This document shows, one piece after another, positions 1 through 64,000 of a stretch of 64,000 nucleotides of DNA (position 1 is the first letter of the stretch; each line of letters begins with the position of its first letter). Below the pieces are notes generated by a model. The model worked only from the letters and a program-made list of their open reading frames with translations, was not told the DNA's origin and ran no database searches. The position numbers and the translations under genes were made by a program. Origin of the DNA: Halobaculum sp. MBLA0147 (GTDB lineage: Archaea; Halobacteriota; Halobacteria; Halobacteriales; Haloferacaceae); NCBI RefSeq assembly GCF_041361345.1, contig NZ_JBGKAD010000001.1, positions 1,860,001 to 1,924,000 on the forward strand, written 5' to 3'.

Positions 1-2
1 GC

Positions 3-497
3 GAGACGTACACCCGGCGCGTCGTCAACGTCGCCTTCGGGGCGAACTTCGTGCTGCTGGCGCTCGTGTGGGCGACGATCCAACTCCCGGCGGCGCGCGG
101 CTCCGTCGACCCCGGGGCGTTCGCGACCGTCCTCGGGCTGTCGACGAACGTCGTCGCCGGCTCGCTCGTCGCCTACCTCGTCAGCCAGAACTGGGACGTG
201 CTCGTCTTCCACCGCATCCGGGCGGCGACCGGCGGCGACGCGCTGTGGCTCCGCAACGTCGGCTCGACGGCGACGAGTCAACTGCTGGACACGGTGCTGT
301 TCACCGTCGTCGCGTTCCTCCTCGCGCCCGCCGTCGGCGTCGGCCGCGCGCTGCCGTTGTCGGTGATCGGGTCGCTGATCGTCGGCCAGTACGTCCTGAA
401 GCTGCTGATCGCGGCGGTCGACACGCCGCTGGTGTACGCCGCGGTCGGTGCGGTCCGGCGGCGTGACGGCCGCGAGCGTCCCGTCGGTGCGGACTGA
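3..497 (+). CDS. Queuosine precursor transporter (YhhQ/QueT-type), 5'-truncated
   Basis: Integral membrane protein whose start lies before the window; the visible frame is already open at base 3. At least four hydrophobic segments are seen, with the polar turn SQNWDVLVFHRIR between two of them; this kind of polar segment followed by a helix is typical of the VUT/YhhQ family, which imports queuine or preQ0-type 7-deazaguanines. In archaea such bases feed archaeosine synthesis in tRNA. The last residues are a short charged tail ending at TGA 495-497. The family call rests on the overall pattern of helices and the SQNWD-like motif, so a different small transporter of similar topology cannot be fully excluded. 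Confidence 0.72.
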   Translation, partial: ETYTRRVVNVAFGANFVLLALVWATIQLPAARGSVDPGAFATVLGLSTNVVAGSLVAYLVSQNWDVLVFHRIRAATGGDALWLRNVGSTATSQLLDTVLFTVVAFLLAPAVGVGRALPLSVIGSLIVGQYVLKLLIAAVDTPLVYAAVGAVRRRDGRERPVGAD

Positions 498-533
498 GCA
501 CGCGTCTCGACGAGCACGGGGGCGCCGACGACC

Positions 534-596
534 GCGACGCCCGTGACGACTGCGACGCCCGTGACGACTACGACGACTGCGACACCCGTGACGCCG
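534..596. repeat. 18-bp direct repeats
   Basis: Two perfect copies of gcgacgcccgtgacgact (534-551, 552-569) and one degenerate copy from 579 lie between the transporter stop and the small membrane protein gene on the other strand. The unit is a multiple of three but no gene runs through it. It looks like a minisatellite in an intergenic spacer. Confidence 0.7.
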
Positions 597-597
597 G

Positions 598-774
598 TTA
601 GCCGGACTGTCGGTAGAGCAGTCCGGCGACGACCGCGACGCCGATCACGACCGCGACCGGGTCGTCGAAGTCGCCGTAGCCCCAGCCGAGGACGACGCTG
701 CCGAGCACCGCGACGGCGAAGACGGCGAGACCGACGGCCGTCCTGACCGGCGAGTCGCTACTCGTCCCCGGCAT
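598..774 (-). CDS. Small two-helix membrane protein, unknown function
   Basis: A 58-residue protein read from ATG 774 (MPGTSSDSPVR...) to the stop at 598. Residues about 11-30 and 39-54 are hydrophobic and probably span the membrane, separated by the short acidic loop GYGDFDDP. An upstream in-frame ATG at 819 would add 15 residues, but they are Pro/Arg-rich and look non-coding. It converges on the transporter gene. No family is recognised; small proteins of this kind are common in haloarchaea. Confidence 0.5.
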   Translation of the reverse strand: MPGTSSDSPVRTAVGLAVFAVAVLGSVVLGWGYGDFDDPVAVVIGVAVVAGLLYRQSG

Positions 775-819
775 CGGCCACCTCCGCGCCGTCGGCGTAG
801 GGTCGTGTGGGTCGCACAC

Positions 820-963
820 TCGCGACTCGACACGTCTCCGGTCCTAAAGCCACGGCCAGTGTCTCACACGCCTCGTGTCTCGCGTGTCGAGATCGTCACT
901 GCCGTCGGAGAGACACCGCGAGAGCCCACAAGACACATTGGCTCGGAGTAGACGGGTCCAGAC
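820..963. other. Intergenic spacer, no clear feature
   Basis: About 140 bp between the small membrane protein and the surface protein. It carries a mild repeat of cacacg/cgtgtc words but I see no convincing TATA element or RNA gene. Confidence 0.4.
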
Positions 964-3201
964 GTGGCCCCCAGTCACCCCACGCGAGCCCTCTCGCTCG
1001 CCCTCCTTGCGACGCTCGCCGCCGTCGTCGCGCCGGCGACGGCACTCGGCACGCCGCCAGCCGACCAGCGCGTGACGGACGCCACACCTGACGCCCCGGC
1101 GGGTGGCGTCGACACGACTCCCAGACCGGCCGCCGCGCCCGACGGCGACTCGGCGACGAGCACGGAGTCCGTCGCCACGCACAGACGATCCGCGGCGAGC
1201 GCACGATCGTGTCCGATCCGACCACACGGAGACGACACGGGGAACGTCTCCACCACTACCGACGAGCGGAGCGAGCGAGCGAACACCGACGGCCCGCCGA
1301 TCCCCGACGAGAGGCGCGACACGACCGTCCCTCGCGGCGACTTGGCGGTCGTGCCGCTGTCCGTGCCGGCGGGCGCGAACGCGACCGTCTCGGTGGTCGG
1401 GGAGAACTACACCGCCCGCTCGCGCGTCGTCGACGACGGCGACGGACGAGTGCGACTCGTCGTGAACACGTACCTCGCCGGTGGCGGGATCGAACCGGAC
1501 GAGACCGACGACGGGGACGGCGAGACGGGTGATGGGACCGCGTCCGACGGTACGGGGACGGGCGTCCGCGCCGACGCCTACGCAGTCGCCGGCAGGGACC
1601 GACTCGTCGTCGTCGGTGGGAACGGCTCCGGCGCGTTCGACGCCGGGAACTACACCGTGGTGGTCCGCAGCGACGGCGAGCGCGTAGACTCCAACCGGCT
1701 GACGGTGACGCCAGCGGCCGTCGAGAACGTCACGCTCCGCCGCGGCGTGCCGCGACTGTTCGGCGCGAACGCCACGGAACTGCGCGCCGCGAGTGCACGC
1801 GGCCTCGTGTCGAACCGCTCGGCACCCGACGACTACGCGCGTGGCGATCGGCTCTTCTACGTCACCAGGGGCGAGACGCTCCTCGTCCGCTTCGAGGCGC
1901 CGAGTCTGCTCGGCGTCGTCGCGGCCCAGTCCGGAGCCAACGTCACGGAGCGAGTCCTCGCGCTCCACGAGTGGCGCGACCGCGCGACTCCGGCGACGTT
2001 CCGGCTGTCTGGCCCCTGTGGCGGCATCGACCCGACAGAGAGCGCCCGGCAGGACAGTCTCCGTGCGGTCGTCGACCACCGGACGGGCGTCGTCACGCTC
2101 CTGTTGGACACCGAGCGACTCGCGGGCTACGACGTGGGGTCGCAGACGGCGTCGCTCGGTGCGAGCGGGTGGCTCGACACGGACGCGACCGACCGCGAGC
2201 GGTTCGACGCGCCGTTCCGGTTCACGAGTAGAGGGGTCCGCCTCGACGACGTGCGGGTCGAGCACGGAGGATCACTGGGAAGACGAACCGATGTGGTCGC
2301 GACGGTCCAGGGGCGTGTGAACCTTCTCCCCGGCTCCCGCGTGAACGTGACCCTCTCCTCGCGCGTCGACTCCGGCGTCGACCGCGTCGAGACGGTCACG
2401 GTCCGTCCCGGAGAGACCTCGGCGACTGGGTGTGTCACCGCGGCGGTCGGCGTGAGTGGTGTGTCGCGGCCGAACGCGTACGTCGTCCACGTCGCCGGTC
2501 GCCAGACGACGGTGGCAGTCGGCGACGTACCGTCGGTCTGGTGGAACATAGACGTGTTCGGTCACGAGCGACCCGACCGCAACGTGACCGTCTCGTACAC
2601 ACAGATCGACCGGTACGGCCGATCCATCGGGGTGTACGCGGTCGATCCGACGACGCGGACGTACGAACTCGTCGGCGTCCTGTCGACCACCGACGACGTA
2701 GTCGAATTACCCCCCGACAGTTCGCCCCGGTACCTGTTCGTCGTCGCCCACCGCGACACGGACGACGACCTCCGCTTCGACGGGCCGTTCCGGGACCGAC
2801 CGGTCACTGTCGGCGGATCGGCCGCTCCGCGCTACGTGAACGGGACGACCGAACGGAACGTGACGGTGTTCGGCGACTGGGTGGCGAGTACGACGAGCGG
2901 ACTCGCGACGCCGAACACCTCCCTGCCCCCGTTCGGTCCCGAGACGGTGTCGACGGGCGACGTGACTGTCGCACGGGAGACCGCGACGGAGACACCACCG
3001 ACTGCGGCCGAGAACGACACGCCGACTGGCACAGCGACGGGGATCACCTCGCAGCCGGCCACACCGTCCGCGAGCGAGACGGTCGGACCGGACCCACGCG
3101 ACACCCGGACGGAGACCCCGATTCCGGGTGTGGGGCCGATCACGGCAGTGATCGCGCTGGTCGTGGCGCTCCTCGTCGGCGGGCGGCGGGCGAGAGGGTG
3201 A
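964..3201 (+). CDS. Secreted cell-surface protein with C-terminal membrane anchor (archaeosortase-substrate-like)
   Basis: 745 residues from a GTG start. Residues 1-27 form a signal peptide (LALLATLAAVVAPATA, then Ala-Leu-Gly). The mature part is acidic, with many N-x-S/T sequons, and resembles the beta-rich surface proteins of haloarchaea. The last 60 residues are a Thr/Pro-rich stalk followed by PIPGVGP, one hydrophobic helix and the basic tail GGRRARG. This tripartite end matches the layout of PGF-CTERM proteins, which ArtA-type archaeosortases cut and replace with an archaeal lipid, but the motif here reads PGVG rather than PGFG, so simple transmembrane anchoring is also possible. It converges on tsr3 with 10 bp between the stops. 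Confidence 0.75.
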   Translation: MAPSHPTRALSLALLATLAAVVAPATALGTPPADQRVTDATPDAPAGGVDTTPRPAAAPDGDSATSTESVATHRRSAASARSCPIRPHGDDTGNVSTTTDERSERANTDGPPIPDERRDTTVPRGDLAVVPLSVPAGANATVSVVGENYTARSRVVDDGDGRVRLVVNTYLAGGGIEPDETDDGDGETGDGTASDGTGTGVRADAYAVAGRDRLVVVGGNGSGAFDAGNYTVVVRSDGERVDSNRLTVTPAAVENVTLRRGVPRLFGANATELRAASARGLVSNRSAPDDYARGDRLFYVTRGETLLVRFEAPSLLGVVAAQSGANVTERVLALHEWRDRATPATFRLSGPCGGIDPTESARQDSLRAVVDHRTGVVTLLLDTERLAGYDVGSQTASLGASGWLDTDATDRERFDAPFRFTSRGVRLDDVRVEHGGSLGRRTDVVATVQGRVNLLPGSRVNVTLSSRVDSGVDRVETVTVRPGETSATGCVTAAVGVSGVSRPNAYVVHVAGRQTTVAVGDVPSVWWNIDVFGHERPDRNVTVSYTQIDRYGRSIGVYAVDPTTRTYELVGVLSTTDDVVELPPDSSPRYLFVVAHRDTDDDLRFDGPFRDRPVTVGGSAAPRYVNGTTERNVTVFGDWVASTTSGLATPNTSLPPFGPETVSTGDVTVARETATETPPTAAENDTPTGTATGITSQPATPSASETVGPDPRDTRTETPIPGVGPITAVIALVVALLVGGRRARG

Positions 3202-3211
3202 CCGGAGCGAC

Positions 3212-3772
3212 TCACTCGCCGCGGTCCAGGTACGCCTGCTGGACGGTGACGACCTCCGCGGAGTCCGTGCAGTTCGCGTACCGGGTGAGCGGTTCCTCGT
3301 TGAGTTCCGCGAACGTCTCCCCCCACGTGAACGTCGCGAGCAGCTCCTCGGCCCCGTCGCGGTCGCCGAGGATCCACAGCCCGGCCGCCAGCGCCTCCAC
3401 GGTCGTCAACTGGAACGGGTTGCCGAAGTTCACCGGGTTCGCGGCGACGAGGTACGGCAACGCGCGGTGCTCGCCAGGCAACGAGAAGCGTGCCTCTCCG
3501 GCCGACTCCCACGAGCAGTCCAGCGCGACGAGCGTGCCCGCGTCGCCACTGGCGTCGGCGGCGCCCTCGTGGTCGTCCGTCGTCGCGGACGTGGCGCCCG
3601 TGTCGGGTGCGTCGGCGGGCGACAACGCCCGTTCGGCGTGCGGGTTGAGGACGACACCGTACGGCGTCTCGCGGTCCGTGCGGTGGAGCGTCACCTGGTC
3701 GTGACGCGAGAGCTTCCGGGCCGTACACTTCTCGGGGTCGTCGTCCCCCTCGTACCGGACGTGTAACTCCAC
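3212..3772 (-). CDS. tsr3: 16S rRNA aminocarboxypropyltransferase Tsr3 (DUF367)
   Basis: 186 residues from GTG 3772 ([20 protein letters not shown]). Tsr3 transfers the 3-amino-3-carboxypropyl group of S-adenosylmethionine to a hypermodified uridine in small-subunit rRNA. The N-terminal [17 protein letters not shown] block, the [17 protein letters not shown] block, the ALDCSWESA motif and [20 protein letters not shown] are characteristic of the family. The reading frame stays open upstream to 4099, but that part is Ser-rich and is the shadow of the opposite gene, so the GTG start is chosen. An acidic, Ala-rich loop (residues about 50-70) is longer than in most homologues. Identification is confident; the exact start is less so. 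Confidence 0.9.
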
Positions 3773-3887
3773 ACCGACCGTCGGGGGTGGGCGGTGAAAA
3801 ACGGCGCGTCCCGAGTGGCGGTTACAGCGAGCGGTGTGGTGGGAGGAGTGTTCGTTTCGGTTGTTATTGTCTGTTCTCCCCACAGCA

Positions 3888-3898
3888 TTCAATATCGC
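3888..3898 (+). promoter_or_regulatory. TATA-like element for the nuclease-like gene
   Basis: The sequence ttcaatatcg lies about 25 bp before ATG 3921, the spacing expected for a leaderless archaeal transcript. The local stretch 3840-3920 is clearly more A/T-rich than its surroundings. Confidence 0.45.
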
Positions 3899-3920
3899 TC
3901 TCTTCGGGCTAGCGCTTGAG

Positions 3921-5132
3921 ATGTCGACACAGACTACCCCGGAGATCGACGCCGACGACGAGACACTGTCGATCGACGGCTTCGAACTGGAGGACGCCAG
4001 CGTCGCGTCACACTTCGCGGAGTTCGACGACGGCGACCGCGCCGAAGAACTCGAACGAGTGCTCAGACTCGGCGTCGAGACGGCGGGACTCGCCGCCACG
4101 ACCGGCGAGGAGGAGTACGTCGAACGGAAGTTCGAACAGATGCGGTCGGACTTCGAAGCCGAGATCGAACGCGTCGAGGAGGAGGTCGAAGAGAAGTTCG
4201 GGACGGACGGTGAGGTGCCGGCGGTGTTCGAGAAACACCTCGGCGAAGACGGGACGCTCCGGAGCCGACTGGACGACGCGTTCGGAGAAGACGGCGTCTT
4301 CGTCGACCGACTAGACGACGAGTTGGGAGAGGACGGCGAACGGATTCAGGCGGCACTCGATCCTGACACGGACGGAACGCCTATCCAGCGACTTCGGAGC
4401 CAACTCCGCGAAGACATCAGTCAACTCCGTGATAAGATCGAGGAGGTAACCACCGAGGAGGAGACCCGAGAGGAGATTCGTGGCCGGACACGGCTCAAGG
4501 GAGACGACTTCGAAGACACCGTTGAGGAGCTACTGTCGGATCTCGTCTACGGAACGAGCCACAGTCTCGAGTACACGGGAGAGACGACCGGCGAGATAGC
4601 GAACGAGAAGGTCGGGGACTTCGTCCTCACGCTCGACGAGACCGACCAGCGGATCGTCGTCGAAGCGAAAAGCGACAAGGGATACACTCAGCCGGACATC
4701 CAGGAGGAACTCGGCCGCGCGATCGAGAACCGAGACGCAGACTACGGGATCATCGTCTTCGAGTGTGAAGAGTACGTGCCGAACAAGGTCGGCTACTTCC
4801 ACGAGTTCGAGACCGACCGTCTGGTCGTCACACTGAGCGAGGACGAAGAGGAGGACGAAGTCGAACCAGGGTTCCTCAGAATTGCGTTCAACTGGGCGAA
4901 GACACGCGCCGTGCAGAACTACGCTAGTGCCGACTCCGGGACCGATCTCGAGGTCATTCAGGCGAACATCGGACAGGTCGAAGACAAGATCGGGCAGTTC
5001 AGCACGATCAGGTCAAAGACCACGTCGATCAAGAAGACGGCCAACGAGATCGACGAGGAACTAGAGGAGATCGAGACGGAGATCGGGGAGCGACTCACCG
5101 CGATCAGAACGGAACTCGCCGGCAACTCGTAG
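3921..5132 (+). CDS. Coiled-coil protein with PD-(D/E)XK nuclease-like core
   Basis: 403 residues from ATG 3921. Residues about 65-185 are Glu-rich heptad repeats predicted to form coiled coils, with repeated short LGEDG-type turns at 107-140. Residues 193-285 form a compact domain: E198 in [13 protein letters not shown]233 in VGDFVLTL, E248-A-K250 in IVVEAKSD, then [17 protein letters not shown] and YGIIVFE. This D...ExK order with flanking strands matches the PD-(D/E)XK superfamily seen in RmuC-like and restriction-type nucleases. A second coiled coil fills 343-400. RmuC itself has a membrane helix, which is absent here. The gene is less G+C-rich than its neighbours, suggesting recent acquisition. 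It abuts serS tail to tail with no spacer. Nuclease activity is inferred from motif order only. Confidence 0.6.
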
Positions 5133-6515
5133 CTACTCCCGCTCGCCGGCCCCGATGGCCGCCTCGCCGATCTTCTCTGAGCCGGTGATCCGTTCGAGGC
5201 CGCCGAGGTACGGGCGCAACACCTCGGGGACGGTGATCGTCCCGTCGTCGTTCTGGTAGTACTCCATGATCGCCACGAGCACGCGCGGGACGGCGAGTCC
5301 CGACCCGTTCAGCGTGTGGAGGTACTCCGCCGACTCGTGACGCTCCGGGCGGTAGCGCAACCCGGCGCGGCGCGCCTGGTAGTCGCGGAAGTTCGACACC
5401 GACGACACCTCCAGCCACCGCCCGCCGCGGTCCGGCCCCTCCTCCGTGTCGTCCGCGGGCGCCCACACCTCCAGGTCGAGTTGGCGAGCGGCCTTGTCCC
5501 CGAGGTCGCCGGTGCAGATGTCGAGCACGCGGTACGGCAACGCCAGGCGACGGAGCACCTCCTCGGCCTCGTCCAACAGCTCCCAGAGCCGCTCGTCGCT
5601 GTCCTCCGGCCGGGTGAAGTTCACCAACTCCACCTTGTTGAACTGGTGGACGCGGACGATCCCGCGGGTCTCCGTGCCGTGTTCGCCCGCCTCGCGCCGG
5701 AAGTTCGGCGTGTACGCCTGGTGTTTGACCGGGAGGTCGTCGTCCAGCAGGATCTCGTCGGCGTACATGTTCGTCACCGGCACCTCCGCGGTCGGACACA
5801 GCCAGAGGTCGTCGTCGTCGTACACCTCGTGTTCCCCGCCGCCGACGCGGTAGGCGTCCTCGTTGAACTTCGGCAACTGCCCCGTCCCGCGCATCGACCG
5901 GCTGTTCACCGGGATCGGCGGGAACAGGTCCGTGTACCCCTGTTCGCGGTGCACGTCCAACATGAACTGCACCAGCGCGTGTTCCAGGCGGGCACCTTCT
6001 CCCTTCGTGAAGTAGAACCCGCCGCCGGTCACCTTCGCGCCGCGCTGGAAGTCGAGCACGTCGAGCTCCTCCCCGAGGTCGTAGTGGGGCACCACGTCCT
6101 CGGGCACCTCGCGGAGGTCGTCGAACCCCTCGCGACGGCGTTCGACGTTGTCCGCCTCGTCGTCGCCGTCCGGCACCGCCTCGTCCGGCACCTGCGGGAG
6201 TCGCAGGAGGACATCTTCCAGTTCCGCCTCCAACTCGTCCGCGCGATCCTCGACGGTCTGGAGTCGCTCTTTCAGTTCCTGCGAGCGTTCGATCGCCGCC
6301 TCGGCGGCCTCGTCGTCACCCTCGGCTTTCAGTTGGCCGATCTCGCTCGACACCTCGTTGCGCTCGTGGCGGAGGTCGTCACCCTCCGCCTTCAACTCGC
6401 GCCACTCCTCGTCGACGGCGAGCACGTGGTCGAGGTCCACCTCGTCGTCCCCGCGTCGCGCCAGCGCCTCGCGGACCGTCTCCGGGTTCTCCCGGAGGAA
6501 CTGTCTGCCGATCAT
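5133..6515 (-). CDS. serS: Seryl-tRNA synthetase
   Basis: 460 residues from ATG 6515 (MIGRQFLRENPETVREALARR). It charges tRNA-Ser with serine in the cytoplasm. The N-terminal 110 residues form the long antiparallel coiled-coil arm that binds the variable arm of tRNA-Ser (ELKAEGDDLRHERNEVSSEIGQ). The class II core follows, with a motif 2 region around YTPNFRREAGEHGTETRGI and motif 3 in NGSGLAVPRVLVAIMEYYQN. This is the bacterial-type SerRS used by most archaea, not the methanogen type. The length is normal. The stop codon touches the stop of the convergent nuclease-like gene. Confidence 0.97.
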   Translation of the reverse strand: MIGRQFLRENPETVREALARRGDDEVDLDHVLAVDEEWRELKAEGDDLRHERNEVSSEIGQLKAEGDDEAAEAAIERSQELKERLQTVEDRADELEAELEDVLLRLPQVPDEAVPDGDDEADNVERRREGFDDLREVPEDVVPHYDLGEELDVLDFQRGAKVTGGGFYFTKGEGARLEHALVQFMLDVHREQGYTDLFPPIPVNSRSMRGTGQLPKFNEDAYRVGGGEHEVYDDDDLWLCPTAEVPVTNMYADEILLDDDLPVKHQAYTPNFRREAGEHGTETRGIVRVHQFNKVELVNFTRPEDSDERLWELLDEAEEVLRRLALPYRVLDICTGDLGDKAARQLDLEVWAPADDTEEGPDRGGRWLEVSSVSNFRDYQARRAGLRYRPERHESAEYLHTLNGSGLAVPRVLVAIMEYYQNDDGTITVPEVLRPYLGGLERITGSEKIGEAAIGAGERE

Positions 6516-6582
6516 TTAAGTGCTCTTTCAGTCGCCCTCGGCAAGAGCGTGTCGGGTCCGTTCGAGCCGTTGGCACACTGCC

Positions 6583-6870
6583 TCATCGCTCGGGGCGGAA
6601 GGCGTCGGGGTCGAGCCCGGCGTCGTCGTCGCGGACGAGCCGGCGTTTCTCGTCTGCGGCGAGCTGTTTGATCGCGTACTCGCGAGCCATCGCGGCCGAC
6701 TGGGAGTCGAACCGTTCGACGTGGACCACCTCGACGGGTGTCCGGCCGCGAGTGTACTTGGCACCCTCGCCGGCGTCGTGTTCGGCCACGCGGCGGGGCA
6801 CGTCCGTCGTGTAACCGGTGTACAGCGAGTCGTCCGCACACGAGAGGACGTAGACGTAGTGGTCGCTCAC
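6583..6870 (-). CDS. GIY-YIG nuclease-domain protein (UPF0213/YhbQ-like)
   Basis: 95 residues from GTG 6870 (VSDHYVYVLSCADDSLYTGY). The YVYVL...LYTGYT pair is the GIY-YIG signature; R32 and the E in AREYAIKQL are in the places expected for the catalytic Arg and metal-binding Glu. YhbQ-type single-domain members act as nucleases of uncertain role, perhaps in DNA repair. A much longer upstream extension of the frame is Arg-rich and runs across repeats, so it is not coding. The gene lies 67 bp upstream of serS on the same strand and may share its transcript. Confidence 0.87.
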   Translation of the reverse strand: MSDHYVYVLSCADDSLYTGYTTDVPRRVAEHDAGEGAKYTRGRTPVEVVHVERFDSQSAAMAREYAIKQLAADEKRRLVRDDDAGLDPDAFRPER

Positions 6871-6987
6871 GGCTGGAGGCAGTGGTCGCGGCGAGAAAAC
6901 ACGGTCGGACGCGAGCGTGGGAGCGGCGCCCGCCGCCGACCGTGCGGTCTGGTCGACCCCGCGGTCGTGTCTGGGTCCGATTGACCG

Positions 6988-7060
6988 GTGGCCGTGTCTG
7001 TGCGTCGTCGGCCCCGTGGCCGTGTCTGTGCGTCGTCGGCCTCGTGGCCGTGTCTGTCGG
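6988..7060. repeat. 28-bp tandem repeat, 2.6 copies
   Basis: Copies of gtggccgtgtctgtgcgtcg plus eight more bases begin at 6988, 7016 and 7044, the last copy incomplete. The array ends a few bases before the stop codon of the small zinc protein gene (minus strand) and so lies in its 3' flank. The period is not a multiple of three. Confidence 0.85.
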
Positions 7061-7064
7061 CGAT

Positions 7065-7217
7065 TCAGTCGTCCGAGCGAGCACGCGTCCGTGCCACTTC
7101 CGCGATCCCCGCGTTGGCCGAACACGACGGGCAGGCGTTCAACCGACCCCGTCCGTCGCTGAACACCCGCGCGAAGCGGTCGGACACGTGCGATTCACAG
7201 TGATCACAGCGTGGCAT
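7065..7217 (-). CDS. Small zinc-ribbon protein (DUF7563-like)
   Basis: A 50-residue protein from ATG 7217 to TGA 7065-7067, beginning MPRCDHCESHVSDRFARVF. Two CxxC knuckles (C4/C7 and C29/C32) frame a short beta-rich segment, so one zinc ion is likely bound. The pattern C-x2-C...VRVF...C-x2-C matches a family of very small haloarchaeal zinc proteins of unknown role that I recall as DUF7563. It lies between the GIY-YIG and larB genes on the same strand. Such mini zinc proteins are often overlooked because of length; several have been tied to stress or biofilm phenotypes in Haloferax, which is only general background here. Confidence 0.7.
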   Translation of the reverse strand: MPRCDHCESHVSDRFARVFSDGRGRLNACPSCSANAGIAEVARTRARSDD

Positions 7218-7382
7218 GCGTCGACCGGCGTCCACCGTCACCGGCGTCGTTCCGTACGGGACGAGTGCACTAATACCCTCGGTAGACGTTCACACCCGAC
7301 GCCGGTGTCGACCGTCTCGGTCGGTGTTGCGCCGATCCAGTCCTCCTCGCCCACCCCGACGACGGTGCCGTCCGAAGACCGA

Positions 7383-8201
7383 TCAGTCGTCGGTCGTCTC
7401 TGTGTGTGTCGGGTCGTCGCGCTCCTCCGTCCGTGCCGACGCGACCTGGCGTGCGATCAGCGCGGCCTGCGTGCCGGCGACGAAGCCGGCGTCGACGTTC
7501 ACCACCGAGAGGACGGTACACGACTGGAGTAAGCCGAGCAGTGCCGCGTGGCCCTCGCCGCCGGCGCCGTAGCCGGCCGCCACTGGCAGCCCGATGACGG
7601 GGGTGTCGAGGCGGCCCGCGATCACCGTCGGGAGCGCCCCCTCGCGACCGGCGGCGACGACCACCGCGTCCGCCTCGCGGAGCGCGGGCACCACGTCCAG
7701 CGTCCGATCGAGGTTCGCGACGCCCACGTCGTCGTACCGCTCGACGCTCGGACCGGCCTCGCGGACCACCGTCGCCGCCTCGCCGGCCGCACGGGCGTCC
7801 GCCAGCCCCGCCGAGACGACCGCGACCGTCGCCGGTACGTCCGGGGGGTCGAAGTCGGGGGCGTGTGCGACCACCGTCTCCGCCCGGTCGTCGCGGCGGA
7901 CGGTCGCCTCCGGGTGCGACTCCGCGACGGCACTCTCGACACGGGCGGCCGTCTCCGCGTCGGCACGCGTCACCAGCGCACGGCCACTCGTCGACAGCGC
8001 CTCCTCGGTGACGGCGACGACCTCCGCGGGCGTCTTCCCCTCCGCGAGGATCCCCTCGGGGACGCCCCGTCGCGTCTCTCTGGCCGCGTCGAACCGCGCC
8101 TCTCGGTCCCCGTCCGTGATCGTCGTGTACCCGCGGAGTCGCGTCTCCGCCTCCGCCGGCGTCAACTCCCCCGCCAGCACCGCCTCCAGCGTCTCGCGCA
8201 T
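7383..8201 (-). CDS. larB: LarB, nickel pincer cofactor biosynthesis (AIR carboxylase-like)
   Basis: 272 residues from ATG 8201 (MRETLEAVLAGELTPAEAE). LarB carboxylates and hydrolyses nicotinic acid adenine dinucleotide to pyridinium-3,5-biscarboxylate mononucleotide, the first step to the Ni-pincer cofactor of lactate racemase. The N-terminal helical part is followed by a PurE-like domain: VAVVSAGLADARAAGEA, VGVANLDRTLDV, VVVAAGREGALPTVIAG and the glycine-rich PVAAGYGAGGEGHAALLGLL. An ATG at 8270 is possible but adds residues not typical of the family. No larC or larE is visible in the window, so its partners must be elsewhere or it serves another pathway. Confidence 0.87.
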   Translation of the reverse strand: MRETLEAVLAGELTPAEAETRLRGYTTITDGDREARFDAARETRRGVPEGILAEGKTPAEVVAVTEEALSTSGRALVTRADAETAARVESAVAESHPEATVRRDDRAETVVAHAPDFDPPDVPATVAVVSAGLADARAAGEAATVVREAGPSVERYDDVGVANLDRTLDVVPALREADAVVVAAGREGALPTVIAGRLDTPVIGLPVAAGYGAGGEGHAALLGLLQSCTVLSVVNVDAGFVAGTQAALIARQVASARTEERDDPTHTETTDD

Positions 8202-8397
8202 ACGCCCACCGACGGGCGCCAGCGTGACGTACTCGTCGGTCCAGCCCGCGATCACCCACCCGACGACCACCCGTTTCGCGGTCGGCCGTGATCCCCCGCC
8301 GACGACGAACTGTGACGAACGTGTATGTGGACTGTTAACAACACTTTCCGGTCGCTAAACTACCGTGAGAGGCGCCGCGCCGCCAGAATTTGAGAAC

Positions 8398-8407
8398 GTT
8401 TACAAGT
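8398..8407 (+). promoter_or_regulatory. TATA-like element before the histone-fold gene
   Basis: The motif cgtttacaag is centred about 28 bp before ATG 8431, which implies a near-leaderless transcript. Confidence 0.5.
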
Positions 8408-8430
8408 GCTCACGCGGTAGACGCGACTGC

Positions 8431-8598
8431 ATGGCAGACCACATTATCAAGGCAGCCGTCAAGGAGTACCTGGACGAGAAGAACGTCGCGTCGGACTTCT
8501 ACGGCGCGCTCGACGAGGAGGTCGCGGAGATCCTCGACGACGCCGCACGGCGTGCCGAGGAGAACGACCGGAAGACGGTCCAGCCGCGCGACCTGTAG
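8431..8598 (+). CDS. Small histone-fold-like DNA-binding protein
   Basis: 55 residues from ATG 8431 (MADHIIKAAVKEYLDEKNVA). The pattern IIKAAVKEYL, then FYGALDEEVAEILDDAARRAEENDRKTVQPRDL resembles the second half of an archaeal histone fold: a long amphipathic central helix followed by RKTVQPRDL, comparable to the RKTV-x-x-xDI end of histones. At 55 residues it is shorter than a full histone (about 65-70), so it may be a half-fold that dimerises. It is strongly conserved in haloarchaea as a separate small gene. Its cellular role is not settled. Confidence 0.75.
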   Translation: MADHIIKAAVKEYLDEKNVASDFYGALDEEVAEILDDAARRAEENDRKTVQPRDL

Positions 8599-8676
8599 AC
8601 GAGAGACCTGCGGAGCGACCGTCCTCCGTTCTCGACACGCGCCAGCGGCGGCGCCGTCGTCACGGCTGCCGTGGAC

Positions 8677-9429
8677 TCACTCGACGGGACGCAGTGCGGC
8701 GCCGTCCTCGGCGGTCCCGACAACGAGCGCGTCGGCCTGCCCGACGAACAGTCCGTGTTCGACGACACCCGGGACGCGGGCGAGCGTGGTCGCGAGCCCC
8801 TCGGGTGAGTCGATCTCCCCGAACGCGCAGTCGACCACCAGGTTCCCGTTGTCGGTGACGACGGGGCCGTCCTTGCGCTCGGCGGTCCGCAGCGTCGGGT
8901 CGCCGCCCGCGTCGCGGAGGTGTCGCGTCGCGGACGCCTCCGCGTCGGGGAGCAGTTCGACCGGCACCGGGTGCGAGAGCCGGGTCGCGAGTTTCGTGTC
9001 GTCGACGACGACGAGGTAGCGGTCGGCCGCCGCCGCGACCACCTTCTCGCGGGCGTGGGCCGCGCCACCACCCTTCACCAGCGGGGGACTGGCGTCGAGT
9101 GACACGTCCGGGTGCGCGGCGACGTTCGCGACGCGGTCGGGCGCCGGCACGGCAACCTCGTCCGCGCCGTCGATCGCCACGTCGAGGCGGTCGGTCTCCG
9201 CCAACGACGCGAGCGGGACGCCGGCCTCGCGGGCGACTGCTCGCGACTGGTGGGAGGTGACGACGGCCGTCACGTCGAGCCCCTCCGCGACCCGGTCGCC
9301 CAGCGCCCGGATCGCCGCCGCCGCGGTGGAGCCGGTGCCCAGCCCGACGGTGTCGCCGTCGGCGACCGTCGCCGCCGCCTGTTCGCCCGCCGCTCGCTTC
9401 GCCGCCTGCGTGCCGTCGGTGGACTTCAC
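8677..9429 (-). CDS. rpiA: Ribose-5-phosphate isomerase A
   Basis: 250 residues from GTG 9429 (VKSTDGTQAAKRAAGEQAAA). It interconverts ribose-5-phosphate and ribulose-5-phosphate. Family blocks are visible: VGLGTGSTAAAAIRALG (phosphate-binding), VVTSHQSRAVAREAGVPLASL, DVAIDGADEV with the catalytic Asp, LVKGGGAAHAREKVVAAAADRYLVVVDDTKL with catalytic Glu/Lys neighbours, and VTDNGNLVVDCAFG. Length is slightly above the usual 220-230 residues. The GTG start is chosen because homologues begin a few residues before the helix with KRAAGEQA. It converges on the histone-fold gene. Confidence 0.95.
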   Translation of the reverse strand: MKSTDGTQAAKRAAGEQAAATVADGDTVGLGTGSTAAAAIRALGDRVAEGLDVTAVVTSHQSRAVAREAGVPLASLAETDRLDVAIDGADEVAVPAPDRVANVAAHPDVSLDASPPLVKGGGAAHAREKVVAAAADRYLVVVDDTKLATRLSHPVPVELLPDAEASATRHLRDAGGDPTLRTAERKDGPVVTDNGNLVVDCAFGEIDSPEGLATTLARVPGVVEHGLFVGQADALVVGTAEDGAALRPVE

Positions 9430-9569
9430 ACCGGCTCGTGGGGCGGCCCGCCACAAAAGGGCACCTGCCGGCGGCGAGTGAGCCGACGAGTCGACAGAGA
9501 GAGTCACCCGCCGACGACGAGTGGGGGACCGAAACCGACAAGCCCGCGACCGTTCGACACTCGGAGTGC

Positions 9570-9654
9570 GCGAGGGTGGCTGAGCTTGGCCAAAAGCGGC
9601 GGACTTAAGATCCGCTCCTGTAGAGGTTCGAGGGTTCGAATCCCTTCCCTCGCA
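9570..9654 (+). tRNA. tRNA-Leu (UAA)
   Basis: An 85-nt class II cloverleaf. The acceptor stem GCGAGGG pairs with CCCTCGC and is followed by discriminator A at 9654. The anticodon arm reads GCGGA-CT-TAA-GA-TCCGC, giving anticodon TAA. A long variable arm (TCCTGTAGAGG region) and the T arm GAGGGTTCGAATCCCTTC are present. There is no intron and the CCA is not encoded. Confidence 0.95.
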
Positions 9655-9657
9655 CTA

Positions 9658-9994
9658 CGACCTTTTTCACTCCTCGGGTGGCGCGCGAGGCGCGCCACCC
9701 GAGGAAAAAAGCTCGACCAAAAACACGCTCGCTCGGCCCGACGGGCCTCGCTCGCGTCCGTACCCGGGTGCCACCGCGGATGTGTGGCGGGTGGAGCGAG
9801 ACGGTCCCTCCCGAGGCGGGCAGACGACCGGAATTCAGAGCGGTCGCGGGCGGTGCGGTTGCGGGGAGCGGTTGCGGTCACCCGCCAGCACACCGACCGC
9901 GAGCGCGCCGGAGGCGCGCTCGCGGCCCTTTTTGATCGAGCTTTTTTCCTCGGGTGGCCGCCGTCGGCGGCCACCCGAGGAGTGAAAAAGGTCG
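9658..9994. repeat. Large inverted repeat with two internal hairpins
   Basis: Outer arms 9658-9681 and 9971-9994 are reverse complements; each continues into a strong hairpin of its own. Hairpin 1 spans 9672-9704 (cctcgggtggcgcg stem) followed by six A; hairpin 2 spans 9948-9980 with the same cctcgggtgg stem, preceded by a run of T. The arms also share aaaaaagctcga / tcgagctttttt. About 220 bp of unremarkable G+C-rich sequence lies between. Read outward from tRNA-Leu or from the ferredoxin stop, the first hairpin met is followed by a homopolymer, so the pair may act as terminators. Confidence 0.8.
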
Positions 9995-9998
9995 GTGC

Positions 9999-10340
9999 TC
10001 ACCAGTCGACGCTCAGTGTGCCGTCGCCGTGTGGGTCCGGGGCGAGTTCCTCGTCCGTCCGGCGGTCGACGACGTGGATACAGCCGTCACCCTTCTTCGC
10101 GGGACACACCTCCGCCGCGCGGACGTTGTGCTCCAGGTCCTCCTCGTCGATGTAGTAGGTGTCCGGCTTCGCCATCCCCGTCGTGATGTCCATCTCCCAG
10201 GTGTCGGAGACCTCCGCGCACTTGCCCGCGCCGAAACAGGCGTTCGCCTCGAAGATGATCTTGTAGGGCTTCTCCTCGACCGGCGGCCCCTCCCCGCCGT
10301 ACTCGTCGGCCGTCTGCACGTCGGCGTCGAGATCGCTCAT
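9999..10340 (-). CDS. Small iron-sulfur ferredoxin
   Basis: 113 residues from ATG 10340 (MSDLDADVQTADEYGGEG). The core KIIFEANACFGAGKCAEVSDTW begins a single-cluster ferredoxin fold, with C in ACFGAGKC, a later CP (AAEVCPAKKGDGC) and no second cluster half. This resembles mono-cluster 3Fe-4S/4Fe-4S ferredoxins that carry electrons between redox enzymes. The spacing of the first two Cys (C-x5-C) is not the standard C-x2-C-x2-C, so the cluster type is uncertain. The gene lies 208 bp downstream of nrdJ on the same strand; a role in electron supply to the reductase is possible but unproven. Confidence 0.72.
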   Translation of the reverse strand: MSDLDADVQTADEYGGEGPPVEEKPYKIIFEANACFGAGKCAEVSDTWEMDITTGMAKPDTYYIDEEDLEHNVRAAEVCPAKKGDGCIHVVDRRTDEELAPDPHGDGTLSVDW

Positions 10341-10548
10341 ACACCACGCTACCGGCCGTGTGGGCTTTCCTCTGTCGGTCCTCCCGAGAACGTGGCACAC
10401 CGGCGTCGTCGCCGTCGTCACCGCTGTGGACCTCACTGTCGCGAGGAGTGTGAGGCGGAGAGTGTGAGACGGAGGAGGTGGAGAGTTCGGAGAGGATAGA
10501 AGAGTCGATCCGAGATCGAATCGGGCGTCTCAGCCCCTCAGACGCCAC
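10341..10548. other. Spacer between nrdJ and ferredoxin
   Basis: About 200 bp containing short gtgtgag/gaggag words and no clear terminator or TATA element; the ferredoxin could have its own weak promoter here or be read through from nrdJ. Confidence 0.4.
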
Positions 10549-13500
10549 TCAGCACTCGCTCCACCCACAACTCTCGCAGGTTTTGCAGCCCTCGGAGTAG
10601 TACAGCGTCATGCTGCCACACTCCGGGCACTCCGGCGACTCGCCGTTGGCGATGAGATCCTCGACCGCGTCGCTCGTCGCCTCCGTGGCGGCGACGCCGC
10701 CGTCGGACTCCGGCGTCGGCTCGGCCGGCGGGTCGGCCGCGGCGTCGGCGGCCGTCTCCGACGGCGTCGCGTCCTCGATCTCGTCGAGGTTCTGCTGTTC
10801 GGGGTGCGCGCGGTCGATCTCGCCCTCGAGGTAGCGGCGCATCGCCGTGCCGATGGCGTCCGGGATCGACTGGATCTGTTCGCCTTTGTCCCAGGCGACC
10901 TTCGGCGACCGGGTGCCCTGGAGTTCGTCGACGATCTCCTCGGGGGCGACGCCCGACCGCAGTGCCGTCGAGATCACCTTCGCCAGCGACTCCGTGAAGG
11001 AGTTGGTGAACCCGCCAGAGTGGCCGATGTTGGCGAACAGCTCGAACGGCTCGCCGGTCTGGGGGTCCTCGTTGATGGTGACGTACATCTTCCCGTAGCC
11101 GGTCTCGATGAGCTGGGTGACACCCGTCAGCGAGTCCGGCCGCGGCCGCTTCTCCGTGTAGTCGACCTGCGGGCGCTCCGTCGCGGCCAACAGTTCGTCG
11201 ATCTCCGCGTCGACGGCGGCCTGCACGTCCTCGTTGTCGAGGAACGCCTCCACGCCGCCGAACACCTCGTCGATCTGGGCGACGATCGTCTCGGCGGCCT
11301 CCGTCTCGTCGGCGAACTCCGTGTTGTCCGCCCGCGTGGTGAGCACCTGCTTCGAACGGGTGCCGTCGCGGTAGTAGGTGACACCCTTCCCGCCGTGGTC
11401 GTAGATGTACTCGAAGACCTCGCGGGCGTCCTCGAGTGTGGAGTCGTTCGGGGCGTTGACGGTGTTGTGTGACACGACGCCACCGACGACGTACTCGTGG
11501 GGACCTGCAAGTTCGATGTCGTACATCTCCCGGGTCCCGGCGTCTTCGACCTCGGTCACCTCGTGCAGTGGTGGTGCGTCGTCGATCCCGAGTTTCTCGG
11601 CCGTCGTGTCGAACATGTAGTTCTGTTCCCGATACTCGACGCTCCGGGCCGCGTAGTACGCCTGTGAGCGCGAATCGTAGTCAGTTTTGTCGACACGATC
11701 CTCGGGAACGTACACGCGATACCGCTGATCGAACCGACTCACCTGCTTGTGTGGCTCGATTGGTGTCACCAGTTCCTGTGCCTCGTTCGTGAGGTGAACC
11801 TGATATGCGTACGCCTCCGACTCGGCGACCCACTTGCGACCCACGTACACTTTCGGGACGCCGAAGCTTCGGACGAGTGACGCGACGCCGTCGGCGAGGT
11901 CTCTCGACATCCCGCCGTACACGACGAGTGACTGCGACGAGACGTATCCGTCCAGCGTCACCCCGTTGACGAACGCGAGCTTCTCCTCGGGACTTCCACG
12001 CAACACCGAGCGGGGAACGTCCTTCTCGTAGGACCCGGACCCGCACAGTGTCGTCACGAACTCCCAGACGGGTTTGGAGTTCAGCCGGACACCGTACACC
12101 GTGTCGCGGCTCTCGCCACCACGGGTGTCCGCCTCGACGGACGGCTCACGACCGAACAGTTCCTCGAACAGGTCGCGTGCCTCCTCCCGAACGCGCTCCG
12201 AGGACGTACTGATCTCGACGGCGTAGCGCTCGTCGATGGCGCTTCCGTCGGCGGCGTACATTCCGAGGAACCGCGCGAGGGCCGGTGACATCTTCGACGG
12301 GAGTGTGACCTCCTTCTCGTACACCGACGGGTCTACGCCACCGGCGGCGACCGTCGCACCGCCGTCGGCCACGGCACTCCCCCGACGCGAGAAGCTGATT
12401 TCGGTCTGGCCGTCCCCGTGTGACTCCGTGTGGCGACCGATCACGTAGTCGCCTTCTTCGAGATCACCCAGTACCGTCCACCCGTCCGGTGTCAGTACCT
12501 TGTGTGAGTCCGTGGCTCCGACGAGTTCCGACCCGTTGTCGACACGGACCCGCGTCGCGTCCTTCTCCCCGGCGTAGTACTGCGACTCGACGGCGACGCC
12601 GTCGATTGTCACGTCTTCCTCGACTTCGGTGAACTCCCCTGCCTCCGGAGTCTCGTCCGCGAACGACTCGATCGGACGGACACCCGAGTCTGTCTGAACG
12701 AGCGTCCCTTCTTCGAGGCACTTGCTGATCGCCGAGTCGACGCCGGCCTGACACGCGACCTGGACACCCGCGTGGTCCTTGGCGTCGAGGTCGCCGGTGA
12801 CGACGAACAACTCGCCGATGGCGTCCGGCACCGTCTCCAACCCGTCGACGCCGTCGAACTCGTTGGTCGCCATCTGCTCTTGGGCCTCCTCCTTGACGGC
12901 CGCAACGTCGATGTCGTTGGCCTCCAGCGTCCGGAGGAAGTAGTCGTCGAACTCGACGAGCATCTCGTCGCCCTGCACGTCGTCGGAGACGTTCTTGTAG
13001 TAGGCGACGTTGTAGATCGGCTCACAACCACCCGTGGTATTCCCTACCATACTGGTGGTGCCGGTCGGTGCGATGGTCGTCGTGTTGTGGTTGCGGATCG
13101 GGTAGCCGTCTGCCCACTCGTCGGCGTCCTCGCCGGTGTGGTGCTCGAACCACTCGCGGTACGCCGTCGGGTCGGCGTACTTCGAGTCGTCCCACTCGTC
13201 GAAGGAGCCGCGTTCCTCGGCCAGTTCGTGGCTCGCCGTCTTCGACTCGTGGTTGATGTGGGTCATCAACTGCTCGGCGATCTCGTTGGCCACGTCGTCG
13301 CCGTACTTCACGCCGAGTTGGATGTACAACTGGGCCAGCCCCATGATGCCCAGCCCGATCTTCCGCATCGAGGAGACCGTGTCCGCGATCTCGTCGACCG
13401 GGAAGTCCGACATCGTGACGACGTTCTCCAGGAACCGCGTCCCGGTCGCGATCCGGTGGTCGAACTCCTCGAAGTCGACGGCCTCCGCGAGGAACCGCTC

Positions 13501-14937
13501 GACACCCTCCTCCAGCGTGTCGAACTCGTGTTCGTCGCTCCAGACGCGCCAGTCCGGCGCGTCCCGGGCCGCCAGCGTCGAGAGGTTGATGTGCCCGAGG
13601 TTACAGGCCTCGTACTCTTCGAGCGGCTGCTCGCCACACGGGTTCGTCGCGAGGATCCGGTGGTCCGGGTGCTCCTCGACGTCGAACGAGTGGAGGTCGT
13701 TGATCCGTTCGAGGTAGACGACGCCCGGCTCCCCGTTCTCGTGGGCGCCCTCGACGATGTGGTCCCAGATCTCCGTCGCCGGCACCGACAGTTCCTCGCC
13801 GACCGCGACGTGCTCGCCGAGGCCGAACATCTCGTACAGTTCCTTCGTCTCGTGGGTGGCGACGTGGGGCTCCTCCGTCCGCGGGTTGGTGAAGGTGAAC
13901 TCCTCGTCGTTCTTCACCGCCTCCATGAAGTCGTCCGTGATCCCCACGGAGATGTTGAAGTTCGAGAGGTGCCCCTCGACGGCGTTCCGGAGGTGTTCCG
14001 GCACCTTCCCGTCGTCGTCGATCAGCTCGCGGGCCTCCTCCAGTGCGTCCGCGAAGGAGGTGTGCGTGAAGTCGTCCGGGTCGTTGAGCCGCAGCGAGCG
14101 GGCCAGGGACACGTCCTTGTTCTTCGCGTGGACGAACTGGATCACGTCCGGGTGCGAGACGCGCATCACGCCCATCTGGGCGCCGCGTCGGGCGCCACCC
14201 TGCGCGATCGTCTCACACATCTGGTCGAACGTCCGCATGAACGTGATCGGCCCGGAGGCGATGCCGCCGGTCGAGCCGACGGAGTCGCCGTACGGCCTTA
14301 ATTTCCAAAATGCATACCCCATCCCACCCCCACTCTGAAAGACCTGAGCGGCCTCTTTTGCCGTTTGATGAATGTCGTCGATGTCGTCGGCCGGGCTGTC
14401 GACGAAACACGCCGACAACTGCTGGAGTTCGTCGCCGGCGTTCATCAGCGTCGGACTGTTCGGCATGAAGGCGAGCCGCTCCATCAGCTCGCGGAACTCC
14501 GCGGCCGTCTCCTGGACGTGCTGGGCGATCTCGCCCGGCAGCTCCGGCACGACCGTCTCGTAGGCGAACTTGTTGACGTTCGCCTCCGTCAGCGTCGTCT
14601 CGGCGTCGTCTTCCACGGTCGTCCCCGCGCCGAACACCTCCTCGGCGAGTTCGTCGCGTCGCGGGTGGTCCGGCTTCACCTGGTCGGGCGTCACCGTCAC
14701 CTCGGTGTCGCGCCGCTCGGCCTCGTAGACGGCCTCCGCGAGCGCGATGTTGTGTGCGACGCGCTCGAACAGCTCCTCCTGTGCCTCGGTGACGTTGCCG
14801 TCGGCGTCCTTCCGCAGGTACCGCGCCGGCAGGATGTTGTCGTAGGCGTTGCTCGTCAGCCGCTCCTCGAGTGTGTCCCCGTCGGTTCGTTTGATCGGCA
14901 GTTCCAACTCCTCCGCGGTCACGTCCGGCTGGCTCAT
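10549..14937 (-). CDS. nrdJ: Adenosylcobalamin-dependent ribonucleotide reductase (class II) with intein
   Basis: 1462 residues from ATG 14937; 1043 remain after removal of the intein at residues 740-1158. The mature enzyme reduces ribonucleotides to deoxyribonucleotides with a B12-derived radical. Visible landmarks are QLSACFVDSPADD with C177 (redox Cys), GGGMGYAFWKLRPYGD, NPCGEQPLEEYEACNLG around C434, MVGNTTGGCEPIYNVAYYKN, and the block DSAISK-TVNAPNDSTLEDA restored by splicing. The C-terminal 25 residues form a zinc finger (CPECGSMTLYYSEGCKTCESC) usual for this class. A Pro/Ala/Asp-rich linker precedes it. A TATA-like element lies upstream at 15046-15055 and a 20-codon open frame precedes the start. 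The intein coding part is visibly less G+C-rich. Confidence 0.96.
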   Translation of the reverse strand: MSQPDVTAEELELPIKRTDGDTLEERLTSNAYDNILPARYLRKDADGNVTEAQEELFERVAHNIALAEAVYEAERRDTEVTVTPDQVKPDHPRRDELAEEVFGAGTTVEDDAETTLTEANVNKFAYETVVPELPGEIAQHVQETAAEFRELMERLAFMPNSPTLMNAGDELQQLSACFVDSPADDIDDIHQTAKEAAQVFQSGGGMGYAFWKLRPYGDSVGSTGGIASGPITFMRTFDQMCETIAQGGARRGAQMGVMRVSHPDVIQFVHAKNKDVSLARSLRLNDPDDFTHTSFADALEEARELIDDDGKVPEHLRNAVEGHLSNFNISVGITDDFMEAVKNDEEFTFTNPRTEEPHVATHETKELYEMFGLGEHVAVGEELSVPATEIWDHIVEGAHENGEPGVVYLERINDLHSFDVEEHPDHRILATNPCGEQPLEEYEACNLGHINLSTLAARDAPDWRVWSDEHEFDTLEEGVERFLAEAVDFEEFDHRIATGTRFLENVVTMSDFPVDEIADTVSSMRKIGLGIMGLAQLYIQLGVKYGDDVANEIAEQLMTHINHESKTASHELAEERGSFDEWDDSKYADPTAYREWFEHHTGEDADEWADGYPIRNHNTTTIAPTGTTSMVGNTTGGCEPIYNVAYYKNVSDDVQGDEMLVEFDDYFLRTLEANDIDVAAVKEEAQEQMATNEFDGVDGLETVPDAIGELFVVTGDLDAKDHAGVQVACQAGVDSAISKCLEEGTLVQTDSGVRPIESFADETPEAGEFTEVEEDVTIDGVAVESQYYAGEKDATRVRVDNGSELVGATDSHKVLTPDGWTVLGDLEEGDYVIGRHTESHGDGQTEISFSRRGSAVADGGATVAAGGVDPSVYEKEVTLPSKMSPALARFLGMYAADGSAIDERYAVEISTSSERVREEARDLFEELFGREPSVEADTRGGESRDTVYGVRLNSKPVWEFVTTLCGSGSYEKDVPRSVLRGSPEEKLAFVNGVTLDGYVSSQSLVVYGGMSRDLADGVASLVRSFGVPKVYVGRKWVAESEAYAYQVHLTNEAQELVTPIEPHKQVSRFDQRYRVYVPEDRVDKTDYDSRSQAYYAARSVEYREQNYMFDTTAEKLGIDDAPPLHEVTEVEDAGTREMYDIELAGPHEYVVGGVVSHNTVNAPNDSTLEDAREVFEYIYDHGGKGVTYYRDGTRSKQVLTTRADNTEFADETEAAETIVAQIDEVFGGVEAFLDNEDVQAAVDAEIDELLAATERPQVDYTEKRPRPDSLTGVTQLIETGYGKMYVTINEDPQTGEPFELFANIGHSGGFTNSFTESLAKVISTALRSGVAPEEIVDELQGTRSPKVAWDKGEQIQSIPDAIGTAMRRYLEGEIDRAHPEQQNLDEIEDATPSETAADAAADPPAEPTPESDGGVAATEATSDAVEDLIANGESPECPECGSMTLYYSEGCKTCESCGWSEC
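11464..12720 (-). other. Intein in nrdJ with DOD (LAGLIDADG) homing endonuclease
   Basis: 419 residues inserted in frame between K739 and T1159 of NrdJ. It begins with Cys1 (CLEEGTLVQTDSGVRPIESF, block A), has GATDSHKVLTPDGW (block B, His73) and ends REMYDIELAGPHEYVVGGVV-SHN followed by Thr (blocks F and G), so all classic splice residues are present. The central endonuclease keeps RFLGMYAADGS at 150-160 and AFVNGVTLDGY at 249-259, the two DOD helices with acidic residues D158 and D257, so it may still be active. The insertion site is the strongly conserved SK-TVN motif of the reductase, a typical intein target. Confidence 0.95.
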
Positions 14938-14941
14938 ACTG

Positions 14942-15004
14942 TCAGTCCTCCCCGTGTTCCCCGTGTGCGGGGGCTGTCTCGGTCGTCGGCGTGTCGCTTG
15001 TCAT
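14942..15004 (-). CDS. Possible 20-residue leader peptide upstream of nrdJ
   Basis: ATG 15004 opens a 20-codon frame (MTSDTPTTETAPAHGEHGED) that stops at TGA 14942-14944, four bases before the nrdJ ATG. It is downstream of the TATA-like element and would be on the nrdJ mRNA. The residues are acidic and show normal third-position G/C bias. It may be a true upstream ORF with a regulatory role, a small protein, or chance. Confidence 0.3.
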   Translation of the reverse strand: MTSDTPTTETAPAHGEHGED

Positions 15005-15045
15005 GGTGAAATCGAACGGAGTCTCGTTACCGGTGCCACCAGTAT

Positions 15046-15055
15046 AAGCGGTGGG
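15046..15055 (-). promoter_or_regulatory. TATA-like element for nrdJ
   Basis: On the minus strand the sequence reads gcttatactgg, a good archaeal TATA box, placing transcription start near 15022-15028. That leaves a leader of about 90 nt before the nrdJ ATG containing the 20-codon frame. Confidence 0.5.
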
Positions 15056-15276
15056 ATTCCGGTGTGGTTTGGTAGATACAACTGTACTTGTGTTCGTAGT
15101 GTCGTCACTGGCGGTCCCGGTTCCCTCGTGCGTCTGGGGCGACGACCCCTCGCGGGGCGGTCGCCGTCACACGACTCGTGTGCAGGGGCGACGCCGGTAA
15201 AAGCGTGTCCAGACCGGAGTGAAAGTTGTGCCCGCTCCGACTTCGTGTTCGCAAGTCGGCGCCGTCCGTGGGTCGG

Positions 15277-15350
15277 CGGCACGGAAGACGCGAGTCGAGG
15301 TGGCCCCGGCTGTCGACGGCACGGAAGACGCGAGTCGAGGTGGCCCCGGG
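15277..15350. repeat. 40-bp direct repeat, two copies
   Basis: cggcacggaagacgcgagtc and the following 14 bases occur at 15277 and again at 15317, a period of 40 bp with no mismatch over about 33 bp. The repeat lies in the spacer between the DUF424 gene stop (15371) and the upstream region of nrdJ. Confidence 0.85.
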
Positions 15351-15370
15351 TGTCGGCGCCGCCCCGGGTG

Positions 15371-15676
15371 TCACATCCAAACGACTTGGGCGTGGAGCGT
15401 GCCGTCGACCTCGAGGACGCCGCCCTCGTCGACGAGGCCGGCCTCCAGCGCCGCCGTGACGCAGTCCTCGCCGACGAGGTTCGCGGTGTCCGCGTCCGCG
15501 AGTCGCTCGACGGCCGTCTCCGCGGGGACGCGCTCGGCGTCCTCGCCGTCGTAGAAGGACGCCTCGACGGTGAGCGACACCGCGCCGTCCTCGTACGTCT
15601 CGCCGAGACAGTCCGCGTCCGCGGCCGCGACGAGTGTCCCCTCCGCCGTCTCGCGGACCGTGACCACGACGGTCAT
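15371..15676 (-). CDS. DUF424 family protein
   Basis: 101 residues from ATG 15676 (MTVVVTVRETAEGTLVAAAD). DUF424 proteins are small archaeal proteins of unknown biochemical role; members typically show an N-terminal V.V.ET..G.lvA..D.dclG..y..g...L.v...FY.G pattern, all of which is visible here, ending with a compact C-terminal VLEVDGTLHAQVVWM. In some archaea the gene lies near translation genes. The start follows the stop of the TPR gene immediately (15677), so on the minus strand the TPR gene comes second; both are probably one transcript. Confidence 0.8.
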   Translation of the reverse strand: MTVVVTVRETAEGTLVAAADADCLGETYEDGAVSLTVEASFYDGEDAERVPAETAVERLADADTANLVGEDCVTAALEAGLVDEGGVLEVDGTLHAQVVWM

Positions 15677-16426
15677 CTAGCGGTCCCCGTACTCCTCGAC
15701 CATCTCCTGTTCGGCCTGCTCGCGGAGGTCCTCGGCCTGCTGGGCCACCTCCTCCGCCTGCTCGTGGTCACCCGCCTCCTCGAGGGCGCGTGCCTTCTCG
15801 TCGAGCACGTCGGCGTTCCGGAAGCCGAGTCGGATCGCGTTGTCGAAGGCGTTGACCGCCTCCTCCGCGAGCCCGCGCTCCAGCAGGAAGAACCCACGAT
15901 TGTACCACGCCTGCGGGAAGCGCGGGTCGATCTCGACGGCGCGTTCGGCCTTCTCCAACGCCTCCTCCGTCTCGCCGAACTCCCACAGCGCGTACGCGAG
16001 GTTCGTCAGTGCCGTCGCGGCGTGTTCCGACTCCTCGTCGATCCGCAGTGCCTCGCGGTAGGCGCCGATGGCCTCGTCGTACTCCTCCAACTCGGCGTGG
16101 GCCGCCCCCTTGTTCGTCCACGCCTCCTGTTCCGCCAGGGAGTCGTCCTCGGCGAACTGGGCGGCCCGCTCGAAGGTGCCCGTCGCCTCCTCGAAGCGGT
16201 TGATCTGCATGTACGACAGCCCCACGTCGATCAGCTCCTCGACATCGACCTGGTCGGCGGCGACGTTCCGCTGGTCGAGTGCGTCGGTGATCACCCGCGT
16301 GTCCACCGGGTCCACCGACGACGGGTCACCCTGCAGTGCCTCCGGTTCGAGTGTGAACGCGTCGTACTCCTCGTCGAACCCCTGTCCCGAGGAGAACTCG
16401 TGGTCCCTCGGCTCGTCGTCCGTCAT
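15677..16426 (-). CDS. Tetratricopeptide repeat protein
   Basis: 249 residues from ATG 16426. At least four TPR units are seen between residues 60 and 225: LIDVGLSYMQINRFEEATGTF, AWTNKGAAHAELEEYDEAIG, ALTNLAYALWEFGETEEALE and AWYNRGFFLLERGLAEEAVN, each with the usual W/L-G-Y-A-P spacing. The N-terminal 50 residues are acidic and disordered. TPR proteins act as scaffolds, so a binding partner rather than an enzyme activity is expected. It directly precedes or follows the DUF424 gene on the same strand with no gap, which suggests a joint role. The C-terminal 35 residues are a Glu-rich helix. Confidence 0.88.
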   Translation of the reverse strand: MTDDEPRDHEFSSGQGFDEEYDAFTLEPEALQGDPSSVDPVDTRVITDALDQRNVAADQVDVEELIDVGLSYMQINRFEEATGTFERAAQFAEDDSLAEQEAWTNKGAAHAELEEYDEAIGAYREALRIDEESEHAATALTNLAYALWEFGETEEALEKAERAVEIDPRFPQAWYNRGFFLLERGLAEEAVNAFDNAIRLGFRNADVLDEKARALEEAGDHEQAEEVAQQAEDLREQAEQEMVEEYGDR

Positions 16427-16511
16427 ACGTCGAAGTTGGCGGTGAGCGTGGGTAAGGCTTCTGCACGGGCGCTGTGTGGCCGTCTGCGCCGGGTGGCCGA
16501 GGCGAGACCAA

Positions 16512-17498
16512 CTACTCCAGCCGTTCCGCGAACCCGAAGTTCGCCTTCACGTCCGTCACCTCGACGGCGACCGTCTCGCCCGGTTCGGCGTCGGGGACGA
16601 ACAGGGTGTAGCCGTCGACGACGGCGATTCCGTCACCCTCCTCGCCGGTGTCGGTGACCTCGACCTCGCGGCGCTCGCCCGTCTCCACCGGCGCGTCGAG
16701 TCGTTGCTTCCCGATCAGGAACCGCTCGGAGGACTCCTGCCGAGAGGCGTCCGGGTCCAGCGAGCGGACGTACTCGAACGACTCCGCGAGTTCCGCCTGG
16801 AAGTCCGTCAGGTCGCGGCCGTCGAACACCTTCACCACGAAGTCGCCGCCCGTCCCGAGCACCGTCAGCGCCGTCTCGAACGCCTGTCGCGCCAGGTGGA
16901 TCGACCGCGCGTGGTCCAGCGCGTACTCGCCGGTCATGTTCGGCGCCATGTCGGAGACGACCACGTCCGCGGGGCGTGCACGCGGGCCGTCCGCCCCACC
17001 CGAGGCGGTGGCCCCCGTCGCGTCCGCGTCGTCGCGGTCGGCCGCATCGGCGTCTCCCGTCCCCACTGCGTCCTCCCCGTCGTCTGCGGCGCTCGCCGCT
17101 GCCGCTCCGGTCTCGATCTCGTCGCTCGCGCGGAGTTCGCTCGACGAACCGAGACTGGACGTGGTTCGGCGGTCGTTCGGTGCCGCGCCGGGGACGCCGA
17201 GAGCGGCCCGGAGCCGGTCGCGGGTGCGTTCGTCCGTCATGTCGCCCCGGATCGTCTCGACGGTGGCCGCGTCCAGCGGCTCGATCTGCTGGCGGTCGAC
17301 GCCGACGACACGTCCGGCGTCACCGACCGCCTCGCTGGCGACCTGGAGCCACCCGCCGGGCGCGGCTCCCAGGTCGACCACGGTGTCGCCGCGACCGAGT
17401 ACGTCCTCGGCGGCGTCGATCTGCTTGAGCTTGTACGCCGAGCGGGCACGGTACCCCTCCTGTTTCGCACGGTTGTAGTACTCGTCGCGGTTGGACAT
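16512..17498 (-). CDS. rlmE: 23S rRNA (uridine 2'-O)-methyltransferase RlmE/FtsJ with TRAM domain
   Basis: 328 residues from ATG 17498 (MSNRDEYYNRAKQEGYRARS). It methylates a uridine of the large-subunit A-loop with SAM. The catalytic K-D-K-E tetrad is seen as K23 (AYKLKQID), D183 (VSDMAPNMTG), K223 (FVVKVFDG) and E258 (SSERFLIGK); the SAM motif is VVDLGAAPGGW at 40-50. Residues 105-176 are an Ala/Asp/Ser-rich insertion, probably disordered, between core strands. Residues about 272-328 form a C-terminal TRAM RNA-binding domain, as usual in haloarchaea. Upstream in-frame codons to 17660 are Arg-rich and were rejected. Confidence 0.94.
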   Translation of the reverse strand: MSNRDEYYNRAKQEGYRARSAYKLKQIDAAEDVLGRGDTVVDLGAAPGGWLQVASEAVGDAGRVVGVDRQQIEPLDAATVETIRGDMTDERTRDRLRAALGVPGAAPNDRRTTSSLGSSSELRASDEIETGAAAASAADDGEDAVGTGDADAADRDDADATGATASGGADGPRARPADVVVSDMAPNMTGEYALDHARSIHLARQAFETALTVLGTGGDFVVKVFDGRDLTDFQAELAESFEYVRSLDPDASRQESSERFLIGKQRLDAPVETGERREVEVTDTGEEGDGIAVVDGYTLFVPDAEPGETVAVEVTDVKANFGFAERLE

Positions 17499-17613
17499 CG
17501 GTTCTCGCCCGACGTAGCCCGTTCCCGGAGGTATGCTTGGCGGTCCGCGGCGGCCCGCGACACCGATCCGATCTCGGTAGTGGCGCCGAGCACACTCCCG
17601 AGTACGACACCGA

Positions 17614-18366
17614 TCACTCCCCCGGCAGTGGGGCCTCGCCGAGACACAACTGGACCGCACGCGAGACGTGCCGGCTGGTGGTGTCGACCACCGGCAGGTC
17701 GGTGTCGTCGTGGTCGAGCAGCATCGCCAGTTCCGTACAGCCGAGGACGACCCCCTCCGCGCCCGCCTCCTGGAGGTCCGCGACGATCGCGAGGAGTCTG
17801 TGTCGAGAGGCCTCGCGCACCTCGCCGTGGACCAGCTCCTCGAAGATCACGCGGTCGACCGTCTCACGGGCGCTCTCGTCTGGGACGACCGTCTCGACCC
17901 CGTGGGCGGCGAACCGCTCGTGGTAGAACTCACCGGCCATCGTCGTCTCCGTCCCGAGGACGGCGACCGTGTCGAGGCCCGCCTCGTGGATCGCGGCCGC
18001 CGTCGGGTCGACGATGTGGACGAACGGCACCGCGAGCCCCGAGGCGATCGTGTCGGCCACCCGGTGCATCGTGTTCGTCGCCAGCACCACGACCTCCGCG
18101 CCGGCCGCCTGGAGTCGCTGGGCGCGACTCGCCAGCAGCTCCCCGGCCGCCTCCCACCGGTCCGCGTCGATCAGGTCTTTCACCTCGGCGAAGTTCACGC
18201 TGTACACGATCACCGGCGCGCTCGTGTGGCCGCCACGGGCCTCGGTGACTCCCTCGACGATCCCGTCGTAGTAGTGGCTCGTCGACGCCGGACTCATCCC
18301 GCCGAGGACCCCGACGGTCCGCAGCGACGACGCACCCGGCTCGTCGTGTCGCTCTCCTGGGCGCAC
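17614..18366 (-). CDS. Aspartate/glutamate racemase-family protein lacking the first catalytic Cys
   Basis: About 251 residues if GTG 18366 is used; ATG 18450 is an alternative adding 28 residues. The core begins RTVGVLGGMSPASTSHYYDGI, followed by VIVYSVNFAEV, the motif VVLATNTMHRVAD, VPFVHIVDPTAAAI, and VVLGCTELAMLL. In PLP-independent amino-acid racemases two Cys act as acid/base pair, one in LCTNTMH and one in GCTEL. Here the first is Ala while the second is kept. That could mean one-sided chemistry, another substrate or another role. The nearest recognised group is YgeA-like broad racemases. It lies upstream of rlmE on the same strand with a 115-bp gap. Confidence 0.78.
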   Translation of the reverse strand: MRPGERHDEPGASSLRTVGVLGGMSPASTSHYYDGIVEGVTEARGGHTSAPVIVYSVNFAEVKDLIDADRWEAAGELLASRAQRLQAAGAEVVVLATNTMHRVADTIASGLAVPFVHIVDPTAAAIHEAGLDTVAVLGTETTMAGEFYHERFAAHGVETVVPDESARETVDRVIFEELVHGEVREASRHRLLAIVADLQEAGAEGVVLGCTELAMLLDHDDTDLPVVDTTSRHVSRAVQLCLGEAPLPGE

Positions 18367-18577
18367 ACCGGGGGGTTCGCCCCCGGAGACCGTAACTGTC
18401 CGGGGGTGCGTGTGAGTCGGTTCCAGTGTCGCCACCCGGCGGCGTGGCATATCGGCCACAGTGTCGCCACTCGGCGGCGGCGCGTGTCGGTGAGGAGGCT
18501 CTCGCCGGCAACGTCGGGCGGCGGCAGCCGGAGACCCTGGGCGAACCACTAAGCCGCTGGCCCCGTGACGCCGAGGT

Positions 18578-18781
18578 ATGCCCGACGCCTGCGACGACTG
18601 TGGGGACGCCGTCGAGGACGCGCTCGCACGGACCGTGCGGCTGTCCGTCGACGGCTCCACCGTCGACGAACAGCGCCGCTGTCCGTCGTGTTTCGCCGAC
18701 TGGATCGAACGCTACGAGACGGAGATGAAGCCGACCGAGGGCGTCACCATCGACGGCGACGAGGACATCATCGTCGACTGA
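18578..18781 (+). CDS. Small zinc-ribbon protein, acidic
   Basis: 67 residues from ATG 18578 (MPDACDDCGDAVEDALARTV). Two knuckles, C5-x2-C8 and C36-x2-C39 (CPSCFADWIERY), should bind one zinc ion. Between them is a short strand-rich segment and after them an amphipathic helix, then an acidic tail ending DEDIIVD. A TATA-like cactaag lies about 28 bp upstream of the start, so the mRNA is probably leaderless. Similar stand-alone zinc ribbons are widespread in haloarchaea; the function is unknown. Confidence 0.78.
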   Translation: MPDACDDCGDAVEDALARTVRLSVDGSTVDEQRRCPSCFADWIERYETEMKPTEGVTIDGDEDIIVD

Positions 18782-18839
18782 CCTGCGTCCCGCCGCGGTC
18801 GGACGCGGACTCGACGGGCGACCGCGACACCGCCGCCGC

Positions 18840-19019
18840 TCACGCACCGTCCGGGTCGAACCGGCAGGCGGTGTCGACCGCGAGTCCGGCCTCCTCGACG
18901 TGCGCCGCGAGACAGCCGTAGTTGCAGTACGCATCGGTCGCCGCCTCGGGATCACCCTCGGCGACGTACACCGGATCGTGTCTCGTCACGTCACAGCCGC
19001 AGTACGTGCAGTCGGTCAC
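18840..19019 (-). CDS. Small zinc-finger protein (DUF7576-like)
   Basis: 59 residues from GTG 19019 (VTDCTYCGCDVTRHDPVYVA). The pattern CTYCGC...DAYCNYGCLAAHVEEAGL gives a four-Cys zinc site with the second half followed by a helix, similar to TRASH/MYM-like treble-clef fingers that bind metals or proteins. The upstream frame up to 19346 is Arg-rich and was rejected. It converges on the 18578 gene with about 60 bp between stops, so two unrelated mini zinc proteins are neighbours here. Confidence 0.72.
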   Translation of the reverse strand: MTDCTYCGCDVTRHDPVYVAEGDPEAATDAYCNYGCLAAHVEEAGLAVDTACRFDPDGA

Positions 19020-19400
19020 TGTCTCCTCCTCGCGTCTCGGTCGTCGCTCGCGCGTCACGAGCGTGTCGGTTCTGCGCGTCGCGCCCGCGCGGACGGCTCC
19101 GCACGTCGCGCCTGCGCGGACGACGCGGCCCCTCCGGAGTCGCGACGGCACACCACGCACCCCGTCGCGGTCCCCAGGGAGACGAGAGCCGTCGGCGCGC
19201 GCGAGACGCGAGTGAAACGAGCGTCTCGACTGCGAGCGGCGAGCGAAGCGAGCCGCGAGCCGCGCGAGGGCCGGCGGGTCGCGCGCGGTCGCGCGACCCG
19301 GCGGCGGTTGGGGAGGACGAGGCCCCACGCGGGGCCACGACCACACGGCTCGGCGACCCGGTGTCGCACCGCCCGCTCGGGAACACTGCGCTTCGCCGCC
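19020..19400. other. Intergenic region with dense short palindromes
   Basis: About 380 bp without a supported gene. It contains tandem cgcgtcgcgcc-cgcgcggacg words at 19075-19125 and several hairpin-forming stretches, for example around 19225-19260 (gcgagcggcgagcgaagcga) and 19275-19305 (gggtcgcgcgcggtcgcgcgaccc). It forms the 3' flank of the S9 peptidase gene and the 5' flank of the small zinc-finger gene, so these may be terminators. Confidence 0.55.
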
Positions 19401-21455
19401 CTACTCTCCCTCACCCTGCCCGTCGTCCTCTTCTCCCTCCTCTTCGTCCTCGCCCGCGCTCAGTCCGTCCTCGTCCGGCCGGTCCAGCGCGCGCTCGCCG
19501 TCGTGGTACGGCGAGTAGCCGTCGAACCACCGGACGATCCGCTCGATCCGGTCGACGACGTGGGCCGGCTCGCCCGACCGCGACAGCTCGTGGCCCTCGC
19601 GCGGGTACCGCACCAACCGCGTGTCCACGCCGTGTTTCCGGAGGATCCGGTGGAATAACTCCGCCGTGTTCGCCGGCGTCCGGTAGTCGTCGTCCGAGTG
19701 GACCACCAACGTCGGCGTGTCCACCGCGTCCGCGTGCGCCACCGGCGACTGCTCCCACAGGAACGCCGGCTCCTCCCACGGCGTCGTGTCGTAGTCCCCC
19801 TCAACCAGCTTGTACGCGCCGTCCGTCGACCCGTAGAACCCCGTCAGGTCGTACACCCCGCGCTGGGAGACGGCCGCCGTGAACCGATCCGTCTGGCCCA
19901 CCAGCCACGAGGTCATGTACCCGCCGAAGGAGCCGCCCGTGAGGAACACGCTCGACTCGTCGACGTACGACCGCTCCGCGACCGCCTCGACGCCGGCCAT
20001 CACGTCCGTCGCCGTCACCTCACCCCAGTTCCGCTCGATCGCCTGCGAGTACGCCTCCCCGTACCCGGTCGAGCCACGCGGGTTCGACCAGAAGACGACG
20101 TACCCCCGCGCCGCGAGCGTCTGGAACTCGTGCCACATCGTTCCCGACGTGGTCCACATCGCGTGTGGCCCACCGTGGATCTCGACCGCCAACGGGTACG
20201 TCTCCGTCTCGTCGAACGCCGGCGGTGTCAGGACCCACCCGTCCACCTCCCCCTGCTCGGAGGTGATCGTGATCGACTCCGGTTCCTGCACGTCGACGGT
20301 CTCAAGGTACGCCTCGTTCATCTCCGTCAGCCGCCGCTCCTCGCCGTCCGCGACGACGAACACGTCTCCCGGGTGGTCCCACTCGCTGCGCGCGAGCGCC
20401 ACCGCGTCCTCGCCCACCGAGGCCGCCGACACCGCACCGCCGCGGTACTCTCGCTCCGGTTCCTCGCTGGCGTCACCCGGCGCACTCCACAGACTCGTCG
20501 CCCCCTCGTCGGGCGTGGTGAAGTACACCCGCTCCTCGTCGGGACCCCACTGTGGCGCCGCCTCGTAGCCGAGCGTCCGATCGAGGTCCGCCGTCACCTC
20601 GTGGCAGGTGGCCGTCTCCCGGTCGTACACGTGCAACTCCGTCTGTTCGATGGACGCCCGCCCCGGCTCGGTGTACAGGTGTGCGATCCGGTGGTCCGTC
20701 GTCACCGCGAGCGCCGCTCCCCAGCCGGCGCCCCGGTACACGTCTGTCGTCTCCTCCGTGTCGGTGTCGTACGCGACGATGTCGTACTCGTCGCTGTCGT
20801 CGGGGTCCACGCCTACCTTCTCCGCAGTGAAGTACAGCGTCGTCCCGTCGCCCCACGCTGGTGCCGCGTGCTCGTGCGGTTCCTCGGTGACACGTGTCAC
20901 GTCACCCGTCTCGATTTCGACGGTGTACACCTGTGTGTACGCGCCGTCGAAGTACCGCTCCGCTGACCGGTACACCGTCCGGTCGATCACTCGTGGGTCC
21001 GGTTCCTCCGGGTCGTACTCGTCCGGGACCGAGATGTCTCTCTCGGCCGCGCGATCGTCCTCGTGGACGCGCTGACAGAACGCGATTCGCGTGCCATCCG
21101 GACTCCACGCGATCGACGAGACGCCACCGACCACCTCGGTCACCTGTCGCGCCTCGCCACCATCACTCGGGAGGACCCACAACTGTTGTCTGTCGTCGTC
21201 TGCCCCGCGCGTCGACGTGAACGCCAGTCGGTCGCCGGACGGTGACCACCGTGGCTCGGCGTCGCGCCCCTCCGCCAGCGTGAACCGCCGGGTGTCTCCG
21301 TCGTCAAGGTCGGCCACGTACACCGTCGACTCGTACTGCTCGTCGTCTTCTGGCTGCACACGGGTGAACGCTACCCGCTCCTCCTCGTCGTGGAGATCGA
21401 CACTCCCCGGTTTCGCCAGCTCGTGGTAGTCCGCCGCTCGAATTCGACTCGTCAC
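19401..21455 (-). CDS. S9 family prolyl-oligopeptidase-type serine peptidase
   Basis: About 684 residues from GTG 21455 (VTSRIRAADYHELAKPGSVD). Such enzymes cleave short peptides or remove acylated N-terminal residues in the cytoplasm. The first 400 residues are a beta-propeller with repeated blades (PRWSPSGDRLAFTSTRG, SIAWSPDGTRIAFCQR). The C-terminal alpha/beta hydrolase has the nucleophile in TGGSFGGYMTSWL, the acid in VVHSDDDYRTP and the His in PREGHELSRSG. An Asp/Glu/Gly-rich tail ends the protein. Two other starts are possible (21476, 21530), but 21530 would run into the tRNA-Cys gene. No signal peptide is seen. Confidence 0.92.
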   Translation of the reverse strand: MTSRIRAADYHELAKPGSVDLHDEEERVAFTRVQPEDDEQYESTVYVADLDDGDTRRFTLAEGRDAEPRWSPSGDRLAFTSTRGADDDRQQLWVLPSDGGEARQVTEVVGGVSSIAWSPDGTRIAFCQRVHEDDRAAERDISVPDEYDPEEPDPRVIDRTVYRSAERYFDGAYTQVYTVEIETGDVTRVTEEPHEHAAPAWGDGTTLYFTAEKVGVDPDDSDEYDIVAYDTDTEETTDVYRGAGWGAALAVTTDHRIAHLYTEPGRASIEQTELHVYDRETATCHEVTADLDRTLGYEAAPQWGPDEERVYFTTPDEGATSLWSAPGDASEEPEREYRGGAVSAASVGEDAVALARSEWDHPGDVFVVADGEERRLTEMNEAYLETVDVQEPESITITSEQGEVDGWVLTPPAFDETETYPLAVEIHGGPHAMWTTSGTMWHEFQTLAARGYVVFWSNPRGSTGYGEAYSQAIERNWGEVTATDVMAGVEAVAERSYVDESSVFLTGGSFGGYMTSWLVGQTDRFTAAVSQRGVYDLTGFYGSTDGAYKLVEGDYDTTPWEEPAFLWEQSPVAHADAVDTPTLVVHSDDDYRTPANTAELFHRILRKHGVDTRLVRYPREGHELSRSGEPAHVVDRIERIVRWFDGYSPYHDGERALDRPDEDGLSAGEDEEEGEEDDGQGEGE

Positions 21456-21524
21456 ACTCGTCGGTGGGCACGTCACGAGATGAGCCTTCTGGACCCGGCG
21501 CTGTGCGGGTCGTCGATCGAGAGA

Positions 21525-21600
21525 AGCCACGGGCCGGATTTGAACCGGCGTAGAACGGCTCTGCAGGCCGTCGCGTCTGACCGAACTCTGCCACCGTGGC
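21525..21600 (-). tRNA. tRNA-Cys (GCA)
   Basis: A 76-nt cloverleaf on the minus strand: acceptor GCCACGG/CCGTGGC with discriminator T, anticodon arm ACGGC-CT-GCA-GA-GCCGT, T arm CCGGTTCAAATCCGG. A tRNA-Cys following 5S rRNA is the usual haloarchaeal rRNA operon ending. CCA is not encoded. Confidence 0.95.
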
Positions 21601-21626
21601 GCGTCTGCTAGTGATCGTGGGAGTGG

Positions 21627-21636
21627 ATTAAACGTA
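21627..21636 (-). promoter_or_regulatory. TATA-like element before tRNA-Cys
   Basis: On the minus strand the sequence gtttaatcc lies about 27-35 bp before the tRNA-Cys 5' end and after the 5S terminator hairpin, so the tRNA could have its own promoter. Confidence 0.5.
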
Positions 21637-21663
21637 GCGGTCCACGACGACCGCTACACACGC

Positions 21664-21699
21664 AAAAAGCCCGGCAGAGGAGGTGTCCTCTGCCGGGCT
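21664..21699 (-). terminator. Hairpin plus T-run downstream of 5S rRNA
   Basis: Perfect 14-bp stem (21668-21681 with 21686-21699, agcccggcagagga) with a four-base loop, followed on the minus strand by five T. It lies between 5S rRNA and tRNA-Cys and should end most rRNA transcripts. Confidence 0.82.
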
Positions 21700-21710
21700 C
21701 TGTATGAGTG

Positions 21711-21831
21711 GTAGGCGGCGAACCGGATTTCCCAGAGACTCTCGTACTCCAGTACTCGCCGGAACGCTGGTGGGCTTAACTTCCGTGTTCGGAATGGGTA
21801 CGGGTGTCGCCCCACCGCTGTGGCCGCCCGA
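21711..21831 (-). rRNA. 5S ribosomal RNA
   Basis: On the minus strand the sequence carries the diagnostic blocks GCGGCCACAGCGGTGGGG, CCCGTACCCATTCCGAACAC, GGAAGTTAAGCCCACC and CTGGGAAATCCGGTTCGCC. Terminal pairing of GGCGGC with GCCGCC closes helix I. Ends are set by this helix and may be off by a few bases. Confidence 0.95.
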
Positions 21832-21876
21832 AGGCCGACCATCGGGAACGATCCGATGTGTGCCAACGTCGGTTGG

Positions 21877-21901
21877 AAACCGTGCGTACGTGCAATCCAG
21901 A
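21877..21901 (-). other. Pre-23S rRNA processing stem, 3' arm
   Basis: This 25-nt stretch is the reverse complement, with one mismatch, of 24885-24909 on the other side of 23S. The two pair to form the helix that holds the ends of pre-23S rRNA; the adjoining gggccc and cgggccc bulge region fits a bulge-helix-bulge site cut by tRNA-splicing endonuclease. Confidence 0.82.
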
Positions 21902-21936
21902 AACCGCCTGGGCCCGTTCTCACGGGTACAGTGCAT

Positions 21937-24848
<2,912 letters not shown>

Positions 24849-24884
24849 TGACACTGTAGCCCGTAAAAACGGGCCCAGTTGACG

Positions 24885-24909
24885 TCTGGATTGCACGTAC
24901 ACACGGTTT
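24885..24909 (-). other. Pre-23S rRNA processing stem, 5' arm
   Basis: Pairs with 21877-21901 (see that entry). The neighbouring 24860-24877 hairpin (cccgtaaaaacggg) lies inside the stem near the mature 23S 5' end. Confidence 0.82.
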
Positions 24910-25054
24910 CATCACACGCCCCAGCACTTTACTGGGCGCGAGTTCAACCCTTCCCACTCACGTTCGCACGGAGTGGTGCATCGGTCTTGTCTGGATATCC
25001 GGGTACTGCCTTGCCCCGTATAAGGGGCACGGTTCGTCCCGAACACCCACTGAG

Positions 25055-25126
25055 TGGACCCACTGGGATTCGAACCCAGGGCATCCTCCTTGCAAAGGAG
25101 GCACTCTACCACTGAGCTATGGGCCC
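25055..25126 (-). tRNA. tRNA-Ala (UGC) in the 16S-23S spacer
   Basis: 72 nt on the minus strand: acceptor GGGCCCA/TGGGTCC with discriminator A, anticodon arm CCTCC-TT-TGC-AA-GGAGG, T arm CTGGGTTCGAATCCCAG. Its place between 16S and 23S is standard for haloarchaea. Confidence 0.97.
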
Positions 25127-25140
25127 ATCCCCTGCGGGAT

Positions 25141-25192
25141 GGCGAGCTTCGACAGTTCGTAGGTGCCCGATCGGCGTCGTCGAACGGACCGA
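25141..25192 (-). other. Pre-16S rRNA processing stem, 3' arm
   Basis: The minus-strand RNA here pairs over about 50 nt, with a few mismatches, with 26739-26788 upstream of 16S. Shared words include agcttcgacagttcg, ccgatcgg and cgaacggaccga. The helix brackets the 16S precursor. Confidence 0.8.
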
Positions 25193-25230
25193 ACGAGGTG
25201 GGCCAGGGCGTCGCCCTGGTCCCGATCAGT

Positions 25231-26702
<1,472 letters not shown>

Positions 26703-26738
26703 GTGCCTCCGTGTGGAGGCGGGTGGCGGAATCGCTAT

Positions 26739-26788
26739 CGGTCCGTTCGGTGACACCGATCGGGTGGCACCGAACTGTCGAAGCTCAC
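26739..26788 (-). other. Pre-16S rRNA processing stem, 5' arm
   Basis: Complementary partner of 25141-25192; together they form the long helix around pre-16S. Confidence 0.8.
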
Positions 26789-26861
26789 ATCAGATACCGT
26801 CTTGCGGCGGACCGCAGGGGCGGAATCCTCATCTCTTCCGGATCTGAACCATGTCCGGGAA

Positions 26862-27172
26862 GGGACTTGAACCCTTCGGACTTCGTTCGATCCGACCACC
26901 GAGCCCGTGAGGGGTCGGCGGCTCGTGCGTATCCCAACCGAGGAGACGTTTGGGCTTAAGCCCTTCGAACCTCGGGTGGCGTCCGGAGCGTCGGGGGAGA
27001 CCCCGACGCCGTCGGACGGATTTGCTTCGCATTCCCACCTGAGTGCCCGACGGGGTTTAACCCCGTCGAACGCGAGCGGGAACGCGTCGTCGCCGGGGGA
27101 GTACCGCACGTCCCGGCGCGACCTTCGCATTCCAACCGAAGGCAGGGGAATGTATAAGCTCGTTGTTTCGAC
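26862..27172 (-). promoter_or_regulatory. Tandem rRNA promoter array (four elements)
   Basis: Four similar elements lie upstream of 16S at 26862-26880, 26952-26970, 27052-27071 and 27151-27172, about 90-100 bp apart. On the minus strand they read ttcgaagggcttaagccc, ttcgacggggttaaacccc and gtcgaaacaacgagcttata, with the proximal one a weaker version. They resemble the TTCGA-n-TTTA consensus of haloarchaeal rRNA promoters. Three are followed about 20 bp later by ggttgggatacg, aggtgggaatgcgaa or cggttggaatgcgaa, the probable start-site motif. Multiple promoters allow growth-rate-dependent output. Confidence 0.8.
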
Positions 27173-27175
27173 CCC

Positions 27176-27490
27176 GCCACGTCAAGCGGTTTCACGCCAC
27201 TCGACCGGTGAAGGATCGTGTCGTATAGAGGGTTATTTCGGGTGCAGACGGGGTGGTGCCCGGTCGACTACGGAGGAGAGGGGAGAGACACCGATCGCTC
27301 GAGAGCAGGAACCATCGGCACGCCGCCACGTCGCAGTCCTCGAGAGTGTCGCGCGGTTGGAGACCGGCTGGTCGTCCCACGCGCGTACGTGTGGTCACGC
27401 CGGGTGAGACCGCGCACAGGGAGACAACGGGCCGTTCGGGACAAAGCTGTCGCTCGGCGGCTGGGAGTCAAAGAACGCGATCGCGACCGA
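27176..27490. other. Intergenic region upstream of the rRNA promoters
   Basis: No gene is supported. A minus-strand cgaaataaccctctatac at 27219-27239 could be a further distal promoter. The rest is unremarkable spacer up to the MC1 gene. Confidence 0.4.
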
Positions 27491-27492
27491 CC

Positions 27493-27801
27493 TCACTCGT
27501 CGAGGTGCTCGATACCCTTCTTCGAGACGTTCGCCTCGGTGATCTCGTCGGGCATCCAGTCGGGTTTGTTGTCTGGGGCAGTCTCTTCCCAGGCCCACCC
27601 GTCGTATATGTGTACCTTGTCGGTTCCCTTCTCGCGGAGCCTGAGCTCCGTCTCGTCTGCAGCGTCTTCGGACCCCGCCGGATCGAGCCGGCGAGCGGCC
27701 TTCAACGCGGCCTGACGCGGTGTGTTACCCGAGAAGACACTCTGTTCGTCACCGTCCCCCTCGCGCAGGGCGAAGTTCCGCTTGCCGTCGTCACGTACCA
27801 T
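27493..27801 (-). CDS. Non-histone chromosomal protein MC1
   Basis: 102 residues from ATG 27801 (MVRDDGKRNFALREGDGDEQ). MC1 is a small architectural DNA-binding protein that bends and compacts archaeal DNA. Family landmarks are KRNFALR, SVFSGNTPRQAALKAARRLDP, ELRLREKGTDKVHIYDGWAWEE and KPDWMPDEITEANVSKKGIEHLDE. The haloarchaeal form is more acidic than the methanogen one. A short leader with ggaggcgag precedes the start, and a minus-strand TATA element is at 27838-27847. It diverges from trmG10 with shared upstream DNA. Confidence 0.95.
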   Translation of the reverse strand: MVRDDGKRNFALREGDGDEQSVFSGNTPRQAALKAARRLDPAGSEDAADETELRLREKGTDKVHIYDGWAWEETAPDNKPDWMPDEITEANVSKKGIEHLDE

Positions 27802-27837
27802 GGTTCTCGCCTCCGTGTGATTCCAACACACACTGCG

Positions 27838-27887
27838 GCATAAAGATACCGGGGGAAAGCCGTCGCCCTCTTGCGGTTACTTATATA
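27838..27887. promoter_or_regulatory. Divergent promoters for MC1 and trmG10
   Basis: Minus-strand tatctttatgcc (27837-27848) lies about 40 bp before the MC1 ATG. Plus-strand acttatatac (27879-27888) would start transcription near 27909-27912 for trmG10. Confidence 0.6.
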
Positions 27888-28034
27888 CTCTCGGGTGTCG
27901 AGCGCGCGATGGTCGCTCGTCTAGCGTCCGGACGGGTGTGGAACACCCGAGAGCGGCGGAGGCAGGGGACTGCTGGCTCGGCCGTTCGAGGGGACGAGCG
28001 AGGGGTTGAAGCCGCGGTCGGACGGACTCCGAGT

Positions 28035-29063
28035 GTGTACGCGTTGGAACTGGTCGGCGAGGAGGACGCGTTCGCGGCACGAGAGGCGTCGACTGCGGCG
28101 GGTGGCGTCGAGCGAGTCGCGCCGGGGCTCGCGACCGCGCGGTCGGTCGACCGGGAACGGCTCGAACGGGTGGCGTACACGCGCGCCGCGAGTCGACTCC
28201 TCGCGGAGACGGACGCGAGCGTCGAGGGCGCGCGCGCGGCCGCGACGACCGCGAGTCTCGGTGACCGGACCGGATCCGTCGCCGTTCGAGCCAGAGACGT
28301 GCGTGCGACCGCGGGCGTCTCGACGACCGAGGCGGAGCGCGCGGTCGGTGGTGTCCTCGTCGACCGCGGGTTCGAGGTCGACCTCGACGATCCCGACCAC
28401 GAGTTCCGGGTGTTGTTCGCCGGTGACACCTGTCTCCTCGGGTGGCTCGCGGTCGAGTCGAACCGCGATTACGGGAGTCGGAAACCGACGGACAGGCCGT
28501 TCTTCCAGCCCGGGAGTATGGATCCGCTCGACGCACGTGCGTACGCGAACCTCGCCGGAGCGGGCCCAGGTCGGACCGTCCTCGACCCGATGTGTGGGAC
28601 TGGTGGACTCCTCGTCGAGGCGGGACTCGCCGGGAGTCGCGTCGTAGGTGTCGACGCACAGTCGAAGATGGTCCGCGGGAGTCGCGAGAACCTCGAGGCG
28701 TACCTCGACGGCGGCTACGACGTGGTCCGTGGAGACGCGACGCGGCTCCCGGTCGCGGACGGTGCGGTCGACGGGGTCGTCGTCGACGCGCCGTACGGGC
28801 GGCAGTCGAAGATCGCGGGCCACGAGCTCGACGAGTTGCTCCGGGAGGCACTCGGGGAGTTCCGCCGCGTCGCGCCGCGGTGCGTCCTCGTCGCGGACCG
28901 CCGGTGGACCGACGCCGCGCGCGAGGCCGGGTGGCACGTCGAACGCGTGTTCGAGCGCCGCGTCCACCGCTCGCTGGTGAGACACGTCCACCTCCTCGAC
29001 ACCGAGCCCGACGAGCAGAGCGTGCCGGCGAGAGCGCTCGGAGCCGACGACGACCAGGCGTGA
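28035..29063 (+). CDS. tRNA (guanine(10)-N2)-dimethyltransferase TrmG10
   Basis: 342 residues from GTG 28035 (VYALELVGEEDAFAAREAST). It dimethylates G10 of tRNA with SAM. The N-terminal 150 residues are a THUMP-type domain; the Rossmann methyltransferase follows with TVLDPMCGTGGLLVEAGLAG (SAM binding), VVGVDAQSKMV, VVRGDATRLPVADG and the catalytic VVDAPYGRQSKI (D/N-P-P-Y-like). An in-frame ATG at 27909 sits where a leaderless transcript would begin, and using it would add 42 Arg-rich residues not typical of the family; both starts are possible. Ends just before a repeat-rich spacer. Confidence 0.9.
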   Translation: MYALELVGEEDAFAAREASTAAGGVERVAPGLATARSVDRERLERVAYTRAASRLLAETDASVEGARAAATTASLGDRTGSVAVRARDVRATAGVSTTEAERAVGGVLVDRGFEVDLDDPDHEFRVLFAGDTCLLGWLAVESNRDYGSRKPTDRPFFQPGSMDPLDARAYANLAGAGPGRTVLDPMCGTGGLLVEAGLAGSRVVGVDAQSKMVRGSRENLEAYLDGGYDVVRGDATRLPVADGAVDGVVVDAPYGRQSKIAGHELDELLREALGEFRRVAPRCVLVADRRWTDAAREAGWHVERVFERRVHRSLVRHVHLLDTEPDEQSVPARALGADDDQA

Positions 29064-29387
29064 TCGGGCAGTGAAGCGGGCCCCAGACGGCACCACACCG
29101 CACCACTCCTCACCCTCCCCAGCCGCCTCACTCGCTGCGCTCGTTCGTCCCTCGCGTGCGAGGCGCTCGTTCCACTCGCGCCACACACGCGCCGACTGTG
29201 ATCGACACACCGCACGGAACGCCGTCCTCGGGGAGTCGGTCTGATCGTCTGTACAGTCCAGACCGGTCGTGTACAATCCAGACTGGTCGTGTGCGGTCCA
29301 GTTGGTCGTCCGTGCCGTCGAGGGCGGTCGTGTGTAATCCGGACTGGTCGTGTGCGGTCCAGACCGGTCGTCACCGGTGCAGTCGGA
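29064..29387. repeat. Intergenic spacer with 20-bp degenerate repeats
   Basis: Copies of gtacagtccagaccggtcgt occur at 29251 and 29271, a shortened version follows at 29291, and two more at 29332 and 29352 (gtgcggtccagaccggtcgt). The array lies in the 3' flank of both trmG10 and the convergent decarboxylase gene. Nothing else is seen in the first 190 bp apart from short cgctcgttc words. Confidence 0.75.
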
Positions 29388-30047
29388 TCAGTCCTCGTCC
29401 GTGTGGTTCGGGACCTCCTCCGTACCGGAGGCCCGGTCTTCGTCGGTGTACGCGAGCACCGTCTCGCCCGCGCGCACGGCCGCACCCGTCTCGACACGTA
29501 CGTCGTCGCGGTCGAACCGCTCGGGGAGCACCACGTCCGCGCGCGACCCGAACGCGATGTGGCCGATCCGTTCGCCGCGGTCGACCGTCTGGCCCGCGGA
29601 GACGTACGGACTGATCCGTCGCGCGAACCACCCGGCGATCAGGGCTCCGTCCACGTCGTCGATCCGGAACTCGACGCGCTCGTTGCGCTCGGACTCCTTC
29701 GAGAACGCCGGCCGGTGTGCGCCGGGCCGGTGGTCGAGTCGCTCGACCGTTCCGCGCGTGGGCGCACGCGTGACGTGTACGTCCAGCGGGCTCATGAACA
29801 CGCCGACGCGAACCCGGTCGCCGTCCGTCCGGATCACGGAGACGTGGCCGTCCGCCGGAGCGAGCACACCCTCCTCGGGTGGCTCTCGCTCCGGATCGCG
29901 GAAGAACCAGACGACGAACAGCGTGAGGCCGACGAACAGCGGTGTCGCCGGCGGGAGGAGGACGAGCGACGCGAGACTACCGCCGACGAGCGGGAGTGCC
30001 CACCGCCGGAGTGCGGGTGCGAACCGCGTGGTGAGTGTCGTGTCCAT
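29388..30047 (-). CDS. asd: Archaetidylserine decarboxylase (phosphatidylserine decarboxylase family)
   Basis: 219 residues from ATG 30047. It converts archaetidylserine to archaetidylethanolamine at the membrane. Residues 16-49 hold two hydrophobic helices (WALPLVGGSLASLVLL, PLFVGLTLFVVWFF). The core has LAPADGHVSVI, VGVFMSPLDVHVTRAPTRG and HIAFGSRADVVLP; self-cleavage before S168 in FGSR makes the pyruvoyl group. This short form is the archaeal type sometimes annotated as part of the protein-sorting system because in Haloferax volcanii the archaetidylethanolamine pathway is needed for archaeosortase-dependent lipid anchoring. No PssA partner is in the window. It converges on trmG10. Confidence 0.9.
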   Translation of the reverse strand: MDTTLTTRFAPALRRWALPLVGGSLASLVLLPPATPLFVGLTLFVVWFFRDPEREPPEEGVLAPADGHVSVIRTDGDRVRVGVFMSPLDVHVTRAPTRGTVERLDHRPGAHRPAFSKESERNERVEFRIDDVDGALIAGWFARRISPYVSAGQTVDRGERIGHIAFGSRADVVLPERFDRDDVRVETGAAVRAGETVLAYTDEDRASGTEEVPNHTDED

Positions 30048-30155
30048 GGGTGTAGGGACGAAAGGGTGTTCGTGTGGAGGTGACGGGTGGTGTAGACGTG
30101 ATGGGGCGTGCGTGTGAACCGAGAGGGTGGTGTGCCCGGTGTGGGCCCGGACCGC

Positions 30156-31202
30156 TCAGGCGGACGCGGACGCGAGCCGTTGGTCGAGGGACCGCCGGCC
30201 GGCGGCCCACGAAGTGAGCAGGTGGGTGAGGTGGAGTCGGTCGTCCGTGCCGTCGACCATCGTCAGGTCCACCTCCCCGGCCAGCGCGTGGAGGCGCGTC
30301 ACGTCGTGACTCCCGATCTCGGAGCTACTCCGGGCCACCCGGAGCAGTTCCCGCAGGAGCGTGTCCCCGTCGAACCCCTGTTCGTACAGCAGGTCGTCGA
30401 GCGTCCCGCGGGCGTCGCCCACGTCGCCGACCCGTGCGTCCGAGACCACACTCCGCAGTTCGTCGTCGACGCCCACGTCGTCGAGCGTCTCGTAGGCGGC
30501 CTGCATCGTGATCTCGTCGTGGTCGGACGCCGTCGCCTGTGCCGACAACACCGCCTCTCGGAGGTCCCCGTCGGCCGCACTCGCGACGAACTCGAGTCCC
30601 TCGGGTTCCGTCGGCACGTCCTCGGCCTCGCAGATCCCCGCGAGCACGTCGATGATCTCGTCGGTCGTCGGCGCGCGAACCGGCACGGGGAAACACCGCG
30701 ACCGGATCGGCGGGATCAGCTTTGAGGGCTGGCGCGTGACGATCACGAACTGCGTCGTGCGGTGGAACCGTTCCATCACCCGCCGGAGCGCCTGCTGAAA
30801 GTCCTCGCGGATCGCCTCCGCGTTGTCCAACACGACGGTCTTGAACTCGCCGGACACCGGCGCGTTCGCGGCCGACTCCTTCAGAACGTGGTTGATCATG
30901 TCGCGTTTCGCCATCTGGGAGCGGCCGGCGAGGAACGGCCGGAACCGCGGGTCCTCGCGGATCTCCTTCTTGGTGCGGTCGAAGAAGTCCGCGACGTTGA
31001 GTTCCACGAGGTCGTTGTCCGGGTCGTCGTGTGTCTCGCGTGCGAGCGCGCGCACGGCAGCCGTCTTCCCGACACCCGGCGGCCCCTGGACGACGAGGTT
31101 CATCGGTTCGTCGAGGGCCCGTTCGAGTCGCTCGCGGACACTCGCCTGTGGCACCTCGTCCAACGCCGGGGCGTACCGTTCCGTCCACGTCGGCCCGTCC
31201 AT
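30156..31202 (-). CDS. rfcC: Replication factor C small subunit (RfcC-type)
   Basis: 348 residues from ATG 31202 (MDGPTWTERYAPALDEVPQA). RFC loads the PCNA clamp onto primed DNA. Walker A is GPPGVGKT at about 40-47; the Walker B equivalent reads VVLDNAE rather than the usual LDEAD; the arginine-finger SRC motif is in PPIRSRCFPVPV. The C-terminal collar follows (LRELLRVARSS). Haloarchaea carry several RFC small subunits; the altered DNAE box suggests this is the one with weaker or regulatory ATPase. It is upstream of the decarboxylase gene on the same strand with a 108-bp gap. Confidence 0.92.
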   Translation of the reverse strand: MDGPTWTERYAPALDEVPQASVRERLERALDEPMNLVVQGPPGVGKTAAVRALARETHDDPDNDLVELNVADFFDRTKKEIREDPRFRPFLAGRSQMAKRDMINHVLKESAANAPVSGEFKTVVLDNAEAIREDFQQALRRVMERFHRTTQFVIVTRQPSKLIPPIRSRCFPVPVRAPTTDEIIDVLAGICEAEDVPTEPEGLEFVASAADGDLREAVLSAQATASDHDEITMQAAYETLDDVGVDDELRSVVSDARVGDVGDARGTLDDLLYEQGFDGDTLLRELLRVARSSSEIGSHDVTRLHALAGEVDLTMVDGTDDRLHLTHLLTSWAAGRRSLDQRLASASA

Positions 31203-31301
31203 CGTACACCCGGTAACGCGGGCGAGCGTATCAATCTGGCCGTTGTCGGGCGAGTCGTCGTCTCCGACGGGTCGAGAAGACTCCCTCGACGGGCCTCGGA
31301 G

Positions 31302-32807
31302 TCAGTCCGCGCTCGCGCCGACGCCGGACTCGCGGGCGACTCGCTTCCAGGCGTCACTCCAGTAGCGGAACAGGTTCACCGCCGCGCGGCCGTACATGTC
31401 TCCGAGGATCGCCACGAACACCGCCGTGAGTCCGAGTCCCATCCCGGGGAGTGCGAACGACAGTTCCCCCACGCCGAGGAGACTCCCGACGGGGCCGGCG
31501 AACAGTGTGACGCCGTACGCCGCCGGGAGCGCGAGGAACGCGATCGGCAGCCGGATCACGTACGTCGACAGCAGGGCGCCGTAGAACGGCCACCGCGTGT
31601 CGCCCGCACCGCGGAGACTCCCGCGCATCGTCCGCGAGACGGAGAACGCGGCGACACCTGGGCCGAAGAGACGGATAAAGTCGGCCGTCAGCGCGACGTT
31701 CGAGGCGTCGAACGCCGCCGCGAGCGGGCGGGCGAGCGCGACGATCACGGCCGCGAGCAGGAGCTGTGTCGCCAGCGCGATCCGGAGCGTCTGCCACCCG
31801 TAGTCGTCCGCCTCCGCCTCGTCGCCCGCACCGATGGCCTGCCCGACGAGCGTCGACGCGGCCGTCGAGTACCCCCACGCGGGCATCAACGCGAGCAGCA
31901 TCACCCGGCGGCCGATGGCGTACGCCGCCACCACGTCCGTCCCGAGCACACCCAACACGAACAGGAACGGGAACCGCCCGAACGTCCGCGACAGCCGCGT
32001 CCCGGCGAGGGGGAGACTCACCCGGACCAACTCCGCGGCGGTGCTCCAGTCCCACTGTTTGCCACGGAGACGGAGTCGCACGTCGTACCGCCCCGACAAC
32101 AGCGCGGCCGCGAACAGGCCTCCGGCGAGTGTGTTCGCCGCCGTCGTCCCCCAAGCGGCACCGGCGACGCCCAGTTCCGGGAACGGCCCGAGTCCGAAGA
32201 TCAGAGCGGCGTTCAGACCGACGTTGGTCGGGAGCGTGAGCAGTCGGACGTACATCGGCGTTCGGGTGTCGCCGCTCCCGGCGAGTGCCCGCGCCGCGAT
32301 CATCGACCAGAACCGGAACGCGACGGAGTACATCACCACGCGGAGGTACTCTCCGCCGAGTGCGATGGTCCGTGCGTCGTTCGTCAACACTGCGATCATC
32401 TCCTCGGCGAAGTAGTAGGAGAACAGCGTGATGGGGACGGACACCGCCAGTGCGAGCCACAGCGACTGTTTGATCGCGAAGTTCGCCTCCCGGTGGTCGT
32501 CGGCACCCTTCAGTCGGGAGACGACGCTGATCGTCCCGGAGGTGAGCGCCAACGCGAGGCCGAACGGGACGAAGTAGTACTGGAATCCCAACTCGAGTGC
32601 GGCGACGGCCGCGCCGCCCGCGTACACCGAGACCATGAAGAAGTCGGCGACGCGCAGTAGCGTCCGCATTCCCCCGGTGACCATCGCCGGTGCGGCGAGG
32701 TCGAACGCCTCCTTTCCCTTCTCGCGGTCGACGATCCCGACCTTCGAGAGCGCCACCGGGAACCAGAGGAGCGCGCCACGCAACCTGTCGGCGAGGGACG
32801 ACGACAT
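31302..32807 (-). CDS. MATE family efflux transporter
   Basis: 501 residues from ATG 32807. Twelve hydrophobic helices arranged as two similar halves are visible. Typical MATE sequences include PAMVTGGMRTLLRVADFFMV near residue 40, GGAAVAALELGFQY, GSGDTRTPMYVRL (first half) and GAGDTRWPFYGALL (second half), the paired GxGDTRxP signatures of the family. It should exchange sodium or protons for organic cations or drugs. The N-terminal 35 residues are cytoplasmic. No regulator is adjacent. Confidence 0.93.
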   Translation of the reverse strand: MSSSLADRLRGALLWFPVALSKVGIVDREKGKEAFDLAAPAMVTGGMRTLLRVADFFMVSVYAGGAAVAALELGFQYYFVPFGLALALTSGTISVVSRLKGADDHREANFAIKQSLWLALAVSVPITLFSYYFAEEMIAVLTNDARTIALGGEYLRVVMYSVAFRFWSMIAARALAGSGDTRTPMYVRLLTLPTNVGLNAALIFGLGPFPELGVAGAAWGTTAANTLAGGLFAAALLSGRYDVRLRLRGKQWDWSTAAELVRVSLPLAGTRLSRTFGRFPFLFVLGVLGTDVVAAYAIGRRVMLLALMPAWGYSTAASTLVGQAIGAGDEAEADDYGWQTLRIALATQLLLAAVIVALARPLAAAFDASNVALTADFIRLFGPGVAAFSVSRTMRGSLRGAGDTRWPFYGALLSTYVIRLPIAFLALPAAYGVTLFAGPVGSLLGVGELSFALPGMGLGLTAVFVAILGDMYGRAAVNLFRYWSDAWKRVARESGVGASAD

Positions 32808-32958
32808 ACGGCACCGTGTACCGGATCGGTCGTCAATGACTTTTCGAATCGAAACGGTGGGGTCGCGGTGTCGTCGCGGAGAGTGGTGTCGTGGTGTGGT
32901 TCTGGGAGGTGGTCGCGGGGAGTGAGAGGCAGACGACCGCTCGGTGTGTGTCGGTGAC

Positions 32959-33086
32959 GGGTCCGGTTCGAGTGGAACGGACAGAGGAACGGGTCCGGTT
33001 CGGGTGGAACGGACAGAGGAACGGGTCCGGTTCGGGTGGAACGGACGGAGAAACGGGTCCGGTTCGAGTGGAACGCGAAGAGAGAG
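32959..33086. repeat. 32-bp tandem repeat, four copies
   Basis: Copies begin at 32959, 32991, 33023 and 33055 with unit start gggtccggttcgggtggaac followed by ggacagaggaac. The array lies between the MATE promoter region and the 3' end of the OapC gene. The period is not a multiple of three. Confidence 0.9.
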
Positions 33087-33163
33087 GGCAGTGGTTCGGG
33101 TGGACCGGCAAGGCCGGCCAGCCGTCTCCGGTCACTCCAGACGACGGGCCGTCCGGGGTGAAG

Positions 33164-34231
33164 TCACTCGTCCGGGGAGTCCCAGGCGTCGGGCATCTCG
33201 ATGACGTACCGTCCGTCCTCACGCAGCGAGATGATGAACTCCTCGCGGTCGTACAGTTCCATCAGGTTCAACTCGTACTCACCCGGGCGGACGATCCGGA
33301 TCGACTCGAACTGCTCGTTGAGTTCCTCGCGGAGCCGCTCGTAGCTCGGGTCCTGTGCGATCGCGTCCGGGTCCGCCGTCTCTTCCGCGCCCGTCGACCG
33401 TGTGTCGGCGTGCTCGGGGCCGTCCTCGGACGTGCCGCGTTCCGTGTGGTCCTCGGGCGTGCCGCGTTCCGTGCGCTCGCTCGCGGTCGTCGTCGAGGCG
33501 GCCTCGGGGTCGACCGACGGGTCGGCGGAGCCGTACTGGGGTAGTTCGGAGCCGGAGACGACCTCCGAACGGGCGTCGGCCTGCGCAGCGTCCTCCTCGT
33601 CCGTCTCCGTCTCGACGTCCGCGTGCGGGTCCGTCCCGCTGCGTGCCCCAGGCCGGTCGGTCGTCGTGTCGGGATCGGATTCGGGTCCGGCGTCGGCGTC
33701 CGCCTCCGAGACACCCTCGTCTCGAGTGGCGTACTCTTCGACCGTCGGTTGGTCGTCCGGCGTCGTCCGTTCGTGCGGCGTCGCGTCGGACGGTGATCGC
33801 TCGCGAGGCGTCTCGTCGGTCGGCGACTGCTCTTCGGGTGGCTCTCCCCGTGTCGCTCCCCGGGCTGCGTCGTCGGCCGGTGTCACCCCCTCGTCAGTCT
33901 CCGCGTCGACGGTCTGGCCGTAGTCGAATCCGGTCGGCTCTTCGGGCTCCTCCGGCTTCTCCGACTCCGCCGACTCACCCGGCCAACTCCGGTCGAGTGG
34001 GTCGTCGGGTTCCGGACTCGTCTCTCGTCCCCTCGTTTCACGTGGAGACGGGTCACGTGTCTCGGACGCGTCACCTCCCTGTCGACGCTCCGAGACACCG
34101 CTCTCCTCGGCGGCCTCGCGACTCGCGGGGTCGAACTGGAACTTCTTGCCGCCACACTCCGGACACCCCGAGAGCATCTCCTTCGAGCCGTCGGGGAACG
34201 TGCGTCCGCAGTTGGTGCACTGGTGTGGCAT
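33164..34231 (-). CDS. oapC: OapC-like zinc-ribbon protein, origin-associated
   Basis: 355 residues from ATG 34231 (MPHQCTNCGRTFPDGSKEML). The N-terminal zinc ribbon has C5-x2-C8 and CPECGGKKFQFD. Residues about 38-285 are an Asp/Glu/Thr/Ser/Pro-rich disordered stretch with imperfect repeats (ERGTPEDHTERGTSEDGPEH). The C-terminal 70 residues form a folded domain (YERLREELNEQFESIRIVRPGEYELNLMELYDREEFIISL). The gene follows OapB and OapA on the same strand, beside orc1 and the origin, which is the arrangement described for oapABC in Haloferax. Its biochemical role is unknown. Confidence 0.85.
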   Translation of the reverse strand: MPHQCTNCGRTFPDGSKEMLSGCPECGGKKFQFDPASREAAEESGVSERRQGGDASETRDPSPRETRGRETSPEPDDPLDRSWPGESAESEKPEEPEEPTGFDYGQTVDAETDEGVTPADDAARGATRGEPPEEQSPTDETPRERSPSDATPHERTTPDDQPTVEEYATRDEGVSEADADAGPESDPDTTTDRPGARSGTDPHADVETETDEEDAAQADARSEVVSGSELPQYGSADPSVDPEAASTTTASERTERGTPEDHTERGTSEDGPEHADTRSTGAEETADPDAIAQDPSYERLREELNEQFESIRIVRPGEYELNLMELYDREEFIISLREDGRYVIEMPDAWDSPDE

Positions 34232-34627
34232 CTACTTCCGAGAGACGAGTGTACTGATGAAGTCCTCGTCTTTCTCGAGTGTCTCGATCTGGTTCGCCGG
34301 GCCGATGACGGTGAGCTTGTTCCCGCCGTCGTCGGCACCCGTGAGCCGGCCGATGAGACCGCTCGACGAGGAGCTCGGCCGGGGGTACGTCTCGATCTCG
34401 ATCCCGGAGAAGTCGTCCGGGCTGATCTCCGTCATCGTCACCTCGATCAGTCGCGACTCCTCGTCGGGTGTCAACCCCTCTTCGAGCACGACGATGTCCC
34501 CGTCGCGGACCGAGTCGAGGATGAGACGTATCTTCTCCATGGACGTGAGCCCGTCCATCCGGGCGCCGCTGATCAGGTCCATCCGGACGCCGTCTGCGTC
34601 GCCGTCGTGTGGGGTCGCTTCTGCCAT
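34232..34627 (-). CDS. oapB: OapB, DUF2073 family, origin-associated
   Basis: 131 residues from ATG 34627 (MAEATPHDGDADGVRMDLIS); a GTG at 34636 overlapping the OapA stop would add three residues. DUF2073 landmarks are VRMDLISGARMDGLTSMEKIRLILDSVRDGDIVVLEEGLTP, LIEVTMTEIS and NKLTVIGPANQIETLEKDEDFI. Archaeal structural work has linked DUF2073/Kelch-like neighbours to nucleic-acid binding, but no reaction is known. It sits in a tight operon: OapA stop to OapB start is a few bases, OapB stop meets the OapC start at 34231/34232. Confidence 0.9.
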   Translation of the reverse strand: MAEATPHDGDADGVRMDLISGARMDGLTSMEKIRLILDSVRDGDIVVLEEGLTPDEESRLIEVTMTEISPDDFSGIEIETYPRPSSSSSGLIGRLTGADDGGNKLTVIGPANQIETLEKDEDFISTLVSRK

Positions 34628-34632
34628 CTGTC

Positions 34633-35274
34633 TCACCCGAAGTACTCCGCGATCTTCTCGTACACTTCGTCCATGTTGTCACCCTCCAGCGCCGACAACG
34701 GCACCGTCTCGTGTTGCGGGAACGCGTCCGACACGCGCTTGACCTCCGAGTCGTCGAGGTCCGTCTTGTTGGCGAAGATCAACACCGGGAGCTCCTGGCT
34801 CTCGATGATCCCGACGAGCATCGTGTTGACCTGCGTGAACGGGTCCTCCGTGCTGTCGAGCACGTAGATGACGCCGTCGACGTCCTCTCGGAGCCAGTGC
34901 ATGGCCTCGGCGACGCCCTCCGTCGCCTCCCGGGATCGCTCGACGGCGTCGTCTTTCGCCATGTCGTGGTCCAGGAACTCCTTGTAGTCCACCTTCGTCG
35001 TGACCCCCGGCGTGTCCACGATGTCGATGGTGACCGTCTTCCCGTTGCGCTCGATGGTGACGTCCTCCTTGCGGCGCGCCCGGCGCGTCTCGTGTGGGAT
35101 GTGGCTCTCCGGTCCGACCGCGTCCCCAGTCCAGTCGCGGGCGATCCGGTTCGCCAACGTCGTCTTCCCGGCGTTGGGCGGTCCGTAGATCCCGATCCGT
35201 TTCGGCTCGGACTCGGAGAACAACCGATCCGTGACCTGTGAGATGCTGTCTCTGAGATTCGTGAGCAGACCCAT
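34633..35274 (-). CDS. oapA: OapA, Era-like GTPase, origin-associated
   Basis: 213 residues from ATG 35274 (MGLLTNLRDSISQVTDRLFS). G1 is GPPNAGKT at 31-38, the switch I Thr lies in HETRRARR, G3 is DIVDTPG, G4 is ANKTD and G5 is VPLSAL. It belongs to the TRAFAC GTPases close to Era/Der and lacks a KH domain. In haloarchaea it is the first gene of the trio next to the main origin and diverges from orc1. A longer upstream frame to 35334 is not typical. A role in replication control has been suggested by position only. Confidence 0.9.
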   Translation of the reverse strand: MGLLTNLRDSISQVTDRLFSESEPKRIGIYGPPNAGKTTLANRIARDWTGDAVGPESHIPHETRRARRKEDVTIERNGKTVTIDIVDTPGVTTKVDYKEFLDHDMAKDDAVERSREATEGVAEAMHWLREDVDGVIYVLDSTEDPFTQVNTMLVGIIESQELPVLIFANKTDLDDSEVKRVSDAFPQHETVPLSALEGDNMDEVYEKIAEYFG

Positions 35275-35480
35275 TCTTGCCTCCGTTCCCCCTCCCCAGT
35301 GGAGGGCCTTGTGGGAACGAGACCGTGCCGTCACTTAAACACTACGTCAGACGGGGGTGTAGCGGGTGTAGGGCCTCGTTTCCGGTCGTGTACGGGGAGT
35401 TCGTGGGTGGTAGAGTGGCACCAGAGACTGCAGGGGTGAGTGGGCGGTAGAGTGGTGGCGGATGCCGCGACGCAGACGAA

Positions 35481-35540
35481 ACGGAACGAGACGAGACGGA
35501 ACGAGACGAGATGGGGCGAGACGAGACGGAGCGAGGAGAG
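35481..35540. repeat. 15-bp tandem repeats in the origin region
   Basis: acggaacgagacgag occurs perfectly at 35481 and 35496, then in altered form at 35511 (atggggcgagacgag) and 35526. The array is on the OapA side of the A/T-rich element. Confidence 0.8.
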
Positions 35541-35606
35541 ACGGTACTCGTCGGAACGGCCACGGACAGGGTCGACGGAGAGAGTCCTCGCTACCCGTAC
35601 CAGTAC

Positions 35607-35700
35607 ATTACCATATGCCACTATATGCTACTATATACTACTATATTCGGTAGTTGATTCTCACCACGAGTACGTAGAGTACGTTCTAAATAGAGACATT
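35607..35700. other. A/T-rich element, probable DNA unwinding element of oriC
   Basis: A rare A/T-rich stretch in this G+C-rich genome. Four 10-bp units lie at 35611-35650 (ccatatgcca, ctatatgcta, ctatatacta, ctatattcgg), giving TA steps phased with the DNA helix, followed by ttgattctcacc and ttctaaatag. It is immediately beside an inverted origin recognition box at 35728, as expected for a haloarchaeal origin. Confidence 0.75.
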
Positions 35701-35727
35701 CGTGTGGAGAGCGACGTGTGTCGACGA

Positions 35728-35754
35728 CCCCCCCACCCCTCCGTTTCTAGTGGA
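35728..35754 (-). promoter_or_regulatory. Origin recognition box, minus orientation
   Basis: Read on the minus strand: tccactagaaacggaggggt followed by a G-string of seven G with one T. This matches the haloarchaeal ORB pattern tccact-n-gaaacgnaggggt plus G-string bound by Orc1/Cdc6. Confidence 0.85.
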
Positions 35755-35938
35755 GAGTGAGACGGGTTGGGGGGAGGACCCCCTCGACGAGGCCACCACC
35801 GCGGCCGGCGACGCCAACCTAGCAGCACAGGACAGCTAAACAAATGGCCTGCTGTGTCATGCGGGTATGGTTGATCCACCGTGGATGTAAAACCACCGGT
35901 TCGTAGATAGGGGGTCCCCCACCCCCACCTCTCCCGAG

Positions 35939-35966
35939 TTCCACACGAAACGAAGGGGTGGGGGGG
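35939..35966 (+). promoter_or_regulatory. Origin recognition box, plus orientation
   Basis: ttccacacgaaacgaagggg followed by tgggggg. It is inverted relative to the box at 35728 and about 185 bp away; the DNA between includes aacaaatggcc and a run of less G+C-rich sequence. Confidence 0.85.
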
Positions 35967-36065
35967 TCACCCTCGACGACAGAGACACCGCTCGGTAGGG
36001 AGATCGTCCCGGTGATCACGTCCTCACCCTCGACCGGCGACCGGACTCCGACCAGACCGAGTCGT

Positions 36066-36207
36066 ACCGAGTCCCTCGACCGAACCGGAGCCGTGTCACA
36101 CCGAGTCCCCCGACCGAACCGGAGCCGTGTCACACCGAGTCCCCCGACCGAACCGGAGCCGTGTCACACCGAGCCCCTCGACCGAAGTAGAGACGTGTCA
36201 CACCGAG
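36066..36207. repeat. 34-bp iteron-like tandem repeats in the origin region
   Basis: Units starting accgagtcccccgaccgaac begin at 36066, 36100, 36134 and 36168, with a partial fifth at 36202; copies two and three are identical and the last complete one has diverged. They lie between the plus-strand ORB and orc1. Each unit contains gtgtcac. Confidence 0.9.
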
Positions 36208-36346
36208 CTCGGCCCGACGGCGTAGACGTACCGGTCGGCGGAGCGAGTGACCAGTCGTCGGAGGAGTGGGACCCCGTCTCTCCGTGTTCACGGCCACGCT
36301 CTCGCCGTGCGTCCGAATTTACCGGACCAGACCCGTTGGATGGAAA

Positions 36347-36358
36347 GGCTTTTTACCC
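36347..36358 (+). promoter_or_regulatory. Possible TATA-like element for orc1
   Basis: ggctttttaccc is the best TATA-like match upstream of orc1, within an A/T-richer stretch 36310-36400. If used, it leaves a leader of about 120 nt before ATG 36499. Confidence 0.35.
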
Positions 36359-36467
36359 GCCTATTCGTCTACTTCGATTGCATCAATTGGAACGGGGCCA
36401 GGGTCGCTGGTCGGGAGAACACACCGTTGACGTAGTGTATCCGGTGTTCTCGTCCGTCGAGCGGCGA

Positions 36468-36494
36468 TCTCCACTCGAAACGGAGGGGTCAACG
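36468..36494 (+). promoter_or_regulatory. Origin recognition box abutting orc1 start
   Basis: tctccactcgaaacggaggg plus gtcaacg, a strong match to the ORB core, ends five bases before ATG 36499. Binding of Orc1 here could repress its own gene. Confidence 0.8.
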
Positions 36495-36498
36495 ACGT

Positions 36499-38514
36499 AT
36501 GTCACGAGACGATTCGGCGGACGACGGCGACACCGACACCGACGGAGCGGCAGACGATCGGCAGGAAGAATCGGGCGGTGACGGTGACGCCACGGAGGAA
36601 CGGCCGAGTACAGACGGGTCCGGAGCGCCGGACGACTCCCGAGGATCGACTGCGGTCGACAGGGGAGACCACTCGGCCGACGGGACCCCAGAAGACCACT
36701 CGGCCGACGGGACCCCAGAAGACGACTCGATCGACGGGACCCCAGAAGACCACTCGGCCGACGGGACCATAGACCGCGATCCGGCCGACGGAGAGCAGTC
36801 GCAGTCGGACGACCGGATCGACTCCGTCGACGAACTCGTCCGCAGTACGGCCGACGACGGGGGTGAGATGGGCGGTACTCCCGAGACCACCGACTCGTCG
36901 GCTCCCGACTCGCCGACGGAAGGCTCGCCGGTGACCGACACGCGGTCCCTCGGAGACGACGGAGACGAGACCGTGACGGACACCGATCCAGTCGCGACCG
37001 ACACCGACACGACCGCGACGGACACGGACCCGATCACGACCGACACGGATCTCACGTCCACGTCTCGGTCGCGTTCGGACACGGCGGTCGACCTCGACGT
37101 CGACGAGGTGCTCGGGGACGACGACGGCGACAACACGGGGCTGTTCGACGACCTCCTCTCGGGTGAACCCATCTTCGAGAACAAGGAGGTGCTGCGGCCC
37201 TCCTACACGCCACAGAACCTCCCACACCGGAATGACCAGATCAACCAGATGGCGACGATCCTCGTCTCCGCGCTCCGTGGGGACACGCCGTCGAACATCC
37301 TGATCTACGGGAAGACCGGGACGGGGAAGACGGCGAGCGCGAAGTTCGTCTCCCAGGAGTTGGAGTCGACGAGCCAGCGGTACGACGTTCCCTGCGAGGT
37401 CGAGTACATCAACTGCGAGGTGACCGACACGCAGTACCGCGTCCTCGCACAGCTCGCCAACAAGTTCATCGAGAAGAACCGGACGGTGATCGACGACCGA
37501 CTCGAGGACCTCCGGACGCTGCGCTCGCGTGCGGTCGACGACGAGAGCGCACTCGCCGGGACCGAGTACGCCGACCTGTCGGCGTTGGACGACCGGGTCG
37601 AGTCGTTGACCGAGGAGCGCGAGGAGTTGGAGGAGGTGCCGATGACCGGGTGGCCGACGGACCGGGTGTACTCGGCGTTCTTCGACGCCGTCGACCACCA
37701 CGAACGCGTCGTGGTGATCATGCTCGACGAGGTGGACAAACTCGTCGAGAAGTCGGGCGACGACACGCTGTACAACCTCTCGCGGATGAACTCGGAGCTG
37801 GAGAACGCCCGGATCTCGATCATGGGCATCTCGAACGACCTGAAGTTCACCGACTTCCTCGACCCCCGCGTCAAGTCGAGTCTCGGCGAGGAGGAGATCG
37901 TCTTCCCGCCGTACGACGCCAACCAACTGCGAGACATCCTCCAGGCGCGTGCGGAGGTCGCCTTCGAGCCGGACGCGCTCACGGAGGACGTGATCCCGCT
38001 GTGTGCGGCCTTCGCGGCGCAGGAACACGGTGACGCCCGCCGCGCGCTGGACCTGCTCCGGACGGCGGGTGAACTCGCCGAGCGGAGTCAGGCGAACCGC
38101 GTCGAGGAGTCACACGTCCGGCAGGCACAGGACAAGATCGAACTCGACCGCGTCGTGGAGGTGGTCCGCACACTCCCGACACAGTCGAAGATCGTCCTGT
38201 TCTCGATCACCTTGCTGGAGAAGAACGGCGTCGAGGCGATCAACACCGGCGAAGTGTTCAACATCTACAAGCGACTCTGCGAGGAGATCGACGCGGACGT
38301 ACTCACCCAACGGCGCGTCACGGACCTGATCTCCGAGTTGGACATGCTCGGGATCGTCAACGCGGTCGTCGTCAGCAAGGGGCGGTACGGTCGCACGAAG
38401 GAGATCTCGCTGTCGGTCCCGATCGAGGAGACGGAGGCCGTGCTCATGTCGGACTCCCGGCTCGGCGACATCGACGACGTTCAGCCGTTCGTCCAGGCGC
38501 GGTTCGACAACTGA
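36499..38514 (+). CDS. orc1: Orc1/Cdc6 replication initiator with long acidic N-terminal extension
   Basis: 671 residues from ATG 36499. Residues from about 214 (GLFDDLLSGEPIFENKEVLRPSYTP) form the usual protein: Walker A YGKTGTGKT near 270, Walker B VVIMLDEVDKL near 405, sensor and arginine-containing segments, and a C-terminal winged helix (QSKIVLFSITLLEKNGVEAI to SKGRYGRTKEISLSV). It binds ORBs and loads MCM. The first 213 residues are disordered and very acidic with four 9-residue repeats of the DHSADGTPE type (DNA 36667-36774, 27-bp units) and a TDTD-rich part. Typical Orc1 proteins begin near the folded region, so the true start could be internal, but no good internal start is near 37130. 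Confidence 0.94.
   Translation: MSRDDSADDGDTDTDGAADDRQEESGGDGDATEERPSTDGSGAPDDSRGSTAVDRGDHSADGTPEDHSADGTPEDDSIDGTPEDHSADGTIDRDPADGEQSQSDDRIDSVDELVRSTADDGGEMGGTPETTDSSAPDSPTEGSPVTDTRSLGDDGDETVTDTDPVATDTDTTATDTDPITTDTDLTSTSRSRSDTAVDLDVDEVLGDDDGDNTGLFDDLLSGEPIFENKEVLRPSYTPQNLPHRNDQINQMATILVSALRGDTPSNILIYGKTGTGKTASAKFVSQELESTSQRYDVPCEVEYINCEVTDTQYRVLAQLANKFIEKNRTVIDDRLEDLRTLRSRAVDDESALAGTEYADLSALDDRVESLTEEREELEEVPMTGWPTDRVYSAFFDAVDHHERVVVIMLDEVDKLVEKSGDDTLYNLSRMNSELENARISIMGISNDLKFTDFLDPRVKSSLGEEEIVFPPYDANQLRDILQARAEVAFEPDALTEDVIPLCAAFAAQEHGDARRALDLLRTAGELAERSQANRVEESHVRQAQDKIELDRVVEVVRTLPTQSKIVLFSITLLEKNGVEAINTGEVFNIYKRLCEEIDADVLTQRRVTDLISELDMLGIVNAVVVSKGRYGRTKEISLSVPIEETEAVLMSDSRLGDIDDVQPFVQARFDN
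36667..36774 (+). repeat. 27-bp tandem repeat inside orc1
   Basis: Four copies of gaccactcggccgacgggac plus cccagaa, in frame, encode DHSADGTPE-like units in the N-terminal extension of Orc1. The third and fourth copies have diverged. Confidence 0.9.
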
Positions 38515-38948
38515 CTGCGGTCGTCGGGGCTGTTCCCGAGACTGCCAGCTCGTTCACGACCCCCACGATCCGTCTCGCGACTCCACTCGAACGGACTCGC
38601 GACTCCACTCGAACGGACGCCTCGGAACGAGACGAACCGCTTTTGTACCACCTGCCCGTTCACTCGTGTCCGGAGAAACTGCGGGGGCGACGACGCTCGA
38701 CACGGCGACTCCCCGTACCACCCCTTCTCTTCGCGTGGACGATCGCAAGACGACGGCCGGTTCCGACCCCTCTCCCCCTCCACACGAAACGACGGTGTCG
38801 GCGAGCGAGCCGAGTCGTCACTCGACGCGAAGTGGGGGTGTGCCGAACGAGGTCGATGTCGCGTTCCACTCGAACCCGACGGGGGCGTCGTCGTTCGACG
38901 CGTCTCGTACCAGACCCGAGGTGTCGCTCCGAGACTGGCTCTCCGGAG
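38515..38948. other. Intergenic region after orc1 with several ORB-like sites
   Basis: No gene is supported. A 22-bp direct repeat (tcgcgactccactcgaacgg plus ac) occurs at 38574 and 38596. Sites resembling the ORB core are at 38667-38688 (tccggagaaactgcggggg), 38718-38739 (minus strand tccacgcgaagagaaggggt), 38779-38797 (tccacacgaaacgacggtg) and 38864-38885 (ttccactcgaacccgacggg). They vary from the consensus more than the three sites before orc1. Confidence 0.55.
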
Positions 38949-40106
38949 TCACACCGGGTGTCCGGCACTGCCCCAGTCACCAGGTGTCGGTGGGCCGTCG
39001 GTCGTCACGGTGAGACCACCGCCGTCGACTCCGACCGTGACACCCTCACTGGCGGCGGCCGCGACGCCGCCACCGGCTCCGGTCGCGACACTACCGCCGG
39101 TAGCGGCCGCCGCGCTGCCGTCCGGACTCGACACCGGGGTCGTGGTCGCGGCACCGGAGAAGACGAGTCTGATCCACCCCAACAGCGGGATGCGGACGCG
39201 TGCGACACCACGGATCCACTCGGGTCTGACCGGCGGTGCGTCGATGCTGTTCACCTGGTCGTACATCCCGTTGTTGTCGCCCTTCGTCACGAAGCCGGCG
39301 TGTGGTGCCGGACAGTGACTGATCTCGCCGCAGGAGTCACCCGGGAGGTAGTCTGGGTTCGCGCGGTCGTACCAGTTCTCGCCCGCCTCGACGTAGAACC
39401 GCGCCCGGTGGATGATCGGCGGGCCGACCCGGTTCGGCGGGTTGTAGACGATCACCGACCCGGACGCGCCGAACGTCGCGTACCCCGTCTCCGCACCGAC
39501 CTGCGCGGGGACGACCCCCGTCTCCCCGACACCCGCGTCCGGCGCGAACCGCCCCGGCTCCGTCACGAACACCAGGTCGCCCTTCTCCATGTGTGGCTCC
39601 ATACTCCCCGACTCGACGGCGACCATCGGGGGCCACACCCCGGAGACGGAGAACAACACGAGTCCGACGACGGCGACGATCAGCGCCGACGACAGCGTCT
39701 CGCGGAGGAACACGACCGGGAGCGACTCGGACTCGCGGAACCGTCGCCAGAGGCCGGCGTCCGCCGGCGGGCCGGGACTCGCCGCCGACGGCTCCGGACG
39801 TGGTCGTCCACTCGGGCGGTCGTCTCCGTCCGCAGTCACGCCGGTCTCGATTGCCGTCCCGTCTGTCTCACTCGGAACTCCGTCTGTCTCACCCGACAGT
39901 CCTCCCGTCTCACTCGAAGATCCGTCCGTCTCGGGCGATCCGGATGGTCCGTCCGTCTCGGGTGACCCGTTCTCCGAGTCGGACGGGACCCCGTCGGTAC
40001 CTGCACTGCCGGGTTCCGAGTCGACGGGTCGACCGTCGTCGCCGTGGGTCCCGTCGCGGCCGCCGGCCGACGCGTCGTCGTCGCGCCGTCCCGCCTCGTC
40101 CGTCAT
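38949..40106 (-). CDS. Signal peptidase I (Sec11-like, S26 family)
   Basis: 385 residues from ATG 40106 (MTDEAGRRDDDASAGGRDG). It cleaves signal peptides of secreted proteins at the membrane. The first 115 residues are a Ser/Glu/Gly/Asp-rich cytoplasmic stretch with ETDG repeats. A helix at about 139-156 precedes the catalytic Ser169 in VAVESGSMEPHM. H233 in PPIIHRARFYVE replaces the bacterial Lys, as in archaeal and ER enzymes, and the acidic residue is in FVTKGDNNGMYDQ. The C-terminal 90 residues include a second hydrophobic segment and an Ala/Gly/Thr-rich end. Likely substrates include the secreted proteins in this window. Confidence 0.93.
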   Translation of the reverse strand: MTDEAGRRDDDASAGGRDGTHGDDGRPVDSEPGSAGTDGVPSDSENGSPETDGPSGSPETDGSSSETGGLSGETDGVPSETDGTAIETGVTADGDDRPSGRPRPEPSAASPGPPADAGLWRRFRESESLPVVFLRETLSSALIVAVVGLVLFSVSGVWPPMVAVESGSMEPHMEKGDLVFVTEPGRFAPDAGVGETGVVPAQVGAETGYATFGASGSVIVYNPPNRVGPPIIHRARFYVEAGENWYDRANPDYLPGDSCGEISHCPAPHAGFVTKGDNNGMYDQVNSIDAPPVRPEWIRGVARVRIPLLGWIRLVFSGAATTTPVSSPDGSAAAATGGSVATGAGGGVAAAASEGVTVGVDGGGLTVTTDGPPTPGDWGSAGHPV

Positions 40107-40356
40107 TGACCCCGCTTCCGGTGGGACGCGGGTCAACTTTCTGGTTTCCTGGGTCGCGTGTCGACGGGCGGTTCCGTCGTGAGAAACTCGCGTACCGCAC
40201 TGCGGTCCGTTCTGCTCTGCTCTACCTCGCTCCGTTCCCTGCTCCCGAGGGATCTCCGCGGTTTCGCCTACGGCGAGAGTCGCTGTCGATCTCTCGGGAA
40301 CTCGGTCACTCCACTCCGTTCCGTTCCCTGCTCCCGAGAGATCTCTGCGATCTCGC
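40107..40356. repeat. Spacer containing a duplicate of the aspS 3' end
   Basis: A 70-bp segment (40232-40301) repeats 40321-40390 with four mismatches. The second copy holds the last codons of aspS and its stop; the first still encodes [10 protein letters not shown] plus a stop on the minus strand but is detached from aspS. Each copy is also an imperfect hairpin through ctcccgagagatc and gatctctcgggaa, which may terminate transcription. Confidence 0.85.
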
Positions 40357-41661
40357 CTACGGCGAGAGTCGCTGTCGATCTCTCGGGAACAAGACCGCTT
40401 CGCGGATGTTGTCCAGATCCAACATCGTCGTCACGAGCCGGTCTGCGCCCATTCCCCACCCGGCGTGGGGCGGCATCCCGAACCGGAACATCTTGGTGTA
40501 GTAGTCGAACTCCTCGGGGTCGAGCCCCTGCTGTTCGAACCCCTCCACGAGGTGCTCGTAGCGGTGTTCACGCTGTCCGCCCGACACCAACTCCATCCGC
40601 GGGTGGTTCAGGTCGAACCCCGTCGACACCGTCTCGTCCTCGTCGGTGTCCATGATGTAGAACGGCTTGATCTCCGAGGGCCAGTTCGTGATGAAGTGGT
40701 GGCGGCCCACCTCCTGCCCGAGGACGTGTTCGGCCTCCGTCGACAGGTCGTCGCCCCACTCCAGCGTCTCGTCCAACTCGCCCGTCTCGTTGACCGTCTC
40801 CAGCGCCTCCCGGTAGGTCAGCCGCGGGAAGTCGCCCTCGGGCGTCTCGAACTCCTCCTCGAGGTCGAGTGCGGCCAACTGCTCGCCGCAGTTCTCCGCG
40901 ACCGCCTCGTAGGCGTTCTGGACGAGCGCCTCCGCCACGTCCATCGCCTCGTGGTGGTCGTAGAAGGCCGACTCGAAGTCGATCGAGATCGCCTCGTTGA
41001 GGTGTCGCGGCGTGTTGTGCTCTTCCGCGCGGAAGATCGGGCCGATCTCGAAGACCCGCTCGACGCCGGAGCCGGCCACCAGCTGTTTGAACAACTGTGG
41101 CGACTGGTTCATGAACGCCTCGCGACCGAAGTACGAGATCGGGAACAGCTCCGTCCCACCTTCCGTCCCGGTGGCGACGATCTTCGGCGTGTTGATCTCC
41201 GTCGCGCCGTGCTCGCGGAACGTCTCGCGGGCCGCTCGCAGCACCTCCGAGCGGATCTGGAAGATCGCCTGCACCTCGTCTTTCCGTGCGTCCAGCGTCC
41301 GGTTGTCGAGCCGCGTCGGCAACTCGGCGTCGACCTTCCCGGAGGGGTCCAAGGGGAGTTCCGGATCGGCACCGGCGACGACCTCGAACGCCTCGGGGGT
41401 GACCTCCACGCCGGTCGGGGCGCGTGGCTCCTCCTCGACGGCACCGCTGACGCGGACCACCGACTCGCGGTGGGCGTCGAGTGCCGTCTCGACGAGGTCG
41501 TCGTCCATCTCGTCTTTCTCGAACTTCACCTGGATCTTCCCGGTCGTGTCTCGCAGGATGAGGAACGCGATCCCGCCGAGGTCGCGGATCTCGTGGATCC
41601 ACCCGGCGACGGTCGCCTCCTCGCCCGCCGTGGCGTCTGCCGCGTACGTTCGTCCGTCCAT
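40357..41661 (-). CDS. aspS: Aspartyl-tRNA synthetase (archaeal type, probably non-discriminating)
   Basis: 434 residues from ATG 41661 ([20 protein letters not shown]). The N-terminal OB fold ([20 protein letters not shown]) binds the anticodon; the class II core has [20 protein letters not shown] (motif 1), [20 protein letters not shown] (motif 2) and [20 protein letters not shown] (motif 3). The His in WIHEI lies where discriminating archaeal enzymes carry Trp, so it probably charges both tRNA-Asp and tRNA-Asn, with amidation by GatCAB; this inference needs a proper alignment. The last codons lie inside a 70-bp repeat duplicated downstream. Confidence 0.95.
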
Positions 41662-41745
41662 ACAGTCGCCTCTGCCGCGCGGCGGTTAAAACCGGTCGAT
41701 TCGTGGCAACGCGGGGCGTACGACCGGAAGTTACTGCTCGGCCGA

Positions 41746-44109
41746 TCAGTCGCCCCCTTCGCTCCCGTCCCCGTCGGCGACGAGGTCGTCGGACTCGACA
41801 GGCGCACTCGGCGTCTCTCCAGTCGTCGTCTCGTCCGTCTCGCCTCCGCCTTCCGCCTCGTCCGCTACCCCCGTGTCGCCGCCGTCTCCGTCCGGATCGA
41901 CCTCGAACTGCTGGACGGCCTCGCGGAGTTCGTCGGCGTCCTCGGAGACGCGCCGTGCGGTCCGAGACACCTCCGAGACGGTGGCGGTCTGTTCCTCCGC
42001 GGCCGCGGAGACCTCGCCGGCCTCCTGGGCGTTCTGCTCGGCGATCTCCGACACGTCGTCGACCATCGCGGCGACCTCCTCCGTCGAGGCCGCCTGGTCG
42101 TCCGTCGCGCGGTTGATGTCCTGGATGCCCTCGTTCGTCTCCGTGACCACCTCGTCGATGGCGACCAACGCGTCGATCGCGTCCTCGACGGTGTCGTTGC
42201 TCGCCCGCAGGCGCTCCCCGGCGGCCCGCATCCGGTCTGCCGTCTCCGTCGTCTGGGCCTGCACGTCGTCGACGAGCGCGTCGATGTCGTCGGCACGGTC
42301 GCCCGCCTCCTCGGCGAGTTGTTTGATCTCGTCGGCGACGACCGCGAAGCCGTCCCCGTCCGTGTCCGTCCGTGCGGCCTCGACGTTGGCGTTCAACGCC
42401 AGCATGTTCGTCTGGTCGGCCACGTCCGCGATCACGTCCGTGAACGCCTCGATCTGCTCGACCTGCTCGACCAACTCGTCGACGGCCCCGACCGCCTCGT
42501 CCATCTCCGACTCGATCTCGTCGAGCGCCTCGGAGGCGTCCTCGGCCGCCTCGCGGCCCTCGCGACTCCGTTCGGCGGCGGTCTCGGCGCTCGTCGCCAC
42601 CGCCCCACTCGTGGAGGCGACCTCCTCGACGGTCGCCGAGAGGTCGTTCGTCTCCGCCGCGACCTCCCGGAGCCGGTCGCGCTGGTCGTCCGTCCCGGCG
42701 CTGATCTCCTGGACGGTCGTCGCCACCTCGCCGGTCGCGGACTCGATCTCGTCGGCGCTGGCCGACAGCTCGTCCATCGACCCGGCGACGCTCTCGGCGA
42801 AGGTGCCGACCTCCGCCAGCGTCTCTTCTAAGTCCGCGACGACCGCGTTGAGCGTCTCGCCGATCTCGCGCATCCCCTCGTGGTCGCTCTCGGGGTCGAC
42901 GCGGACCGTGAAGTCGCCGTCGGCGAGCTCGCGGAGCGCCTCGCGGTACGTCTCCGCCTTCGCCTCGAGGTGATCCGACAGTGCCTCCGCCTCCTCGCGG
43001 GCCGACTCGGCCTCCTCGGTCGCCGCCTCGGCGGCGGCCATCTGCTCGCGGAGGTCCGTCCGCATCGTCTCCAACCCCCGCGCGAGGTCGCCGAACTCGT
43101 CGTCGCGGTCCGTCTCGACGACGGTGTCGAGGTCACCCTCCTGGAGTCGTCGCACGTCCGACTGGAGCGTCCGGAGGTCCCGCAGTGCCGGCCGCTCGAC
43201 GACCAACACGAAGCCGACGAGCCCCAACGCGATGGCTCCCAACAGGAGGAACAGGTCCGTCCGCAGCCCATCGACGACGCGGAAGAGGACCCCTGGCTCG
43301 GTGTAGGTGACGACGGACCACGCGGTCCCCTCGACGCCGTCGTAGCCGACGACGAGCCGCTCGCCGGTCGGACTGTTCGCACCCGACACCGTCGTCACGC
43401 CCTTCTCGCCGAGGATTCCGGACCGGACGGGCGCCGTGTCGACCCCGTCACCGCCGACGTGTTGGGTCCCGATCGCGGACCGGTTCTCACCGTCGTAGAC
43501 GACCACGCCGTTCAGGTCGACGATCCGGGTCGTACTCTCGTCCAACACGGAGGCCAAGCGGTCGTCGACGTAGTCGATCGGGACGACGGCGATCAACACG
43601 TCGCCGCCGGGAGTCCGTGTGTAGACGATCCACGACCCGCTGCCGGCGGTGTTCGCCCTGACGATGGCGTCGTTCTGGTCCATCGACGTGGGGAGCTCGT
43701 ACCCCAGCAGCGACACCGACTGCCCCATCACCTGTTCGTTCGACGTGGCCAGAATCTCGCCCGACGACGGGTCGACGAGGTGGATCGCGGAGATCTGTTC
43801 GGTCCCCGACCGCTGCTCGTACAGGTCGGTCAACCGCGTCGTCGCCGCGGCGGCGACCGACGACCCACGACGGACCCGCCCGGTCGTGTCGGCCAACTGC
43901 CGCGCGTTCGCCTTGAGGTTGAACACGACCGTCTGGACCGTGTTGTCCTGCACGTTCGCCTCCGCGGCCACCGTCGCCGTGCGCTCGCTCCGGACGGTGT
44001 CGCTCACCCCCGCGACCGTGTAGGCCCCGACCAGTGCACCGACCGCCACCACCGCCGCGAGACCGAGGAGTACCTTCGTCCGGTAACTCTCCCGTGGATC
44101 TAGCTCCAT
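41746..44109 (-). CDS. Methyl-accepting chemotaxis transducer (Htr) with periplasmic-type Cache sensor
   Basis: 787 residues from ATG 44109. Helix 1 ([20 protein letters not shown]) and helix 2 ([19 protein letters not shown], near 285-303) flank a 250-residue extracellular sensor resembling dCache ([39 protein letters not shown]). Two HAMP units follow ([20 protein letters not shown] and [19 protein letters not shown]), then the long signalling coiled coil with its conserved tip [20 protein letters not shown] that contacts CheA/CheW. Glu/Gln-rich heptads supply methylation sites. The C-terminus is acidic. The ligand is unknown. The TATA-like ttttcaaaag lies upstream near 44145. Confidence 0.94.
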
Positions 44110-44307
44110 CCTGACTCCCCCGAAGTGCTACGCTCTTCGACCACATTTTCAAAAGCGAAACGGCGTGATTCGCAGTTGTGATACGGAGGCACAAACTTCA
44201 AACGAACGGTAGGTGAACTGGAGCTGCCGGCGGGGGAGACGCGGACATCGTCGTGTGGTCGTCGGCCACTTCTGCGCGGACTCGTCCGCGGCGGCCTCCC
44301 GGATCGC
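44110..44307. other. Spacer between the transducer and GGGP synthase
   Basis: About 200 bp. The minus-strand promoter of the transducer is at 44140-44160 (gcttttgaaaatg); no other feature is seen. Confidence 0.4.
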
Positions 44308-45045
44308 TCACTCCGAGACGGTCTCGACGGGCTCGCTCGCGGCGCTCCCGTCCTTCGCGCCCTCGACGGTCTCTCGGACGGCCGCGACGCCCTCGTCGTG
44401 GACGAGGTCGCCGACGACGACGGCGTCGGCGTACTGGCCCATCTCGCGGGCGGTGTCGTAGTCGTGGACACCGCCGCCGTAGAACAGCGTCGCGTCGTCG
44501 AGTCCCGCGGCGGCGGCCTCGACGACGGCGGGGTCGCCGTAGGTGCCGGAGTACTCGACGTAGACGATCTCCTGGCCCAACAGCTTCTCGGCCGCGCGGG
44601 CGAACGCCGCCACGTCCTCGGGCGACTGGTCACAGTCCGCCTCGGTCAACTCGGCGGCGTCGGCGTCCGGGTTGAGGATGACGTACGCCTCCGTCGTCGT
44701 CCGGTCCCAGTCGACGTTGTCGTCGATCCGCACCCACTCCTTGTGGGCGCCGGTGATCCAGAACGGGTCCTGGGCGTTCAACACGACGGGGACGAGGTAG
44801 CCGTCCAGCGCCTCGTCCTCGACGACGACGGCGGGGTTCGACGGCTCCTGGTACAGTGGCACGTCGTGTGCCGCACAGGCGTCCATCACCCGCTCCATCT
44901 TCTCGGCGGTCACGTCGAAGGTGCCGCCGATCTCGATGGCGTCCGTCCCGGTCGCACACACGTCGGCGAACGTCTCGTCGCCGTGTAGCTCCTTGTCCGG
45001 GTCGAGTTTCAACACGTGATCCCACGACTCCCACGGGCGACTCAT
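44308..45045 (-). CDS. Geranylgeranylglyceryl phosphate synthase
   Basis: 245 residues from ATG 45045 ([20 protein letters not shown]). It joins sn-glycerol-1-phosphate to geranylgeranyl diphosphate, the first committed step of archaeal membrane lipids. The TIM-barrel landmarks are [66 protein letters not shown] and [16 protein letters not shown] with the phosphate loop [14 protein letters not shown]. The haloarchaeal group I form lacks some helices of methanogen enzymes. It is followed on the same strand by the transducer gene 200 bp on; an operon is doubtful. Confidence 0.94.
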
Positions 45046-45165
45046 GTCTCTACCGCGTCGTTGGGCCGAGCCCGATTAAAAACTACGCGGAACCCGGGGC
45101 GACGACTCTCTCGGCGGTCCTCACCCGAGCGAACTCCCCGTCCACTACCGTAGTCGGCCACCCGA

Positions 45166-45771
45166 TCACGACCGATCGCGCGGTTCGCGACCGGTGAGTT
45201 CCGCCACGAGTTCCTCGACGCGGTCGATCACGACCTCCGGGGACGCGGTCGCGTCCACCCTGACGAAGCGGTCCGGCTCCGCCTCGCGCAGTCGCTCGTA
45301 GTTCGCCTCCACCTCGGCGAGGAAGCCGGCACGTTCGAACTTGTTCTCGGCACCCGCTCGTTCGGCGGCGGTCTGTGGGTCCACGTCGAAGTACAGCGTC
45401 GCGTCCGGCGTGCGGGTGAACGCCTCGTGGATCCCGCGGACGTACTCCAGCGGGCGCTTCAACTCCGTGTCGCCGAGACTCGCCGCCTGGTAGGCGTACC
45501 GCGAGTCCGTGTAGCGGTCGGAGATCACGAGCTTCTCCTCCGCGAGCGCGGGGCGGATCACTCGCGAGAGGTGAGCCGCGTGGTCCGCGGTGTAGAGGAA
45601 CAGCTCCGCCAGCGGGTCGGCGTCGTCGTCCGCCAGCGACCGCTCGGCGGCCTCCCCGTACCACGACTCCGTCGGCTCGCGGGTGAACACCGCGTCCGGG
45701 TACGCGTCCCGCAGCGCCTCCCAGGCGGTCGTCTTCCCGCTCCCGTCGAGTCCCTCCAGCGTGACCAGCAT
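45166..45771 (-). CDS. tmk: Thymidylate kinase
   Basis: 201 residues from ATG 45771 ([20 protein letters not shown]). It phosphorylates dTMP to dTDP. P-loop GLDGSGKTT at 7-15, DR motif [24 protein letters not shown] and the lid-type [16 protein letters not shown] are typical. The first 16 codons and about 45 bp upstream form one copy of a 95-bp direct repeat whose second copy is at 47416-47509. Confidence 0.95.
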
Positions 45772-45818
45772 CTACCCGGGTGTTCGACGGCCCGGGGTTA
45801 GGAATTGTGGGTCGCGAC
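45724..45818. repeat. Left 95-bp direct repeat (5' end of tmk)
   Basis: From ggcggtcgtcttcccgctcc to gggtcgcgac. Compared with 47416-47509 there are six mismatches and one missing base by eye. It contains the start of tmk and its upstream region and ends four bases before the stop codon of the next gene. Confidence 0.92.
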
Positions 45819-45821
45819 CGG

Positions 45822-46574
45822 TCACGGGACTTCGGCTGCCCGCTCTCGCAGCCGGTCGACGCTCACCCACGAGTGACACCGCCCGGCGAGGTCGAACAGC
45901 CGGAACTCGTTGCGGTGGACCCAACTGTACGCCGGGAGGTCGCCGTCGGCGAGTCGCGCTCGGGCGTCGGCTTCGAGTTCGGATCGCTCCACGTCGACCC
46001 CGTTCTCGGCGGCCGCCTCGATCAACTCGGTGACACGCGTCTCCCGTTCGGCCTCGTCCCCGTCGTCGTCGTACGCGGCGACGACCGCCGCGAGGAGTTC
46101 CGCCCTGCTGTCGATCTCGTGGTCGTCGATCCAGAAGTAGTCTCTCGGGAGGACGTGCGTCCGCTCGAAGTACGGCGAGTCGCTCACCTTCCCGAGTTCG
46201 GTGACCTCTCCGCCGGCGTCCTGTTCGTACACGCCGACGACGGTGTCGGTGTACGCGGCGACGACGTGGAACCGGATCTCGAACTCGGGGAGACGAGACA
46301 GGTCCATCTCCGGGAGGTCGCCGAGCACGTACGCGTACGACCCGACCCTCGCGTTGAGTTCGTCTGCGACCGTCCGGAGTCGTCTGACGTACGGCTCGCG
46401 GTAGCTCCCGAGCACGAAGTACGTCGTCTCCGGCGTCTGGAGCGGCGCGAGTTCTCGGTTCGCGTACCCCAACACCTCGGCCGCTTCGTCCGGTTCGAGT
46501 TCCACGTCGCCGAGCGCCCGGTCGATCGCCGCCTCGACCTCGGCCGCGTCTCCGGGCGGGGAGAGCTCGTCCAT
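45822..46574 (-). CDS. Nucleoside-deoxyribosyltransferase/TIR-like protein, cassette gene
   Basis: 250 residues from ATG 46574 (MDELSPPGDAAEVEAAIDRA). Function not known. Residues 53-58 (FVLGSY) resemble the first strand and phosphate turn of the nucleoside 2-deoxyribosyltransferase/TIR-like fold; RRLRTVADELN forms the next helix, AYVLGDLPEM the next strand, then HVVAAYTDTVVGVYEQDAGGEVTELGKV at 103-130 gives D110 and E126 in the positions of the substrate-contact Asp and catalytic Glu of that superfamily. The second half is helical with WVHRNEFRLFDLAGRCHSWV. The protein at 54964 has the same order of motifs. It lies inside a two-gene unit bounded by direct repeats and diverges from a winged-helix gene. 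Enzymatic activity is inferred from motif order only. Confidence 0.55.
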   Translation of the reverse strand: MDELSPPGDAAEVEAAIDRALGDVELEPDEAAEVLGYANRELAPLQTPETTYFVLGSYREPYVRRLRTVADELNARVGSYAYVLGDLPEMDLSRLPEFEIRFHVVAAYTDTVVGVYEQDAGGEVTELGKVSDSPYFERTHVLPRDYFWIDDHEIDSRAELLAAVVAAYDDDGDEAERETRVTELIEAAAENGVDVERSELEADARARLADGDLPAYSWVHRNEFRLFDLAGRCHSWVSVDRLRERAAEVP

Positions 46575-46606
46575 CGTCGAACGTGACTCGCGGACTAGAC
46601 TACTTC

Positions 46607-46652
46607 GGCTTTTTGCCTCGAAACCAGACTAGTTCGTCCGAACTATTATTGT
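46607..46652. promoter_or_regulatory. Divergent promoter with palindromic operator (46630-46645)
   Basis: tagttcg-tc-cgaacta is a perfect 7-bp inverted repeat with a two-base centre at 46630-46645. It overlaps or touches the plus-strand TATA-like aactattatt (46641-46650) and lies behind the minus-strand TATA-like ggcaaaaagcc (46607-46618). Related half-sites actaga occur at 46594 and agactag at 46626. The adjacent winged-helix protein is the obvious candidate binder. Confidence 0.7.
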
Positions 46653-46683
46653 CGGCGGGAACCGAACGACACACGAGCCGACG

Positions 46684-47409
46684 ATGAGTGACGCTCCCGT
46701 ACAGTCGGACGGGCCATTCGAGGAACAGCGACGGGTGTACGACCTGCTCTCACAGGAGACGCGACACCTGATCCTCCAGACCGTGCTGGGCCACCCGACG
46801 AACCTCCCGTCACTCGGGGAGTTGGACCACTTGATCCCGAAGAGTACGGGGGCTATCGACGATCAACTGGACAGACTCGCCGAGGCGGACGTACTCGCCT
46901 GCTACACGTACGAACCGAACGCGGACAGTCGGGATCTCCCGTCACAGTTCTACGGGCCGACGGGGCGTGGCGTCGAGATTCTCGCCGAGTACAACTACCT
47001 CCGCGGGCTCCCGGTCGCGCGGGCCGTCTACAGGAACACCCGGAAGCCGGACCGGATCGAACGCCACGAGTCGGCACCGCGGCCGGAGTTACCCGAGACG
47101 GTCCGTCGCGCGTTGCGAGGCGACGACGCGACGGACGAGACCCCGCTGGTGGACCGTGTCCGCGAGTACAACGCGGGCCAGGAGAGTCTACCCGATCAGG
47201 TGCGCGTGATCGAGTCGCTGTGGGAAGCAGACCTGGGTCCCGACTCCGACGGAACGACGCCGACGGAGTTACGCGCACGACTGGACAGAGAGACGGAGTG
47301 TTCGCTGTCGACAGTTCTGGAGGAGTTGGCCGCTACCGGACTGGTCTTCGCCGACCCGACGGGTCGCTACCGACTCACGGACGCTGCGGTGGAGTTGGCC
47401 GAGTCGTAG
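46684..47409 (+). CDS. Winged-helix regulator with two HTH-like domains, cassette gene
   Basis: 241 residues from ATG 46684 (MSDAPVQSDGPFEEQRRVYD). The N-terminal domain (VYDLLSQETRHLILQTVLGHPTN, then STGAIDDQLDRLAEADVLACY and FYGPTGRGVEIL) is an ArsR/PadR-like winged helix. A C-terminal second domain at about 155-241 (QVRVIESLWEADLG, TELRARLDRETECSLSTVLEELAATGLV, GRYRLTDAAVEL) looks like another. Such double winged-helix proteins are frequent haloarchaeal regulators. The stop at 47409 is six bases before the right direct repeat, so the gene fills the cassette exactly. Likely autoregulation through the palindrome in the shared promoter is an inference. Confidence 0.75.
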   Translation: MSDAPVQSDGPFEEQRRVYDLLSQETRHLILQTVLGHPTNLPSLGELDHLIPKSTGAIDDQLDRLAEADVLACYTYEPNADSRDLPSQFYGPTGRGVEILAEYNYLRGLPVARAVYRNTRKPDRIERHESAPRPELPETVRRALRGDDATDETPLVDRVREYNAGQESLPDQVRVIESLWEADLGPDSDGTTPTELRARLDRETECSLSTVLEELAATGLVFADPTGRYRLTDAAVELAES

Positions 47410-47415
47410 CTTCCG

Positions 47416-47465
47416 GGCGGTCGTCTTCCCGCCCCGTCGAGTCCCTCCACCGTGAGCAGCATCTA
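47416..47465 (-). pseudogene. tmk 5'-end fragment
   Basis: On the minus strand ATG 47465 begins MLLTVEGLDG, matching the start of Tmk ([10 protein letters not shown]). One base is missing in the P-loop region, shifting the frame, and similarity ends after the GKTTA region beside the stop of the regulator gene. It is a remnant, not a gene. Confidence 0.85.
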
Positions 47466-47509
47466 CCCGCGTGTTCGACGGCCCAGGGTCAGGAATCGTG
47501 GGTCGCGAC
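47416..47509. repeat. Right 95-bp direct repeat (tmk remnant)
   Basis: Second copy of 45724-45818, see that entry. It includes the tmk start and about 44 bp upstream of it. Confidence 0.92.
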
Positions 47510-47570
47510 TGTCGTCGTCTGCGCGTCTCTCCCGGTCGGACACGAACTCGCGTCGACGACCCTCGTCGCC

Positions 47571-47687
47571 TCACTGGTCCCCGTCGGGCCGAGACCGCAA
47601 CCGTCTCCACGCCCGCTTGGCGGCGGTCAACGGACCCACTGTCGGGCCGTTGCGCATCCGGAGCGTGTCCTCGTCACTGTCGCTCAT
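47571..47687 (-). CDS. Possible 38-residue basic peptide
   Basis: ATG 47687 opens MSDSDEDTLRMRNGPTVGPL, continuing TAAKRAWRRLRSRPDGDQ and stopping at 47571. Codons keep the local third-position G/C bias. No family is recognised and it could be chance; it lies between the tmk remnant and the membrane protein gene. Confidence 0.3.
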   Translation of the reverse strand: MSDSDEDTLRMRNGPTVGPLTAAKRAWRRLRSRPDGDQ

Positions 47688-47726
47688 GTCCAACAGTCTA
47701 GCCGCGTCAGTGATAAATTCACCTGT

Positions 47727-48380
47727 TTACGAACACGCCTGGTTGTGTGAATCCCATTCGTCAACGATACCAGTTAGTGCATCCTGCGAGTACCAGATTA
47801 CCGCGCCGGCGACCACCGACACGAGTAGAGTGATTATCAGGAGACCGATGTCTATCAGTGTTAGCTTCACGCCCTGGAGTCCGACGAATGCACCAGCAGT
47901 GAAGAGGTTGACCGCGCTCAAGGTGACGATGATACTCCCCACTAACAGGTACCGGTTTACCGTCGCTACCTTGGCATTGTGCGACATCCACTCGTCGTAC
48001 TTCTCTACCAACACGCCTTCGAACTCGTCTCTACGGCCGTGTTCACCGCGATTCGCCTTCTTGAGGAACGAGCCGGAGACACCGAGGTCGATCGAGGTGG
48101 TAGTGTAGGTCACCGCCGAACTGAACAGTGCGAACCACAGGGCGACTAGTCCGAACACCGAACACGCGTTGACGAACTGACCGACGGTGAACTCCTGAGA
48201 GCGAACTGTCAGCGAGAGCCCGGTGAGGAGTATTCCAGCGAACACGATGTTGACTCGAAAGAGATTGACTGCGACCCTGTCCGTCGTCTGAATCTTCTCG
48301 ATCTGTGCGTCGAGAGAGCGGCGTGCCTCCTCCAGACGACGTGTCCCGTCGGTACGACCCCGTTCGTCGCTCGCCATCAC
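47727..48380 (-). CDS. Four-helix membrane protein of unknown function
   Basis: 217 residues from ATG 48380 (a second ATG follows at once). Hydrophobic helices lie at about 40-58, 70-94, 142-168 and 174-197, arranged as two pairs with a charged cytoplasmic segment (SGSFLKKANRGEHGRRDEFEGVLVEK) between; the N-terminal 35 residues form a charged amphipathic helix. The layout recalls SLATT-type and other membrane effectors of bacterial immune systems, but no diagnostic motif is seen. The gene is clearly less G+C-rich than its neighbours. A minus-strand TATA-like aagtataaaattc lies about 27 bp upstream, so the transcript is probably leaderless. Confidence 0.65.
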   Translation of the reverse strand: MMASDERGRTDGTRRLEEARRSLDAQIEKIQTTDRVAVNLFRVNIVFAGILLTGLSLTVRSQEFTVGQFVNACSVFGLVALWFALFSSAVTYTTTSIDLGVSGSFLKKANRGEHGRRDEFEGVLVEKYDEWMSHNAKVATVNRYLLVGSIIVTLSAVNLFTAGAFVGLQGVKLTLIDIGLLIITLLVSVVAGAVIWYSQDALTGIVDEWDSHNQACS

Positions 48381-48401
48381 CGGGCTAGGAGTCGGTACTG
48401 A

Positions 48402-48414
48402 ATTTTATACTTTT
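48402..48414 (-). promoter_or_regulatory. TATA-like element for the four-helix membrane protein
   Basis: Minus-strand agtataaaattc, about 27 bp from ATG 48380, in a short A/T-rich island. Confidence 0.6.
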
Positions 48415-48481
48415 GATTTACCTGTAACGGAGAGAACAACGTGTCACGGGACTTCCGACCGGCTCACTCGCCCGCCGACCC

Positions 48482-49030
48482 TCACTCCTCGACGAGCACC
48501 GACTCGATCTCGACGGTCTCGCGCGGCGCGTCGTTGCGGTCGGTGGGGACCGAGCCGATCTCCTCGACGACGTCCATCCCGTCGATCACTTCGCCGAAGA
48601 CGGCGTGTTTCCCGTCGAGGTGCGGCTGGGCGTCGAGAGTGACGAAGAACTGCGAGCCGTTCGTGTCCGGCCCGGAGTTGGCCATCGAGAGCACGCCCGG
48701 ACCGTCGTGTGTCAACTCGTCGTGGAACTCGTCGTCGAACTCGTAGCCGGGGCCGCCGCGACCGGTGCCGGTCGGGTCCCCACCCTGGATCATGAAGTCG
48801 GAGATGATCCGGTGGAAGACGGCACCCTCGTACAGCGAGTCACCACGCGTCTCGCCCGTCTCCGGGTCCTCCCAGGTGTTCGTGTCCGGCGCGGGGGCGG
48901 CGTCCGCGGCGGGGTCGTGGCGCGCCAGTCCGAGGAAGTTCTCCACCGTCCGCGGCGCGCGGTCCGCGAACAGCTCTGCGGTGAACTCGCCGTGCGTCGT
49001 GTCGAAGGTGACCGTCGGGTTGTCGCTCAT
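48482..49030 (-). CDS. Cyclophilin-type peptidyl-prolyl isomerase
   Basis: 182 residues from ATG 49030 (MSDNPTVTFDTTHGEFTAEL). It speeds cis-trans isomerisation of prolyl bonds in the cytoplasm. Active-site motifs are FHRIISDFMIQGGDPTGTGRGGPGY, LSMANSGPDTNGSQFFVTL and HLDGKHAVFGEVIDGMDVV. Residues about 38-65 form a short Asp/Ala/Pro-rich insertion (PAADAAPAPDTNTWEDPETG). No signal peptide is present. The frame is open upstream to 49132, but the shorter start matches homologues. Confidence 0.95.
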   Translation of the reverse strand: MSDNPTVTFDTTHGEFTAELFADRAPRTVENFLGLARHDPAADAAPAPDTNTWEDPETGETRGDSLYEGAVFHRIISDFMIQGGDPTGTGRGGPGYEFDDEFHDELTHDGPGVLSMANSGPDTNGSQFFVTLDAQPHLDGKHAVFGEVIDGMDVVEEIGSVPTDRNDAPRETVEIESVLVEE

Positions 49031-49257
49031 CACCACTCTCTCCGCGGGCCACTCGGTTAGTCGCTTCGTCTCCGCGACCCCACCGCCCTCGCCACGCTCC
49101 GGAACGCCCACCGCCCCCGGTCGGGCAGCCACGCCGAGCGCGCCCGACGCGGATCACCCCCGACGCACCTGTACCCTATCCGCGACGGCGTGTATTCACC
49201 CCCGAGTTCGCCTTGACCGAACGTGTCGCCCCCGACAATGCTTCCGTACCGAACGAA

Positions 49258-49300
49258 TCTTTAGTTATCTCGGAAACGGTTATCTGTTCGAGGTATCTCC
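49258..49300 (+). promoter_or_regulatory. Promoter region of the TbsP-like gene with spaced repeats
   Basis: gttatct occurs at 49264 and 49279 and a related gtatct at 49293, that is every 14-15 bp, just upstream of ATG 49312. The tctttagttat stretch is also the best TATA-like element. The repeat suggests a regulator binding to successive turns. Confidence 0.4.
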
Positions 49301-49311
49301 CGACCGGGACG

Positions 49312-50133
49312 ATGACCACGGAGACGCGTCGGGAGTCCGCGGCCGAGACGGTCCGCGAGGTGCTCGCGGCGACGACTGGCGAGACGGAGCGGTACGTGAT
49401 CAACCCCTCGGAGACGTTCCTGTTGGCGCTGGCGTCCGTCGCGGCGGAGACACGCGACGTGCCGCCGCTGCGGGTGCTCGGGCGTCGGGACGCCCTGCGG
49501 GTGCTCCGGACGGACTTCACCGCGGGGAGTCGCGTCGCGGACCTCGTCGCCGACGGTAGCGTCACCATCCGCGAGGCGGCGTTGGACGACGAGACGCCGA
49601 TGCTCGTCGCCGAGGACGGCATCTACGCGCTGGTGTTGGTCGCGGACGTCACCGGCACCGTCGTCGCACGACCCGACGAGTTGGTGGCGGAGGTCCGAGA
49701 GACGTGTGCCGAGTTGTGGGCGGACGCCGACCCGTACCCGCTGCGACTCCCGGGGTACGACCGCCTCCGGGAGTCTGCACTGACCGACCTGGGGGAGGCG
49801 TTCCGCGACGACCTCGACACCGCTCTGACAGTCGCGGACGACCTCGACGACCCGGACGCGTTCCACCCGGTGCGAGCCGTCGTCGCCGTCGCGGCCCACC
49901 GCGAACTGCTCCACTACGACGTGAGTCGCTGGGGCGAGGACTGCGGGCTCGCCTCGACGGCCTCGTTCTCGCGTCACAAGACGGATCTCGAAGACGCCGG
50001 GCTCGTCGACACGGAGAAGGTGCCGGTCGACATGGGTCGCCCGCGCCAACGGCTCCTGCTCACCGACGAGGCACGCGACCTGGTCGACACCGAAGGGGTG
50101 GCGGCGCTGATCCGACGGGCGATCGCGGTGTGA
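49312..50133 (+). CDS. TbsP-like transcriptional regulator (DUF5821)
   Basis: 273 residues from ATG 49312 (MTTETRRESAAETVREVLAA). The family consists of haloarchaeal proteins with an N-terminal sensor-like alpha/beta domain (ETERYVINPSETFLLALASV, PPLRVLGRRDALRVLRTDFTAGSRVADLVADG) and a C-terminal winged helix (VVAVAAHRELLHYDVSRWGEDCGLASTASFSRHKTDLEDAGLV, then RPRQRLLLTDEARDLV). TbsP of Haloferax acts with TrmB in control of central carbon and cell-shape genes; whether this paralogue has the same targets is unknown. The frame is open upstream to 49213 but the shorter start fits better. It is followed by a membrane protein gene 53 bp on. Confidence 0.85.
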   Translation: MTTETRRESAAETVREVLAATTGETERYVINPSETFLLALASVAAETRDVPPLRVLGRRDALRVLRTDFTAGSRVADLVADGSVTIREAALDDETPMLVAEDGIYALVLVADVTGTVVARPDELVAEVRETCAELWADADPYPLRLPGYDRLRESALTDLGEAFRDDLDTALTVADDLDDPDAFHPVRAVVAVAAHRELLHYDVSRWGEDCGLASTASFSRHKTDLEDAGLVDTEKVPVDMGRPRQRLLLTDEARDLVDTEGVAALIRRAIAV

Positions 50134-50186
50134 GCGGACGGTGCTCACAGAAGACACATCACCCTCGACTCGCACCGACGGGACGC

Positions 50187-50831
50187 ATGATCCCAACGAG
50201 CCGCGAGTTGGTCCACGAGAGCCTCCCGCTGGCGGTCGTCGCCGCATTCTGGACCGCCGTGTCGCTGGTCGCGCTCTCTCCCGCGGGCGGGACGGCCGCC
50301 CGGACGATCGGCGCGGTCGTCGTCGGCGCGGTCGCCGTCGTCCGCGGCCTGACCGTCGGGCGTCGCGACGCCGCCGAGACGACACCACGGACGGGCACCG
50401 CCACCCGTGTGTCGAGCGGCCTCGCCGCCGTCGGCGGGCTGGCGATCGACCGCCGGCCGGACGACGGCCCGATGCCGGTCACACCGCGTGCCCTCCTCCG
50501 GATGAACGCTCGCCTCGCACTCGGCGTCGCGCCGTGGCTGCTCGCCGCCGTCGTCTTCGAGGCGCTCGACGAGGTGTGGCGTGGTGTCGGGCTCCCCGGG
50601 CTGTTCGTCAGCCCGCAGCCGGCGCTGTCGTTCCTCGCCAGCGTCGTCGCCGTCGCGGTCGGCCTGCTGTTCGCCGTCGCCGCCGCGACGACGTGGCTCG
50701 ACGCGAGCCGTCCCGCCGCCGGTGCGACCGGCGATCCCCCGGCCGGGGACACGGACTCGGCCGACGCGGCGACCGACACGGACGACTCCCCGACGGACGA
50801 CGACACAGACGACGACTCCGCCGACGAGTGA
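50187..50831 (+). CDS. Haloarchaeal membrane protein, unknown function
   Basis: 214 residues from ATG 50187 (MIPTSRELVHESLPLAVVAA). Four hydrophobic segments: about 13-30, 37-52, 112-128 and 149-170. A cytoplasmic or external loop of 55 residues separates the two pairs. The C-terminal 40 residues are Asp/Thr-rich and disordered. No family is recognised. It is downstream of the TbsP-like gene and probably on its transcript; it converges on the next membrane protein gene with 7 bp between stops. Confidence 0.7.
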   Translation: MIPTSRELVHESLPLAVVAAFWTAVSLVALSPAGGTAARTIGAVVVGAVAVVRGLTVGRRDAAETTPRTGTATRVSSGLAAVGGLAIDRRPDDGPMPVTPRALLRMNARLALGVAPWLLAAVVFEALDEVWRGVGLPGLFVSPQPALSFLASVVAVAVGLLFAVAAATTWLDASRPAAGATGDPPAGDTDSADAATDTDDSPTDDDTDDDSADE

Positions 50832-50838
50832 CTTCGAC

Positions 50839-51546
50839 TCAGAGGTCGACGGGACAGCCGGCGATCTCGCCGCCGCGCATCCCGTCGGCGAGCCAGTAGA
50901 TCGAGAGCGTCAACACGACGAGGGCGCCCAGCGCGAACTCCAACCCGTCCAGCGGGAGGAACAGCAACGAGGTCGAGACGCCCAACAGCGAGAGCAGCCC
51001 CAGCAACACCGCCGAGCCGCAGGCCGCACAGCCCGCGCCGAGGGTGCCGAGGACGACACCTGCCAGACTCCCGCCACCGCTCGCGAGCCCGACGCCGTGT
51101 TCGCGGAAGTGGTACACCGCCATCGCCACGTCCACCCCCGAGAGCGCGCTCACGACGAGCAACAGCCCACCCTGCGCGGGGCCGAAGGAGGTGCCGACGA
51201 ACGGGAACAGTTCCACCAGGATGCGGAGCCGGTTCGCGAGCGGGAGGCTCCCGCCGACGACGACGTTCGCCACCAGCGGCACGTTCAACGACACGACGAA
51301 CAGCGTCAACGCGACGACCGCCGCGAGCACGGCGCCGACGGCGTACGCCGGCACGGAGAGCACGAGCCGCGCGGTCCGGCCCATCAGCCGCCAGTCGTCG
51401 CGGCGCGTCGGCACGCGCGGCACCAACGAGTGGAGCCGGCGGCCGACTGCGGTAGCGCGACCGGACTCGGCCTCACCAGTGTCGCCGACGGGACCGGACT
51501 CGGCGTCACCCGCGTCGCCACCGACACTCGAGTCCGACCCCGCCAC
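50839..51546 (-). CDS. Membrane protein with intramembrane CxxC, partner of the thiol lipoprotein
   Basis: 235 residues from ATG 51546. About five hydrophobic helices follow a 55-residue acidic N-terminus. The helix GVVLGTLGAGCAACGSAVLLGLL carries a C-x2-C pair inside or at the edge of the membrane, a feature of thiol-redox membrane proteins such as DsbD/CcdA or VKOR relatives, though the rest of the sequence fits none of them clearly. The gene starts one base after the stop of the DsbA-like lipoprotein gene, so they are translationally coupled and probably exchange electrons. Confidence 0.7.
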   Translation of the reverse strand: MAGSDSSVGGDAGDAESGPVGDTGEAESGRATAVGRRLHSLVPRVPTRRDDWRLMGRTARLVLSVPAYAVGAVLAAVVALTLFVVSLNVPLVANVVVGGSLPLANRLRILVELFPFVGTSFGPAQGGLLLVVSALSGVDVAMAVYHFREHGVGLASGGGSLAGVVLGTLGAGCAACGSAVLLGLLSLLGVSTSLLFLPLDGLEFALGALVVLTLSIYWLADGMRGGEIAGCPVDL

Positions 51547-51547
51547 G

Positions 51548-52345
51548 TCAGGCCTCCCCGAGCGCGTTCGCGATCAGACTGTAGCTCACGCTCCCGTTGG
51601 CGGTCGTGACGAACTCTCCGTCGCGGAAGAGGACGAGCACGGGGGTCGTCCGACCCAGATCGGCCGCCTGCGCGGCGTCCACGTCGGCCTGCACGGCGTC
51701 GTCGTACCGCTTCTCGCGGGCGTCGGCGACGACCGCCTCGCCGTCGACGGGGGTGTCGGCGAGGAAAGACGCGGTCTCCTCGTACACCGTGTCCGTCGAG
51801 AAGCGAGAGCGGTTCGTGAAGTAGTGATCCAGCAGGTCCCAGAACGTCTCCGCGTCGCGGGCGAACGTCGCCTCCAGCGCCTGCGTCGCCGGCTTCCCCC
51901 ACGGGTACACCACCGGGTACGTCCGGACGACGTACGCCGCCTCTCCGGGCTCGACGAGGTTCGAGCGGAGCTTCGGCACCGTCCGGTCGTGGAACGCCGC
52001 ACACCGCACGCAGGAGGGGTCCTCGAACGCCAACACGGTGTGCCCGCCGAAGCTCCCGCGCCGCGGTTCCGCGCGGATCCCGGCCGCCGCCGGGTGGTCT
52101 CCCATCGCACCGAGCGCGGGTGTCGCCGTCCCGCTCTCGGTGGTCGACTCCGCGGTCGACGTACCGGTCGCCGTGTCACCTCCCGTCCCGCTCGCCGTCG
52201 TGGTCGGCTCCCCGCCGTCCGTCGTGGTGGGGGTCGCCGACGGCTCGGGGCTCGCGGCTGCGGTGTCGCTCCCACCGCCACCGCCGCCGAGACAGCCGGC
52301 CAGTCCCGCCGCCGCCAGCCCGGCCAGCAGTTCGCGTCTGTCCAT
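51548..52345 (-). CDS. DsbA-like thioredoxin-fold lipoprotein
   Basis: 265 residues from ATG 52345 (MDRRELLAGLAAAGLAGCLG). The Arg pair and LAGC lipobox (C18) mark a Tat-exported lipoprotein anchored outside the membrane. A Gly run and a 60-residue Thr/Ser-rich linker follow. The thioredoxin fold begins near 100 (HTVLAFEDPSCVRCAAFHDR) with the C112-x2-C115 redox pair, the helical insertion typical of DsbA and YVVRTYPVVYPWG containing the cis-Pro region. It should form or isomerise disulfides in exported proteins. It precedes the CxxC membrane protein gene on the same strand. Confidence 0.9.
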   Translation of the reverse strand: MDRRELLAGLAAAGLAGCLGGGGGGSDTAAASPEPSATPTTTDGGEPTTTASGTGGDTATGTSTAESTTESGTATPALGAMGDHPAAAGIRAEPRRGSFGGHTVLAFEDPSCVRCAAFHDRTVPKLRSNLVEPGEAAYVVRTYPVVYPWGKPATQALEATFARDAETFWDLLDHYFTNRSRFSTDTVYEETASFLADTPVDGEAVVADAREKRYDDAVQADVDAAQAADLGRTTPVLVLFRDGEFVTTANGSVSYSLIANALGEA

Positions 52346-52493
52346 ACCGCCTCACGAGGTGGCCCGTGGGTAAACGTTCGCCGCCGAGGTGTACCGCCGA
52401 CACGACCGCAGATCGACTCTGCCGTCACGACCACCGTTCGACGCCGTCACGACCACCGCTCGACTCGGCTCTCGTCGACTTCTCGACCCCTCG

Positions 52494-53051
52494 TCACAGC
52501 CCGTCCACGTCGGCGGTCGGCCGTCCGTCGAACTCGTCGGCGAACAGTCCGAACCGCAGGAGATCGCGGTAGCTTCCGTCCACGAGCAGCTCCCGGCGGT
52601 GACGCCCCTCTCGCTGGAACCCCAGCTTCTCCACCACGGCGGCGGAGGCGTCGTTCTCGGCGATCAGTTCGGCGACGACCTTCCGGAGGCCACGCTCGCG
52701 GAAGGCGTGGTCGACCAGCAGCCCGGCGGCGGCCGTCGCGTACCCTTGCCCACGCTCGTCGGGGGCGATCCAGTACCCCACCTCCGCGACCCCGCGCCGG
52801 ACGGACTCGTCGAACAGGAACACCAGCCCGACCGGCTCTCCGTCGACACACGCCAACAGCGTCACGCCGTCGTCACCTTCTACCGCCTCTCGGCGGTACC
52901 GCTCCACACCGGCACTCGACAGCGGCTCGTACTCCCCGTTCGGGTACCTGATCGCCGGGTCGTTGCGGTGGCGCGCGAGGAACTCGTCGTCTTCGGGCTC
53001 GACGGTCCGGAGCGCGACGCGGTCGCCGCGACGGAACACGTGTCCTGGCAC
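52494..53051 (-). CDS. GNAT family N-acetyltransferase (RimJ/RimL type)
   Basis: 185 residues from GTG 53051 (VPGHVFRRGDRVALRTVEPE). It transfers acetyl from acetyl-CoA to an amine, perhaps a protein N-terminus. The acetyl-CoA loop is APDERGQGYATAAAGLLVDH (Q/R-x-x-G-x-A), followed by LRKVVAELIAENDASAAVVEKLGFQREGRHR, the usual end of RimL-like members. The first strand VALRTVEPEDDEFLARHRNDP is also typical. The upstream extension to 53111 was rejected. It lies downstream of the DedA gene on the same strand, separated by a repeat-rich spacer. Confidence 0.9.
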   Translation of the reverse strand: MPGHVFRRGDRVALRTVEPEDDEFLARHRNDPAIRYPNGEYEPLSSAGVERYRREAVEGDDGVTLLACVDGEPVGLVFLFDESVRRGVAEVGYWIAPDERGQGYATAAAGLLVDHAFRERGLRKVVAELIAENDASAAVVEKLGFQREGRHRRELLVDGSYRDLLRFGLFADEFDGRPTADVDGL

Positions 53052-53114
53052 GCGACCGCGTTCGGGAGCCGCCGACAAGAGGCTCGTGGCGTCGTGGGCG
53101 CCCGGCGTCACACC

Positions 53115-53240
53115 GCGACCGGACGGGGACGCCCACGTTCGGGGTCGTGGCCTCCACTCCGGGGACGCCCGTCTGCGGAGCTCCCGTCTCCACTCCGGGG
53201 ACCGCCATCTGTGGCCCCGTCGTCTCCGCTCCGGCGAGGC
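53115..53240. repeat. 36-bp degenerate tandem repeat
   Basis: Copies of cctccactccggggacgccc-type sequence recur with a 36-bp period (ctccactccgg at 53152 and 53188, ctccgctccgg at 53224). On the minus strand one frame reads PGVETGAPQTGV-like 12-residue units, but this frame belongs to neither neighbour, so the array is treated as intergenic. Confidence 0.7.
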
Positions 53241-53243
53241 CGA

Positions 53244-53783
53244 CTAGAACAGGACACCCTCGAGCGCGTCGATCCCGAAGACGTACACGCCGGCGAGGAT
53301 CGCCTCGAACGACAGCGTCCCGAGCGCGGAGAGTAGGACGAACCGCCGCGTGTCCAACTCCGACAGGCCGGCGGGCACGGTCAACATCCCCCGGGTGAAC
53401 AACAGCGTGTTGGACACGGGGACCACCACGGGGCCCCAGCGGTCGAACCACGAGTCGAACCGGTCGAGCGACGACTCGCTCACGCGGAACCACCGCTTCT
53501 GGAGGAGGTACTCCCGCCCACCACGCTGTGCGACGACGAACAGAGCCGTCTGCCCGACGGTCGCGCCGGCGACGGCGACGCCGACCACGCCGACGACGGT
53601 CTCCGGAGCCGTCCCCAACAGGACGAGACTCCCCGGGACGATCAACTCGGAGGGCATGAAGTACATCAACATCGCCCCCTCGAGGACGAACACCGCGAAC
53701 AGCGCGACCAGTGCGAACTCGGACTCCAACAGCGACCGCAAGAACCCCGGCATCTCGTCGACGAACTGGAGCGGAACCACCAT
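53244..53783 (-). CDS. DedA family membrane protein
   Basis: 179 residues from ATG 53783 (MVVPLQFVDEMPGFLRSLLE). DedA/SNARE-associated proteins are polytopic membrane proteins now linked to lipid scrambling or undecaprenyl-phosphate-type carrier transport. Seen here: an amphipathic N-terminus, FALVALFAVFVLEGAMLMYFMPSELIVPGSLVLLG (the family E...P...PGE-like segment), VAGATVGQTALFVVAQRGG (GxxxG...Y/G-R motif) and RGMLTVPAGLSELDTRRFVLLSALG (R-F/Y-x-P-x-x-R/AG motif). Length is on the short side. Confidence 0.9.
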   Translation of the reverse strand: MVVPLQFVDEMPGFLRSLLESEFALVALFAVFVLEGAMLMYFMPSELIVPGSLVLLGTAPETVVGVVGVAVAGATVGQTALFVVAQRGGREYLLQKRWFRVSESSLDRFDSWFDRWGPVVVPVSNTLLFTRGMLTVPAGLSELDTRRFVLLSALGTLSFEAILAGVYVFGIDALEGVLF

Positions 53784-53950
53784 CTGTCACCGCCTACCGC
53801 ACACCCGATGAAATGGTTTGTGTGTCGCGACGGCCGCGCCACCGGTCGCACGGCAGTAGCTCTCCGCTGGTACCGCCGACAGAAGTGGTGGCCGACTCCT
53901 CTCGTCTGGGCTCGACTCGTCCCGACTCGGCCGACTCGTCTCGCCCCGAC
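53784..53950. other. Spacer between pdxS and dedA, no clear feature
   Basis: About 170 bp with short ctcgtc/gactcg words; a weak TATA-like ccatttcatcgg on the minus strand near 53812 could serve dedA. Confidence 0.35.
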
Positions 53951-54892
53951 TTACACGCCCCGCCCCTGCATCTTCTCCTCTTCGGGCAGGTCCGCGTTGG
54001 CGTCGCCACGCATCCCGCTGCCGGCACCGGACGCGATCTCGGCGAGTCGCTCGGGATCGTCCCAGTTGTTCACCGCCTCGACGATCGCCGTCCCCATCGC
54101 CTCTGGGTTCTCCGCGCCGAACACGCCGGAGCCGACGAAGATGCCGTCACAGCCGTGGTGCATCATCAGTGCGGCGTCCGCGGGCGTCGCGATTCCGCCG
54201 GCGGCGAAGTTGACCACCGGCAGCCGACCGAGTTCGGCCGTCTCGTGGACGAGGTGCAGCGGCGCCTCGTGCTCGCGGGCCCACTTCTCGCGTTCCTCGT
54301 GGCTCATCCCGGTGAGCTTCCGGATCGCGCTCTTGATGTTGCGCTGGTGGTGGACCGCCTGGTTCACGTCGCCCGTGCCGGCCTCCCCCTTCGTCCGGAT
54401 CATCGCCGCGCCCTCGTTGACTCGTCGCAACGCCTCCTGGAGGTTGCGCGCGCCACAGACGAACGGCGAGGTGAACTCCCGCTTGTCGATGTGGTAGCGG
54501 TCGTCGGCGGGCGTGAGCACCTCGCTCTCGTCGATCATGTCGACGCCCAGCGCCTGGAGGATCTCCGCCTCCTTCGTGTGACCGATCCGGGACTTCCCCA
54601 TCACCGGGATCGACACCTCGTCGATGATCTCCGGCACCACGTTCGGGTCCGGCATCCGCGCGACGCCGCCGCGCTTGCGGATGTCGGCCGGGACGGACTC
54701 CAGTGCCATCACCGCGACAGCCCCGCAGTCCTCCGCGATCCGCGCCTGTTCGGCGTCGACGACGTCCATGATGACGCCGCCCTTCTGCATCCGTGCGAAC
54801 CCGCGCTTGACCGTCTCCGTCCCGCGCTCGGGTTCGGCCGCGATCTCCTCTATCGCGCCGCGCACGTCCTCTGGACCGTCGGTGTCGCTCAT
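53951..54892 (-). CDS. pdxS: Pyridoxal 5'-phosphate synthase subunit PdxS
   Basis: 313 residues from ATG 54892 ([20 protein letters not shown]). With the glutaminase PdxT it makes PLP from ribose-5-phosphate, glyceraldehyde-3-phosphate and glutamine. Landmarks: [61 protein letters not shown] (first Lys), [20 protein letters not shown] (second Lys) and [32 protein letters not shown] (phosphate loop). The N-terminus is about 18 residues longer and acidic, as usual in halophiles. PdxT is not in the window. A minus-strand TATA-like gggttaagtag lies at 54918-54928. Confidence 0.96.
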
Positions 54893-54963
54893 GGTGGTAC
54901 ACTGGAGTCGCGGCTACTTAACCCGCTTGATGGCGCCGATCCGCGAGAACGACGCGTGGCAGA

Positions 54964-55725
54964 TCAGTCGACGTACTCGTTGAAGACTGGCAGCGGACGG
55001 TCGGGATCGTTCCGACGAAGACCGACGAGGAACTGCCTAACCTCGTCCGTCAGTTTCTCCTCGCTATCGAATCGGACTAGATCGACACCGTACGTACTCG
55101 GAACCTCGTCGATGCTGGCGCTCCCGAATCCGTCCGACTCGAACACACGGAAGCGTTCCGGTGGCTTTCGAACCGGCTCGTCGTTCCTTCGACGGAGGTG
55201 GAACTCCCCGAGGATACTCCCGACTTCGGAGCCAACACCGGTCGTCAGCCCTCCTTCAGTGAACACGAACACCACGGCGTCGCTGACTGCCGCGAACACC
55301 ACGGACTGATCGAGAACCGACATCCCCTCTTCGTTCGGCTCGGCTCGGTGTTCAGTCGGAATCGGTACGTCCGTCGCCAGAAAGGCTCTGACGCCAATCT
55401 CTTCACGGAGACGCTCGCACAGGTCGTCTAAGACGGCTTCGTAGCTGGGTTCTCCGTCGACACGGTGACGTTCGGGATCGAACAACGGATCCTCGGCGAA
55501 CTTCGACGCCAACTGATCCGCGTCCTCGAACGCGTACTCTGCGTCGAACGCCGTGTAGGGACCCATGACGAAGACGAACATCTCTTCGTCGAGTGGCTCT
55601 CCCGGCGCTTCGGGTGCACCGTCTCGGACGTACGAGACGACGGGCTCTCCGTCGTACCTGAATCCGAACTCCCGGTTCGTCACTGTGTTCGCGCACGAAC
55701 GGCTAGTACAAGAATGTGAAAACAT
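54964..55725 (-). CDS. Nucleoside-deoxyribosyltransferase/TIR-like protein of unknown function
   Basis: 253 residues from ATG 55725; GTG 55683 (VTNREFGFRYDGEPVVSYVR) is an alternative start that removes a Cys/Ser-rich piece. Residues 51-58 (VFVMGPYT) match the first strand and loop of the nucleoside 2-deoxyribosyltransferase-like fold, followed by helix YEAVLDDLCERLREEIG, strand AFLATDVPIP, and SVLDQSVVFAAVSDAVVFVFTEGGLTTGVGSEVGSILGEF with D149 and E167 where these enzymes keep a substrate Asp and the catalytic Glu. The remainder alternates strands and helices. Lower G+C than flanking genes. It diverges from a winged-helix/HAD operon with a palindrome between them, mirroring the 45822 cassette. 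Confidence 0.6.
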   Translation of the reverse strand: MFSHSCTSRSCANTVTNREFGFRYDGEPVVSYVRDGAPEAPGEPLDEEMFVFVMGPYTAFDAEYAFEDADQLASKFAEDPLFDPERHRVDGEPSYEAVLDDLCERLREEIGVRAFLATDVPIPTEHRAEPNEEGMSVLDQSVVFAAVSDAVVFVFTEGGLTTGVGSEVGSILGEFHLRRRNDEPVRKPPERFRVFESDGFGSASIDEVPSTYGVDLVRFDSEEKLTDEVRQFLVGLRRNDPDRPLPVFNEYVD

Positions 55726-55739
55726 AGACCAGTAGAAAA

Positions 55740-55757
55740 GGTTAACGACCGTTAACC
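55740..55757. promoter_or_regulatory. Palindromic operator in divergent promoter
   Basis: ggttaacg-ac-cgttaacc is an 8-bp perfect inverted repeat with a two-base centre, located between the starts of the deoxyribosyltransferase-like gene (55725) and the winged-helix gene (55787). The plus-strand tgatatcg next to it (55758-55765) may be the TATA element. Same form, different sequence, as the palindrome at 46630. Confidence 0.75.
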
Positions 55758-55786
55758 TGATATCGCGTGAGAATCAAGAGTGAGGT

Positions 55787-56353
55787 GTGAAGAGCAACAT
55801 ACAGCCCGACGAGCACTCCGAACCGTTGGACGAGGGTGACGTGTGTGCGTTCACCGACAGCGTGTTGTTCGGTGGAACGGTCGACTCTCTCGACGCACAC
55901 GTCGAGCGGAAACGTGCGCTCGCAGATCCGTTCCGGTACAGCGTGCTGTATCTCACGTTCCTGTACGGACGTGTCTCTCGTAGCCGACTCGTGGAGGAGA
56001 CTGGACGCGACAGCAACGACCTCCAACACCACCTGAAACGTCTGCTGGAGACGAACCTTCTCGCCGAAGTCCCTGCACCGGACGACGCGGACGGCCGGCG
56101 GACGTACTACCGAATCACGACGATGGGCAAGCAGGCGATCGGCAGTGACCTCTCACGACTCACGGACGAACAGAACGCAGCCGAGAAACAGTGGAGATCG
56201 TTCGCCGATCCGGCGTTCGTGGAGACGGACGACACCGAGGGCCGACGGCGGGTGGCGGTCTCGACCGCGAACGACGCAGAAGATCTCAAGCAGATGCAAG
56301 AATATCTCGCCCGAGCCGGGAGAGGACTCGACACGTCGACGAGCGAACGATGA
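55787..56353 (+). CDS. Winged-helix transcriptional regulator
   Basis: 188 residues from GTG 55787 (read as MKSNIQPDEHSEPLDEGDVC). A winged helix spans about 38-115: HVERKRALADPFRYSVLYLTFLYGRVSRSRLVEETGRDSNDLQHHLKRLLETNLLAEV with a recognition helix in NDLQHHLKRLLE and a wing at DADGRRTYYRITTMG. The C-terminal part is a charged helix. The gene overlaps the HAD gene by four bases (ATGA), so the two are translationally coupled. By position and by the palindrome it probably regulates both itself and the divergent gene. Confidence 0.82.
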   Translation: MKSNIQPDEHSEPLDEGDVCAFTDSVLFGGTVDSLDAHVERKRALADPFRYSVLYLTFLYGRVSRSRLVEETGRDSNDLQHHLKRLLETNLLAEVPAPDDADGRRTYYRITTMGKQAIGSDLSRLTDEQNAAEKQWRSFADPAFVETDDTEGRRRVAVSTANDAEDLKQMQEYLARAGRGLDTSTSER

Positions 56354-57204
56354 GCGACTCGTCGACACTCGCCGTCGTCTTCGACTTCGACGACACACTG
56401 GCACCCGACTCGACGACGTACCTGCTCGAGGAGAACGGTGTCGACCCTGGGACGTTCTGGTCGGAACGGTTCGAGAACAGAATCTCCGACGGGTACGACC
56501 CGACCGTCGCGTACCTGACACTCCTGTTGGATCTCGTCGGTGAAGACGAACCGTTGGGAACACTGACAGAGAGTGATCTCCGTGACTACGGGTCCGAACT
56601 CGACGACGAACTGTACGAGGGGGTTCCGGGACTCTTCGACGACGTTCGAGCGATCGTCGCCGAGTACGACACCGTCGACGTGGAGTTCTACGTCGTCACC
56701 GAGGCGCTCGGACCAATCGTTCGCGGGACACACGTCGCAGACGAGTGTGAGGCGGTGTACGCGTCGGAAGTGGCGACCGACGAGAACGACGTTGTCGACC
56801 ACGTCAAGCGGCCGATCTCGTTCACCGACAAGACGCGGTACCTGTTCGAGATCAACAAGGGAATCGAACGGTCGGCTGGTCGCGACAACCCGTTCGCGGT
56901 GAACGAGTCGCGGGACGAGAGTGCCCGAGCGATTCCCTTCGAGAACGTGATCTACGTGGGTAACGGGATGACCGACATTCCGTGTTTCTCGCTGGTGAAC
57001 GACAGGAACGGCCACGTGTTCGCCGTGTCTCCGACCTCGGAGTCGCACAAACAGCGTGCGATTCGTGACATCGGTTCACCGCGCCGGACGAGACACGCGA
57101 GTGAACCCGCCTACGGCACCGACTCTCGACTGGGGTCGCTTCTCCGATTGACTATCGAAGGACTGTGTACAGAGCGGACCATCGACGAACTCGAAGCACT
57201 CTGA
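56350..57204 (+). CDS. HAD-superfamily phosphatase-like protein
   Basis: 284 residues from ATG 56350 (MSDSSTLAVVFDFDDTLAPD). HAD motifs are complete: motif I DFDDT with nucleophile D12 and acid/base D14, motif II VVTEA, motif III Lys in SFTDKTRYLFEINKG, and motif IV IYVGNGMTDIPCF. The cap between motifs I and II is helical (LLEENGVDPGTFWSERFENRI). It resembles phosphoserine-phosphatase-like HADs with unknown substrates. Coupling to the winged-helix gene and the divergent deoxyribosyltransferase-like gene suggests a nucleotide or sugar-phosphate substrate, which is inference. Confidence 0.82.
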   Translation: MSDSSTLAVVFDFDDTLAPDSTTYLLEENGVDPGTFWSERFENRISDGYDPTVAYLTLLLDLVGEDEPLGTLTESDLRDYGSELDDELYEGVPGLFDDVRAIVAEYDTVDVEFYVVTEALGPIVRGTHVADECEAVYASEVATDENDVVDHVKRPISFTDKTRYLFEINKGIERSAGRDNPFAVNESRDESARAIPFENVIYVGNGMTDIPCFSLVNDRNGHVFAVSPTSESHKQRAIRDIGSPRRTRHASEPAYGTDSRLGSLLRLTIEGLCTERTIDELEAL

Positions 57205-57277
57205 TGTCGAGTGGTGAGAACGACTCTGTTCCGTCCAGCGGCAAGACACTTACCGCCAGGGCTCGCCGGCCCCACTC

Positions 57278-58903
57278 GTGCGACGACGTGCCCTCCTCGC
57301 GGCAGTCGCCGCCGGGCTCGCCGGCTGTGGCGGCCGGACGGCTCCCGGCGATCTCCCGACGACACCGACGGACGACACACAGACGCCGACGGAGACGCCG
57401 GCGACGGACGCCACTCCGGCGACGCAGGCGGCGACGGACGGCGGTCGCGGCGACCCGGAGACGTGGGTCGGCGACACCCGCGCCGTCGCCTTCGAGACCG
57501 GACCGCGGACGGTCGCGCTCGCCGCGCCGGGCGTGCGACTCGACTCGCTGCGACTCCGTGCGGGGTTCGCACGCACCGCCACCGCCGAGGGACCGGCGGT
57601 GCTCCGTGCCACCCTCGGGAACCCGAACGACTGGACGGAGACGCTCCGCCTGACGGAGATCCCGCTGTTCGAGCCCGTCCAGTCCGTCCGGCGCTCCGCC
57701 GAGGCCGGTGGGCCGGCGACACTGTACCTCGCGCCGACGGCGGCCCACGACCTCGCGGACGCGGCGACGCCCGCCGAGCGGGACCCGCGCGGCTACTGGC
57801 GGGCGACGGAGACACCCGACCCGCTCCCGGAGACGACCGAACTCGGGCCGGGCGAGACGCTGTACGGCGAGTACCACCTCCTCGGCCACGCGGACCGAAC
57901 CGGCTTCGCGACCGGGGCCTACCAGTTCGACCACGACTCGGGGCTGACGCTGCACGTCTGGAACACCGAGACACCGGGACCGACGGCCGAGTCGCGGTTC
58001 GCCGGCATCAGTCCGCCGCCGTTGCCCGGCAGCGACGGGAGCGGTGGGAGCGACGGAACCACTTGGTACCACAACGCCGACGGGGACACGTCGACGTTCC
58101 TCCGGCCGAGCGCCGAGCAGGTCGCGACACCCGGTGCGGTGTCGTTCGAGGTCGTCAACCACACGACGGAGCGGCTCCCCGGCAACTACCACGACTGGAG
58201 CGTCCACAAGCTGGTCGACGGCCGGTGGCACCTCCTCGACCCGTGGGTGATCCCGATGCCGCTGACGCCGCTCGGTCCGGGGGAGACACACCGCTACGAC
58301 CTGCGCGTGTTCCACGGCGCGTACGACGACGCGACGGCCGACGGCCGGCACGGGTCGGACGAACTCGTCGTCCCGTACCTCGGCGGGGGCCGGTACGCCT
58401 TCGACGCGACCTTCGGCGACGGCGTCGCCGCGCTGTTCGACGTGGACGCGCCGCCGTTGTCCGTCTCGCCGCCGTCGGAGGCGGTGTCGTCGACCGACGG
58501 AGACCGCGTCGAGATCCGCGACGGCGACTGGCGCGACGCCGACGGGACGGTGCCCGCCTCAAACTACCGGGTCACGGTCCGTGCCGAGCGGCTCACCGGG
58601 GCGACCGAGACGGGCGGCGACGGCACGCCGACCGGCGACGGCACACCCGACGGCGACGACGCGGACGACACCGGCGTCGGCGTGGCTGGGAACGGCCGGC
58701 TGGTCGTGATCGCCGAGCAGTTGTACCGCGAGCGGTACCGCGCCCTCCGCGGTGTGCTCTCCGGGTTCGGCGACGGCGTCTCGACGGTCCTGTTCCGGAC
58801 CGCCGACGGCGGCCTCGGTGACGCGGTCCCGGCGTTCGACGAGTCGCCGCGCCGCGTCGTCTTCGACGGCGACGCCTACGCGGTCTCCACGAGTCGAGAG
58901 TAG
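57278..58903 (+). CDS. Haloarchaeal lipoprotein, unknown function
   Basis: 541 residues from GTG 57278 (MRRRALLAAVAAGLAGCGGR). The twin-Arg start and lipobox LAGC (C17) indicate a Tat-exported lipoprotein. A Thr/Pro/Asp-rich linker to about residue 55 is followed by beta-rich extracellular domains with no recognised family; segments such as RATLGNPNDWTETLRLTEIPLF and FEVVNHTTERLPGNYHDWSVHKLVDGRWHLLDPWVIPMPLTPLGPGETHRYDL resemble immunoglobulin-like strands. A Gly/Asp/Thr linker sits near 445-465. The stop codon lies inside the first copy of a 28-bp repeat array. Confidence 0.75.
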   Translation: MRRRALLAAVAAGLAGCGGRTAPGDLPTTPTDDTQTPTETPATDATPATQAATDGGRGDPETWVGDTRAVAFETGPRTVALAAPGVRLDSLRLRAGFARTATAEGPAVLRATLGNPNDWTETLRLTEIPLFEPVQSVRRSAEAGGPATLYLAPTAAHDLADAATPAERDPRGYWRATETPDPLPETTELGPGETLYGEYHLLGHADRTGFATGAYQFDHDSGLTLHVWNTETPGPTAESRFAGISPPPLPGSDGSGGSDGTTWYHNADGDTSTFLRPSAEQVATPGAVSFEVVNHTTERLPGNYHDWSVHKLVDGRWHLLDPWVIPMPLTPLGPGETHRYDLRVFHGAYDDATADGRHGSDELVVPYLGGGRYAFDATFGDGVAALFDVDAPPLSVSPPSEAVSSTDGDRVEIRDGDWRDADGTVPASNYRVTVRAERLTGATETGGDGTPTGDGTPDGDDADDTGVGVAGNGRLVVIAEQLYRERYRALRGVLSGFGDGVSTVLFRTADGGLGDAVPAFDESPRRVVFDGDAYAVSTSRE

Positions 58904-59011
58904 ACACCCGGTCGCGACGAGCCGGGAGTAGACACCAGGTCACGACGAGCCGGGAGTAGACACCAGGTCACGACGAGCCGGGAGTAGACACCAGGTCGCG
59001 ACGAGCCGGGA
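58898..59011. repeat. 28-bp tandem repeat starting at the lipoprotein stop codon
   Basis: Units begin at 58898, 58926, 58954 and 58982 with gagtagacaccaggtcacga plus cgagccgg. The TAG of the first unit is the stop codon of the lipoprotein gene. A partial fifth unit ends at gagtagtc. The unit thus looks as if amplified from the gene end. Confidence 0.92.
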
Positions 59012-59275
59012 GTAGTCAGTGTCGCAGGTGGCGTCCACCAGACACGCCGTCGCTCCACTCGAACACGGCCCCTGCCACGAGCGGGGCGACTCGTCGCGCG
59101 AGTCGCGGTCGGTGCTCGCGGCGACCACTCTCGCGTCTGGCCGACGGCCCCGGCCGCCGACGCCGTGCAACTCGGCGCAAACGGGTCGAAAACGGCGAAA
59201 AGCGGCGCCGAGAGTCCGAAATCCGGTGCGACCGTCTACCCCCCTCTTGTGTGGGCCGCTCCTGGCTCGACTCGC
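59012..59275. other. Spacer upstream of the acidic secreted protein
   Basis: About 260 bp. The A-richer stretch 59175-59230 (caaacgggtcgaaaacggcg) may hold the promoter; no gene is supported. Confidence 0.35.
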
Positions 59276-60100
59276 ATGTCGATCAAAGCAATCGCGACCG
59301 CACTGATGCTGATCGTCGCCGGTGGTGGCGCGGCCGCCGCCGGAACGAGTGGACTGGCCGCCGTCCCGTCGGTGGCCGGCAACGCGGACACCGGTGCGAC
59401 CGACGTGGACGTGGACGCGACACTGGACAACGACACGGTGACGCTCGTCGTCACCGGCGACAGTGGTGCCCTCTCGGGCGTGAACGTCTCCGTCGACGAC
59501 GAGCGCGTCGGTACCACCGACGAGAACGGGACGGTCACGTTCGCACTGAACGAGACCGGCGTCGACCTCGCCGAGGACGCGGACGACGAGAGTGAGGACG
59601 AGTCCGAGGAGGCGGACGAGGACGAGTACGAGACGTTCGAGGTCGAACTCGTCGGTGACGGCGTCGCGGGCGAGCTGGAGTACGCGGTCCACGACGGCTC
59701 GCTGACGCTGCTCGAAGAGGAGTACGAGTACAGCGTGGCCGACGAGGAAGACGACGCCGACGAGGAGGACGACGAGGACGGCGACGACCTCCCCGAGGAG
59801 GCTGCGGACGCGCCGGGCCACGACGGTGACCTCCCGGAGGAGGCCAGCGAGCAGGCGAAGGAGAACGCCGCCGTCGGTGACGACGAGGAAGAGGAAGAGG
59901 AGGAGGAGTCGGAGTCCGAGGACGAGAGTGAAGACGAGCGCGAGGAGGAGGCCGACGAGGCCGACGAGGCCGACGAAGCCGACGAGGAAGAAGACGAGGA
60001 CGACGAGGACGAGGACGAGGACGACGAGGACACACCGGGCAACTCCGGTGAGGCGCCCGGAAACTCCGGCGACGCGCCGGGGAACTCCGGCGGCAACTGA
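59276..60100 (+). CDS. Secreted, extremely acidic protein with PGNSG repeats
   Basis: 274 residues from ATG 59276 (MSIKAIATALMLIVAGGGAA). A signal peptide covers about 1-28. Residues 40-125 form a beta-rich domain with an Ig-like look (VTLVVTGDSGALSGVNVSVDDERVGTTDENGTVTFAL). The rest is a very long Asp/Glu tract interrupted by VEYAVHDGSLTLLEEEYEYSV-like strands, and the last 20 residues are three repeats of the (A/T)PGNSG type. No membrane anchor follows, so it is probably released or bound through the acidic tail. Function unknown; calcium binding by the acidic tract is possible. Confidence 0.75.
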   Translation: MSIKAIATALMLIVAGGGAAAAGTSGLAAVPSVAGNADTGATDVDVDATLDNDTVTLVVTGDSGALSGVNVSVDDERVGTTDENGTVTFALNETGVDLAEDADDESEDESEEADEDEYETFEVELVGDGVAGELEYAVHDGSLTLLEEEYEYSVADEEDDADEEDDEDGDDLPEEAADAPGHDGDLPEEASEQAKENAAVGDDEEEEEEEESESEDESEDEREEEADEADEADEADEEEDEDDEDEDEDDEDTPGNSGEAPGNSGDAPGNSGGN

Positions 60101-60792
60101 GGTGACTCCTCCCACACCCGCGACCACGCTCACTCGCACCCGCCGGGCGACGCGAGACACACGCCCGATCGTGGGTGACACCCGAGTGTGGACAGGGTGA
60201 CCCCGCCGACGCGACGGCCCTCCACTGGGATAGGGGACCCCGCCGACACTGCGGCCCTCCGTCGTAGTACGCGACCCCGCCGACGCTGTGGCCCTCCACG
60301 ACGACCCGCGAATCGCGACCCACACACCACGGATCACACACGACACACCACGACCCGCGAATCGCGATCCACACACCACGAACCACGGACTCGTCGTCGC
60401 CACGACCGGTGGCGACACGCTCTCCGGACGCCGGACCCGCACGCCCGCTCGATGACGAGGCTGCCACGCCGAGGGCGGGCGACTGCGGGTCGCACGGGGG
60501 GCACACGACAGCTGGCAGGTCGACCCGCGACCCGCACACGCCACTCGGCCGCGTCGTCTGGGGGCGACACGGCCGGACACGGGACACGACACGGCACACG
60601 GTGTCCGTGGGCGGCCTGGGGGCCGTCCACGACCACTCTCTCTCCGTTCTCTCGCTCACGTCACAGACGCCGGTGACCGCCGGGTGTGACACACCGAACA
60701 GCTCCGCCGGCACCGCCGACACCCCGCACGACACGCTCGCGGCCGCCGACGGGACCACAGCGCGTAAGTCTCGGCGCGACCGCGGAGCGAGC
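60101..60792. repeat. Long intergenic region with nested direct repeats
   Basis: About 690 bp without a supported gene. Three copies of gaccccgccgacgctgtggc-like sequence followed by cctcc recur at about 60198, 60235 and 60273. Two copies of cgacccgcgaatcgcgaccc plus acacaccacg lie at 60302 and 60351. A G+C-rich stretch with several gacacgg words fills 60530-60600. Promoter signals for endA are weak (cgtaagtctc near 60763). Confidence 0.7.
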
Positions 60793-61827
60793 ATGGACGG
60801 CACACTCCGCGACGGCGTCGTCGAGGTCCGGGGCACCGACGCCAGACAGCGGTACTTCGACTCCAGCGGCTACGGTCGCCCGCGCGGGGAAGGCGTCGAC
60901 CTCGCCCGCGTTGAGGCCGCACACCTGCTGTACCGCGGTGACCTCGCCAGCGTCGACGGCCGCGGGTTCCGCGAGTTCTTCGTCGACGCCGTCGACGCCG
61001 AACCGCGGTTCGCGGCTCGCTTCCTCGTGTACGCCGACTTCCGGGAACGCGGCTTCTACTGTTCGCCCGCCAGAGACGGCTGGCCGGGCCACGACGCCGA
61101 CCCGCTCCCGGATCTGACGGTGTACGAACGCGGCGCCGAACCGGGCGGCGCGGTCGCGTACCGCGTGCTCGTCGCTGGGGAACGCCGCGAGTTGCCCGCC
61201 CGTGACCTCGCCGGACTCTCCCTCGCGGTCGTCGACGAGGAGAGCGACGTGAGCTACTTCACCTGTACCGCCGGCGGCGGGTTCGAGGGGGCGACGACGA
61301 CTGACCTCCCGTCCGGCGTGGCCGCGACGTTGCTCGACGACCGCGCGGTGTGTTGGGACCCGCCCGCCGCGTTGTACCAGTCGGCGTTCTACGGCCAGCC
61401 GGTCGCCGGGCGCGAGGCGGCCGTCGTCGATGCCCTCCAGTTGTCGCTCGTCGAGGCGGCGGACCTCGCGGCACGCGGGGCCGTCGACCTCGATCCGGCG
61501 GCGGTACGCGAGCGCGGCCGGACGGTGGAGGGCGAGCGGTTCGACCGCCGGCTGTCGGTGTACCGCGCCCTGCGCGAGGACGGCGTCGTGCCGAAGACGG
61601 GGTACAAGTTCGGCGCGGACTTCCGGACGTACGACGACGTGCCCAGCGTCGCGGAGTTGCCCCACTCGGAGGCACTGGTGCGGGTGCTCCCGGCCGATCA
61701 CGCCTTCCACCCGCGCGAACTCGCCCTCGACGTGCGACTGGCCGGCGGCGTCCGCAAACGGATGGTGTTCGCGCTGGCGGACGACGGCGACCACCGGTGG
61801 CTCACCGTGGGGCGGCTGACGCCGTGA
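60793..61827 (+). CDS. endA: tRNA-splicing endonuclease EndA (fused two-repeat form)
   Basis: 344 residues from ATG 60793 (MDGTLRDGVVEVRGTDARQR). It cuts bulge-helix-bulge motifs in pre-tRNA and pre-rRNA. The protein is a tandem duplication of the archaeal EndA fold, as in other euryarchaea with homodimeric two-repeat enzymes. The catalytic triad is in the second repeat: Y280 (FGADFRTYDD), H291 (PHSEALVRVL) and K322 (VRKRMVFAL). The first repeat (VYADFRERGFY) is the structural copy without a full triad. It is followed by trpS, a neighbour order I recall from other haloarchaea. Its rRNA substrate is likely represented by the stems at 21877 and 24885. Confidence 0.95.
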   Translation: MDGTLRDGVVEVRGTDARQRYFDSSGYGRPRGEGVDLARVEAAHLLYRGDLASVDGRGFREFFVDAVDAEPRFAARFLVYADFRERGFYCSPARDGWPGHDADPLPDLTVYERGAEPGGAVAYRVLVAGERRELPARDLAGLSLAVVDEESDVSYFTCTAGGGFEGATTTDLPSGVAATLLDDRAVCWDPPAALYQSAFYGQPVAGREAAVVDALQLSLVEAADLAARGAVDLDPAAVRERGRTVEGERFDRRLSVYRALREDGVVPKTGYKFGADFRTYDDVPSVAELPHSEALVRVLPADHAFHPRELALDVRLAGGVRKRMVFALADDGDHRWLTVGRLTP

Positions 61828-61865
61828 GGGCTCGGTGTCCACGAGAGACCACGACACGGCAAGCG

Positions 61866-61877
61866 AACGCTTTTGCC
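61866..61877 (+). promoter_or_regulatory. TATA-like element before trpS
   Basis: aacgcttttgcc is centred about 32 bp before ATG 61904, so trpS may be transcribed separately from endA with a very short leader. Confidence 0.4.
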
Positions 61878-61903
61878 TCCGACCGCGGAACGAACTGACG
61901 CTC

Positions 61904-63580
61904 ATGCGCGACCGAGACGCGCCACCCGAGGAGGCACAGCCCGACGACGATCCCGACCAGTCGGGCGCGTGGTGGCGCGAGACGGCCGCGACACCGCGTC
62001 GTCGCCCGGTGACCGACGGCGGCACGGACACGGAGGGTGTCACGCTCGACCCCTGGGGCTCGGCGACGGTGGGCGACTACGAGAACCTCTTCGCGGAGTT
62101 CGGGATCGAGGACTTCCGCGAGGTGTTAGACGAGGTCCCGGACCCGCACTACCTGATGCGGCGCCGCGTGATCTTCGGCCACCGGAACTACGGCCCGGTG
62201 GCGCGGGCGCTGGCGAACGACGAGCCCGCCGCCGCACTGTCCGGGTTCATGCCCACCGGCGACCCCCACATCGGCCACAAGCTCGTGTTCGACGAGCTGA
62301 TCTGGCACCAACGGCAGGGGGCCGACGCCTACGGACTGATCGCGGACTTGGAGGCCCACGCCGCCCGCGGCCTCTCGTGGGCGGAGATCGACGAACACGC
62401 CCGCGACTACCTGCTGTCGCTGATCGCGCTCGGCTTCGACGCAGAGGAGGGGGAGCTGTACCGCCAGTCCACGAACGACCGCCTCCAGGATCTGGCCTTC
62501 GAACTCGGCGGGCACGCCCGCTTCGCGGAGTTCGAGTCGATCTACGGGTTCGACGGCGAGACCAGCGTCTCGCACATGCAGTCGGTCGTCACCCAGATGG
62601 CGGACATCCTCTACCCGCAACTGGACGAGCCGAAGCCGACCGTGATCCCCGTCGGGCCGGACCAGGACCCACACGTCCGCCTCGCACGCGACCTGGCGGC
62701 GCGGATGCGCTACTTCAAGGTGACCGAAGCGTTCGCGAGCTTCGAGGCCGACGCCGCCGAGCGTGCGCTCCTCCGAGAAGCGTACGACGCCCGCGAGACG
62801 TGGGCCGACGAGCCGGAGCGGCCGCGGTGTGAGGGTGCCGCCGCGTGGCTCGCGGACCGTCCCGTCGGTGCCGACGACGACGCGATCGCCGAGACACGTG
62901 CCGGTGCCCGCGACCGCGTCGTCGAGAAGCTCGAGAACGCGGGGATGGAGCCGCTGCGACCGCGTGTGCGGTTCCTCGACCGCAACGCGAACGACGAGGC
63001 CTTCGAGGCCTTGATCGAGGCCGTCGACGGCGAGAAGCGGGTGTTCGACGCCCACGTCGACGCCTTCGAGATGGACGCCGCCGAGGCCGAGGCGCTCGCC
63101 CGCGAGGTGGAGATCGACGCGGGTGGGTACGGCTTCGTCGCCCCCTCCTCGCTCTACCACCGGTTCATGACCGGGCTCACGGGCGGGAAGATGTCCTCGT
63201 CGGTGCCGGCGAGTCACATCTCGCTGTTGGACGACCCCGAGGACGGCTACGACAAGGTGAAGGCCGCCACCACCGGCGGTCGGACGACGGCGGAGGAGCA
63301 ACGCGAGAAGGGCGGGAAGCCGGACGAGTGTCCCGTCTACGAACTGTACGCCTACCTCCTCTCGCAGGACGACGACGAGTTCGCCCAACGGGTGTACGAC
63401 GAGTGTGCCGGCGGCGAGCGACTCTGTGGCGGCTGCAAGGAGCAGGCGGCCGAGTTGATGCGGGAGTTCCTCGAAGACCACCAGGAGAAACGCGAGGAGG
63501 CGGAGGAGGTCCTCGCGGAGTTGGACGTGGACCTCGACGTGGCTGGCTCGCGCCGCGGCGTCGCACCCGCCGAGGAGTGA
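61904..63580 (+). CDS. trpS: Tryptophanyl-tRNA synthetase
   Basis: 558 residues from ATG 61904. Class I enzyme charging tRNA-Trp. The HIGH-type motif is PTGDPHIGH at 117-125 and the KMSKS-type motif is GGKMSSSV near 425-432. Between them are IADLEAHAARGLSW, ETSVSHMQSVVTQMADILYP and VIPVGPDQDPHVRLARDLA, all standard for the archaeal/eukaryotic-like TrpRS. The first 50 residues are an acidic extension of haloarchaeal type. After KMSSS come a cluster of four Cys/Gly residues (CAGGERLCGGCK) and a charged C-terminal helix. Internal sequence is intact. Confidence 0.96.
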   Translation: MRDRDAPPEEAQPDDDPDQSGAWWRETAATPRRRPVTDGGTDTEGVTLDPWGSATVGDYENLFAEFGIEDFREVLDEVPDPHYLMRRRVIFGHRNYGPVARALANDEPAAALSGFMPTGDPHIGHKLVFDELIWHQRQGADAYGLIADLEAHAARGLSWAEIDEHARDYLLSLIALGFDAEEGELYRQSTNDRLQDLAFELGGHARFAEFESIYGFDGETSVSHMQSVVTQMADILYPQLDEPKPTVIPVGPDQDPHVRLARDLAARMRYFKVTEAFASFEADAAERALLREAYDARETWADEPERPRCEGAAAWLADRPVGADDDAIAETRAGARDRVVEKLENAGMEPLRPRVRFLDRNANDEAFEALIEAVDGEKRVFDAHVDAFEMDAAEAEALAREVEIDAGGYGFVAPSSLYHRFMTGLTGGKMSSSVPASHISLLDDPEDGYDKVKAATTGGRTTAEEQREKGGKPDECPVYELYAYLLSQDDDEFAQRVYDECAGGERLCGGCKEQAAELMREFLEDHQEKREEAEEVLAELDVDLDVAGSRRGVAPAEE

Positions 63581-63685
63581 GGCCGCGGCCCCCGACACGA
63601 GAGGCCGGGTCCCGACGGAAGGCTGGCCTCCACACGACCGGGAGCCGCCGTCTGCGTCGGGGTGACGGACGGGGACGGTATCGAC

Positions 63686-63697
63686 GCCCTTTTGCGC
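63686..63697 (+). promoter_or_regulatory. TATA-like element for rps6e
   Basis: gacgcccttttgcg lies about 28 bp before ATG 63720, consistent with a leaderless or near-leaderless mRNA. The rest of the 139-bp spacer after trpS shows nothing else. Confidence 0.45.
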
Positions 63698-63719
63698 CGA
63701 GACGGTGACTGTCGGGGTA

Positions 63720-64000
63720 ATGGCAGAGTTCGACGTCGTCGTCGGCGACGACACCGGCGACACGCGACAGTTCGAGGTCGAAGGACAGGACGCCAACCGT
63801 TTCCTCGGTCGGGAACTCGGCGAGGAGGTCGACGGCGGTGCCGTCGGACTCGACGGCTACACGCTGGCGCTGACCGGTGGGTCCGACGACGCCGGGCGGC
63901 CGATGCGCGAGGACGTGGCGGGCGACTCGCTGAAGGAGTTGCTGCTGGAGGGTGGCGTCGGCTACGAGCCGTCTCGCGACGGCGAACGCAAGCGCGTCAC
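63720..64000 (+). CDS. rps6e: 30S ribosomal protein S6e, 3'-truncated by the window end
   Basis: The first 93 residues from ATG 63720 ([20 protein letters not shown]) are visible. [46 protein letters not shown] is the signature of archaeal eS6. Homologues are about 130 residues, so roughly 40 remain outside. The protein belongs to the small ribosomal subunit. Confidence 0.95.

Follow-up and report, generated by a model that had tools for sequence, protein, structure and literature searches.

A conserved unit of DUF7509, winged-helix and HAD-family genes in haloarchaea as a candidate nucleotide-degrading cassette

MilB and DNPH1 are nucleotide N-glycosidases of the nucleoside deoxyribosyltransferase family, MilB taking CMP and hmCMP and DNPH1 taking hmdUMP, and their nucleophiles are E103 and E104, respectively (PMC4081090, PMC10603095). 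Phosphatases of the HAD superfamily are also found in immunity: the Chp effectors of type III CRISPR systems have a CARF-HAD architecture in which the HAD domain dephosphorylates ATP, dATP, and IMP, leading to nucleotide depletion (PMC12715507), and the validated defence system DS-9 has a HAD gene in second position (PMC13092281). On a bacterial plasmid, the GmrSD enzyme BrxU adds its protection to that of BREX, and it is a proven companion in a BREX island (PMC8565348). PADLOC further holds PDC-S34, a single-gene phage-defence candidate; a literature search for DUF7509 and PDC-S34 found no paper on either. To our knowledge, few nucleotide-depleting systems are known in archaeal defence.

We analysed a 64-kb stretch of the haloarchaeon Halobaculum sp. 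MBLA0147 (GCF_041361345.1, NZ_JBGKAD010000001.1:1,860,001-1,924,000; handle G000:C1), called the window below, with positions counted from its first base. It holds a unit of three genes that appears to be undescribed, although its component parts are of known kinds.

Layout, composition, and candidate operator of the unit

The minus strand carries a DUF7509 gene (54964..55725), assigned as nucleoside-2-deoxyribosyltransferase-like from Pfam PF24349 and an AlphaFold model. Divergent to it, on the plus strand, lie a gene with a GTG start for an ArsR-like winged-helix (wHTH) regulator with a C-terminal extension of ~60 residues (55787..56353; weak profile matches) and a gene for a 284-aa HAD-superfamily protein of the PDC-S34 family (56350..57204; Pfam HAD and PADLOC PDC-S34), the two overlapping in an ATGA stop/start (56350..56353, plus strand). 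All three ORFs lie on the strands and with the overlap that the initial annotation had described, and its claim of a lower G+C content was borne out, with 0.602 in the unit vs. 0.709 and 0.719 in the 6-kb flanks. GC3 is 0.70-0.77 in the three genes vs. 0.86-0.94 in the flanking genes, and the DUF7509 and HAD genes are within the four lowest of the 44 genes called in the window. The neighbours of the unit are housekeeping genes. Elsewhere in the window, a low-GC3 gene (3834-5132) encodes an Mrr-type restriction endonuclease domain (Pfam E = 4.7e-5), and a 217-aa minus-strand ORF of low G+C content (47727-48380; 0.571) has no Pfam match.

Between the divergent genes we find an inverted repeat, AGGTTAACGACCGTTAACCT (55739..55758), with perfect 9-bp arms; a scan of the window allowing up to three mismatches finds no other copy (0.18 expected). 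A related repeat of the type GGTTAnC-N-CGTTAACC is found in 8/8 units of this kind in haloarchaea, ~25-40 bases ahead of the wHTH start, and the repeat is likely to be the operator of the winged-helix regulator at the divergent promoters, as predicted from its position and conservation. The winged-helix protein itself scores under the Pfam cut-offs (HTH_metalloreg, E = 8e-6), matches the HTH part of PADLOC Csa3 (E = 2e-8), and is 36-49% identical to the wHTH proteins of the other seven units.

Distribution, transfer, and genomic contexts

A close HAD homologue occurs in only 5 of 391 sampled haloarchaeal genomes, and the PDC-S34 profile finds the same five; added searches by genus and family brought the number of intact copies to eight in ~500 haloarchaeal genomes, our estimate of the distinct genomes searched. 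Two weak HAD matches inside ORFs of 636-647 aa (G296 and G069) were taken as unrelated. All eight intact copies (8/8) have the layout DUF7509 < > wHTH-HAD, which confirms, by joint occurrence, the earlier suggestion that the three genes belong together. The refuting case that the initial annotation itself named, a HAD gene found mostly apart from the other two, does not describe haloarchaea, but the HAD family is widespread in bacteria without them. The possibility that three unrelated genes are neighbours by chance is refuted by the identical layout in eight genomes from at least three families and at different loci and has practically no probability left, and we regard the three genes as an established, genuine unit.

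Mantel tests on the protein distances show congruence among the three (r 0.71-0.86, p <= 0.003), so the three genes moved together. The HAD proteins of three genomes from three different families (G074, G270, and G318) are 72-78% identical to each other, vs. 58-60% among the three copies from the window's own genus; the greater closeness across families indicates transfer. Overall, the unit is both rare and mobile between haloarchaeal families. A viral origin was considered and rejected: viral contigs yielded no more than two weak relatives, at 25-27%, and phages yielded one. A plasmid of Haladaptatus pallidirubidus carries a decayed HAD gene of the PDC-S34-type family seen in the window (L062:5905-6435).

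The low G+C content of the unit could be read as a recent insertion, a reading we rejected since two congeners preserve its history at this locus. G391 has the unit in the same place, between pdxS (91% identical at the protein level) and a homologue of the window gene at 59165, and in G124 the same interval is reduced to ~200 bases with a 32-residue HAD stub (69% identical) behind pdxS. These two loci argue that the unit is old here and was lost once by deletion. Its identity between G391 and the window is 60%, vs. 80-91% for pdxS, DedA, and TrpS; the unit evolves rapidly, unless its alleles have been exchanged.

DUF7509 is far more common than the unit, being encoded in 213/391 haloarchaeal genomes, and a DUF7509 gene is present in Haloferax volcanii. 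Most of the 30 DUF7509 copies that we inspected are divergent to a short ArsR-like wHTH gene without a HAD gene, mostly beside ordinary genes. These canonical pairs and the unit have the two proteins in common, arranged divergently in both; the pairs differ in having two genes and no HAD, a DUF7509 only 25-31% identical, and another conserved intergenic sequence. The nearest DUF7509 subclade (46-50% identity; L180-L184 and Natrinema L063) likewise consists of two-gene pairs without HAD, whereas at >=52% identity to the window protein the HAD gene is always present in the families searched. The initial annotation's view that the HAD was added to an existing module agrees with this distribution, in which HAD-less pairs are widespread and the HAD is confined to one subclade.

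Bacterial relatives of the HAD protein (30-44%) are widespread and, at the ~18 loci inspected by eye, mostly in ordinary chromosomal contexts; we therefore did not accept a defence call from the PDC-S34 label alone. Relatives on three alphaproteobacterial plasmids (L056, L057, and L058) lie within type I restriction operons of conserved order, hsdS-hsdM-rhuM-hsdS-(Shedu)-HAD-hsdR-sprT, two of them with Shedu. Among the haloarchaeal units, a known defence system encloses one of eight: in G270 the unit sits within a complete BREX operon, brxA-brxB-brxC-pglX-[unit]-pglZ-brxL (PADLOC profiles). In G455, a PADLOC candidate (DUF6884) lies 0.6 kb downstream of the unit. The BREX locus of G120, ~94% identical in DNA to that of G270 over pglZ-brxL, has a GmrSD restriction gene in the pglX-pglZ interval. 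In further BREX loci of haloarchaea this interval is filled by a short ORF, by two unknown genes, or by TBP-like genes (the latter at L195:8304-8885 and L196:7078-7623; Pfam TBP E = 8e-20 and 4e-32). Given these varied contents, the interval serves as a slot for cargo, with the unit as one such cargo. The parallel with BrxU is that GmrSD fills the same slot in a near-identical BREX, although its proteins are unrelated to those of the unit and the unit is found outside BREX too. We rejected the unit as a core component of BREX, as 1/8 units is in BREX and related BREX loci lack it.

Candidate activities of the DUF7509 and HAD proteins

The DUF7509 protein matches PF24349 over residues 47-246 (E = 8.9e-43; 146.7 bits against a curated cut-off of 27 bits). 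Because its homologues begin at the equivalent position, the true start is probably GTG 55683, giving a product of 239 aa, with the frame from 55725 being too long. The fold nearest to its AlphaFold model (pLDDT 75) is MilB CMP N-glycosidase (prob 0.98-0.99, E 0.008-0.012, TM (target) 0.56-0.61); deoxyribosyltransferases, DNPH1 (prob 0.87, TM (target) 0.70), and TIR proteins rank below it, and every E-value is >0.001. These fold matches lend moderate support to a deoxyribosyltransferase-like fold, the likeness named in the initial annotation. A 27-sequence DUF7509 profile searched against solved structures gave no match at E <= 5.

Glu167 (codon 55225..55227, minus strand, numbered from 55725) is invariant in 28 aligned sequences, within GVGxExG (GVGSEVG in the window protein), and by alignment and analogy we propose it as the nucleophile, the counterpart of MilB E103 and DNPH1 E104. 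In addition to being the best fold matches, these two enzymes resemble DUF7509 in its GPY near the first strand and in the invariant Glu (PMC4081090, PMC10603095); DUF7509 differs in an extra N-terminal segment and shares no recognisable sequence similarity with solved structures. The residue after GPF/GPY is Arg or Lys in MilB-like enzymes that take hmCMP, Lys in canonical DUF7509, and Thr in the window's DUF7509 clade. We rejected a tie between the gain of HAD and this Lys-to-Thr change, as the HAD-less sister clade has Thr too.

The HAD protein is matched by Pfam HAD (E = 2.4e-8) and by three PADLOC PDC-S34 models (E = 6.4e-55, 3.6e-40, and 4e-30), the best of them spanning its full length; PDC-S34 is described as a single gene, but the match here belongs to a three-gene unit. 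A search for a Chp-type architecture in the 284 residues found just the HAD domain: like the Chp effectors, the protein would be a HAD phosphatase, but it is without CARF, without transmembrane helices, and has no CRISPR link. The folds nearest to its model (pLDDT 91) are cytosolic 5'-nucleotidase III and phosphoserine phosphatase, with E ~1e-7 and 11-18% identity.

HAD phosphatases have a set of four motifs: I (DxDxT), II (S/T), III (K), and IV (GDxxxD). The initial annotation took all of them to be intact, which proved wrong: D12xD14, T117, and K161 account for motifs I-III, whereas motif IV is GNGMTD, with Asn205 (codon 56962-56964, plus strand) where most homologues have Asp. Motif IV has GDG in six of the eight copies and GNGVTD in the congener G345, while in G391 motif I reads FGFDD, replacing the nucleophile Asp by Gly (a draft genome, in which a sequencing error is possible). 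Two copies with Asn and one with Gly put HAD activity in question; it may be weak in the window's genus, with the active site drifting. The same substitutions, in a frame otherwise kept, could mean that the HAD has turned into a non-catalytic, ligand-binding or regulatory partner of the wHTH/DUF7509 pair in this genus. We find this improbable, as all four motifs are kept in 5/8 copies and the rest of the pocket is conserved. Some active HAD enzymes moreover tolerate Asn in place of the motif IV Asp, for example BT2127 pyrophosphatase.

Proposed function and competing explanations

We tentatively favour a mobile, operator-controlled, nucleotide-degrading cassette that is most likely antiviral, and we treat the defence role as a lead. 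The winged-helix protein would bind the inverted repeat that lies between the two promoters, repressing both sides; upon induction, two nucleotide-acting enzymes would be made. DUF7509 would hydrolyse a nucleotide or nucleoside in the manner of an N-glycosidase, and the HAD protein would be a phosphatase resembling 5'-nucleotidases, activities suggested by the fold matches and by the conserved residues. Together they would drain or clean the pool of nucleotides, with defence against viruses as the most likely purpose.

The main rival is an operon for nucleotide metabolism, salvage, or sanitation with no antiviral role, in which DUF7509, like DNPH1, clears away nucleotides that are damaged or modified, the HAD removes phosphate from the products, and the wHTH senses a metabolite. 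The folds would suit such a task, DUF7509 is common and mostly found by ordinary genes, and the bacterial HAD relatives lie in housekeeping contexts. It sits poorly with a unit that is rare, patchy, transferred as a block, lower in G+C content, placed as BREX cargo, and diverging faster than pdxS, DedA, and TrpS, and on balance we consider it rather unlikely. The toxin-antidote circuit proposed in the initial annotation, with the HAD neutralising the effect of the divergent DUF7509 gene, would account for an enzyme pair with an autoregulator and a shared operator, and for the joint loss of DUF7509, wHTH, and most of the HAD in G124, which left no orphan enzyme. But type II toxin-antitoxin systems combine a toxin and a repressing antidote in one operon, whereas here the supposed toxin is divergent and the regulator is expressed with the HAD. 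DUF7509 is also kept without HAD in many genomes, the sister subclade included, so the HAD is not a general required antidote for it, and it is the HAD that shows drift at catalytic positions, in three genomes, with no loss of the DUF7509 Glu. For these last two reasons we rank the circuit below sanitation and judge it very doubtful.

With the favoured antiviral cassette, archaeal defence would include a HAD phosphatase paired with a nucleosidase. Irrespective of its role, DUF7509, present in more than half of the sampled haloarchaeal genomes, gains a catalytic hypothesis (nucleotide N-glycosidase) and a regulator with a candidate operator, and one of its subclades gains a partner phosphatase and a position as BREX cargo; the function of DUF7509 becomes testable in Haloferax volcanii. 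A more specific version, in which the cassette acts against modified viral nucleotides, with HAD and DUF7509 successively removing phosphate and base (e.g., from 5-hydroxymethyl-pyrimidine monophosphates), is a long shot. Were it true, the unit would complement BREX from the slot that holds GmrSD, which cuts modified-cytosine DNA, in a near-identical BREX, and the widespread DUF7509-wHTH pairs would be a simpler form of the cassette. The conserved intergenic sequence of those canonical pairs (L010-L039) reads TTTTTGAGAA..GGCTTGAGAA..CTAAG, unlike the operator of the HAD-linked units.
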